Assembly (NCBI GenBank): GCA_018003315.1
Contig: JAGNEJ010000041.1
Coordinates: 1 to 40,538, forward strand
Direction of reading: 5' to 3'
DNA from: Verrucomicrobiales bacterium
Lineage (GTDB): Bacteria > Verrucomicrobiota > Verrucomicrobiia > Verrucomicrobiales > V1-33
DNA length: 40,538 bases
Every line of letters starts with the position of its first letter. Within the stretch, counting starts at the first letter, position 1. Under the pieces are notes generated by a model. That model was not told where the DNA came from, made no database searches, and saw only the letters and a program-made list of their open reading frames with translations. Position numbers and translations under genes: made by a program. Shown here one piece after another: positions 1-40,538 of the stretch.

Positions 1-594
1 GGGCCGCTCAAAGGAGGGCTGCTGAACCTGTCCTACGGCATGGGGCAGATTTTTCTGGTGATGACGCAGCAAGCGGGCAGTCAGATGCAGGCAGGTGTCT
101 GTCGCCTTCCGATTCCGGATTTTCCCACCGGAGTCATGCGGGGAAGATTCCATCCCGGAAATGGCCACCTCTACGCCTGCGGGATGACGGCATGGGCGTC
201 CAACAAGTCTGGGGACGGTGGATTCTACCGCGTTCGCAAGGCATCAGCACCATCCTGGATGCCGGTCGGCCTGAACGTTTATCCTGACACAATTTCCCTG
301 ACATTTTCCGACGCACTGAATCCGCAATCGGCCACGGCTCCAAAAAACTATGCGGTCAAGGCATGGGACTTGCACCGCAGCGCAGGGTATGGCTCTCCTC
401 ACGTCAAGGAGCACCCGTTGACGGTTGCCGTCGCCAGTCTTTCCCTGGACGGAAAAACCGTGGAACTCAACATCCCCGGCCTGGCCCCGACACGGGGGAT
501 GGAACTCCGGTGCAGCTTGCGCAGCGCAGACGGAATCGAATTCGAGCGTGTCATCCACAACACCATTCACGCCCTGCCCGCCCGCAATCCGTGA
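1..594 (+). CDS. C-terminal part of a secreted propeller-type PVC protein (5' end missing)
   Basis: The reading frame is open from the first base of the window to a TGA at 592-594, so the gene starts outside the window; 197 codons are visible. An internal ATG at 40 is not a convincing start because the frame is already coding before it. The visible part resembles the last third of the protein at 17226-18668. Both have a propeller-like segment in which a line about filtering or reporting is followed by 'GRFHPGNGHLYACG'-like or 'AKFDRNGVLWLGQ'-like blades. Both then have a beta-sandwich tail with an 'ISLTFSDAL' or 'SITFTKPAA' start, a 'GYGSP' or 'QYGSP' turn and an 'SLDGKTVEL' or 'LSADGLIVT' strand. 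Such proteins are common, secreted and multi-copy in Verrucomicrobiota and Planctomycetota and resemble sugar or sorbosone dehydrogenase-like propellers. Its substrate is unknown. Confidence 0.75.
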   Translation, partial: GPLKGGLLNLSYGMGQIFLVMTQQAGSQMQAGVCRLPIPDFPTGVMRGRFHPGNGHLYACGMTAWASNKSGDGGFYRVRKASAPSWMPVGLNVYPDTISLTFSDALNPQSATAPKNYAVKAWDLHRSAGYGSPHVKEHPLTVAVASLSLDGKTVELNIPGLAPTRGMELRCSLRSADGIEFERVIHNTIHALPARNP

Positions 595-680
595 CAGCCA
601 TGCGGCAGCGCAGCGGGCGGAATTTGAAGGTGGTTGAATTTGCACGATGACAGGTGGCCGGACCCGCCCAATGATCCCGC

Positions 681-1787
681 ATGAACGTTTTTGGCATTCC
701 CCACCGCACCGTCTGGCATGCTCCGGCTGACGGTCCCGGCGTCCACATCATCGACCAGCGCAGGCTGCCCTTTGAGTTCGTTGTCGAAGGCCTTTCCAGT
801 GTGGAGGAAGTGGCGGTGGCGATCCGCGACATGCATGTCAGGGGGGCGGGCTGCATCGGCGCCACCGCGGCCTGGGGCATGTTTCTCGCCGCGCGTCAGG
901 CCAACGGAAACCTGACGGAACTGGAGCGTCTGGGCCGCTTGCTGTGCGCCACCCGGCCCACGGCGGTGAATCTTTCCTGGGCGGTGGAGCGGCTGCTGCA
1001 GCACCTGCGCGGCACTCTGCCAGGAGACTGGATCGATGCCGCGCGGCAGGAAGCGCAGGCGCTGGCTGACGAGGACGCCGCCTTCTGCCGCCGCATCGGC
1101 GAACACGGGTTGGAAATGCTGCGGCGACGGGCACAGGAACGGGGCAGGGGAGGGGAACCGCTCAACATTCTCACCCACTGCAACGCCGGCTGGCTGGCCT
1201 TTGTCGATTTCGGTTCGGCCACCGCCCCCATTTATGCGGCGCATGACGCCGGACTGCCCGTGCATGTGTGGGTGGATGAAACCCGTCCGCGCAACCAGGG
1301 AGCCCGGCTCACCGCCTGGGAATTGGCGCAGCATGGCGTGCCACATACCGTCATCGTGGACAATGCCGGCGGGCACCTCATGCAGCATGGGAAAGTGGAC
1401 GTGGTCATCACCGGAGCCGACCGCGTCACCCGCTGTGGTGATGTCGCCAACAAAATAGGCACCTATTTGAAGGCACTGGCAGCGGCGGACAATGGCATTC
1501 CCTTTTACGTGGCGCTGCCCTCCTCCACGTTTGACTGGAGCCTGTGTGACGGCGTGACGGGCATTCCCATCGAGGAGCGCAGCGCCCGGGAAGTCACCCA
1601 CATTTCCGGCACCACGGACACAGCCGATGGGGAGCAGGAATTTCGCCTTTTTCCGGAATCTTCGCCCGCTGCCAATCCGGCGTTCGATGTCACTCCCGCC
1701 CGGCTGGTCACCGGTCTGCTCACCGAACGCGGACTGTGCCCGGCCAGTGAAGCCGACATCCTTGCACTGTATCCGCAGCAGGGCTAA
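681..1787 (+). CDS. mtnA: S-methyl-5-thioribose-1-phosphate isomerase
   Basis: Converts S-methyl-5-thioribose-1-phosphate to S-methyl-5-thioribulose-1-phosphate in the cytoplasmic methionine salvage pathway. At 368 residues it has the usual family length. The family landmarks are in order: 'VRGAGCIGATAAWG' near residues 53-66, which binds substrate phosphate; the catalytic cysteine in 'THCNAG' (Cys167); the 'VDETRPRNQGARLTAWEL' stretch (199-215); and the catalytic aspartate in 'ITGADRV' (Asp247) followed by 'NKIGTY'. The start ATG at 681 gives a natural N-terminus. No strong Shine-Dalgarno sequence precedes it. No other methionine salvage gene is adjacent, so it appears to be a single-gene unit between the propeller gene and the glycosyltransferase. 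eIF2B-like paralogues are the alternative, but the catalytic Cys/Asp pair favours MtnA. Confidence 0.95.
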   Translation: MNVFGIPHRTVWHAPADGPGVHIIDQRRLPFEFVVEGLSSVEEVAVAIRDMHVRGAGCIGATAAWGMFLAARQANGNLTELERLGRLLCATRPTAVNLSWAVERLLQHLRGTLPGDWIDAARQEAQALADEDAAFCRRIGEHGLEMLRRRAQERGRGGEPLNILTHCNAGWLAFVDFGSATAPIYAAHDAGLPVHVWVDETRPRNQGARLTAWELAQHGVPHTVIVDNAGGHLMQHGKVDVVITGADRVTRCGDVANKIGTYLKALAAADNGIPFYVALPSSTFDWSLCDGVTGIPIEERSAREVTHISGTTDTADGEQEFRLFPESSPAANPAFDVTPARLVTGLLTERGLCPASEADILALYPQQG

Positions 1788-1818
1788 TGCCGGGATTGCC
1801 GCTCCGCGCCTTTTCGCC

Positions 1819-1846
1819 TTGGCAATTCATCCAGTCTGCCTAGCCT
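1819..1846 (+). promoter_or_regulatory. Predicted sigma70-type promoter for the GT-C gene
   Basis: TTGGCA at 1819-1824 and TAGCCT at 1841-1846 are separated by 16 bases. Only 13 bases separate the -10 from the GTG start at 1860, so the predicted 5' leader is about six bases. The same -10 word, TAGCCT, is found before the gene that starts at 20114. Read by eye only. Confidence 0.4.
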
Positions 1847-1859
1847 TGGCCCTGCACTC

Positions 1860-3800
1860 GTGAAACTTTCCTCCCCTGCCACCCGGGCCAGCGCCCGTGA
1901 ACTTCTGCTCGCCTTCCTGCTCTTCCTCTTCGCTCTGGGGGTGGCGGTGGCGCTTCGCGTGCCACAGCTCGACGTCCGCCCGATGCACACGGACGAGTCC
2001 ACCCAGGCGGTGAAATTCGGTCAACTGCTCAAGGGAACCTATCAATATGATCCCACGGAACACCACGGTCCCACCCTGCTCTACGCCACCCTGCCGGTGA
2101 AATGGCTCGCGGGCACGGAATCCTTCGCCGCAATGACCGAAAGCCAGTTGCGGCTGGTGCCGGTGCTTTTCAGCCTGGGGCTTATTCTGTGTCTCCCGCT
2201 GGTCTCCAGTGGGCTGGGAAAAATGGCCAGTGCCTGGGCTGCACTGTTTCTGGCGGTCTCTCCCAGCTTCGTTTTCTACAGTCGCTACTACATCATGGAA
2301 ATGCTCCTGGTGTTTTTCACCTTCACCGCCATCGGGTGCGGCTGGAGGTTCCTGCAGTCGCGCCGCCCCATCTGGCTGGCGGGTTGTGCCGCCAGTTTCG
2401 GGCTGATGCATGCGACCAAGGAAACGTTTGTCATTCACGTTGCCGCCATGGCCGGGGCCATGGGGGCGGTGGCGCTGCTGCAGTTTGTCACCGGCAGCGC
2501 ACCCACGGTGAACCGCACCCGGCTGGAACGGATCGGAAAACGCCACTGGATCACGTTTTTCCTCGTTGCTGCCGGTGTTTCCATCCTGTGCTTCACCCAG
2601 TTTTTCACCCAGCCGCGCAGTGCCATCGACAGCATTGCCACCTACTTCAACTACGCCAGCCGCGCCGGCGGCCAGGGGCATGAAAAACCCTGGCATTACT
2701 ATTTCCAACTGCTCTGGCACAATCAGGGAGGCAGCTTCTGGCTCGGTGAGAAGGGTGGATCTTTCTGCTGGAGTGAAGCCGCCATCCTCCTGCTGGCGCT
2801 GACCGGCATGGTCCGGGCCTTCGGCGGGCGGGTGCGGCATGCCTCCCGCAGCTTTGCGCAGTTTCTCGCCATCTACGCCGTGCTGAACTTCGCGGCCTAT
2901 TCGTTCATCGCGTACAAAACCCCCTGGTGCATCCTGTCCGCTCACCACGCCTTCATTCTTCTGGCAGGTTTTGGAGCGGTTGGCGTATTGAATCTTTTTG
3001 AATCCAAAATCGCAAAAACACTCGTGGTTCTGATTATTTTTGCATGCAGTGCGCACCTGATGCTCCAGTCCTACCGGGCAAATTTCCGGGACAATCCGCA
3101 CGCTTCTCGCTGGCTGCAAACGCGCAACCTCCACTCATCGAAAGCAAACCCCTATGCCTATGGGTTCACCCCGCTCAGCCTGCGCGACAGCATCGTGGCA
3201 AAGATCGAAGGCTATGCCAGCCGCAGTCCGGACGGGAAAAACCTCCACATTGAAGTGGCCTCACCCGGCGGCGGCTGGCCGCTGCCCTGGTATTTGCGCA
3301 GCTATGGAAAAGTCGGCTGGCGCCTGGCCGTCAGCCACGAAGGCAAGCCGATTGTGGACAGCACTGCGGATGTGATTCTGGTGGCGCCTGGCAGCGTGGC
3401 GGAACTTCCGGAATCCGTGAGGGGTGCGGATGGCAACGGTTCCACGGAGTATGCCAAGGACATTTTTGGATTCCTGAACGAACAGTACGCCATTCAGGGC
3501 TATGTGCGGCGCAGCCTGCTTCCTCCGGGAAGCCCGTCGGCTCAGCCTCCGCCATCGCCCGTCACCCCGGCCGTCCCTCCTGACAACTCGCCTCCGGCAA
3601 ATCCAGCAGGCGATCCAAACAAAACGGAACCTCCTGCCAGTCCGCCGGTCGAACCGCAGAAGCCGGCCCCCGGACCGCTGCCTGCCCCCACGCTGCTGCC
3701 CGCGCCGACGCTTCCGCAGCCGCCGGACTCGCCCCCTGCTCCCGCCGCACCCGAGAAGCCTGCGCCCCCATCCGATGCTCCTGCGCCGCCACAGCCATGA
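1860..3800 (+). CDS. TIGR03663-type GT-C membrane glycosyltransferase with proline-rich tail
   Basis: A 646-residue polytopic inner-membrane protein. The N-terminal 'RPMHTDEST' segment (Asp45-Glu46) and the following 'KGTYQYDPTEHHGPTLLY' region are the hallmark of the TIGR03663 family, distantly related to GT39 protein mannosyltransferases. The acidic pair in the first extracytoplasmic loop is the usual GT-C catalytic site. About ten hydrophobic segments follow up to about residue 390, then a soluble domain (about 400-550). The last roughly 90 residues are almost entirely proline, alanine and serine, an unusual appendage that may span the periplasm. The start is a GTG at 1860, just downstream of a promoter-like sequence. 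It ends four bases before the apbE-like gene, so the two are probably co-transcribed. The acceptor and sugar donor (probably polyprenyl-linked) cannot be read from sequence. Confidence 0.8.
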   Translation: MKLSSPATRASARELLLAFLLFLFALGVAVALRVPQLDVRPMHTDESTQAVKFGQLLKGTYQYDPTEHHGPTLLYATLPVKWLAGTESFAAMTESQLRLVPVLFSLGLILCLPLVSSGLGKMASAWAALFLAVSPSFVFYSRYYIMEMLLVFFTFTAIGCGWRFLQSRRPIWLAGCAASFGLMHATKETFVIHVAAMAGAMGAVALLQFVTGSAPTVNRTRLERIGKRHWITFFLVAAGVSILCFTQFFTQPRSAIDSIATYFNYASRAGGQGHEKPWHYYFQLLWHNQGGSFWLGEKGGSFCWSEAAILLLALTGMVRAFGGRVRHASRSFAQFLAIYAVLNFAAYSFIAYKTPWCILSAHHAFILLAGFGAVGVLNLFESKIAKTLVVLIIFACSAHLMLQSYRANFRDNPHASRWLQTRNLHSSKANPYAYGFTPLSLRDSIVAKIEGYASRSPDGKNLHIEVASPGGGWPLPWYLRSYGKVGWRLAVSHEGKPIVDSTADVILVAPGSVAELPESVRGADGNGSTEYAKDIFGFLNEQYAIQGYVRRSLLPPGSPSAQPPPSPVTPAVPPDNSPPANPAGDPNKTEPPASPPVEPQKPAPGPLPAPTLLPAPTLPQPPDSPPAPAAPEKPAPPSDAPAPPQP

Positions 3801-3804
3801 GGCG

Positions 3805-4614
3805 ATGTTTACCCGGTTTGAGTTGATCCTCCCGCACGAGGATCCGCTCATCGCCAACGGCATTGCGCAGGCCGTTTTTTCTGACATCGACCGGCTGGAA
3901 AAGGAACTCAGCCGCTTTGTCCCCTACAGTGACATTTCCCGCATCAACCGTGCCGCTGCCGGTGAGGAGGTCTGCGTGGACGCCGCCTGCATGGACTGCC
4001 TGCTTTTTGGCAGGGATGTGTGGCAGGCAAGCGGCGGCGCCTTTGATGTCACCATCGGTCCGCTCTATCAAATCCTGCGCCAGCCGGACGGTTCTCCGCG
4101 CAAACCGGAACGCGGGGAAATGGAGGAGGCGAAATCCCGCTGCGGATTCCATCTGCTGGAACTGGATCCTGACAATTTCACCGTCACTCCCGCAGTGGCT
4201 GGAATGCGGCTGGACCTTGGAGCCATCGGCAAAGGGTATGCCCTGGATCAGGCAGCACGGCTTCTGCGTGATCGAAATGTCGAGCACGCCCTCCTCAATG
4301 CGGGTGAAAGCACCGTGCTGGGCTTGGGATCCATGCCTGAACAGGACGGCTGGCCGGTCCGTGCCGGGGCGGGGGAACCCGTGGTCCTCCACGGAAACGC
4401 CTTGAGCGGCACCGGATTCATGTACAAGGGCGCCCACATCATCGATCCCCGAAACTTCAAAACAGTGGACACGGAACGCATCCTGCGCTGGGCCATCGCT
4501 CCCAATGCCACACTGGCGGACGCCCTGTCCACTGCCTTCATGGTGCTCAACCGCCGCGAAATCGATTCCCTCTGCCGGCAGCAGGCTGGTGTCCGTGCGC
4601 TGTTTTTCCAGTGA
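3805..4614 (+). CDS. apbE: FAD:protein FMN transferase (ApbE family), no visible signal peptide
   Basis: ApbE enzymes transfer FMN from FAD to a Thr/Ser of target redox proteins. The ATG at 3805 lies four bases after the stop of the upstream gene. The frame is open farther upstream, but that stretch overlaps the glycosyltransferase tail in another frame and is not protein-like. The resulting protein has 269 residues. Family motifs are present: 'AFDVTIGPL' (79-87), 'LDLGAIGKGYALDQA' (136-150), 'ALLNAGEST' (162-170), 'SGTGFMYKGAHIIDPR' (201-216) and the metal-binding aspartate in 'LADALSTAF' (Asp239). Most bacterial ApbE proteins are secreted lipoproteins; here the mature domain begins almost at residue 1 with no signal peptide or lipobox. 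A cytoplasmic enzyme is therefore predicted, unless the start is misjudged. No flavinylated target (Nqr/Rnf subunit or FMN-binding domain) lies in the window. Confidence 0.85.
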   Translation: MFTRFELILPHEDPLIANGIAQAVFSDIDRLEKELSRFVPYSDISRINRAAAGEEVCVDAACMDCLLFGRDVWQASGGAFDVTIGPLYQILRQPDGSPRKPERGEMEEAKSRCGFHLLELDPDNFTVTPAVAGMRLDLGAIGKGYALDQAARLLRDRNVEHALLNAGESTVLGLGSMPEQDGWPVRAGAGEPVVLHGNALSGTGFMYKGAHIIDPRNFKTVDTERILRWAIAPNATLADALSTAFMVLNRREIDSLCRQQAGVRALFFQ

Positions 4615-4638
4615 TCCTCGCCGTCGCGGGATGCCTCC

Positions 4639-6126
4639 TTATTCCAGCCGCTTCAGTTCAGAAATGCGGTAGCGCCGCGGCATCGTTTCCCGGTTGTCCA
4701 GGTCCGCCTGCGCCGCATCGACATAAATCACCATGGGAAATTCAAGAAACTCGATTTTGTGCACGCCGTCGGCCGGGTTTTTCAGGGCTTCATCCAGTGC
4801 TTTGAGATCCGCAATGAAGCGCCCGTTGACTTTGGTTAGAATCAGTCCGTTGAGCCGCTCGTAGCCCTGGTTGCTCTCCGCCGGGAGAATCGCACTGAGA
4901 AACACCAGCTTGCGGCGTCCTTCCTGGCGGAAGGGTTCGGAGTTTTGCGCTGCATAGGAAAGCATGAACGGCATCCGGTCCCTCCGTTCCTCGCTTCCCG
5001 ACTGCAAATATGGTTCCGTCAGTTCCTGGAAGAGCAGGCCACCCAGGATCAAAAACCGCGGACCACGGTCAAACATGTAGGGGTCAATGAGTTCGTCCGC
5101 CGGGTTGCGGCGCAGCAGCGGGAGATCCAAATCCACCGGCGTTCCGTCGCGGAAGATTTTCAGCTTCACCACTTCACCCACCATGGCTCCGCCCTTCGTC
5201 AGGTGTCCCATCGACAGCAGCCCATAGCGGGGATGATTGAAATTTCCCCGGCTGTCGATTTTGAAACCGTTCATCTCCAGAATGACATCTCCCTTTTTCA
5301 GCCCTGCTTTGGCAGCGGAGCAGTCAGGCAAAACTTCGCTGACAAAAACCCCGCCGTCCTCGGTCCGGAGGCGCAGGTAGCTGCGGAACTGCTGATCCAG
5401 CGTCGCGGCAACTTTGATCCCGAACTGGGGAAACCCGTCGTATTTCCCGTCCATCGAGTCGTTGAGGAAATGCTCGATGATGCTGCCGGGAAGAATCTGT
5501 GCCACTTGGTCCTTGCTGGAATACGAAAGCAGCATGCCGGCCAACTTTCCGTGATGGATGACCGGCAGGGTAAACGTTCCGCCTCGGTACTGCACCGCTC
5601 CCGCGGCCTCAAAGGTCAGGAATCGCTCCCCATTCAGAAAATATTCCCCAAGGTCCACCCGGGTGAACTCAATGGGAGTACTGACCGACGAGCCGTTGGC
5701 CTCAAACTGCCAGACATCCAGCGTGTCCTTTGGCTTGCACTCCGTGTCGATTTTCAGCGGTTTTTTCCCGGCAAAGAAATCGCCCGGATCCTCTGCCGGA
5801 ACCAGCGTGGCCAGATTGCACTCGTAATCGACGGCGTCCACTTTGGCGGTCAGTTTCCGTCCGCTGTCTGGAAGTTCCAGTTCGACGTAAGTGGCGTCCT
5901 GCGCCAGTTCCGCCGTGACCAGCACGCGATTCCCTTCCAGCAGCGCCCCCAGGCCGCGGCGCGTGTTGGGGTTTTCCTTCTGCCACGGCACGATGAAATT
6001 CCACCCCTGGCTGGTGATGTTGACCCGCACCATCGAAGTCTGCGCGGAAACCGCATCGGCCGCCTCCTGCGCCGCAAGCGGTCCCGCCACCAAGAGTAGT
6101 CCTGACAAAATCCGTTTCGTGAACAT
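4639..6126 (-). CDS. Secreted HtrA-like PDZ protein lacking the catalytic triad (pseudoprotease)
   Basis: 495 residues starting at the ATG at 6126, which is followed by a signal peptide (MFTKRILSGLLLVAGPLAAQ). The frame is open farther upstream, but that part is not signal-like. The fold order matches the neighbouring HtrA: a trypsin-like N-terminal half, then a PDZ domain ('GVFVSEVLPDCSAAKAGLKKGDVILEMNG', around residues 275-305), then a second PDZ-like C-terminal region ('LILTKVNGRFIADLKALDEAL'). Where the active protein has 'LTNAHVV', this one has 'VTAELAQ'. Where it has 'HDCDLALL', this one has 'YECNLATL' (Asp to Asn). Where it has 'GNSGGPV', this one has 'GTFTLPV'. All three catalytic residues are lost, so it should not cleave peptides. 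It lies 58 bases downstream of the active gene on the same strand and is probably co-transcribed. Plausible roles are a regulatory partner, substrate adaptor or scaffold of the active protease. Confidence 0.8.
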   Translation of the reverse strand: MFTKRILSGLLLVAGPLAAQEAADAVSAQTSMVRVNITSQGWNFIVPWQKENPNTRRGLGALLEGNRVLVTAELAQDATYVELELPDSGRKLTAKVDAVDYECNLATLVPAEDPGDFFAGKKPLKIDTECKPKDTLDVWQFEANGSSVSTPIEFTRVDLGEYFLNGERFLTFEAAGAVQYRGGTFTLPVIHHGKLAGMLLSYSSKDQVAQILPGSIIEHFLNDSMDGKYDGFPQFGIKVAATLDQQFRSYLRLRTEDGGVFVSEVLPDCSAAKAGLKKGDVILEMNGFKIDSRGNFNHPRYGLLSMGHLTKGGAMVGEVVKLKIFRDGTPVDLDLPLLRRNPADELIDPYMFDRGPRFLILGGLLFQELTEPYLQSGSEERRDRMPFMLSYAAQNSEPFRQEGRRKLVFLSAILPAESNQGYERLNGLILTKVNGRFIADLKALDEALKNPADGVHKIEFLEFPMVIYVDAAQADLDNRETMPRRYRISELKRLE

Positions 6127-6184
6127 CTGAAAAAGCGTGTGGTGTTGCTGCGTTGTCCGGTGTCGTGGAAATCTGGCCCCGCGC

Positions 6185-7693
6185 CTATTCCGCGATGTAG
6201 CTGTCATGCTTGACATCGTATTGCTCCATGATGCGCTGCTGGGCGGCAGCGATGCGTCCTTTTTCGATGACGATGGGCCGTCCTTCACCCTCCAGCAGGA
6301 TGCGCACATGATCGCCTTCCACGGGCTTTTCCAGTGCGGTTTTGACATCGCGCAGGGTTTTGATTTTCACTCCGTTGATCTCCTCCACCACGGTATGCAC
6401 ATAGTCGCGCAGGTGGGTGTTGATGGAATCCGGCAGCACCTGCGTCAGTAGGATCACCTGGGGGCGCTCCTTGAAGATTTCGTTGGTCGAGTAGTAGTTG
6501 AAATAGTAGCGCACCCTCGGTTTGGAAATGTTGTGCGCCATCATGACATCCAGGTCCAGAGGTTGAAAAACCAGCCCGCAGAACGTCACGTATTCCGGAC
6601 GCCGCTCGTACTGGCGGGCATTCATAAGGTAAGCGGTGAACGGTTTGAGTTCCATCTCCAGGTCCAGCGCCTGGCGCTCCCGCCACACCTTCACCTTCAC
6701 TTTCTCGCCGGCAAACTTCCGCTCCACGATCTCCGACATGTCCACCTGCTCTCCGCCCAGGTCGATGAATCCGTTGCTGGCAATCGCCTTGCCGTCGATC
6801 TCCAGCAGCACGTCGCCGGTTTGCAGCACGCCACCTGCCGAACCCTGAGAATTCACCGTCGCCACCATGATGCCCCGGCCGTCGTCGGGCAGTCCCAGCG
6901 CCTTGCGCTGCGCGGGATTGAGGATCGGAAAATCCGTGGCCACCAGATCCACGTAATGGTCGTATTTGCCATCCTCCACATCCTTGAGGAAGCGGCGGAT
7001 CACTGGGACTGGAATCATGTAACCCACATTTTGCGCCACATTGCCGCTGTAGCCCTGAAAGGCCACTCCCACCACTTTTCCGCCTTGGCCGACCGGACCG
7101 CCGCTGTTTCCCGGATTGATCGCCGCATCGATCTGAATGGCCAGGTGGTGGTCCACCCCGCTGTGGCTGTAGGCCACGAAATCAATGCGGCTCACCACGC
7201 CGCGAGTCACTGAAATCCGCTCCCCGCCGACGGGGTATCCCACCACTTTGACCGTGGTGTCCAGTTTGGGAATCTCCGTACCGATTTCCATGGGCGTCAC
7301 GTCGTTGAAGGCATCCGGCTTGCGCAGTTCCAGCAGCGCCAGGTCGCAGTCATGCGCGATGTGCCGAATCCGCGCCGGGTAGGGCTGGGCGTCGCCCACT
7401 TTTTTGATGATGATGCGGTTGGCATTGCTCACCACGTGCGCATTGGTCAGGAAAAGATTCGGTCCGATCAGGAAAGCCGTGCCGCTGCCGCCGCTGGGCA
7501 GTCCCGGATTCCACGGCGTCCGGTAGTCCGGAATGATCGAAGCGCATTCCACCCGCACGATCCCCTCATACTGCTTGCCCAGGGAGGTGGTTTTCTCATC
7601 CTCTGGCGGATCACTGTTCTGCCCCGCGGCCAGGTCGATGGCACTCAGGAAAGTCAGCAGAAGTGGAGTCAAGAAGCGGAAGGTCACAGCCAT
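6185..7693 (-). CDS. HtrA/DegP-family serine protease with PDZ domains
   Basis: 502 residues from the ATG at 7693, beginning with a signal peptide (MAVTFRFLTPLLLTFLSAIDLAAG). An upstream in-frame start is possible, but it would bury the signal sequence. The trypsin-like domain carries an intact triad: His86 in 'TNAHVV', Asp117 in 'HDCDLALL' and Ser197 in 'NPGNSGGPVG'. A PDZ domain follows ('GIMVATVNSQGSAGGVLQTGDVLLEIDGKAI', about 265-300). The C-terminal region is longer than in DegP, with a second PDZ-like module ('DYVHTVVEEINGVKIKTLRDVKTAL'), resembling the plant DEG9-like architecture. Predicted role: periplasmic protein quality control. It is the first gene of a two-gene unit with the inactive homologue at 4639-6126. 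Confidence 0.9.
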   Translation of the reverse strand: MAVTFRFLTPLLLTFLSAIDLAAGQNSDPPEDEKTTSLGKQYEGIVRVECASIIPDYRTPWNPGLPSGGSGTAFLIGPNLFLTNAHVVSNANRIIIKKVGDAQPYPARIRHIAHDCDLALLELRKPDAFNDVTPMEIGTEIPKLDTTVKVVGYPVGGERISVTRGVVSRIDFVAYSHSGVDHHLAIQIDAAINPGNSGGPVGQGGKVVGVAFQGYSGNVAQNVGYMIPVPVIRRFLKDVEDGKYDHYVDLVATDFPILNPAQRKALGLPDDGRGIMVATVNSQGSAGGVLQTGDVLLEIDGKAIASNGFIDLGGEQVDMSEIVERKFAGEKVKVKVWRERQALDLEMELKPFTAYLMNARQYERRPEYVTFCGLVFQPLDLDVMMAHNISKPRVRYYFNYYSTNEIFKERPQVILLTQVLPDSINTHLRDYVHTVVEEINGVKIKTLRDVKTALEKPVEGDHVRILLEGEGRPIVIEKGRIAAAQQRIMEQYDVKHDSYIAE

Positions 7694-7713
7694 GGCGGTA
7701 GAGAAAAAGATGC

Positions 7714-7731
7714 GCAGCCAGACCCGGCTGC
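7714..7731 (-). other. Hairpin at the predicted 5' end of the htrA-like transcript
   Basis: GCAGCC and GGCTGC form a perfect 6-bp stem around a 6-base loop. The stem starts about where transcription from the predicted promoter would begin (near 7733) and ends about 20 bases before the ATG at 7693. It could stabilise the mRNA 5' end or shape initiation. With no comparison available it may be coincidence. Confidence 0.3.
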
Positions 7732-7739
7732 GGCGGCCA

Positions 7740-7768
7740 CCACTAGACGGCAATGGCCACACTGTAAA
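7740..7768 (-). promoter_or_regulatory. Predicted sigma70-type promoter of the htrA/pseudo-htrA unit
   Basis: Read on the minus strand, TTTACA (7763-7768) and TAGTGG (7740-7745) are 17 bases apart. The expected transcription start is near 7733, about 40 bases before the ATG. The same -10 word appears upstream of the OpgG-type gene at 30749-30754. Confidence 0.4.
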
Positions 7769-7859
7769 GAATTTCCAGAAAAAGACCCACAGCCTGCCAA
7801 ATTCGCGCCGCGCGCTGCGACAGAATCAGATGGCCTCGGGCTTTCGGAGGGCCCGCGGC

Positions 7860-9197
7860 TTACGGTTCCTGGTCGGCGGCGGCATTGGACTGGACCGTCT
7901 CGACGGTGATTTCGGCATGCTGCACCAGGAAATCCACGGTTTTGTCGAGCAGTACCCGGGAGCGCAGGTTCTCCAGACCATCGTGCTTTTTCAGGATCTT
8001 CAAGACCTGCTTGGCGGTGGTGCGGGCAGTGGCGGCAATGTTGCGGACACGGAGCATCAGTTCATCGTCGGTGACTTTGAGTCCCTCCTTTTTGGCAATG
8101 GCACTCAGCAGGAACTCATCCTTGACGTCCACTTCCGCCTGCTGGGTGGCGGCTTCGAGAATGGTGTCTTCATTCGCGGTCAGGGTTTCCTGATCGATTC
8201 CGCGGTCGAGGTTGGTTTTGACCAGTTCGTTGACGCGGCGCTGGGCTGCATTGTTGACGAGGAGTTCCGGCAGTTCGAACTGGACCGCGCTGCGCAGGGC
8301 CTGCAGGGCCAATTCGCGTTTTTTCTGTTCTTCATTCCGTTCGGCATTGGCCTCCATCTGCTCGCGCACGGCTTGTTTCAGTTCAGCCAGGGTTTTTCCA
8401 GGCATCAGGCGGGCGGCAAAGGCATCGTCCACTTCCGGCAATTCCTGCTCCTTCACCGCCTTCACAGTGACTTCGTAAACCGCATCCTTTCCGGAAACGG
8501 CGCTGTTGGCCTCCGCGGGAATGTGGGCCACCACGATTTTTTTCTCCTCCACGGTGGCACCGGCGACCTGGTCGCAGAAGCCTGGCAGGAAGTTCGCGCT
8601 GTCGAGTTTCACCAGATAGCCGGTGTTTTCAGCCAGAAATGCTTCGGCATCGGGCAGCAGATCCCGCATCGGCTGGCCGTCGATTTTGCCGGTGTAGTCC
8701 AGGACCACGAAATCCCCCATCTGGCTCGGACGTCCGACCACGTCCTTGAGCGTGGCGAATTTTTCCCGCTGGTCGGCAATGACGTCATGGAGCAGCTCGT
8801 CGGTGATTTCCAGTCGCTCCACCTGAACCTTCAGGCCGCGGTATTCGGGTAACTCAAATTCGGGTTTGAGCACCACTTCGAACATCAGCACCCGGCCTCC
8901 GTCGTCTGCGGTATCGAATTTGGAGCTAGCCAGCGATATCACCTGCAATTTGTCCTGCTGAATCGCCTGGTACAACGCTGACTCCGTGAGTTCTTCCTGC
9001 ACGGCCTTTTGGATTTGTTCGGCAAAACGCTTTTCCACTACCGGACGCGGAGCCTTTCCGGGGCGGAAGCCGGGGAGTTTCGCCATCTTGACATACTCAC
9101 TGACGACCTTGTTGCGCGTCTCCTCGGCTTTTTCCCTGGGGATCTCGACGCGGATTGTGGCGATGCAGTTCGGCTTTTTTTCGACGGTGATGTTCAT
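7860..9197 (-). CDS. tig: Trigger factor, ribosome-associated chaperone and prolyl isomerase
   Basis: 445 residues, the normal family length. It binds nascent chains at the ribosomal exit tunnel. The start was chosen at the ATG at 9197 because '[10 protein letters not shown]' matches the family N-terminus; an upstream extension in frame is not family-like. The ribosome-binding signature 'GFRPGKAP' is at residues 43-50. An FKBP-type PPIase domain follows ('[17 protein letters not shown] ... [18 protein letters not shown]', about 160-240). The C-terminal helical chaperone domain is rich in charged helices. It is transcribed divergently from xylA. No clpP or clpX follows in this window: downstream on the same strand is the htrA-like unit, so the common tig-clpPX arrangement is absent here. 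Confidence 0.95.
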
Positions 9198-9232
9198 GAA
9201 TTCGGGGCTGAAACGTGTGAAAGGGGAGGGGG

Positions 9233-9259
9233 AGTATAAAGAGGATTTGGGTTTGGCAA
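9233..9259 (-). promoter_or_regulatory. Predicted tig promoter
   Basis: On the minus strand, TTGCCA (9254-9259) and a good -10, TATACT (9233-9238), are separated by only 15 bases, which is short. Transcription would start near 9226, giving a leader of about 29 bases. No clear Shine-Dalgarno sequence precedes the ATG. Confidence 0.35.
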
Positions 9260-9426
9260 TGAGGAAAACCCGGCATCGTGAACATCCTTTTTCCCAGGGT
9301 ATTTCCCCCTGCACGCGGAATCCTGCCGCCGTGCAGGCGGAGCAGGCGTCCGGCGGCCCGCAAACTGGAATGCCGCGTAACCGTGGGGCCGCAGGGCGGA
9401 AATTTCGCGGGTCTTGCCGATGGGGC

Positions 9427-9455
9427 TTGACCGTTCACCCGGCGGCTTTTATATC
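9427..9455 (+). promoter_or_regulatory. Predicted xylA promoter, implying a leaderless mRNA
   Basis: TTGACC (9427-9432) and TATATC (9450-9455) are separated by the ideal 17 bases. Only seven bases (9456-9462) lie between the -10 and the ATG at 9463, so transcription would begin on or next to the start codon. There is no Shine-Dalgarno sequence in that space, which fits leaderless translation. Confidence 0.5.
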
Positions 9456-9462
9456 GCCAAGC

Positions 9463-10785
9463 ATGAGCAAAGAAGAGTTTTTCCCTGACATTTCCAAGAT
9501 CAAATTTGAAGGCCCCAAGAGCAGGAACCCGCTTGCGTTCCGGCATTACAACGCAGAGGAAAAGGTCGCCGGAAAAAAGATGAAGGATCATTTCCGGTTT
9601 TCGATCGCTTACTGGCATGCGATGAAGAATCCGCTGGCGGATCCGTTTGGCGCTGGAACTGCGGTGCGCCCGTGGGATGACCGCAGTAACAGCGTGGAAA
9701 ATGCCAAACGGGTGGCGCGGGCGGCCTTCGAATTCATGGAGAAACTGGGCGTGGATTACTATTGTTTTCACGACCGCGACGTGGCACCGGAGATGGGCAC
9801 CCTGGCGGAAAGCAACGCAGCGCTCGACGCCGTGGCCGATGAACTGGAGCGCCTGCAGAAGAAGACCAAAAAGAAGCTGTTGTGGGGCACCGCCTGCCTG
9901 TTTGCCCACCCGCGCTACAACCAGGGGGCTGCGACATCACCCAATGCGGACGTTTATGCCTACGCTGCGGCCCAGGTAAAGAAGGCGCTGGAAGTCACCC
10001 ACCGTCTCGGCGGGGCGGGTTATACCTTCTGGGGTGGCCGCGAGGGCTATTCCACCCTGTTGAATACCAACCTCAAACGCGAAATGGACCACCTGGCCCA
10101 ATTCCTCTGGATGGCGGTCGATTACAAGCAGGCGATCGGTTTCCGGGGACAGTTTTACATTGAGCCAAAACCGCGGGAGCCGTCCACCCACCAGTATGAC
10201 AGCGATGCGGCGGCCTGTTTGAACTTCCTGCGGGAATATGGCCTGCTGGACCACTTCAAGCTCAACATCGAAACCAACCACGCCACCCTGGCCGGTCATA
10301 CCGTCCAGCATGAACTGGAAGTGGCCCGGGCTGCGGGGGCCCTGGGGTCGATCGATGCCAATACGGGCGACGAACTGATCGGGTGGGATACGGACCAGTT
10401 CCCCACCAACATTTACATGACGACGCACATCATGCTGAATCTGCTGCAGATGGGTGGCTTCAAAACCGGCGGGCTGAATTTCGATGCCAAGGTGCGCCGC
10501 GAAAGTTTCGAACCGGTGGACCTTTTTCACGCCCACATCGGCGGCATGGATGCGTTTGCGCGCGGATTGAAGATCGCAGATGCCATCATCCGGGATGGGC
10601 GGTGGGCTGCCTTCAAAAAGCAGCGTTACAGCTCCTTCGACAGCGGGATCGGCAAGAAAATTGAGCAGGGCAAGACCGATCTCAAGGAACTGGAGGCCCA
10701 CGTTCTGAAAATGAAAACCGGACCGATGGTGGGCAGCGGCCGCCAAGAGATGCTGGAAAACCTGCTCAACGATTTCATCAGTTGA
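9463..10785 (+). CDS. xylA: Xylose isomerase
   Basis: Interconverts D-xylose and D-xylulose (and glucose and fructose) in the cytoplasm. 440 residues, which is class II length. The ATG at 9463 gives '[10 protein letters not shown]', a natural N-terminus; the open frame before it has no family similarity. Active-site landmarks: '[12 protein letters not shown]' with catalytic His103 and Asp106, '[13 protein letters not shown]', the metal-site '[10 protein letters not shown]', '[13 protein letters not shown]' with metal-binding Glu and His, '[20 protein letters not shown]' and '[11 protein letters not shown]'. No xylulokinase, transporter or xylose regulator flanks it, so it is a stand-alone gene. 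It is divergent from tig and convergent with the giant CotH-like gene. Confidence 0.97.
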
Positions 10786-10851
10786 TCTCAGGCCGGCTCC
10801 TGATGGGAGCAGCCCTTCCGAGCAATCTTTCCTGCTGAATCCCTGCGCCGC

Positions 10852-10880
10852 CCGGAAGCCTGCATGGCAGGCATTCCCGG
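10852..10880. terminator. Hairpin between convergent xylA and CotH-like genes
   Basis: GCCTGC (10858-10863) and GCAGGC (10867-10872) form a perfect 6-bp stem with an ATG loop. The arms CCGGAA and TTCCCGG extend it with small bulges. It sits in the 152-base gap where two genes end facing each other, where a bidirectional terminator is expected. There is no T-run on either side, so its efficiency is doubtful. Confidence 0.35.
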
Positions 10881-10937
10881 CGGTGTGATTCAGGCGGATT
10901 TCACCTGCCGAAGCCCTGCTGTTCGGGGGGGAGGGAA

Positions 10938-13900
10938 TTACTGCAGCAGGTGGATTTTCAACCGAATGAACCGTCGTGCGGCATCCAGCGGAAGCTGCTC
11001 CCGCACGGTCACTGTTTCTGTTCCGTCGTTGTTGTCGATCACGGAGACGGGAAGTTCCTGGAGGAGTTGCCAGTCTGTTTCCAAGTCTGTGCATGTCTCC
11101 ACCACATACTGGAGATCCAGTGCATTTTTCTGCCTGCGAAAGGACAGCGTCAGGTAGTCAAGTCCATCCACGGTGGTTCTGCCGCCGACTGGCAGCGGTG
11201 CGGAGACGGCGGATTTCGGGTTTCCACCCAAGGCATACTCCGTCAGGTTGGCCAGGCCGTCACTGTCGCCATCCACCCCGGGTCCGCTGGTCAGTGGATC
11301 GTCCCTTTCTTCGCGGGTGAACGGTGTGTTGGCCCAAAAATTGTAAACCATGCCCAGCGGAGAGACCGCTGCGCCAGGAGTTCCGTTGGGTGCCAGACTG
11401 ACTCCCCAACGCGGGCGTCCGCCCCACTCGTTGTAGGGTGTGCTGGCTGGATCCACCATGACCAGGGAATGTCCCGCGCTGTCGGCGGGAGGATACCAGG
11501 AATCATTGTAGGAAAATTCCAGAACCGATTCGCCCGCGGCATCCAGCAGATGCAATTGTTCGCCGGAGTTGCTGAGTTGGCCAACCCACGGCCCCAGCAC
11601 CGGGGAAACAGCCGGATAACGCAGGGCAAACGCCGCCGGATGCGCCGCCAGGATCAGTTTGGCGCCGGCAGCCAGGGTGACATTTGCTGGAAAGGTGTAG
11701 GCAATGCCTTCCGTAAATTGTGCGCCGGAAAGATCCAGCAGCGTCGAGCCGATGTTCGTGATCTCCAGCCACTCGAAATCCGATGCGATCAGTTCGGGAA
11801 TTGCGGTGAGTTCTGCACCCGTTGGGTTGTTTGGTTTAAACAGGATTTGGGTGATGCGCAGCGCCTGCTGGGCCGCGGTGGGGCTGGGTGCCCAGGTGTT
11901 GGTGTCGATCTGCGTGCCCTCGGCATTCGAGAGCACGAGCGTTTCCCCGCGCGCCGAAAGCTGGCCCTTGTAGCCGCCGACGCAGAAGCAATACTGCCCA
12001 GCCCGGGGTCCGGTGGTGCGGGCACGAAAACCGTTTTTGTCCTTCACCACGAACAGCGCGCCGATGTTTTCCGTGGTTCCATTGCCCGTGGGGATGATGG
12101 TGCCGTCCGGAATGCGGAAGTCGATGGCGCCACTGAGCGTCCATCCGGAAACATCCACCGCCACGGGTCCGGTATTGGTTAGTTTGACGTATTCCTGATT
12201 TCCGGTGCCTGGGTTGTAGTCCACGGAGGAAATGGTGATGGCTGGCGCCGCGGCCTGTGCGGCGGGCATGGCCTGTCCCTGGTGGACGATGGAATAGAGC
12301 GTGGTGCGCCGTCCCGCCAAAAAGGCGGGGATGGTGGTGCGTCCCAGATGGGCGTTGGGGTTGGAGGAGGGATACGGCGGATTGGGGTTGTAGTTGATCA
12401 TCCGGCGCAGGTGGTTGCGCAGGGTGTGGTCCGCGGCCGCCGCATTGGTGTAGGGGAGCTGGGTGCCGCTGCCATCCACCCAGTATCCCCATTTTTTCCA
12501 CTCCAGAGCGGCGTCGCTGGTCCCAGCCGGCAGGGACAGGGGATCGATTTGATCCGCCCAGTAGTTCATGCGGGTTTCGAATTCCGCAGCCGGAGTCGGG
12601 GAGGTGCCGACGAAACGGTCCAGCAGCGTCCGAATCCGCCGCAGAAACATCTGCACCAGCTCCGGAGCCGCGGTGGCACCGGAACCGCTCCCGCTTCCTT
12701 CCAGCAGGGATTTGAGGCGGTTGCTGGCACCCAGGAAAAGCCCCTTGGAGGAGTCAATGTCATCATCAAAATAGCCCTGACCACCCACCCAGGTGTGGCC
12801 GAAGCTGAGGTCCACATCCCACGGCAGCAGATACCATTCCTTGGTGCCGTCGCTGTCTCGGTACATGAAGTAGTTCTTGTGCCCCCAGTCGTTGTGCAGG
12901 ATGACGCCGGAGACTGCCATCATGTTCACCAACTGCGGGATGTTGACATTGTCGTAGGCATACTGGCGGCGCTGTGCCAGGGAGTTGGTTTCCGCCAGCG
13001 AGGTGATCATCGCAGCAAAATCTGCCGTGCCCGTGGGGTCATCCCGCCGTGTTTTCTTTTCCACCCCCCCGGAATTGGTTGTGGTGATGTTCGCACTGTT
13101 GAGCGTGTTGTACACCTTGTAGAGCGCTCCGTTGGGATCCAGCCCCAACCGATCGATAAACCGATCGTCGGCATCCTCCACAAAATCCATCAGCGCCTGG
13201 AATTGGCCGTTGAACTGCATCCGCACGGGGAAGGCATAGTGCCCGAGTGCACCGGCTGCCTGGTAGGTTTCGTAGGCCAGCGTGGTGCGCATTTTCGACT
13301 TGTCGGCGTAGTTGGACAGCAAATTGATGTCCTTGGCGCGCCGTGCCATGGGATCATCGAAAACCTTCATCCGGTGATCACTCGGCGAGTCGATGTCATA
13401 GCTGCGCTTGGGAAAACTCGCGGTGCTCTGGCCATGTCCGGTGGACCGGCAGTTGTCATACAGTTCCCCTTTGAAATACAGTTCGATGCGCGTTTTGGTG
13501 GAGCCGCCCGGATCAACCCCTGTCGGCATGAACCAATGAATGACCGGCAGCAGCGAAGTGGCGGTGGCTGGGTTTTCGACGATGGTTCCGTAATACTGCT
13601 GATCTTCAGCCGGGAGCAGATACGGGGGATCTTTCGTTAGGTAGCTGAAGGAATCCACCGCCTCCACCCGCCAGCGGATCATCTCTCCGGGCAACAGGCC
13701 GCTGCTGGCAAGGCTGGCGGTGTAAATCCCGTCATTGGCCAGATCATCGCCGCCAGTGCCGTTGTCCACCATGGACGCTGTCTGCTCGGCATAATACATC
13801 CGTCGCCATTTCAGCGAGACCGAGGCGATGGGATGAATGGTTCGCGCGACGCGGGCCGTGATTTTAATGGGCGTGTTGAGCAATGGCGGCGGGTGCCCTT

Positions 13901-15716
13901 CCCGGATTTCGGCGACGTAGGTGGTGCTGTCGAAGCTGTCCGAATCGCCAGGTCCTACGTCCACCAGAAAGTCAACCTGATCCCCTGCCGCCAGCGTGAC
14001 GGGAAGCTGAAAGGGCTGGGTGTTGGCTAGCGTCAGGGCGCTGAAGATCTGGACTCCATTCAGGAATACCCGGCCAGTGGTCCCGTCGTCGGCACCATTG
14101 GCTCGGGTAAAGCTGCCGTTGATCGTGTAATTTCCGGCCACGGTGGACGTCCAGCGGGCAATGGGAGCCTCGCGTGGTCCGGGATTCGAATCGTTGGGGT
14201 GCATCAGCGTGCCGGACAGGTAGGTCCATGGCTGAGCCCCTGCGGTGTTGTGGTCCCAGCCCGTTCCTGACCACCACTGGGTCGTTCCATTCCAGGCGCC
14301 CTGTCCGGCACCGCCAGGAGCGGCCACAAAGGCGGCGGCGGAATAGGCGCCATTGCCCGCAAAGTAGCCCCACTGCCATCCACTCTGCCCCTGTGTGCCG
14401 GAAAATCCCGTCGCCGCAGACGTAACCAGCGGCAGGCTTTCAATCCCACCCCAGGGTGCCTGAAGGACAATGGGCGGAAGGTCTTTGGAGGTCTCCCCCA
14501 CGGCAGGTCCCAGGATTTGTGCTCCGGCATTGTTCGTAGCATTCGGCGTCGGCACGCTGAAATATACCGTGGTTCCATTCAAAGCGGGAAGCAGCTCTGC
14601 GCTCAACTGTGGGTTGATCAGGGCATCATCTCCTGATTCGCTCTCGTTGAAACCATGAATGGCCAGCAGGTTGCTGCCGTTGGACAGAACTCCGCCGTCA
14701 TTGGCGCCAAGAATAGGAATCTCCACCAGGGTGGCGGCATTGGCGTCGGCATTGGCAATGCTGGGAACTGCTCCCGGACCGGAAGTGGGCACATTCCAGG
14801 AGACCGGCGTGTCGGGGAGGGCCGGTGCGGTGGCGGCGTTGGCATGGGCCTTGAGCGTCCCGTTGATGTAGGCCACGAACCCGTCGTCATGGTGCATCTT
14901 GAGCGTGAGCTTTTTGATCCGGGAAGCCTCGGCAACCGTGAAGGGAATGCGGATATAGATGCCGCGGTTCTTGCCTTGCCACAGAGACAGCAGGTTTCCG
15001 TCCGGTGCCAGCAGCGGGGGAAAGAGATTCCCGCTGTTCGGCGGCTGCGGATTGACACTGGGAGTCACCAGGGTGAATCCCAACCCGGTGTGGGCCGGGG
15101 TCCATTCGGCCCCCGAATCGTCAAAGCCCGGCAGCATCCAGCTCGCTTCATCGGCATTGTCCGGCGTGGGTGGTGCCGGGTTGGCGACCGGCACCCGCAC
15201 CCGGCAGGCCGGTCCGGGAAAGGCATTTGAACCTGCAGCCAACAGGATCACCGGCGGCGGCGTGGCTTCTCCCAACCCGTAGGACACGTCCGGAAACTGT
15301 GGCGGATAACTGGCGCCGAAGTCCTGCTCCACGGTCTCATCCGGGCGCACCAGCGCCAGATATTCTCCCGAACCCTTCAGGCTGAAATTCGTGTGCAGTG
15401 CCTGGGCCGGGTCCCGCCGGTCTTCATTGGATGCCCACACCAGAATCCTGCCATAAGGTGGCAGCACCAGCGATGGAAACGTCCATTTGTCGAGCCTTGC
15501 GGCATCATCCGTCAAATGCCAGCCACCGATGTTCACCGCCGCACCGGAGGTGTTTGCGATTTCAATGAAATCGGAATCTTTGCCGTCGTCGTCCAATACC
15601 GTCCTGGTATTGCTGGCCATGAATTCGGTAATGCGCAGGTCCGCCTGCGCCGGGCAGGTGAAACTTGATAAAGCGGCCAGGGCAGCCACATGGAGCACCG
15701 TATGGGAATAGGTCAT
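10938..15716 (-). CDS. Giant secreted protein with lamin-tail domains and a CotH-kinase-like domain
   Basis: 1592 residues from the ATG at 15716, opening with a signal peptide (MTYSHTVLHVAALAALSSFTCPAQA). Order of parts: first lamin-tail domain (about 25-140); beta-rich jelly-roll-like regions (about 200-700); CotH-like region (about 740-1000); two further lamin-tail domains (about 1158-1275 and 1283-1423); and a C-terminal calcium-binding-like repeat 'DGDSDGLANLTEYALGG' near 1480 before a beta-sandwich end. The CotH region has 'GHGQSTASFPKRSYDI' near 765, 'HNDWGHKNYFMY' near 943 and 'LPWDVDLSFG' near 968. CotH proteins of spore-formers are atypical protein kinases; the paired Asp/Asn and Asp-x-Asp motifs suggest the metal/ATP site is kept. 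Large lamin-tail/CotH proteins recur in Verrucomicrobia as exported proteins of unknown target. There is no adjacent partner; upstream lie three homopolymer tracts. Confidence 0.85.
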   Translation of the reverse strand: MTYSHTVLHVAALAALSSFTCPAQADLRITEFMASNTRTVLDDDGKDSDFIEIANTSGAAVNIGGWHLTDDAARLDKWTFPSLVLPPYGRILVWASNEDRRDPAQALHTNFSLKGSGEYLALVRPDETVEQDFGASYPPQFPDVSYGLGEATPPPVILLAAGSNAFPGPACRVRVPVANPAPPTPDNADEASWMLPGFDDSGAEWTPAHTGLGFTLVTPSVNPQPPNSGNLFPPLLAPDGNLLSLWQGKNRGIYIRIPFTVAEASRIKKLTLKMHHDDGFVAYINGTLKAHANAATAPALPDTPVSWNVPTSGPGAVPSIANADANAATLVEIPILGANDGGVLSNGSNLLAIHGFNESESGDDALINPQLSAELLPALNGTTVYFSVPTPNATNNAGAQILGPAVGETSKDLPPIVLQAPWGGIESLPLVTSAATGFSGTQGQSGWQWGYFAGNGAYSAAAFVAAPGGAGQGAWNGTTQWWSGTGWDHNTAGAQPWTYLSGTLMHPNDSNPGPREAPIARWTSTVAGNYTINGSFTRANGADDGTTGRVFLNGVQIFSALTLANTQPFQLPVTLAAGDQVDFLVDVGPGDSDSFDSTTYVAEIREGHPPPLLNTPIKITARVARTIHPIASVSLKWRRMYYAEQTASMVDNGTGGDDLANDGIYTASLASSGLLPGEMIRWRVEAVDSFSYLTKDPPYLLPAEDQQYYGTIVENPATATSLLPVIHWFMPTGVDPGGSTKTRIELYFKGELYDNCRSTGHGQSTASFPKRSYDIDSPSDHRMKVFDDPMARRAKDINLLSNYADKSKMRTTLAYETYQAAGALGHYAFPVRMQFNGQFQALMDFVEDADDRFIDRLGLDPNGALYKVYNTLNSANITTTNSGGVEKKTRRDDPTGTADFAAMITSLAETNSLAQRRQYAYDNVNIPQLVNMMAVSGVILHNDWGHKNYFMYRDSDGTKEWYLLPWDVDLSFGHTWVGGQGYFDDDIDSSKGLFLGASNRLKSLLEGSGSGSGATAAPELVQMFLRRIRTLLDRFVGTSPTPAAEFETRMNYWADQIDPLSLPAGTSDAALEWKKWGYWVDGSGTQLPYTNAAAADHTLRNHLRRMINYNPNPPYPSSNPNAHLGRTTIPAFLAGRRTTLYSIVHQGQAMPAAQAAAPAITISSVDYNPGTGNQEYVKLTNTGPVAVDVSGWTLSGAIDFRIPDGTIIPTGNGTTENIGALFVVKDKNGFRARTTGPRAGQYCFCVGGYKGQLSARGETLVLSNAEGTQIDTNTWAPSPTAAQQALRITQILFKPNNPTGAELTAIPELIASDFEWLEITNIGSTLLDLSGAQFTEGIAYTFPANVTLAAGAKLILAAHPAAFALRYPAVSPVLGPWVGQLSNSGEQLHLLDAAGESVLEFSYNDSWYPPADSAGHSLVMVDPASTPYNEWGGRPRWGVSLAPNGTPGAAVSPLGMVYNFWANTPFTREERDDPLTSGPGVDGDSDGLANLTEYALGGNPKSAVSAPLPVGGRTTVDGLDYLTLSFRRQKNALDLQYVVETCTDLETDWQLLQELPVSVIDNNDGTETVTVREQLPLDAARRFIRLKIHLLQ

Positions 15717-15903
15717 GGGGGGGATTTGACTGGATGTTGGCACTCGGTCGTACACGGAGGAACGCTGAGTGAAATGGGGGGGGGGCGAGAAACTGTGAGC
15801 GGAGGACCACCTGTCCGCGTGGGTGTAGGCCGCTGTATAGCAACATCCGGAGGGGGGCCGCAATAAAAATGTCCGCCTGAGAAAATTCCCCTGCCCCCCC
15901 CCC
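15717..15903. repeat. Three G/C homopolymer tracts upstream of the CotH-like gene
   Basis: A run of seven G lies directly against the start codon (15717-15723). A run of ten G is at 15776-15785 and a run of ten C at 15894-15903. Seen from the minus-strand gene, they are C7 just before the ATG, C10 about 60 bases upstream, and G10 upstream of the predicted promoter. Elsewhere in the window the longest such runs I noticed are about seven. Such tracts slip during replication and are classic phase-variation sites. Confidence 0.7.
15834..15863 (-). promoter_or_regulatory. Possible promoter of the CotH-like gene
   Basis: On the minus strand, TTGCGG (15858-15863) and TATACA (15834-15839) are 18 bases apart. 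Transcription would start near 15827, giving a leader of about 110 bases that contains the C10 and C7 tracts. No Shine-Dalgarno sequence is visible before the ATG. Confidence 0.35.
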
Positions 15904-15993
15904 GGCGGGCAGGGACCTGGGTGGTGCCGGTGCTTGACGGGAAGCGGAGTGAGGGGCTTGGTGGCGGAACGTTTTTCCGGCGTTTCCATTTTC

Positions 15994-17172
15994 ATGTCAG
16001 GACTCATCGTCAAACCACGCTCCCGCATTTTCCACGGCCACGAATGGGTCTATTCCACGGAGGTTCAAAAGACCTTCGGGGAACCGCAGCCGGGCGACGT
16101 CATCACGCTCAAAGATTTTCGGGACCGGCCAATGGGCACGGCGATTTACAATCCGGGATCGCAAATCGTGGCGCGCCGCATTTCCCGGCGCAAGGAAGAC
16201 CTGACCGTGGAGTTTTTCGAGCGTCGGCTGCGCCGTGCCCTGGCCTGGCGGGAGAGCATCGGCGGGCTGGATCTCCATTTGGCCCGGCTGGTGTGGAGTG
16301 AGGCAGACGGGCTGCCGGGCATCGTGGTGGACCGCTATGGCGAACATTTGGTGGTGCAAACCCTGACGCTGGCGATGGACCAGCGGAAGGCGCTGCTGGT
16401 CGAGGCTCTGGAAAAATCCCTGAGTCCTGCATCGATTGTGGAACGCAACGACAGTTCCATCCGGGCCGCGGAGGGCCTGCCACTGGTGACAGGAATGCTG
16501 CGAGGGGAAACTCCCGCTCCGTTCCGGGTGACGGTGGGGGGCGTTTCCTTTGCGGTGGATTTGCTCGCCGGCCAAAAGACCGGACTTTACCTCGACCAGT
16601 TGGATAATTACCGGACGGTGGCAGCCCTGGCCGCAGGGAAGCGGGTCCTGGACTGTTTCTGCAACCAGGGGGGCTTCGCACTGGGCTGTGCGGTGGCCGG
16701 TGCGGCGGAAGTGACGGCGGTGGATGCCAGCGGGGAAGCGGTTGCGGCCACCGTGGCCAATGCCGCTGCCACCGGAGTGGGGGACCGGGTGCGCGGTGTG
16801 ACCGCCAATGTGTTTGATTTCCTGAAGGAAGCGGAGGCCGCCGGAAAAACCTGGGACCTGATCGTGCTGGATCCGCCGTCATTTACGCGGAACAAAAAAT
16901 CCCTGGGCGACGCCCTGCGGGGCTACAAGGAGATTCACCTCCGCGCATTAAAGCTGCTGGGCACTGGAGGCATTCTTTCGACCTACTGCTGCTCGCATCA
17001 TGTGAGCCAGGCGGATTTTCGCAGGGTGATCTGCGAGGCGGCGGTGGATGCCAAGCGCACCCTGCGGCAGCGGGCCTTTCATTCCCAGCGGGCCGACCAT
17101 CCCATCCTCCCCACCATCCCGGAAACGGAATACCTCAAAGGCCACACGTTTGAACTCATGGCTGGCTGGTAG
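15994..17172 (+). CDS. rlmI: Class I SAM-dependent rRNA methyltransferase, RlmI-like (23S m5C1962 type)
   Basis: 392 residues from the ATG at 15994 ('MSGLIVKPRSRIFHGHEWVY'). The N-terminus is a PUA domain for RNA binding, recognisable by 'GHEWVYSTEV' and 'GDVITLKD'. The middle region ('GLPGIVVDRYG', 'QKTGLYLDQLDNY') is typical of the COG1092/RlmI family. The SAM-binding fold shows 'VLDCFCNQGGFAL' near 222-234, 'VTAVDASGEAV' and 'LIVLDPPSFTRNK' (Asp293 onward). The 'YCCSHHV' stretch at 331-337 holds the family's conserved cysteines. It is convergent with the propeller gene. RlmI/RlmK-like paralogues with other 23S target bases cannot be excluded, so the symbol is by family. Confidence 0.88.
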   Translation: MSGLIVKPRSRIFHGHEWVYSTEVQKTFGEPQPGDVITLKDFRDRPMGTAIYNPGSQIVARRISRRKEDLTVEFFERRLRRALAWRESIGGLDLHLARLVWSEADGLPGIVVDRYGEHLVVQTLTLAMDQRKALLVEALEKSLSPASIVERNDSSIRAAEGLPLVTGMLRGETPAPFRVTVGGVSFAVDLLAGQKTGLYLDQLDNYRTVAALAAGKRVLDCFCNQGGFALGCAVAGAAEVTAVDASGEAVAATVANAAATGVGDRVRGVTANVFDFLKEAEAAGKTWDLIVLDPPSFTRNKKSLGDALRGYKEIHLRALKLLGTGGILSTYCCSHHVSQADFRRVICEAAVDAKRTLRQRAFHSQRADHPILPTIPETEYLKGHTFELMAGW

Positions 17173-17182
17173 GGGCCGCCAG

Positions 17183-17202
17183 GGCAGAGGTCCGTTTCTG
17201 CC
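17183..17202. terminator. Hairpin between convergent rlmI-like and propeller genes
   Basis: GGCAGA (17183-17188) and TCTGCC (17197-17202) form a perfect 6-bp stem with an 8-base loop, in a 53-base gap between gene ends. There is no flanking T-run. Its position is the main argument for termination. Confidence 0.3.
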
Positions 17203-17225
17203 GCGGAGGCGAGGTTACGAACCAT

Positions 17226-18668
17226 TCAGCGGAGCCGGTTCAGCGTGTAGCTGGCCTCGCGGTTGGCCAGTGGTTCTCCCGTGGCGGATTTGACCGAGTC
17301 CGCAAAGCGCAGCGTCCAGATTTTGTCAGGGACCGGCGGCACCTTGGCGGTGACGATCAATCCGTCAGCAGAAAGGGTGACGGATGCGGGAGTCACCGGC
17401 GTCCGGTCGAGGTCCGGCGAACCGTATTGCCCGCTGTAGCGATAGTGGAAATGTTCCATGGTCAGCCGGTCGGGACGGACGGAATCCGACGCCGCGGGCT
17501 TGGTAAAGGTGATGGAAAAGCCATCCGGCAGCAGCGAGACGGCTTTGATTTCGAAGGGAATGGTTTTCCCATCCCAGAGGATTTTTTGCAGGCCGAACTG
17601 TTTGCCGCCCGCGCTTCCCCAGCCGCGCCCGGACTGGCCCAGCCACAGGACTCCGTTGCGGTCGAATTTGGCGCGGATGATGCCGCACTGGGTGCGATTG
17701 ACGAACGGGAAGACACACCCCTGATATTCGCCGCCGACTTTTTCCAGACTGACTCGCAACAGGGTGTTCCTGGTCTGGTCGCCAATGAAGACCTGATCTT
17801 CAAATGGGCCGAATTTGCCTCCGGATTCATTGAAGACCGGTTCACCCGCGCTCTGGCCCAAATGATAGGGCAGCCACACCGCGGGCGGCGTGCGCAGCCT
17901 GGCGTAATCCTCCGGCGTCAGTGCGTTGAGGTCTTTGCCCTTGAACTGGGGATCATCCTTCAGGCTGCTGGGATGCCCGTGGAACCGGCCTTTGAGCACA
18001 TGGTAGAGGGCGTTGGTCGCATTCCAGTCCCCCTGGTTGTCCGTGTAGAAAAGTTCATCGTGCCGGTTGATGCCGATGCCGCACGGGGAGCGCAGCCCGG
18101 AACTCCACGGGGTGAAGATGCCGTCCGGAGTGACCTGGAAACTCCAGCCGCGGTATTTTGCATCGGCGCCCATGATGCTGCCGCCCACGGCGCCCTCGTT
18201 GCTGTGGGCGAGGTTCAGCGTTCCGTAGAAATTGCCCCTGGAGTCCCGGGGCAGGCCGAATGCGTAGCAATGGTAGTTCCCACTGTAGCCCCAGTCGGCG
18301 TTCACCGTTCTGAAGAAATCGCAGGAGCCGTCGTGGTTTTCATCGATGAGTTCCGTCAACTCCCCGCGCTGCAGGACAAAAACCTGCGCGGTTTGCGGGT
18401 CGATGTTCAGCCCCAGAGCCTCGTGCAGGCCTTCGGCAAACAGGGACCACGCGCCATCATGCAGCTTCCAGACCTCGCCGTGCCGGGTGCAGCACCAGGT
18501 GTCGCCATTCGGGTGAAAGGCGATGCCGCCGACCGCAAATTCCACGCCCGGAGGTGTGGGCACGGTCTCCAGCCGATAGCCGGCGGGAATGATTTCCGGC
18601 TGCGTTTCCTGACCCGCGGCGATGGCGGAGAACGCAATAAGAATGGTTAGTGGGCAGGGGCGCATCAT
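17226..18668 (-). CDS. Secreted propeller-type protein, sugar-dehydrogenase-like, PVC family
   Basis: 480 residues beginning with a signal peptide (MMRPCPLTILIAFSAIAAGQ). Successive blade-like strands are visible: 'VGGIAFHPNGDTWCCTRHGEVWKL', 'LGLNIDPQTAQVFVLQRGELTEL', 'GLRSPCGIGINRHDELFYTDNQGDW', 'FEDQVFIGDQTRNTLLRVSLEKV' and 'IIRAKFDRNGVLWLGQ'. These are typical of six-bladed sorbosone/glucose dehydrogenase-like propellers found in PVC membrane-bound dehydrogenases. A beta-sandwich tail (about 380-480) follows and matches the tail of the gene at the left edge. There is no CxxCH haem motif or PQQ-enzyme signature, so catalysis is unproven. It starts three bases after the stop of the blue-copper gene, indicating translational coupling and probable joint function in the periplasm. 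'NADWGYSGNYHCYAFGLPRDSRGNFYGTLN' is a strongly family-like segment. Confidence 0.8.
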   Translation of the reverse strand: MMRPCPLTILIAFSAIAAGQETQPEIIPAGYRLETVPTPPGVEFAVGGIAFHPNGDTWCCTRHGEVWKLHDGAWSLFAEGLHEALGLNIDPQTAQVFVLQRGELTELIDENHDGSCDFFRTVNADWGYSGNYHCYAFGLPRDSRGNFYGTLNLAHSNEGAVGGSIMGADAKYRGWSFQVTPDGIFTPWSSGLRSPCGIGINRHDELFYTDNQGDWNATNALYHVLKGRFHGHPSSLKDDPQFKGKDLNALTPEDYARLRTPPAVWLPYHLGQSAGEPVFNESGGKFGPFEDQVFIGDQTRNTLLRVSLEKVGGEYQGCVFPFVNRTQCGIIRAKFDRNGVLWLGQSGRGWGSAGGKQFGLQKILWDGKTIPFEIKAVSLLPDGFSITFTKPAASDSVRPDRLTMEHFHYRYSGQYGSPDLDRTPVTPASVTLSADGLIVTAKVPPVPDKIWTLRFADSVKSATGEPLANREASYTLNRLR

Positions 18669-18671
18669 GGC

Positions 18672-20114
18672 TTATCTGGCTTTCAGAAGGATGGAAAACC
18701 GGGAGGCTTTGCCGGAGGGAATTTCCACCGTGCAGCCGCTGACGGTTCCTTCCGGCGAGGAAATTTCGAGTCCTGCCGGGTCGAGCAGAAAGAACACCGG
18801 GCCGGGCGGCGCATTTTTGATGGCAAAATCAAAGCGGAGTCCCGGCTGCGAATTGTCCAGCGGGCCGATGGACTGTGTCACCTCGGCAGCGCCCACCCGG
18901 TAGAGCATCTGCGGAATGGCAGCTTTCCGATAGCCGGAAAATTTGACTACCGCCTGGCTGGCAGCGGAGCCGAACCGCAGCGGTGCCGGTTTTCCGCCGA
19001 CGTTGAACGGCTGGCCGAGAATCCGGCAGAGATTGCCACCCCGTCCAGTGTGGTCACCGGCCACATTGAGAAAGCCTCCGCGCCATCCGTTGACCACGCT
19101 GCCTTGTTCGGTGTCGAAGCTGTAATTGATGCCGCCGGGCAGTCCGACGGAAACGGTGCGGGTGCCGCCGCCCGGCACCAGGACCCGGAAAATGCGCGGT
19201 TCGGAGCCGACGGTGATGTCCAGTTCCCCCTCGACGGCGGCATCCGGATTGATCGCATCGTCCGTCAGGTTTTGCAGGGGCACGCCGGGACCCTGCATGG
19301 CCAGCCGGAGCACCTGTTCATTGCCCTGTTCAAAGTAGAGGATTTCCACGTCGTGATCGCCAGCCTGCAGCCGGCACTGGCCGGTGTGGGCAGTGCCGGA
19401 ACCGTGAATGCCGTCGTTGGCAACGACGAGTTTTCCGTCGATGAGGCATCCGCTGCCGTCGTCCGAATCCAGAAAAAATTTATAGGTTCCGTCCGCCGGG
19501 ACGTTCAGTTTCCCCTTCCAGATCAGGCCGAAGTTGTCCTCGCGCTTTCGAACTTTGAGGCTGAGCAGGCCGTTTTCCACGGTGCCGCTGGCGATGGGCG
19601 GGAGCTTTTTCAATTCGAACACGGAATGCACGCTGCCTTCAAAATACTGCCAATGGACGCCATGCAGTCCGGGCTTGGGAATGCCGACGAGCAGCAGGCC
19701 CTTCATGGTCATGGCGTGTCCGGGGTAGGTGCAGACGTAATGGTAAACTCCGGCTGCCTGCGGTGCAGTGAAGGTGATCGTCTGCTCAGCCCTTGGCTCA
19801 ACAATCCGCGTGGCCGCCAACACCCGGGCGTCGTCCGGCACGTAGTTTTTTTCCAAACCCTTTTCGCCGAGCGCCCACGCCTTCTGGGCCAGTTCCAGTC
19901 CGGTTTTCCCGCCCGGTGCGGCGAGGATGAAATTGTGCGGGAGATCGTCGGTGTTTTTCAGCGTCAGGGTGATTTTTTCCCCAGGCTTTGCCTCCAGCAC
20001 CTCCCGGTCGTAGCGCATTTGCCCGCGGAGGACTCCAAGCGTGATGGTCTGGTCCGCCTGCACGACGGCGGGAATCAACAGAGCGCCGAGGGCCAGGGCT
20101 GCACGAATGTCCAT
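18672..20114 (-). CDS. Secreted azurin/auracyanin-like blue-copper protein fused to a PA14-like domain
   Basis: 480 residues with a signal peptide (MDIRAALALGALLIPAVVQA). Residues about 22-145 form a cupredoxin domain. His60 in 'LPHNFILAAPGGK' and the azurin-type 'CTYPGHAMTMKG' loop supply Cys128, His133 and Met137, a complete type 1 copper site. Residues about 190-290 look like a PA14 carbohydrate-binding domain: 'GLIWKGKLNVPADGTYKFFLDSDDGSGCLIDGKLVV', then 'AGDHDVEILYFEQGNEQVLRLAM'. The last 180 residues are beta-rich and unassigned. It is followed after three bases by the propeller gene, so the pair looks like one functional unit. A small copper electron carrier tethered to glycan by PA14 could accept electrons from a partner oxidising sugars; this is inference. 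Promoter and ATG are only seven bases apart. Confidence 0.85.
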   Translation of the reverse strand: MDIRAALALGALLIPAVVQADQTITLGVLRGQMRYDREVLEAKPGEKITLTLKNTDDLPHNFILAAPGGKTGLELAQKAWALGEKGLEKNYVPDDARVLAATRIVEPRAEQTITFTAPQAAGVYHYVCTYPGHAMTMKGLLLVGIPKPGLHGVHWQYFEGSVHSVFELKKLPPIASGTVENGLLSLKVRKREDNFGLIWKGKLNVPADGTYKFFLDSDDGSGCLIDGKLVVANDGIHGSGTAHTGQCRLQAGDHDVEILYFEQGNEQVLRLAMQGPGVPLQNLTDDAINPDAAVEGELDITVGSEPRIFRVLVPGGGTRTVSVGLPGGINYSFDTEQGSVVNGWRGGFLNVAGDHTGRGGNLCRILGQPFNVGGKPAPLRFGSAASQAVVKFSGYRKAAIPQMLYRVGAAEVTQSIGPLDNSQPGLRFDFAIKNAPPGPVFFLLDPAGLEISSPEGTVSGCTVEIPSGKASRFSILLKAR

Positions 20115-20121
20115 GACGGGA

Positions 20122-20149
20122 AGGCTAGGGAGGCGGCGTGCTGCCGCAA
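20122..20149 (-). promoter_or_regulatory. Predicted promoter of the copper/propeller unit, implying a leaderless mRNA
   Basis: On the minus strand, TTGCGG (20144-20149) and TAGCCT (20122-20127) are 16 bases apart. Only seven bases separate the -10 from the ATG at 20114. This is the same geometry as at xylA and the same -10 word as at 1841-1846. Confidence 0.45.
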
Positions 20150-20335
20150 TTCTGCCGCTTGGCGCATTGGCGTAGCTGCAGCGCACCTTGACACTCCAGT
20201 GCAGCGGCGGCACTGACAGCAGTCGCATCCCTGCCAGATGAACCCCATCCCGCCCACCGGAACGTCCACTCCCGTTTTTTGCTCCGCCAATCCACGCTCC
20301 GGAGCGGAACGATTCTGCCCGAGAAGTTGCCCGCA

Positions 20336-21679
20336 ATGACCCGGCTGGTTTTCATCCTCATGCACCTGTGCCTGGCCGCGGTTTCGTTTGCCGACGGGAA
20401 AGTGGTGCTGACATTGGAGCAAGCCTACGACCGGGCGCTGGCCACCGACCAGAGCATCCGCCAGGCGTTTTACGAATTGAAGAAGGCGGATCTGCTGCCG
20501 TCGAGCGCCCTCGCTCGGCTCGGCCCGAGCATCACCGGCAATGCGGGCCTGACGCAGGGGCGGGACCAGCGCAGCACCTCCGGCGCTTCCACCACAACTC
20601 CGCTCGGACGGGCCTCGGTGCAGGAGACTTCCTCCGTGCGCACGGCGCGCGGCACGGCGGACCTGACCTGGCAGCAGCCGTTGCTCGATTTTTCGGTTTT
20701 TCCGGCCCATCGGTTCGGAAAGCTGTCGATCGCTGCGGCCGAGTGGCAGCAGCGCTTCACCATCCGGGAAACCCTCTTCGGAGTGGCGCAGTCCTATTAC
20801 GAAGTGCTCAAGCAGCAGCGGCTGGTGGCCGTCAACCGAGAATCGCTGCAACTGTCCAACGAACAGCTTGCCGTTTCTGAAAAACGGGCGGCCGCGGGGG
20901 AAGTCACCCGATCGGACGTGCTGCGCACCCAGGTGGTGGTGGAAACCGCCCGGCGGACACTGGTGGAGTCCGAAGCCACCCTGGCCATCAACGAGGATAC
21001 CCTGCGCAATGCCCTGAATTTCGGCCCGCAAGTGGAACTCTCCCTGCTGGAACCGCCGGACGCTCCGGTGGGCCTTCCGGAGTTCGCCGATCTGCTGCAA
21101 CGGGCGAAAGTTTCCAGGGAGGATTTGAAGGTCCGCAGTCTGGCCATCGAACAGGAGATGGAAAAACGGCACGAAATCAAGGCTCAGTACTTGCCCAGGA
21201 TCGTCGCCCAGGTCAACGGCGGCTACACCGACGATTCCGGAACCACCAAGGCCAGCAACGAATACTGGTCCGCGGAGATTGGCGTGCAGGTGCCCCTCTT
21301 CACCGGCGGGCAGCGCGAAATCGATTTGAAAAACGCCCGCTATCTCATTGAACAAAGCCGGCTCGAAAAAGTGCAGTTGGAAAAGACCGTGGAGGCGGAA
21401 GTCCGGCAAGCCTGGCTGGATGTGCGCCGCCTGCGGGAAACCGTCAAGGCCCTCCAGGTGCAGGTGCGGGCTGCGGAGCAAAGCTACCGGGATTTGCAGA
21501 ACCAATACAAGGCCGGAACGGCGACCAGCGTGGATGTCCTCAGCGCGCTGAGCCAGCTGAATGTCTCCCGTCAGGATTTGTCAGCCGAAACCTACGACTA
21601 TCAAGTGGCTCTGCGCAGCCTGGACCGGGTTGCCGGAGTCTTCCAGGAGGCGCGGGTGCAACGGACAAAACTGCGATGA
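20336..21679 (+). CDS. TolC-family outer-membrane export factor
   Basis: 447 residues from the ATG at 20336, with a signal peptide (MTRLVFILMHLCLAAVSFADG). The two-fold repeated TolC pattern is visible. An N-terminal 'LTLEQAYDRALATDQSIRQAFYELKKAD' opens the first repeat. A later repeat carries 'VQVPLFTGGQREIDLKNARYLIEQS', and long amphipathic helices with heptad-like charge patterns separate short beta strands. The end ('LSALSQLNVSRQDLSAETYDYQVALRSLDRVAG') is typical. Its stop overlaps the start of the adaptor gene in ATGA (21676-21679), and ABC components follow, so it is the outer-membrane duct of a tripartite MacAB-type exporter. An upstream in-frame start (20279) is less likely because it precedes the signal peptide. 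It is divergent from the blue-copper gene. Confidence 0.9.
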   Translation: MTRLVFILMHLCLAAVSFADGKVVLTLEQAYDRALATDQSIRQAFYELKKADLLPSSALARLGPSITGNAGLTQGRDQRSTSGASTTTPLGRASVQETSSVRTARGTADLTWQQPLLDFSVFPAHRFGKLSIAAAEWQQRFTIRETLFGVAQSYYEVLKQQRLVAVNRESLQLSNEQLAVSEKRAAAGEVTRSDVLRTQVVVETARRTLVESEATLAINEDTLRNALNFGPQVELSLLEPPDAPVGLPEFADLLQRAKVSREDLKVRSLAIEQEMEKRHEIKAQYLPRIVAQVNGGYTDDSGTTKASNEYWSAEIGVQVPLFTGGQREIDLKNARYLIEQSRLEKVQLEKTVEAEVRQAWLDVRRLRETVKALQVQVRAAEQSYRDLQNQYKAGTATSVDVLSALSQLNVSRQDLSAETYDYQVALRSLDRVAGVFQEARVQRTKLR

Positions 21680-22860
21680 AAACCTGGATTCTGCTCATTC
21701 TGTTGGCGGCGGGAGCCGGGGGCGCATGGTGGTTCTTCAGCCGCGAGGAGGAGGACCGCCCTGCCTACATCACCGCCAGGGTAACCCGCGGCTCCCTCAC
21801 CCAGGTGGTCACGGCCACCGGGACGCTCAATCCGGTGATTAACGTGCAGGTCAGCAGCCAGATCTCCGGGAACATTCAGCAGCTGTTCGTGGATTTCAAT
21901 TCCCCGGTTAAGGCCGGCCAGGTGGTGGCCCAACTGGATGCGGCCACCTACCAGGCAATCAAGCACCAGGCGGAAGGAGACCTGGCCAGCGCCAAGGCCG
22001 CCCTGGAACTGGCCCGGCTCACGGCGAAACGGAAGCAGGAACTGGTGACCCAGAATGCGGCCCCGCAGGCGGACCTGGACGCCGCCATGGCGGACCTGCA
22101 CCAGACGGAGGCCTCGCTGGCCATCAAGCAGGCAATGCTGGAAAAGGCGAAGGTGGACCTCGGCAGATGCACCATTTATTCTCCGGTGGACGGCACGGTG
22201 ATTTCCCGTGACGTGGACGTGGGCCAGACGGTGGCAGCCTCGCTCAATGCTCCGGTGCTGTTCCGCATCGCCAATGACCTCACGAAAATGCAGATCCACA
22301 CCGCGGTTGCAGAGGCGGACGTGGGCAATGTGGCGGAAGGCCAGATGGTGGAATTCACCGTGGATGCCTTTCCCTACAAAACCTTTGAAGGAAAGGTGAG
22401 CCAGGTGCGCAATGCAGCGACGACGCTGCAGAACGTGGTGACCTATGATGTCATTGTGGGCGTGGACAACGGAGAACTGCTCCTGAAGCCGGGCATGACC
22501 GCGAACGTCTCCATCATCATTGCGCAAAGGATGGAGGTGCTGAAGCTGCCCAATGCCGCCCTGCGCTACCGCCCCGCAGCGCCCGAAGGCGAGGCTGGAA
22601 ACGGTGAGGGCCGCGAGCCTGCGCCACCCACGCGGCAGCAAAAAGCGGAAGGCAGGCTGCAGCGCACGGTGTATCTCCTTGGGCCGGATGGAAAACCCCA
22701 GCCCGTTTCCGTCAAGCCTGGCATCACCGACAGCATTCACACCGAACTGCTCGAAGGATTGAAGGAAAACGATGAAGTCATCACCGGCATCGACGAACCA
22801 ACCACGGTCGGCCAGCGGCCGAGCAGTCCGCTGGGCGGCGGCCGGTCGCGCTGGCGTTAG
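21676..22860 (+). CDS. macA: MacA-like periplasmic adaptor (membrane fusion protein)
   Basis: 394 residues. Residues 4-22 form a single N-terminal inner-membrane anchor. The lipoyl half-motif 'VSSQISGNIQQLFVDFNSPVKAGQVVAQLD' (about 56-85) is followed by a coiled-coil hairpin (about 95-165) and then the second half 'CTIYSPVDGTVISRDVDVGQTV'. Barrel and membrane-proximal domains follow ('VDAFPYKTFEGKVSQVRNAATTLQNVVTYDVIVGV'). This is the standard MacA/HlyD order. It links the inner-membrane ABC transporter encoded by the next two genes to the TolC-type channel encoded just before. The four-base overlap with the tolC-like gene implies translational coupling. A proline- and charge-rich insert ('PAAPEGEAGNGEGREPAPPT') interrupts the C-terminal part. 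The substrate is unknown; MacAB systems export macrolides, peptides or lipids. Confidence 0.9.
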   Translation: MKTWILLILLAAGAGGAWWFFSREEEDRPAYITARVTRGSLTQVVTATGTLNPVINVQVSSQISGNIQQLFVDFNSPVKAGQVVAQLDAATYQAIKHQAEGDLASAKAALELARLTAKRKQELVTQNAAPQADLDAAMADLHQTEASLAIKQAMLEKAKVDLGRCTIYSPVDGTVISRDVDVGQTVAASLNAPVLFRIANDLTKMQIHTAVAEADVGNVAEGQMVEFTVDAFPYKTFEGKVSQVRNAATTLQNVVTYDVIVGVDNGELLLKPGMTANVSIIIAQRMEVLKLPNAALRYRPAAPEGEAGNGEGREPAPPTRQQKAEGRLQRTVYLLGPDGKPQPVSVKPGITDSIHTELLEGLKENDEVITGIDEPTTVGQRPSSPLGGGRSRWR

Positions 22861-22907
22861 GACAGCCAGCGAACGCCACGCTTTGAACCGAGCGCGATTT
22901 TTTCACC

Positions 22908-23644
22908 ATGACGCCCGTCATTCAGCTTGAGTCCGTCTGCAAAACCTACAGCAGCGGCGATGTGGAGGTGAAGGCCGTGAGGGAAGTGAGCCTGACCGTT
23001 CTTCAGGGCGAATTTGTGGCGCTTCTGGGAGCCAGCGGTTCCGGGAAATCCTCGCTGATGAATCTGCTCGGTTGTCTGGACCGCCCCACATCCGGGCGGT
23101 ATCTGCTCGACGGGGTCGATGTCTCCACGCTGGGGCGCAATGAGCGGGCGGACATCCGCAGCCAGAAGCTGGGATTTGTTTTTCAGGGGTTCAATCTTCT
23201 GCCGCGGACTTCCGCATTGGAAAATGTCGAGCTGCCAATGATCTATGCCCGCCGACCGTTCAGCGCGAAGCAGCGGCGCGAGCGTTCGCTGGCTGCTCTG
23301 GAAATGGTGGGGCTGGCTGGTCGCGCCGGACACACTCCCAACAGGCTTTCCGGAGGACAGCAGCAGCGGGTGGCCATCGCCCGCGCCCTGGTGAACGAAC
23401 CCGCCCTGCTGCTGGCGGACGAGCCAACGGGAAATCTGGACACGCGCACCAGCGTGGAAATCATGGACATTTTCCAGCGGCTCAACACCCAGGGCATCAC
23501 CATTGTCATGGTCACGCACGAACTGGACATCGCCGCCTTCACCAAGCGCAGCCTGGTCATGCGCGACGGGCGGGTGGTGAAGGATGAACCGACGCGGGAA
23601 CGGCTGGATGCCGCCGTCCAGCTGGCCGCACTTCCCCTGCCGGC

Positions 23645-23648
<4 letters not shown>
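22908..23648 (+). CDS. ABC transporter ATPase, MacB/LolD type
   Basis: 246 residues of a complete nucleotide-binding domain: Walker A 'GASGSGKSSLMN' (about 43-54), Q-loop 'FVFQGFNLLPRTSALENVELP', signature 'LSGGQQQRVAIARAL', Walker B 'LLLADEPTGNLD', and the H-loop histidine in 'VMVTHELD'. The 'EPTGNLDTRTS' end is typical of the MacB/LolD/FtsE mechanotransmission class. In E. coli MacB this domain is fused to the permease. Here it is a separate protein whose TGA overlaps the permease ATG (23645-23648). A 47-base gap separates it from macA, but the operon is continuous. Confidence 0.93.
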
Positions 23649-24865
<1,217 letters not shown>

Positions 24866-24901
24866 GCGTGGCGGCGGCGGCTTCATCCTGACAATTCACC
24901 A

Positions 24902-25228
24902 ATGCTTTCCTGGCTCCAGGCATTCCTGATGACGGAGGCGGTCGAGGCGCCCATTTACCTCTTTGCCGGCAGGCGACTTCCGTTGCCGCAGCGCTGGGGG
25001 TTGGCACTTGGGACCAGTGCGCTGACGCATCCTCTGCTGTGGTGGCTCTTCCCGGAAAATGCGGATCTCTATGTGCCAGCCGTGGTCATCGGGGAAACGC
25101 TGGTCATTCTGGCGGAAGGTCTTCTCGCAAAACTGGCAGGCCTTTCCCACCCGTGGTTCTGGAGCGCCGCCGCCAATGTCAGCAGCGTCCTGCTGGGTTT
25201 CCTGTGGATGGTGCTGGCTGCGGGATGA
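24902..25228 (+). CDS. Small integral membrane protein of unknown function
   Basis: 108 residues starting at the ATG at 24902, 36 bases after the permease stop and on the same strand. It is hydrophobic throughout, with likely transmembrane stretches around 33-50, 58-80 and 88-106. The opening 'MLSWLQAFLMTEAVEAPIYLF' contains charged residues that could face a membrane interior or pore. I do not recognise a family. Its close spacing suggests co-transcription with the exporter, and it might be an accessory subunit, but nothing in the sequence proves this. The opposite-strand and other-frame openings here look less protein-like. Confidence 0.6.
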   Translation: MLSWLQAFLMTEAVEAPIYLFAGRRLPLPQRWGLALGTSALTHPLLWWLFPENADLYVPAVVIGETLVILAEGLLAKLAGLSHPWFWSAAANVSSVLLGFLWMVLAAG

Positions 25229-25335
25229 TTTGCCGCGACCAGGCGCATTGTGTGCGCAGGGCGACAAATGGCAGAGGACAGCCAGGACAGGACATGCCAG
25301 TGTATCACAAACATGGTTCTAACCAAAATCTCGTC

Positions 25336-26160
25336 ATGCAGGGAATTGTTGCCGCTGGATTGCTGAGTTTTTTCGTGCCTGCGCCGCAGAAGCCGCGGGT
25401 GGCTGCACCATGCTGGCCGCAGCAGTGGGCGCAGGCGGAACGGGTGACGGAGGGGAAGGAACGGAACTTCGCTGGAACGATCCGGGTGCTGGGAGTGATG
25501 CCGCAGGTGGTGAAAGAGTATGGACGTCCGGCGCTCCACGTGCAGGCGGGCGGGGTGACGGTGCGAAATTTTGCGTGGCGCGGGAGCATGGAGGGAGTGC
25601 ATGTGGGCAGTGAGCCGTTCAATGGCCGGGGAATGCGGCAGCGGCACTCCGCAATCCGGGTGACGCTGGACGGGCTGTTTTGCGACGACATCGGGGAGGA
25701 CTGCGTGAGCATCCAGCCGCGGGCGGTGGTGACGCTGCGCAACAGCACGTTCCGGGGCAATTTCCGGCTGAAACGCGGAGAGGGGTGCAACCCCGGACTG
25801 GACAAGATTCTGCAGATCGACGGAGCGACGGTGATCGTTGAAAACTGCGGGTTTTTCAATGGACGGACCGCCATCCGGGCCAAGGCAAACTCCCGCGTGG
25901 TGGTGCGCAACTGCTGGTTCGTGGACTGTGCCACCTGCATTTCGGGGGATGGCAACGCCAACCCCCGCCCGGTCAATCCCTACGACAACGGACAGGCCGG
26001 TCCTGCCCGTGTGGTCGTGGAAAACTGCCGGTTTTGGGACTGCCGCGAGGTCGCCCGGGCTTTTCCCGGATGCGAGATCGAACTGCGGGAAGTGCAGCTT
26101 TACCGGACGTGGAAGTTGAAGCGGGAGGACGGCGGAATCGTCAGGGGCGCTGCCCAGTGA
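25336..26160 (+). CDS. Secreted parallel-beta-helix protein, pectate lyase family 3-like
   Basis: 274 residues from the ATG at 25336. A weakly hydrophobic N-terminus ('MQGIVAAGLLSFFVPAPQ') may be a signal peptide; the ATG at 25294 is an alternative that adds 14 polar residues before it. The body is a short parallel beta-helix with regularly spaced 'VVVRNCWF', 'VIVENCGFF' and 'VVVENCRFW' rungs. The order 'DIGEDCVSIQP' (Glu121-Asp122), 'GLDKILQIDG' (Asp156-Lys157, Gln160) and a downstream Arg/Cys-rich rung resembles the calcium-binding and catalytic layout of PL3 pectate lyases ('EDA ... DK..Q'). Length is slightly above the PL3 norm. Repeated cysteines suggest disulfides. Function as a pectin or pectin-like polysaccharide lyase is plausible; a right-handed beta-helix protein without lyase activity is the alternative. 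No other polysaccharide-utilisation genes are adjacent. Confidence 0.65.
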   Translation: MQGIVAAGLLSFFVPAPQKPRVAAPCWPQQWAQAERVTEGKERNFAGTIRVLGVMPQVVKEYGRPALHVQAGGVTVRNFAWRGSMEGVHVGSEPFNGRGMRQRHSAIRVTLDGLFCDDIGEDCVSIQPRAVVTLRNSTFRGNFRLKRGEGCNPGLDKILQIDGATVIVENCGFFNGRTAIRAKANSRVVVRNCWFVDCATCISGDGNANPRPVNPYDNGQAGPARVVVENCRFWDCREVARAFPGCEIELREVQLYRTWKLKREDGGIVRGAAQ

Positions 26161-26190
26161 GGAGGCGGACTTGCGCCGCGCTTTGAGGTC

Positions 26191-26218
26191 TTGCCAAGCC
26201 GGAGCAGGTCGCTAGGAT
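26191..26218 (+). promoter_or_regulatory. Predicted promoter of the BatA-like gene
   Basis: TTGCCA (26191-26196) and TAGGAT (26213-26218) are 16 bases apart. The ATG at 26232 lies 13 bases beyond the -10, predicting a leader of about six bases, as at 1819-1846. Confidence 0.4.
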
Positions 26219-26231
26219 TTTTTCCACGTCA

Positions 26232-28433
26232 ATGTTCTTTCTTTCGCCTGCGCTCCTCTATGGATTGTCCGCCGTGCTGGTGCCGGTGATCCTGCATCTG
26301 ATGCGGCGGCGTCAGGTGGTGACGATTCCCTTTGGCACGCTGCGCTTTTTGAAAAAGGCCGCTCAGCGCACCCGGCGCAGCGCTCGTCTGGAAAATCTGC
26401 TGCTGCTCCTGCTGCGCTGTCTGGTGATCGCCCTGGTCATGCTGGCCGCAGCGCGTCCGGTGCTGAAACGGGCGCGGTTCTTCCTTTTCGGAGGCGAAGC
26501 GCCGCGCACCGTGGTGCTGGTGCTGGACCATTCGCTGAGCATGGGCTGCACCGCCGGAGACAAAAGCCGCCTGCAACTGGCGAAGGAGCAGGCAAAGGCC
26601 ATCGTCGCCAGCCTCAAATCCGCAGACAGCGTGGCCCTGCTGGCCGCCAGCGACCGGGTGCGGGCGGTGATTGGGGAACCGACGGTCGATCACGAGGCCG
26701 TGCGGTCGGCGATCGATTCGCTGGAGTTGTCGTATGCGCGAACGGATTTTGCGCCAGCGCTGCGGGAGGCCCGCCGCATCGCCGCCAAAGCCCCGGACGG
26801 CCTGCGGCAGGTTTTTTTGCTGACCGACAGTCAGGAAGGCGGCTGGCGGTTCGACAAAAAAGCGGTGTTCGACAGCGCCTGGAATGAGACCGGTCTGCGG
26901 CTCATCGAAGTGCGTCCGGATGACCGAACCGCACGCAATGCCGCAGTGGGAGCGGTCAGCGTGCGGACGCCATTCGTTGCCGCCGGGTCAAAAGTGAGCG
27001 GCGTGGCCACCATCGTCAATCACAGTGCGGCGCAACTGGCGGACCTGCTGGAGGTTCGCCTGGAGGATGCCAAGGTGTTCGAACGGGAGGTGGACGTGGC
27101 AGCCAATGAAGCCCAGTCGGTAAAGTTCGAATTCACGGTGGACGCCGCAGGGGGGAGATTCGCCCACGGAGTAGTTAGGAAAAGCGGCGACGCCCTGCCG
27201 GGGGATGACCAGGCATTCTTCCTGCTGAGTGTCTATCAGGCACCGAAAATTCTTTGTGTCGATGGTTCGGACGCTTCCGTGCCGCCGAAACTGCGCTCCA
27301 GTTATTTCCTGCAAAAAGCCCTCGGTGTGGGCACGGGCTCCGGGGGTGGAAGTGGCTCGGTGATTTCCCCGGTCGAACTGGAAGCGGCGTCGCTGGATGG
27401 GATCGCAGCGGTGTTTCTGGCGGACGTTTCGGCGCTGGGTGACCGGGCACTGGTGCGGCTGGATCGCTACCTGCAGGCGGGCGGCACGGTGGTTCTGCTG
27501 CCGGGAGACCGCGTTGCCGCCGCTGATTTTTCCCGCTGGGAATTTTTGCCGGCCGAGCCTGGGCGGGTGGTGGACCTGCCACCGGGGCGGTTGCGCATGA
27601 GTCTGCTGGAACCGGAACACGACTATTTTTCCGGAACCTGGAGCCCCCGCGCCCCTTTTCCTGCCTTGCCGCAGAAACGACTGCTCGACTGGAAACCGCG
27701 GAGTGACTCGCGAGTGCTGATGACGGCGGGAGAGGGCGGGGGAATCCCCTTTGTGGTGGAGCGAAAACTCGGTCTTGGGCGCGCGGTGATCATCAACGCT
27801 TCCCCGGATCGAACCTGGGGCGATTTCCCATTGTCGCCGGCGTTTCTTCCGCTGGTGCAGCAAATCGGTGGCCGCGCAGCGCTGGCCGCAACCCAGGCAC
27901 AAACACTGCTGGTGGGGGATCCGGTTCCGGCGCCGCCGTCAGGAAGCGTTGGAGATGGGCATTGGACCATCAAGTTCCCTGACGGTTCCTCGCGGGACGT
28001 GGTCCCCGATGAAAAGGGCCTCCTGCTGCCCCATGCAGACATGCCCGGCTACCATGAGATCGCGGCCAGGGGCGGCGAGGTCAGCCGTGCTTTCGTGGTG
28101 AATCCGGACATCCGGGAATCAGATCTCGCGCCCATCCCGCCGGAGGCCCTGGAGGAACTGGTGCCGCACCAAAGCGTGAGCGGTTTGGAAAATCTGCTCA
28201 TCTGGCTGCAGCAGCGCGAGGGGTTGGTTCCGCTCTGGCCGGCCATGCTGGTGCTGGCTCTGCTGGCTTATCTAGCGGAGGCGGTGTATGCCAACCGGCT
28301 TGCGCGGCGGCGTCTGACAGGCGCAAACATCAAGATCCGCACCGGAAGGCTGTTCCGCCGTTTGCCTGGAGGGCCGGTGCGCTTGGAATCGGCGGCGGCC
28401 CGCAAAGCTCAGCCGAACCTCGCGGAGGTGTGA
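26232..28433 (+). CDS. BatA-type membrane protein with von Willebrand factor A domain
   Basis: 733 residues. The N-terminal 'MFFLSPALLYGLSAVLVPVILHLMRRRQVVTIPFGTLRFL' is the BatA (TIGR02226) signature, with two transmembrane helices (about 6-24 and 55-74). A VWA domain follows with the metal-site motif 'DHSLSMG' (Asp99, Ser101, Ser103) and 'VFLLTDSQEGG'. Then come beta-sandwich-like regions and a glutamine-amidotransferase-like segment ('ILCVDGSDAS', 'VFLADVSALGDRALVRLDRYLQAGGTVVLLPG'). A C-terminal transmembrane helix is near 660-680. The protein resembles large PVC BatA proteins that usually sit beside a MoxR ATPase and DUF58 protein. Here neither is adjacent. Predicted to be an inner-membrane protein with a periplasmic or cytoplasmic VWA scaffold; role unknown, possibly envelope stress or protein assembly. 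Confidence 0.82.
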   Translation: MFFLSPALLYGLSAVLVPVILHLMRRRQVVTIPFGTLRFLKKAAQRTRRSARLENLLLLLLRCLVIALVMLAAARPVLKRARFFLFGGEAPRTVVLVLDHSLSMGCTAGDKSRLQLAKEQAKAIVASLKSADSVALLAASDRVRAVIGEPTVDHEAVRSAIDSLELSYARTDFAPALREARRIAAKAPDGLRQVFLLTDSQEGGWRFDKKAVFDSAWNETGLRLIEVRPDDRTARNAAVGAVSVRTPFVAAGSKVSGVATIVNHSAAQLADLLEVRLEDAKVFEREVDVAANEAQSVKFEFTVDAAGGRFAHGVVRKSGDALPGDDQAFFLLSVYQAPKILCVDGSDASVPPKLRSSYFLQKALGVGTGSGGGSGSVISPVELEAASLDGIAAVFLADVSALGDRALVRLDRYLQAGGTVVLLPGDRVAAADFSRWEFLPAEPGRVVDLPPGRLRMSLLEPEHDYFSGTWSPRAPFPALPQKRLLDWKPRSDSRVLMTAGEGGGIPFVVERKLGLGRAVIINASPDRTWGDFPLSPAFLPLVQQIGGRAALAATQAQTLLVGDPVPAPPSGSVGDGHWTIKFPDGSSRDVVPDEKGLLLPHADMPGYHEIAARGGEVSRAFVVNPDIRESDLAPIPPEALEELVPHQSVSGLENLLIWLQQREGLVPLWPAMLVLALLAYLAEAVYANRLARRRLTGANIKIRTGRLFRRLPGGPVRLESAAARKAQPNLAEV

Positions 28434-28523
28434 GGCTTGGCATCCTGACCGTGCGCAGCGGAAGCGGCTGGCCTGACAAATCGCCAGATCGCCGAGCCCG
28501 CGGCAGCCGTACCCGACGGCGTT

Positions 28524-29210
28524 TCAATGCGTCACCGTCCAGATGCCATAGATGACCAGGGCACTGAGCGCGAGCAGCAGCAGATAGCGTAGAAACGGGT
28601 GGCGTCCGAGGGTGTCAATGGTGTCGTCGGTGATTTCCGAAACCAACCCCAGATCGATCTGCCTGGGGACCATGCTGGAGACAGCCAGGTCGGGGCCGCT
28701 TTGTTCGATGCGCACCCGCATGCCCTTGGTCATGCCGGGGGGCAGGGCGTCGCGGCTCAGAAAATAGTGCGGCCAGTGCCGCGGCCCCTCGCAGAGCAGA
28801 AAGGCCAGCCGCCCATTCACATCCATGCGGCCCTCGGAAATGTTCAGGTCGCCAATGATGGCGCGCATCCAGTCGCGCTGCATGCGGCGGGCCACATGCA
28901 GAGCGACAAACGTGGGAGACTTGTCCGGGTGGGCGGCATGCGTTTTGGCGGCGCGCCGCAGAATTTCCAGGACCAGCCAGGTGCGGTGCAGCCGGCTGTG
29001 GATGCGCATGGCGCGGAAGTAGTCGCCCAGCCGCGCATAGGCTTCATTCCATTCCTCCTGGGTGCCGGTGCTCGAGGAAAAATCGATGGCAAGCGCGGCG
29101 GCAACGTCCTTTGCTTCCTCCGGTGCCAGCAGCGGGGCGAAGGCCGGACCGCTGTCGCTGGCCTGCGGCGGGGCGTGGATAACCGGGGCAGTCAGGGCTG
29201 TTTTTTCCAT
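28524..29210 (-). CDS. Unknown protein with C-terminal membrane anchor, overlapping the OpgG-type gene
   Basis: 228 residues from the ATG at 29210. I chose this over the GTG at 29222 because a GGAG Shine-Dalgarno sequence lies six bases upstream (29217-29220 on the minus strand). The start overlaps the end of the OpgG-type gene (stop at 29192-29194) by 19 bases, so the two are translationally coupled. The N-terminal half is helical and charged, with 'MRIHSRLHRTWLVLEILRRAAK' and 'VALHVARRMQRDWMRAIIGDLN'. Near the C-terminus 'HPFLRYLLLLALSALVIYGIWTV' is one transmembrane helix. I recognise no family. In many Gram-negatives opgG is followed by the glucosyltransferase opgH; this protein is far too short and has no glycosyltransferase motif. 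It could anchor or regulate glucan handling, but that is inference from position alone. Confidence 0.75.
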   Translation of the reverse strand: MEKTALTAPVIHAPPQASDSGPAFAPLLAPEEAKDVAAALAIDFSSSTGTQEEWNEAYARLGDYFRAMRIHSRLHRTWLVLEILRRAAKTHAAHPDKSPTFVALHVARRMQRDWMRAIIGDLNISEGRMDVNGRLAFLLCEGPRHWPHYFLSRDALPPGMTKGMRVRIEQSGPDLAVSSMVPRQIDLGLVSEITDDTIDTLGRHPFLRYLLLLALSALVIYGIWTVTH

Positions 29211-30721
29211 AAGTAGCTCCACTTTTCCGAGGTCTGCCTGCCACCGCTGAGCAGACGGCAGGACATTTCCACATTGTCAGCGGACGCGGGAATATGCACC
29301 CGGATCACCGCGCGCCAACCTCCGGTATGGGGATTTTTCGAAACGCTCCGGTCCAGCAGGCGAGCCTGCAGGCCGGCCTCGGCATACACGGCGGGCATCT
29401 GGGCCTCTGCACTGGCGGACATGATGGGGGAAAAATCGACGACATACTCGTGCTCCTCACCCGGCTTGGCCGGGTCGGCGGATGCGGTGATGGCGCGCCG
29501 GGTGGAAAGCACCTTGCAAACCCCGGGAATGCTCATTTCCGGAAGCCAGTGAATGCGATAGGAAATCCGGAATCGCTGGCCGGGTTGCGGGCGTTTGTCC
29601 GGCTCCCAAAAGCACACCACATTTCCCCAGGTGGCTTCGCCTGTCGGGAGTTCGACGAGGTGGATTTTCCCCGTCGGCCAGGTTCCGAACGGCTCCACCC
29701 AGGCACTGGGGCGCTGTTCGTAGGCGGCCTTCAAATCCTGATAGTGGTCGAAGCCGCGGTCGCGCTGAATCAGTCCGAAGCCGAGCAGCTTTTCGGCATT
29801 GAGCACGGAATGGCGCACGGCGCGGCCGTTGTCGAGCGGCCGCCAGAGCACCTCGGAATCACCGAACTGGACGAGCAGTCCGTCGGAATCATGCACTTCC
29901 GGGCGAAAATCGGTGGGTGGCTGCGGGGAGATTTCCCCGTGCCAGAACATGGACGAAAACGGCGCAAAACCGATGCGTTCCACCTCCTGCCGGAAAATGA
30001 CTTCGGCATCCACTTCCATCACGGTGCTCCGCCCAGGCGTGGTCCGGAACCGATAAGCGCCGGCGGCACTGGGGGTGTCGAGCAGCGCATAACAAACGAG
30101 AGACTTGGCATTGACGCCGGGCCGCTCGATCCAGAAGCGCTCGAATTGCGGAAATTCCTCCCCCTTCGGCAGTGCCGTATTGAGCGCCAGTCCCCGTGCC
30201 GCCAGCCCGTAGTGCAGGCCTGGCGCTACGGCGCGGAAAAACGAGCCACCGGCAAAGGAAAGCAGTTCGTCCCTGTGGGAAGGATCGTTGACCGGCGCCA
30301 GGATCTGAAAGCCGGCAAATCCCCCAGGGGATGCCGCGTCAGCCGGAATCTTGAGCGAGCCGTAATCGAAACATTCCGGCTTCCAGAAGATTTCTGATGC
30401 CGTGGCGCTGGCGATTTCGGAAATGACCACGGTTCTGGGCAGCGGCCCGCCGGGATGGGCGAAGAGCAGCGAAAAGGGACTGTCCGGGGCCGCCCAGAGC
30501 GCGGCTTCGCGGCGCGGCTGGATTTTTTGATAGTCCTCCGCCGCAAGACCGGCCCAGAACGGTGCCAGGTCCGTTTTCCGATCCACGTAGGGTGCCGCGG
30601 CCCGTTCCGCGGCGAGTTGCCGCACGTCGTCGAACTGGAAGCCCGGCACGCTGCCCCCCTGGCCGTGGGAGGCGACGGCAAACCCCAGCCAGAAAGCCGG
30701 GAGCATGGTGCGCAGGGTCAT
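29192..30721 (-). CDS. mdoG: OpgG/OpgD (MdoG) family periplasmic glucan protein
   Basis: 509 residues from the ATG at 30721 with a signal peptide (MTLRTMLPAFWLGFAVASHGQ). The two-domain MdoG fold is recognisable by 'FQFDDVRQLAAERAAAPY' near the N-terminus, 'FAGFQILAPVND', 'GASFFRAVAPG'-like ('GGSFFRAVAPGLHYGLAARGLAL'), 'FAPFSSMFWHGE', 'EVHDSDGLL' and 'FGLIQRDRGFDHYQDL'. The end of that run, 'RPSAWVEPFGTWPTGKIHLVELPT', is highly typical. The family is classically needed for osmoregulated periplasmic glucan synthesis; recent work shows OpgG/OpgD act as beta-1,2-glucan hydrolases (GH186). The gene is coupled to a protein of unknown function downstream, and no opgH is seen. A promoter-like TTGCTT-16-TAGTGG lies upstream. 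Symbol is by family, not proven function. Confidence 0.9.
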   Translation of the reverse strand: MTLRTMLPAFWLGFAVASHGQGGSVPGFQFDDVRQLAAERAAAPYVDRKTDLAPFWAGLAAEDYQKIQPRREAALWAAPDSPFSLLFAHPGGPLPRTVVISEIASATASEIFWKPECFDYGSLKIPADAASPGGFAGFQILAPVNDPSHRDELLSFAGGSFFRAVAPGLHYGLAARGLALNTALPKGEEFPQFERFWIERPGVNAKSLVCYALLDTPSAAGAYRFRTTPGRSTVMEVDAEVIFRQEVERIGFAPFSSMFWHGEISPQPPTDFRPEVHDSDGLLVQFGDSEVLWRPLDNGRAVRHSVLNAEKLLGFGLIQRDRGFDHYQDLKAAYEQRPSAWVEPFGTWPTGKIHLVELPTGEATWGNVVCFWEPDKRPQPGQRFRISYRIHWLPEMSIPGVCKVLSTRRAITASADPAKPGEEHEYVVDFSPIMSASAEAQMPAVYAEAGLQARLLDRSVSKNPHTGGWRAVIRVHIPASADNVEMSCRLLSGGRQTSEKWSYLWKKQP

Positions 30722-30748
30722 GTCGGAAGGAGCAAAATTTGTTGGGAG

Positions 30749-30776
30749 CCACTATTGCGGAATCGCCGGCAAGCAA
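30749..30776 (-). promoter_or_regulatory. Predicted promoter of the OpgG-type operon
   Basis: On the minus strand, TTGCTT (30771-30776) and TAGTGG (30749-30754) are 16 bases apart; the ATG at 30721 is 27 bases from the -10. The -10 word is the same as for the htrA-like unit. Confidence 0.35.
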
Positions 30777-30801
30777 GCGCAATGTTCCTGCATGAAAAAT
30801 G

Positions 30802-31902
30802 TTAGATGGAAATGCGCCTGGCGCGTCCGACCACAGGCCAGGGTTCGGCGGCGGCGCCGTCGCGGACCACCCAGACCTCGGAATGCAGGGCGACGGTCGG
30901 GCAGATGTGCCAGGGGATTCCATACACCAGGCTGCCGACAGAAAAGTCCGCGGCCCTCGCCGTGCGGATCACCAGGTGTTCCTCGTTGTGGATCAGCGGT
31001 GCGGCATCGGAAATGTCAGGGAAAACCACCCGGGGCGGGGCCATTTCAGAGGCCACCGCCTTGTGGCCGAGGTCCAGACAGAGCCGGTCCGGAGCCGGTT
31101 TGCTGACGACCCGGGCCAGCAGGACGGCGGCATGCAGAAAGGGAAGATCGGGCAGGTTGACGCCGTATCCGGCATCCCACAACACGCAGGTTCCCGGACT
31201 GCACTGCACTCCAGCGCGCCGGGCATGCATGGGAAAAGTGGGCGTGCCGCCGGCAACGATTTCGGGAACCTCGAAACCCTCGGCTTCCAGCGCTCTTTTG
31301 AGTTCGGCCACCGGGGCAAAGGCGGCATCGCAGGCCGCGGTGCGTTCGGCGACATCCGTCTGGTGCAGGTGTCCGTCATAGGCATGAAGCCCGGCAGGCA
31401 GCAGAAACGGATGTTCCGCAATGGTCCGGCAGAGAGCCAGCGCCCGCTCGTCTGGCGCAATGCCGGTGCGGTGCTGGCCGACATCCAGATCCGCGAACAG
31501 CTCAAACGTCTGCCCGGCACCGGCCGCCACTTCACCGAGGAATGCACAGGCCGCGGCATCGTCCACCAGGGCGGAGAACCGCGTGCCGGGAAAGCGGGAA
31601 TGCAGCTGAGCGAAGCGCACCGCATTGGCCCCCAGCGGCTGTCCTGCCAGCAGGATGTCAGGAGCACCGGACAGCGCCGCCATCTCGGCCTCGGCAATGG
31701 TGGAGCATTTGAACCGGGTGATTCCCAGGTCCAGCTGGCGGTGAATCACCTGAGGCAGCTTGTGGGTCTTGATGTGCGGGCGCAGCCGCTCTGGGCTTCC
31801 AGCCATTTCCACCATGCGGCGGAGGTTTTCATCGATGCGCTCCGGGTCAATCAGGAGCGCCGGAGTGGGCAGCAGGTCGGCATTGGAAACGGCGGGCCAC
31901 AT
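30802..31902 (-). CDS. Fold-type III PLP enzyme, D-serine dehydratase/D-threonine aldolase family
   Basis: 366 residues, full family length. The alanine-racemase-like N-terminal barrel has the PLP lysine in 'RPHIKTHK' (Lys45) near the start, then 'FKCSTIAEAEMAALSGAPDILL', 'DLDVGQHRTGI' and 'AGGTPTFPMHA'. The C-terminal domain has 'LCLDLGHKAVASE' and a metal site in 'GIPWHICPTVALH', with His332 and Cys334. As I recall, eukaryotic-type zinc D-serine dehydratases use a His-x-Cys pair here, whereas D-threonine aldolases use His-x-Asp, so I lean to D-serine dehydratase (D-serine to pyruvate and ammonia). Other D-3-hydroxy amino acids are possible substrates. It is a single minus-strand gene divergent from lpxB. 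The opposite strand is open in one frame for over 1.2 kb, but that is not a gene. Confidence 0.85.
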   Translation of the reverse strand: MWPAVSNADLLPTPALLIDPERIDENLRRMVEMAGSPERLRPHIKTHKLPQVIHRQLDLGITRFKCSTIAEAEMAALSGAPDILLAGQPLGANAVRFAQLHSRFPGTRFSALVDDAAACAFLGEVAAGAGQTFELFADLDVGQHRTGIAPDERALALCRTIAEHPFLLPAGLHAYDGHLHQTDVAERTAACDAAFAPVAELKRALEAEGFEVPEIVAGGTPTFPMHARRAGVQCSPGTCVLWDAGYGVNLPDLPFLHAAVLLARVVSKPAPDRLCLDLGHKAVASEMAPPRVVFPDISDAAPLIHNEEHLVIRTARAADFSVGSLVYGIPWHICPTVALHSEVWVVRDGAAAEPWPVVGRARRISI

Positions 31903-32088
31903 GACTTGTTGGATGGTGGGGGAATCGGTGGGTCGAACGGGAACTCCGGAAATGGTTTACGGCGGGCAACTTGGAAGCATCTGGAGAAAAGTCCCGTCCA
32001 ATTTCGCCGGGCCGCCGGAAAGGTTTGCGGTGCCCGGGCGGAACGCGTGAATCCGTTGCACTTTCCGGTTTGTGATCTTCCATGCACC

Positions 32089-33216
32089 ATGCCGAGCTTG
32101 TATTTTGTCAGTGGAGAACGCAGCGGGGACCGTCACGGTGCCGGATTGATGGAGGCGCTGCGCTCCCGCAGCGGGGAGCCGTGGACGTTTTCCGGGCTGG
32201 GCGGTCCGCAAATGCATGCCCTAGCTCCGGAGGTGCGCGACTGGGTGGAGGAGGCCGGCGTCGTAGGGCTGTGGGAGGTGCTGCGAAAGTATGGCTGGTT
32301 CAAGCGCCGGTTCGACGAAACCCTGCAGGGCATTCTTGCCACCGCCCCGGACGCCGTGGTTCTCATCGACTATCCAGGCTTCAACCTGCGAATGGCCAAG
32401 GCTCTGCGCGCCGCAGCCTATCCGGGAAAAATTCTCTACTACATCAGCCCGCAGGTCTGGGCCTGGCAGCGCAGCCGCATTCCCAAAATGGCCCAGTGGC
32501 TGGATCTCATGATGTGCATCTTCCCGTTTGAAAAGGAACTCTATGAAGGACAGGGGCTGAAAACGGAATTCACCGGACATCCGCTGGTGGCTTGGCATCG
32601 CGCCCAGGACCGCGGCCTGGTGCGGGAGGAAAACCTCATCGGGCTCTTCCCCGGCAGTCGGCGGCGGGAAATCGTGAAGCTCTTTCCGGTCCTGCTGGGA
32701 GCCGCGCAGATGCTTCAGGCCATGCATCCCCACCTTCGCTTTGTGGCTTCCGCGGCCTCGCCAAAACTGGAGGCCCTCATGCGCCAGATGCTGGTGGAAA
32801 TGCCGGTGGACGGCCTGGTCATTGAGACTGGCACCGTCTATGATCTCATGCGCCGCTGCACCGCCGGGGCCGTTGCCAGCGGCACCGCCACGCTGGAAGC
32901 AGCCATCCTCGGGCTTCCCCATTGCCTGGTGTACAGAGTGGCCTGGCCCACTTATGCCGTCGGCAAAATGGTGATCCGGGTGGACTGGCTCGGCATCGTG
33001 AACATCCTCGCCGGAAAAGAAGTGGTCAGGGAACTGCTCCAGTCACAATGCACGCCGCAAAGCGTTGCCGCCGAACTGGCGCGGCTCGCGGACTCCCCGC
33101 CAACCCGCGATGCGCTCCGCAACGCACTGGGTGAGGTGGTGGCGAAACTGGGCTCTGGCGACGCCTACGCACGGGCTGCGGAAATCATCGGAGCAACCCT
33201 GGACCACCCCTGGTGA
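32089..33216 (+). CDS. lpxB: Lipid-A-disaccharide synthase
   Basis: Joins UDP-2,3-diacylglucosamine to lipid X to form the lipid A disaccharide at the inner membrane. 375 residues, typical length (GT19). The ATG at 32089 gives 'MPSLYFVSGERSGD', matching the family start; the frame stays open for 1.3 kb upstream, but that stretch is antisense to another gene. Landmarks: 'GLGGPQM', 'VVLIDYPGFNLRMAKAL', 'YYISPQVWAWQRSRIPKMAQ', 'FTGHPLV', 'IGLFPGSRRREI', 'ASGTATLEAAILGLPHCLVYRV' and 'NILAGKEVVRELLQ'. No other lpx gene is adjacent, although lpxB often clusters with lpxA/lpxI. This shows the organism makes lipid A. Confidence 0.96.
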   Translation: MPSLYFVSGERSGDRHGAGLMEALRSRSGEPWTFSGLGGPQMHALAPEVRDWVEEAGVVGLWEVLRKYGWFKRRFDETLQGILATAPDAVVLIDYPGFNLRMAKALRAAAYPGKILYYISPQVWAWQRSRIPKMAQWLDLMMCIFPFEKELYEGQGLKTEFTGHPLVAWHRAQDRGLVREENLIGLFPGSRRREIVKLFPVLLGAAQMLQAMHPHLRFVASAASPKLEALMRQMLVEMPVDGLVIETGTVYDLMRRCTAGAVASGTATLEAAILGLPHCLVYRVAWPTYAVGKMVIRVDWLGIVNILAGKEVVRELLQSQCTPQSVAAELARLADSPPTRDALRNALGEVVAKLGSGDAYARAAEIIGATLDHPW

Positions 33217-33324
33217 CGGGCGGCAGACAGGGAGATGGTTCTTCTTTGATGAACTCCCGCTCCGCGGTTCAGTGGGCCGTGAAATCTGACGGCGCATTGG
33301 GGAATGCAATTACGTGAACCGTTG

Positions 33325-34797
33325 TCATCCTTGCGGCCACAGGAGACTGAAACGGGCTCCCTGACCGGGGACGCTTTCCACGGCTGCCGATCCGCCATGA
33401 AGTTCCATGATCGCCTTGACGATGGCGAGACCGAGCCCGGTCTGGGGCGGTGCGTCCGGGTCATGCGTTCGGGCGGAGTCAACGCGATAGAATCGATCAA
33501 AAACGTGGGCAAGGTGTTCCGGCTGGATTCCTTCCCCCGTGTCGGCCACCGTCAACGCATGGCCGCCAGCGTCTGCGGCATCCGTGAACGTGATGGTGAT
33601 GGAACCGCCGGATGCAGTGTGCCGCAGGGCATTGCTGAGCAGATTCGTCAGGGCCTGACGAAACAGGGTGCGGTCTGCGATCAGCACTCCGGCGCCCTCC
33701 TGACGGAGGGAGATGCCCTTTTCCTGTGCGAGCTGTTCATGATAGTCCACGACCTCCCTGACGGCTTCGGCCGCGTCGAACCGGGTGATGCTCAGGGCGT
33801 GCTTCCGGTGGTCCGCCCGCGAGATGAACAGCAATCCGTCTGCAAGTCGCCGCAGCCGGTTGCATTCCTCGACGGTGCTTTCCAGCGCCACTCGGTATTC
33901 CTCCTCGGTGCGCCCGCGCTGCAGTGTCAGGCTGGCCAGCCCGAGCATGTTGTTGAGGGGACTGCGGATTTCATGGGCGGCATCATCAGAAAACTGGCGG
34001 ATCTGCTGAAACGAACGGCTCAGTCGTTCGCACAGTCCGGAGAAAGCCGAAGCCACTCCGGTCAACTCTCCCGGCCATTTCTGTGAGATCAGCGGCGGTT
34101 CCACGGATTGCCCGGACTGCAGTATGTCGGCACTGGTTGATTCAATCTGCCGGGTGATTTCATGCAGCGGCCGCAACCCGCGGCGAACGATCCACCAACT
34201 CAGCACCGCACTCAGCAGACTCCCCAGAATGACGACTCCGGCGAGTTCCAGGCGGAATGCCTGCATGAAGTGCTGTTCCGGAACCGCATCGGCGGTCATG
34301 TAATACGTGAGCAGAGAACCGGCACCCTGCGGCGCAATGCGTGCCGCGGCCAGGAAAACGGGTGCACCACTGCTGTTGGTGGTGGCATGGATGAGGACAT
34401 TGCGGTCATCGACAGCGGACGGCAGGGGAAAGGCGTGCAAGGGAGGGCTGGCTTCAGGGAATCCCGGCGTTTCAATGATCACCCGGCCATCCGTGGAAAC
34501 GAGCCGGCCATACGATTTTTCATTCTTGGTCCCTCCGATGGAGTGGTGCAGCAGTTCACGAATGCGCTGCTGTTCGGGACCGTCGTCCAGCACCGCGTGC
34601 CGGACCGCGGAAAGGTGATCCGCCAGCATTTCCTCGTGCTCATGCACCAGGCCGCGATGCATGGCGCGATCCAGATAGCAGGCCGCCAGCGTCAGCGTTC
34701 CGGCGGATGCCAGGGTGATCGCCGCCATCAGCCTGGTGCCGATGGAAATGGACCTCCGTTTGCCTGGCCGTTGCGCCGGTGCGGAGGAAGGATTCAT
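33325..34797 (-). CDS. Sensor histidine kinase of the metal-efflux locus
   Basis: 490 residues. An N-terminal transmembrane helix (about 23-42), a periplasmic sensor region (about 43-190) and a second transmembrane helix (about 190-210) are followed by HAMP ('LRPLHEITRQIESTSADIL'). The HisKA H-box 'DDAAHEIRSPLNN' has its phospho-accepting His at 275. The ATPase domain has 'LTNLLSNALRHT' (N box), 'ADTGEGIQPEHLAHVFDRFYR' (G1/F boxes) and 'GLGLAIVKAIMELHGG' (G2). The layout matches CusS/IrlB-type heavy-metal sensors. Its ATG overlaps the response regulator stop in a 4-base ATGA-type overlap (34794-34797). It is co-directional with the RND efflux genes upstream, so it likely controls them. The ligand (copper, silver, zinc or other) cannot be read. 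Confidence 0.92.
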   Translation of the reverse strand: MNPSSAPAQRPGKRRSISIGTRLMAAITLASAGTLTLAACYLDRAMHRGLVHEHEEMLADHLSAVRHAVLDDGPEQQRIRELLHHSIGGTKNEKSYGRLVSTDGRVIIETPGFPEASPPLHAFPLPSAVDDRNVLIHATTNSSGAPVFLAAARIAPQGAGSLLTYYMTADAVPEQHFMQAFRLELAGVVILGSLLSAVLSWWIVRRGLRPLHEITRQIESTSADILQSGQSVEPPLISQKWPGELTGVASAFSGLCERLSRSFQQIRQFSDDAAHEIRSPLNNMLGLASLTLQRGRTEEEYRVALESTVEECNRLRRLADGLLFISRADHRKHALSITRFDAAEAVREVVDYHEQLAQEKGISLRQEGAGVLIADRTLFRQALTNLLSNALRHTASGGSITITFTDAADAGGHALTVADTGEGIQPEHLAHVFDRFYRVDSARTHDPDAPPQTGLGLAIVKAIMELHGGSAAVESVPGQGARFSLLWPQG

Positions 34798-35489
34798 TCA
34801 CGGACCTCCAGCGTGTAACCGAGACCGCGCAGCGTATGGATGAGTCTGGGGCCTCGTCCGTCATCCACCTTTCTGCGCAGTCGGCCCATGGCCACGTCCA
34901 CTGCGTTGGAATCCGTGGAGAAATTCATGTCCCAAACCTGCTCAGCCAGCGTGGTGCGGGAGAGCACCTGCCCGCTGCGCCGGGCCAGATAGGTCAGAAG
35001 CTGGAATTCCTTGGCGGTCAACTCCAGCACTCTGCCGCCCCGCCGGGCCTTCATGCGCAGGGTGTCGATTTCCATGTCGCCGACACGGATGGTGTCAGGG
35101 CTGGACTGCGGGCATGCCTGGCCTGCGGCATGTTGCCGGCGCAGAATGTTGCGCACCCGCGCGATGAATTCCGACCAGGCAAACGGCTTCACCAGATAGT
35201 CGTCCGCACCAAGCTCCAGACCCTTCACGCGATCCGGCACGCTGTCCCTGGCGGTGAGAAACAAAACGGGAAGGCTGCATTTTCGCGACCGCAGCCCTGC
35301 CAGAGTGGTCCAGCCATCCCAGCCGGGCATCATGATGTCGAGCACCACCAAGTCGTAATTCCGATCCCCTACTGCTTCCATCGCCAGGTGGCCATTGGCT
35401 GCGGCATCCGCGATGAATCCTTCCTCGCGCAGGCCCCTGGCCAGGAATTCCCGAGTCTTTGGATCGTCATCGACAATAAGGATTCTCAT
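34794..35489 (-). CDS. OmpR-family response regulator of the metal-efflux locus
   Basis: 231 residues from the ATG at 35489 ('MRILIVDDDP'); a longer upstream reading adds non-family residues. Receiver domain: acidic pocket Asp7-Asp9, phospho-acceptor Asp51 in 'VVLDIMMPGWDG', the threonine in 'LFLTARD', and Lys101 in 'YLVKPF'. The C-terminal winged-helix DNA-binding domain shows 'LTAKEFQLLTYLARRSGQVLSRTTLAEQVWDMNF' and 'VDVAMGRLRRKVDDG', as in CusR/CopR. It is 63 bases downstream of the pump gene and overlaps the kinase gene, so pump and regulator share an operon. Confidence 0.94.
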   Translation of the reverse strand: MRILIVDDDPKTREFLARGLREEGFIADAAANGHLAMEAVGDRNYDLVVLDIMMPGWDGWTTLAGLRSRKCSLPVLFLTARDSVPDRVKGLELGADDYLVKPFAWSEFIARVRNILRRQHAAGQACPQSSPDTIRVGDMEIDTLRMKARRGGRVLELTAKEFQLLTYLARRSGQVLSRTTLAEQVWDMNFSTDSNAVDVAMGRLRRKVDDGRGPRLIHTLRGLGYTLEVRE

Positions 35490-35552
35490 GGCTTCAGTCT
35501 GGTTTTCACGGCGGGGATGCGCCACTGGAAAAATGATCGCGCAGCGGCCATG

Positions 35553-38500
35553 TCATGCAGGGCCGACATCTGCTGCCGGTCCGCCGCATGGTTCCGGGCC
35601 GGCAGTGTTCCTTCCCCAGCGACCGTAAAGTGCTGGAAGCAGCAGCAGGTTCATGATGGTGCTCGTGACCAGCCCGCCGAGGATGACCACGGCCATGGGG
35701 TGTTCGATTTCCTGTCCGGGAATGCTGCCGCGGGCGATGATGGGCGCAAGGGCGAGTGCCGCACAGGCAGCGGTCATGAGAATGGGCCCCAGCCGTTCCA
35801 TGGCTCCGCGCATCAACAGTTCGGGACCAAAACACATCCCCTCTGCATCCACCAGATGGCGGTAGTGGCTGATGAGCATGATCCCGTTGCGGGCGGCAAT
35901 GCCAAGCACCGTGACAAATCCCACCAGCGAACCGAGTGAAACCACGCCGCCGGACATCCACACCGCCAGCACGCCGCCAATGAGTGAGAACAGCAGGCTG
36001 AGCAGAACCAGCCCGGTGTGACTCAGAGCCTGGAAATCCGCCTGCAGCAACGCCGCCATTCCCAACAGGGAAGCCAGGCTCAGCCAGAGCAGTTGGCGAG
36101 AACTTTCCTGCCGGGCGGCATGTTCCCCCAGAAACTCTGCATGGTAGCCCGCGGGGAGACTGAGGGCGCCAACCCGCTTGCGGATGTCATCGACGACGGA
36201 ACCAAGGTCGCGTCCCGCTGCCTCACAGGTGATGTCAATGCGGCGTGAAGCGCCCTCGCGCTTGATTTCATTTGGCGCGGGGGAAATGCCCACATCGGCC
36301 ACTTCCCCCAGTCTCACGGTGCCGCCTCCCGGTGTGTTCAGGAGCAAATTTTGAATCGCCGCCGGATTGCTGCGCACCGCTTCCACACCCCAGACGGCGA
36401 CATCGTGAATGCGCTGCTGGCCATAGGTTTCACCGACCTTCAAGCCCTTCATTGTGGCAGTGACCATTCTGCGAATGTCCGATTCGGTCAATCCGTGCAG
36501 CGCTGCCTGGTCGTTGTGAATCCGAAGTTCGATCTGGGGCACCAGCATCTGCGCCTCCACTTTCAAGGATTTGATGCCGGGCACCGTCTTAACCACATCA
36601 GCGATGCGTGCTCCTTCCGTCCGGAGGGCGGCCAGATCCGGCCCGAACAGACGGATGACAATGCCGGCTCCCGCACCGGTGAGCACCTCCTTCACCCGCT
36701 CGCGAAGGTAGGTCTGCACATCGCGATACAGTCCGGGGTAGCCATCCACAATCTCTTGGATTTTGTCCACGGAAGTCCGGTAATCGACCTCCGGGCTCAA
36801 TGAGATCCAGAGCTCCGTAAAGTTAGGGCCTACGACTTCGTCGCCAAGTTCCGCACGGCCAATGTGGGATCCAAAGTGGTGCACCCCAGGCACCGAGCGG
36901 AGTTCCCTGCTGGCAGCCGTGGTGATGCGGGTCATGGCCTGCAGCGAGGTTCCGGGTTTTTCAATCCAGTGCATAAGGAAATCCCGCTCCATGAACGATG
37001 GCAGAAACTCCTGGCCAAGCCTGGTCGCTAGACTGCCAGTGCCAGCCACCATGGCTGCGACCGCGCACAGCGCCATGCGCGGTCTGGAGGTAAACACCGG
37101 CAAAATTCCGGAATAAATCCTCTTGAGAAACCGCAGCAGGGGTCCCTCCCGGTGAACGCGTGTTGTATTTCGCAGCAGCATAAAGCTGAGTGCCGGAGTT
37201 ACCGTCAGGGCGACGGCCAAGGAAGCCAGAATCGACAGCACGTAGGCCAGCGCCAATGGTCGGAAAAAACTGCCAGCCAGGCCAGTGAGAAAGAACACCG
37301 GCAGCATGACCAACACCACAATCAAGCTGGCATACACCACGGCGCTGCGCACTTCGAGCGAGGCGGAAAGCACGACCTGCGCCGGGGATTGACCTTCTGT
37401 CCGCTGCCGCAGGCGGCGCAGAATGTTTTCCACATCGATGATGGCATCGTCCACGACCTCTCCCAGAGCGATCACCAGACCTGCAATGACCATGGTGTTG
37501 AGCGTATGCCCCATGGCCTGCAGCACCAGCACCGCGGCCAGCAATGACAAGGGAATGGCAGCAAGGCTGATGAGCGCCGTCCGCCATTCATACAGGAAGA
37601 AAAACAGCACGGCTGCCACCAGAACGCATCCGATCCACAGGGCATGGTTGAGGTTTGCGATCGAGGTTTCGATGAATGTGGCGGGCCGGAAAATATGGGG
37701 ATCGAATTCCATGCCCGGCAGCGCCGGCTTTACGGCGGTGAGCGCGGCTTCCACCCCCCTGGTCACATCCAGGGTGTTACCCCACGGTTGTTTCTCCACG
37801 ATGAGCAGCAGACCGGGCACATCATTGATAATGGCGTCTCCAATGGGCGGAGGATTGCCCAATCTAACCTCGGCAACATCGCCCAGACGGACGGGAGCCC
37901 CGTTGCGGAACTCGACTGCGGTGCGGGCGAGATCCTCCACGCTGGAAAGGTGGCCGACCTCCCGCAGGGGAAGCCTCTGGTTAGGCGTGTCCACGAAGCC
38001 TCCGGGCATGAGGACAGCCGCCTGTCCGGCGGCTTTGATGACCGCATCCAGACTCACGCCGGTCAGCCGCAGCCGCTCTGGATCCACCAGAACCTGGTAC
38101 TGCTGATCCCGCTGCCCCCAGATCGCCACGTGAGCCACTCCCGGAACGGCCAGCAGGCGGGGGCGCAGCGTCCAACGCACCTGCTCGCTCAATTCGGATT
38201 GAGGCAGGGTTCCTGACGTGATGCCGATCTTCATGACCCGACTGAGTGAAGAGTGGGGCGACAACAACGTGGGTGCCTGCACCACCGCCGGGAGCTGGTT
38301 GCGCACCTGGGCAAGCCGGTCCTGCACGGACTGGCGGGCCTTCATCAAGTCCGTTCCCTCCTGAAAGATCAGAACCACAGAGGAAAGCCCTAGCACGGAT
38401 TTGGAACGGACTGTTTTCAGCCAGGGCAGGCCGTTCAGGGCATTTTCCAGTGGAACGGTGACCAGCGAATCCACCTCCTCCGTGCTCAGACCAGGAGCTT

Positions 38501-38654
38501 CCGTCTGGACTTCTGCCAGCGGCGGAGCGAATTCCGGAAAGACATCCAGCGGCGCGTGCTGCAGGCCGCGCAGCCCAAAGAACACCAATGCCAGTGCTGC
38601 CAAAAGCACCAGCATCCTGAAACGAAGGGCGCCCGATATGATTCCGCTCAGCAT
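35553..38654 (-). CDS. czcA: RND-type metal/cation efflux pump, CusA/CzcA family
   Basis: 1033 residues, the inner-membrane proton-driven pump of a tripartite system. The N-terminus, '[23 protein letters not shown] ... [23 protein letters not shown]', is the heavy-metal-efflux subfamily signature. The transmembrane proton-relay region '[21 protein letters not shown]' (about 396-416) carries the paired Asp. The typical '[20 protein letters not shown]' and '[18 protein letters not shown]' lie near the C-terminus. Twelve transmembrane segments in two halves with two large periplasmic loops are apparent. I did not identify CusA's methionine relay, so the substrate ion is uncertain. The gene lies between adaptor and regulator genes on the same strand. 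Symbol is by family only. Confidence 0.9.
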
Positions 38655-38708
38655 TCAGGTTGCCGTTGAAGCGACGCCCATCCCGGCGGTGACCAGTGAT
38701 GTTCCCAT
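38655..38708 (-). CDS. Possible 17-residue leader ORF directly before the pump gene
   Basis: Minus strand, in the pump's own frame: ATG (38706-38708), 17 codons ([17 protein letters not shown]), then TGA (38655-38657) directly abutting the pump ATG. AGGA lies three bases before this ATG, closer than ideal. It could couple translation of the pump to ribosomes finishing the leader, or be chance in a 73-base gap. Confidence 0.2.
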
Positions 38709-38727
38709 GATTCCTTCGGGGTAGGGG

Positions 38728-39717
38728 TCATTTGAATCCTCCAAACTCAGCTCCAAAAAGTTCCGCCGCACCCACGCTGACAATGTTCGTTCCTTCCACT
38801 GGGCCGGATGTCAGAATGGCGGTGTCACCCGCAACCCGCTGCAATGAAACGCGACGGCGGGCAAACGAGGTCTCCTCCTGCCTCTCATAAATCCACGTTC
38901 CTCCCGTGGCATCAAAAATGATGCTGGACCAGGGAACTGTCAGACATGGGGAACCGTCATCCCCGCGGCTAGGGATCTGCATTTCCACCAGTTGACCTGT
39001 TAGCAAAGTGGCATCAGAAATCGCATAGCAGATTTCCACGGAGCCGCCGGGGAGGGCCGTGGAGATGCGCCTAACCGGAGCGGCAGACTGGAGTTTTTCC
39101 TTCCCGGTTCCTGGAATCCGCAGGGAGGCCGCCCGCTGCAGGTCCGCCACGGCAAGATCGGCGGAAGGCAGGACCACCGCGATCCAGCGCTCGGATTTCG
39201 CTACCACATCCGCTGCCGGACGCCCGAGCAGCGCCCTGCTGCGCTCTGCGGCGGCCAGGGCTGCCGCGGCCTGAAGCTCGGCCGCCTTCGCTTCATCCAG
39301 AACTCGTTCACTCCCCGCTTTGGCGGCATTCAAAATTTCCGCCCGCTTCCGTGCCTGAGCCGCCACTTCCAGCGCGGCTCTCGCGGATTCCACCATGCCA
39401 TCCGCAGCGGTTTGAAGTTCAGCCTGCCTGCGCAGCTCCTCCGGACCGGAAACGGGCGCAGGGGCCAGCGAGTCCGCTGCGCCTCCCAGGGGGATGCGGA
39501 CGGTTCCGGGATAAAGCCTGACATTGGGAAGGGATTGGCGTTCCACCGTGGATGTCACAATGCCCAGACGCTGCACCGCCTGCGAGGTCAGCCGCAGCAC
39601 CGGCAGCGCCTGCTCCGTAATGGCATTGTCCACCCTGGATGGCGGGTTGCCCGATTCGGCAGCGTTCAGAAGGCCAAGCATTCCGAGGATTCGCGATGCA
39701 GACAGGCATGTTTTCAT
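38728..39717 (-). CDS. czcB: RND efflux periplasmic adaptor, CzcB/CusB-like, with shortened lipoyl region
   Basis: 329 residues with a signal-like N-terminus (MKTCLSASRILGMLGLLNAA). The N-terminal strand 'LPVLRLTSQAVQRLGIVTSTVERQSLPNVRLYPGTVRIP' matches the family. A helical hairpin ('SARAALEVAAQARKRAEIL ... VLDEAKAAELQAAAALAAAERSRALLG', about 110-170) follows. The barrel and C-terminal region ends '...LTVPWSSIIFDATGGTWIYERQEETSFARRRVSLQRVAGDTAILTSGPVEGTNIVSVGAAELFG', also typical. Usual adaptors carry a lipoyl half-motif with a 'G..V..GQ.L..L' turn before the hairpin. Here 'APAPVSGPEELRRQAEL' goes almost straight into the helix, so that half-motif seems lost or greatly reduced, and the protein is about 50-80 residues short. 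It is encoded between the outer-membrane factor and the pump. Confidence 0.82.
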   Translation of the reverse strand: MKTCLSASRILGMLGLLNAAESGNPPSRVDNAITEQALPVLRLTSQAVQRLGIVTSTVERQSLPNVRLYPGTVRIPLGGAADSLAPAPVSGPEELRRQAELQTAADGMVESARAALEVAAQARKRAEILNAAKAGSERVLDEAKAAELQAAAALAAAERSRALLGRPAADVVAKSERWIAVVLPSADLAVADLQRAASLRIPGTGKEKLQSAAPVRRISTALPGGSVEICYAISDATLLTGQLVEMQIPSRGDDGSPCLTVPWSSIIFDATGGTWIYERQEETSFARRRVSLQRVAGDTAILTSGPVEGTNIVSVGAAELFGAEFGGFK

Positions 39718-39739
39718 GCAGCGTGCGGTTTTCTATTGG

Positions 39740-40538
39740 TCAGATTTTTCCGAGTGCCCTGCGCAGTTCCGCGGCGGCGGCCTGCTGTTGAAAGTCACTG
39801 TCCGCAGCCTTGCTGCGCGCCTCCGCAAGCCGCCGGGCGGCATCCAGCGCCAGGAACGGCAGGGCCGCGCCCTCCGTCACGGCTTTGCGCGCTTTTTCGA
39901 GGGCCGTCTCCAGTTCGGGCAGCACGCTCTGCCAGCCTTGGAAAACCGCTTTGGCCTGCCGCAGTCGCGCCAGGGCCTCTCTTGTCTCGGCCGCGGCACG
40001 GTGGCGGGCCGCCGCCAATTGGCGCAGGGCCTTTTGGAGCCGGGCGTCGGCCAGCACACGCGCTGCCTGATTCTGGTTGAAAATAGGAATGGGCAGATCA
40101 AACCCCGGCTGGGTGCCGGCTCCGTCGGTGAATTTGATGGCAGATGTCAGGGAGAACACCTCCGCCTTTGCCAGTCCCGTCCGCTTTCCGGCAGCAATCA
40201 CCGCGAGTTCGGCTGCCCTGACATCGGCACGGGCGTGGACCGCCTCGTTGATGGCAGCTTTCAGGTTGGGTGCTCCCGGCATTTCACGGTTGGGGTCGCG
40301 AATTTCCAGGATGCTTGGTTCTGCCGCCATGCCCATGAGGCTGCGCAGGCGCTCCAGCATCAGGCGTTCCTCATGATTCAACCGGTTCTGTTCCTGGGCA
40401 GCAAGACTGGCGTCCGCCCGGGCTTGCGACAATTCCAGTTCGCCGCTTTCACCGGCTTTCCTGCGTGTTTCCGCGATGCGCAGCAGTTCGGTGGATAGGC
40501 GGAGGTTTTCCGCGGCAAAGCCAGCCTGCCTCCTGGCC
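39740..40538 (-). CDS. TolC-family outer-membrane factor, CzcC-like (5' end outside the window)
   Basis: The frame is open from 39740 to the right edge without a start that fits the family, so the gene begins beyond the window; about 265 codons are visible. A TTG at 40432 is only an internal leucine codon. The part beyond it still reads as TolC helix ('LSTELLRIAETRRKAGESGELELSQ'), with the CzcC-type 'RRKAGE' motif. Downstream, 'PGFDLPIPIFNQNQAARVLADARLQKAL' is the typical entry to the second repeat, and long alanine/arginine-rich helices complete the duct. It ends 22 bases before the adaptor gene. It is the first visible gene of an efflux operon: outer-membrane factor, adaptor, pump, regulator, kinase. 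Confidence 0.88.
   Translation of the reverse strand, partial: ARRQAGFAAENLRLSTELLRIAETRRKAGESGELELSQARADASLAAQEQNRLNHEERLMLERLRSLMGMAAEPSILEIRDPNREMPGAPNLKAAINEAVHARADVRAAELAVIAAGKRTGLAKAEVFSLTSAIKFTDGAGTQPGFDLPIPIFNQNQAARVLADARLQKALRQLAAARHRAAAETREALARLRQAKAVFQGWQSVLPELETALEKARKAVTEGAALPFLALDAARRLAEARSKAADSDFQQQAAAAELRRALGKI

Follow-up and report, generated by a model that had tools for sequence, protein, structure and literature searches.

A Blue-Copper and Propeller Gene Pair in a Verrucomicrobiales Bacterium: A Putative Exported Sugar or Glycoside Dehydrogenase with an Exchangeable Electron Carrier

Closest Described Systems

The gene pair considered here consists of a protein with a blue-copper domain (P0001) and a neighbouring propeller protein (P0002). 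Bacterial soluble aldose sugar dehydrogenases and sGDH (PF07995) share with P0002 a six-bladed propeller, a catalytic His and a quinone-contacting Arg. However, P0002 scores below the Pfam cut-off, lacks the PQQ Lys and Arg-x-Arg, and has an extra C-terminal domain and a dedicated carrier partner. The PVC-type heme-binding CxxCH proteins (TIGR02604) and the DUF7133 proteins have a related propeller, and two chains of this type in the genome of the window (L094 and L097) also carry a cupredoxin. In contrast, P0002 has no CxxCH and stays far below the TIGR02604 cut-off (19.5 against 122.2 bits).

The fungal PQQ pyranose dehydrogenase CcPDH is built from an AA8 cytochrome b, an AA12 propeller and a CBM1. 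As described in PMC6881789, it resembles the pair in joining a sugar-dehydrogenase propeller to an integral haem electron acceptor and to a carbohydrate-binding module. With Z 24.4, its AA12 domain (6jt5) belongs to the top structural matches of P0002. CcPDH is, however, a single fungal chain with haem b, whereas two bacterial genes with blue copper or haem c are found here, together with an additional mutarotase-like domain and a partial loss of the PQQ residues.

The periplasmic glycoside 3-dehydrogenases LacABC and GldABC include a cytochrome c subunit, which likens them to the pair. The catalytic subunit LacA of LacABC is a GMC flavoprotein; unlike the pair, these complexes have no propeller. 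The breakdown of 3-keto glycans is reportedly the topic of a 2024 paper in Nature. To our knowledge, few enzymes are known to make the keto-substrates of DUF1080 proteins outside the cytoplasm. One is described in the available portion of PMC9007349, where periplasmic oxidation by LacABC/GldABC feeds DUF1080, the same job as is proposed here for the pair. The same portion reports that, in Caulobacter, DUF1080 proteins adjoin the lactose 3-dehydrogenase LacABC and show lactose phenotypes.

The Gene Pair and Its Copper Protein

The window, meaning the whole analysed stretch of 40,538 nt, holds both open reading frames on the minus strand, where an earlier note on this DNA had placed them. As that note also had it, only three bases lie between the P0001 stop codon (18672–18674) and the P0002 ATG (18666–18668). 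The features of P0001 are the following:

18672..20114, minus strand: P0001, 480 aa, cupredoxin, PA14 and DUF6797-like domain
20055..20114, minus strand: signal-peptide-like start, residues 1–20, ending VQA, judged by eye from the sequence
19686..20051, minus strand: azurin/auracyanin-type cupredoxin domain, residues 22–143 (PF00127; PDB azurins, auracyanin A)
19704..19937, minus strand: type 1 copper ligands His60, Cys128, His133 and Met137, residues checked in the sequence
19281..19547, minus strand: PA14 domain, residues 190–278 (PF07691)
18675..19256, minus strand: third domain, residues about 287–480, DUF6797-like, predicted mutarotase-like beta-sandwich

The domain search suggested in the earlier note places both the Copper-bind profile PF00127 (40.8 bits, Pfam cut-off 21.2) and the PA14 profile PF07691 (47.9 bits, cut-off 24) above their cut-offs in P0001, in agreement with the PA14-like domain proposed there. 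The PDB counterparts of the cupredoxin are azurins and auracyanin A, and a PDB sequence search relates the PA14 region to the PA14 protein 6qdi (E 5e-15). The full type 1 copper site that had been read from the sequence has all four ligands, and P0001 is a putative copper-binding protein. Across the family, each of the 47 aligned cupredoxin domains retains the His-Cys-His-Met set.

The third domain of P0001, separate and conserved, had been overlooked earlier. It falls below the cut-off of DUF6797 (PF20601; 15.7 against 24.9 bits), which the homologous domains of L111 and L145 exceed. Its predicted model (pLDDT 93.3) resembles a hexose-6-phosphate mutarotase to a moderate degree (Z 10.3), Z values of 7 to 8 being common for unrelated models. 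The mutarotase-like rows came only from a second structural comparison, Foldseek alone giving no match below E 0.001. Since periplasmic domains of YidC are also among the structural rows (Z 9.1), the assignment describes a fold and not a function.

Fold and Cofactor of the Propeller

The second gene encodes a protein of the same length, with the following features:

17226..18668, minus strand: P0002, 480 aa, propeller and C-terminal beta domain
17565..18587, minus strand: six-bladed sugar-dehydrogenase-type propeller, residues about 28–368 (predicted structure, hhalign)
17241..17549, minus strand: C-terminal beta domain, residues about 374–476 (secondary structure of the predicted model)
18270..18272, minus strand: His133, aligned with sGDH His144, the catalytic His of PQQ sugar dehydrogenases (hhalign)
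18090..18092, minus strand: Arg193, aligned with sGDH Arg228 (hhalign)

In PDB sequence searches, P0002 alone gave one chance match, and a profile of the propeller family gave nothing beyond matches to short repeats (Pizza, PknD) and a handful of weak hits, so that structure comparison was needed. The 16 best rows for the predicted structure (mean pLDDT 93.1) are all PQQ-type sugar dehydrogenases (Z 30.6 to 23.8; next row 23.7), comprising PQQ aldose sugar dehydrogenases, sGDH, AA12 and the fungal pyranose dehydrogenase; lactonases and SMP30-like propellers follow at Z about 23. The hhalign comparison with Asd-type GSDH points the same way (prob 97, E 1.2e-10). P0002 stays below the cut-offs of GSDH PF07995 (17.3 against 25 bits), which the relatives L106, L115 and L119 pass, and of DUF7133 (26.5 against 27 bits). 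The sugar-dehydrogenase-like propeller of the earlier note is thus borne out by the fold, although the GSDH profile is not reached.

The earlier note had seen no PQQ or haem motif in the propeller. For haem this holds, as P0002 contains no CxxCH. For PQQ it holds in part: the catalytic His and the quinone-adjacent Arg (His133 and Arg193 of P0002) are invariant in 41 of 41 propellers, but the residues that hold PQQ are not kept. Thr299 occupies the position of sGDH Lys377, the Arg-x-Arg is not retained, and the Asn that follows the quinone-contacting Arg in PQQ enzymes is an invariant Ser194. In one of the 20 rows of family alignment A1 (L067), a Cys occupies the His133 position. A correspondence of Gln212-Gly213 with the sGDH pair Gln246-Gly247 was dropped, because hhalign shifts it by one residue.

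PqqE is likewise scarce. It was below the cut-off in 13 of 13 genomes of the organism's own family and in 23 of 24 further genomes, leaving one of 37 above it, and none of 14 control genomes passed. The exception, the Alteromonas genome G013 (538.7 bits), indicates that the search is able to find PqqE. PQQ had been the first idea for the cofactor and is weakened by both the missing residues and the scarcity of PqqE, which leave the assumed cofactor of P0002 without a candidate.

Relatives and Their Electron Carriers

The relatives surveyed are the best-scoring 80 of at least 432 loci, with 81 propellers; the counts over these 81 given below therefore describe near relatives of P0002. Domains were called with models built from the first loci, and the third domain of P0001 was counted if it was encoded on the same strand no more than 2.5 kb upstream of the propeller or, as in one case, formed part of the propeller chain. 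By this measure the third domain, the part of P0001 that accompanies the propeller in relatives, occurs with 77 of the 81 propellers, and a custom domain model finds the C-terminal beta domain behind all 81.

The neighbourhood survey suggested in the earlier note thus finds the pair conserved well outside this strain, and it recurs in several phyla. This recurrence, together with the copper ligands kept throughout the family, argues that the pairing is more than chance. The combination had been called uncommon, which fits the phylum sample (P0001 matches at E ≤ 1e-30 in 7 of 288 genomes, its own included) but not the organism's own family, where all 13 genomes searched have a P0001 match. In one genome of the same genus (G008), a P0001 relative has no adjoining propeller.

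A carrier signature, either copper or haem and never both, is present in 75 of the 81 pairs. Copper lies in the partner in 7 and in the propeller protein in 15; the partner has one CxxCH in 8 pairs and five in 27; and the propeller chain has one CxxCH in 18, including L137, where everything is in one chain. The carrier may thus belong to the partner, to the propeller protein or to one chain that fuses the two. In a shuffled-chain control, CxxCH arose in 6 of 3160 cases. The remaining 6 propellers show no carrier signature; among them, L143 and L159 lack the carrier and the partner domain alike, and L110 has the partner domain only.

A tree of 102 propellers requires at least 7 replacements between copper and haem, and at least 10 changes in the kind plus place of the carrier; this is a quick tree without bootstrap, in which the long branch L067 is unsure. 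Twenty propellers of the family were added to it by hand. The tree omits truncated, duplicate or lone propellers (L042, L068, L069, L081, L082, L084, L089, L090, L104 and the second L086 propeller) as well as the long fusions L094 and L095.

Connection with DUF1080

A DUF1080 (3-keto-disaccharide-hydrolase) domain is fused to 38 of the 81 surveyed pairs. Three layouts occur, with the domain at the N-terminus of the partner, at the N-terminus of the pentahaem partner, or at the C-terminus of the propeller. Pfam confirms the domain in L115, L116, L119, L122 and L131; elsewhere it was called with a model expanded from two seeds that Pfam confirms. All 7 surveyed pairs with copper in the partner are free of it, and Pfam detects none in the pair of the window, whose genome has 16 PF06439 matches elsewhere (16 to 33 per genome in 13 genomes). 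DUF1080 is an impure marker of 3-keto chemistry, as it also covers endo-xanthanase/lichenase according to the accessible part of PMC9007349.

Proposed Mechanism and Alternatives

On balance, we consider it somewhat more probable than not that P0001 and P0002 form, as its two subunits, an exported putative sugar or glycoside dehydrogenase with a built-in exchangeable acceptor, often coupled to the cleavage of 3-keto-glycosides. The propeller would oxidise a carbohydrate using a bound cofactor and pass electrons singly to the blue-copper domain of P0001, a transfer suggested by the exchange of copper and haem among relatives; from there, electrons would reach the respiratory chain. The DUF6797-like, mutarotase-like domain is the propeller's constant companion and probably docks the two proteins and/or holds the sugar. 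Many relatives probably produce a 3-keto-glycoside that the fused DUF1080 domain cleaves, a step that separate DUF1080 proteins may perform in the organism of the window. The extracytoplasmic redox pair of the earlier note, with blue copper serving the propeller, gains support from the recurrent pairing, the copper/haem exchange and the propeller fold, its function being putative.

An ordinary PQQ aldose dehydrogenase would instead scavenge PQQ and oxidise free sugars at C1 to lactones, the cupredoxin replacing a soluble acceptor. Its nearest fold and the retained His and Arg would suit such an enzyme, and E. coli keeps Asd without making PQQ. Moreover, AA12 enzymes bind PQQ through a partly different residue set, as given in the accessible portion of PMC6881789, so that the missing Lys is not fatal and other residues could substitute. 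We nevertheless judge it unlikely, given the Thr at the Lys377 position, the lost Arg-x-Arg, the Ser in place of Asn, PqqE in a single one of 37 genomes, and fused DUF1080 domains that favour a glycoside over a free sugar. The propeller might also be a non-redox binding, lyase or hydrolase subunit, with the carrier serving another enzyme, for example a polysaccharide monooxygenase, or a route for electrons outside the cell. The lactonases and SMP30-like propellers in the structural list, the cofactor without a candidate and the five haems of many relatives, which exceed the need of a simple acceptor, fit this idea, but the best structural rows are dehydrogenases throughout and the surveyed near relatives mostly keep a carrier within the pair, in either subunit or in a fused chain, making it quite unlikely.

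The earlier note had further proposed that electron transfer is glycan-bound, with PA14 anchoring the copper carrier to glycans as the purpose of the pair. PA14 does occur in P0001, L113, the cupredoxin pairs of the family and many haem-type pairs. However, glycan binding is not a property of every PA14 domain, and the domain is absent from the copper pairs L106, L107, L108, L145, L152 and L160 and the haem pairs L111, L112, L121, L150 and L157. L106, L107 and L108 lack it although they are close relatives, with propellers 51–54% identical to that of P0002 (alignment A2). PA14 is thus an optional addition, and anchoring as the purpose of the pair is improbable.

Within the dehydrogenase reading favoured here, a wider and more doubtful proposal is that the pair may represent an undescribed, widespread class of extracytoplasmic glycoside 3-dehydrogenases. 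In these, a propeller whose cofactor is not PQQ, or is bound in an atypical way, would be joined with a mutarotase-like DUF6797 partner and swappable blue-copper, monohaem or pentahaem wiring, and would supply 3-keto-glycosides to the many DUF1080 enzymes of Planctomycetota, Verrucomicrobiota and Bacteroidota. A literature search on DUF1080, PVC-type haem, 3-keto-glycoside and pyranose dehydrogenase topics found no description of the pair, nor the names DUF6797 and DUF7133. The copper/haem swap and the frequent DUF1080 fusion point to an undescribed way of dismantling carbohydrates. By joining a sugar-dehydrogenase propeller, a swappable carrier and DUF1080, the pair offers a concrete candidate source of keto-substrates, and the unnamed Pfam domains DUF6797 and DUF7133 gain a working context.

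The gene pair and its domains

The pair consists of two adjoining open reading frames (ORFs) with a gap of 3 bases:

18672-20114, minus strand: P0001, the cupredoxin-PA14-third-domain protein (480 aa)
17226-18668, minus strand: P0002, the propeller protein (480 aa)

The two ORFs, the copper site and the PA14 domain claimed in the earlier note were borne out by the ORF positions, the ligand residues and the Pfam scores. The copper ligands of P0001 are His60, Cys128, His133 and Met137, in azurin-typical surroundings, and the protein exceeds the Pfam cut-offs for both Copper-bind (40.8 bits vs 21.2) and PA14 (47.9 bits vs 24). Its closest solved structures are a PA14 protein, the blue-copper protein 6kol, auracyanin A and azurins. 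Signal-peptide-like N-termini, read by eye on both proteins, suggest that the pair is exported.

P0001 also carries a third domain (approximately residues 287-480), overlooked in the earlier reading. It matches DUF6797 weakly (15.7 bits, cut-off 24.9), and the homologous domains at loci L111 and L145 pass this cut-off. Modelled alone (40 sequences), it forms a beta-sandwich (pLDDT 93.3). A Foldseek search with this model gave no match under E 0.001. A second structure comparison placed a yeast hexose-6-phosphate mutarotase first (Z 10.3, rmsd 2.9, 140 residues). Most of the rows below it are galactose mutarotases or the mutarotase-like domains found in glycoside hydrolases and polysaccharide lyases; YidC periplasmic domains are present as well. 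This mutarotase-like match of the model is moderate and speaks to fold, not function.

Distribution of the pair

In the window's family, the cupredoxin-PA14-third-domain gene adjoins a propeller gene in 11 of 13 genomes, including one (G006) whose cupredoxin is cut by the contig end. In G002 the cupredoxin is lost at the contig end and the PA14-third-domain part and the propeller remain, while G008 encodes a P0001 relative without an adjoining propeller. Across a phylum sample of 288 genomes, P0001 matches at E ≤ 1e-30 were found in seven, its own included (5 of 152 genera), with a P0002 relative nearby (1.5 kb flank) in four of the other six.

A scan of named genomes for propeller-family relatives yielded at least 432 loci, of which the best 80, containing 81 propellers, were used. 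The record titles among these best 80 include Verrucomicrobiota, Planctomycetota, Bacteroidota, Alteromonas, Paraglaciecola, a Vicinamibacteraceae MAG and others. For 77 of these 81 propellers, a third domain is either encoded on the same strand no more than 2.5 kb upstream or is part of the propeller chain itself; it was not found in that range at L139, L143, L159 and L166. The conserved-neighbourhood survey suggested earlier confirms that the pair recurs outside its source genome.

On one contig (G012:C40, L086), two cupredoxin-PA14-third-domain genes alternate with propeller genes in tandem, the second propeller being split over two ORFs. In the window itself, a truncated contig-edge ORF at 1-594 is similar to P0002 in its C-terminal portion (E 9.5e-6), and a further propeller protein probably lies just beyond that edge.

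An exchangeable electron carrier

The electron carrier of the pair is constant in presence and variable in kind. Among the 81 propellers from the best 80 of at least 432 loci, a copper signature is found in the partner (the accompanying third-domain protein) in 7 cases and in the propeller protein in 15; the partner bears a single CxxCH haem motif in 8 and five in 27; and a single CxxCH lies in the propeller chain in 18, including L137, where haem, third domain and propeller form one chain. None of these 81 pairs combines copper and haem signatures, and 6 have no carrier signature. The latter comprise L109, at a contig edge; L161, probably a split gene, since five haems are encoded in an overlapping ORF directly upstream; L139, with a PSCyt1/PSCyt2 protein upstream; L110, which has a partner; and L143 and L159, with neither partner domain nor carrier. 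When 3160 chains were shuffled at constant composition, CxxCH appeared by chance in 6 of them.

On a tree of 102 propellers, the kind and place of the carrier changed at least 10 times, and copper versus haem at least 7 times. For instance, L182 (haem) stands next to L168 (copper), and L134 (haem) lies amid copper pairs. Because the carrier has repeatedly been replaced by another one-electron kind, in either subunit, electron transfer appears to be the best explanation of what is selected in the pair.

On the same tree P0002 clusters with L113 and L106-L110 (98% SH-aLRT), the window family's own pairs forming a separate group. L113 (WGMA01000048.1), from a Phycisphaera MAG, encodes a pair of the same architecture, cupredoxin-PA14-third-domain protein plus propeller, the propellers being 51% identical; this may reflect gene transfer or a contig assigned to the wrong organism. 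A short third-domain protein lies directly upstream of it. Elsewhere on the tree, L146, L148, L151, L154 and L178, titled Proteobacteria, Akkermansia muciniphila or Candidatus Kuenenia, fall among planctomycete and verrucomicrobial pentahaem pairs, and the taxon labels of these MAGs look doubtful.

Fold and pocket of the propeller

The sugar-dehydrogenase-like propeller proposed for P0002 was upheld by structure comparison but not by profile searches, where the Pfam families GSDH (17.3 bits vs 25) and DUF7133 (26.5 vs 27) remain below cut-off and TIGR02604 far below. The P0002 model (41 sequences; pLDDT 93.1, pTM 0.91) retrieved only PQQ-dependent sugar dehydrogenases in the top 16 rows of the second structure comparison. 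The best was 3a9g (Z 30.6, rmsd 2.8, 301 residues); others included E. coli Asd 2g8s (Z 28.4), fungal AA12 (25.5) and sGDH 1qbi (25.3) and 1cru (23.8), with mouse SMP30 in row 17 (Z 23.7). Over 278 columns, the P0002-family profile matched four GSDH proteins, one of them near E. coli Asd (254 bits to 2g8s), with a probability of 97 (E 1.2e-10).

In this profile alignment, His133 of P0002 corresponds to the catalytic His of GSDH and Arg193 to the quinone-touching Arg. Both are invariant across 41 aligned propellers; in the 20-row family set, one propeller (L067) has Cys in place of the catalytic His. The PQQ-binding Lys position is Thr299 in P0002, and the C-terminal Arg-x-Arg is not retained. 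PMC6881789 describes what Lys377, Arg408 and His144 do in sGDH and the parts played by the corresponding AA12 residues. PqqE (TIGR02109) is over cut-off in none of the 13 family genomes and in one of 24 genomes with named pairs, drawn from the 80 kept loci (the Alteromonas, 538.7 bits). The predicted pocket is thus of the quinoprotein type, with no cofactor assigned by the residues or the PqqE survey.

The carbohydrate link

The 3-keto-disaccharide-hydrolase domain (PF06439, DUF1080) occurs in 38 of the 81 pairs from the best 80 of at least 432 loci, with at least 5 changes on the 102-propeller tree, in three arrangements:

N-terminal on the partner, in Bacteroidota: L131 (93.5 bits) and L122 (76.3); cut-off 26.8
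N-terminal on the pentahaem partner: L116 (116.3 bits); L163 and L171 by in-house model
C-terminal on the propeller: L115 (158 bits) and L119 (215.1); L118 and L155 by in-house model

Pfam detects no DUF1080 in the window's own pair, nor does it occur in any of the 7 pairs of this sample with copper in the partner; the window's genome has 16 PF06439 matches elsewhere. In PMC9007349, fitness data tie DUF1080 proteins to the periplasmic lactose 3-dehydrogenase LacABC. DUF1080 by itself is no proof of 3-keto chemistry, since the same paper names an endo-xanthanase/lichenase of this family and DUF1080 proteins have been proposed as xanthan glycosidases (PMC5673643).

Other combinations are found in the window's genome. 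In a second pair (G000:C101:69398-71883, L067), the carrier protein is DUF6807-cupredoxin-third domain and Cys replaces the conserved His of the propeller. Two single chains join a propeller to a C-terminal cupredoxin, one (G000:C84, L094) with a sugar-isomerase-like barrel (below cut-off) and DUF6797 (over cut-off), the other (G000:C53, L097) with GDSL, F5/8 and DUF7133.

Proposed function and alternatives

The proposed mechanism starts from what was observed: the set of copper ligands, the class of the propeller, a partner domain that stays constant, the exchange of carriers and the DUF1080 fusions. P0002 would oxidise a sugar or glycoside, its cofactor would pass electrons to the copper of P0001, and the third domain would dock the pair or bind the sugar; the product might be a 3-keto-glycoside. 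That the pair is a dehydrogenase is somewhat favoured, and the 3-keto interpretation, which involves a new cofactor arrangement, is tentative.

That P0002 is a PQQ aldose dehydrogenase which scavenges its PQQ would suit the structural matches and the conserved His and Arg, and is considered unlikely. P0002 fails two tested features of the PQQ-GSDH family, the Pfam cut-off and the PQQ carboxylate residues, and should not be filed in that family. More doubtful still is a non-redox propeller whose carrier serves another enzyme. Anchoring through PA14 as the point of the pair is the least probable: P0001 has the domain, but its kin L106, L107 and L108 lack it. PA14 is thus present in some pairs and absent from others, and the core function does not require the glycan binding in the 'glycan-bound copper' first proposed.

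The pair would work like the fungal quinohaemoprotein pyranose dehydrogenase, which combines a propeller, a built-in cytochrome and a carbohydrate-binding module. A literature search, mostly without subscription journals, found no description of the pair.

Neighbouring genes

Directly upstream and divergent (20279-24865), an outer-membrane efflux protein, a membrane-fusion protein, an ABC ATPase and a MacB-like permease were read by eye in a row. Further along (33325-39717, also by eye), a large RND-type heavy-metal-efflux-like pump (35553-38654) is accompanied by a sensor kinase and a membrane-fusion-like protein; a link of this second group to copper is possible.
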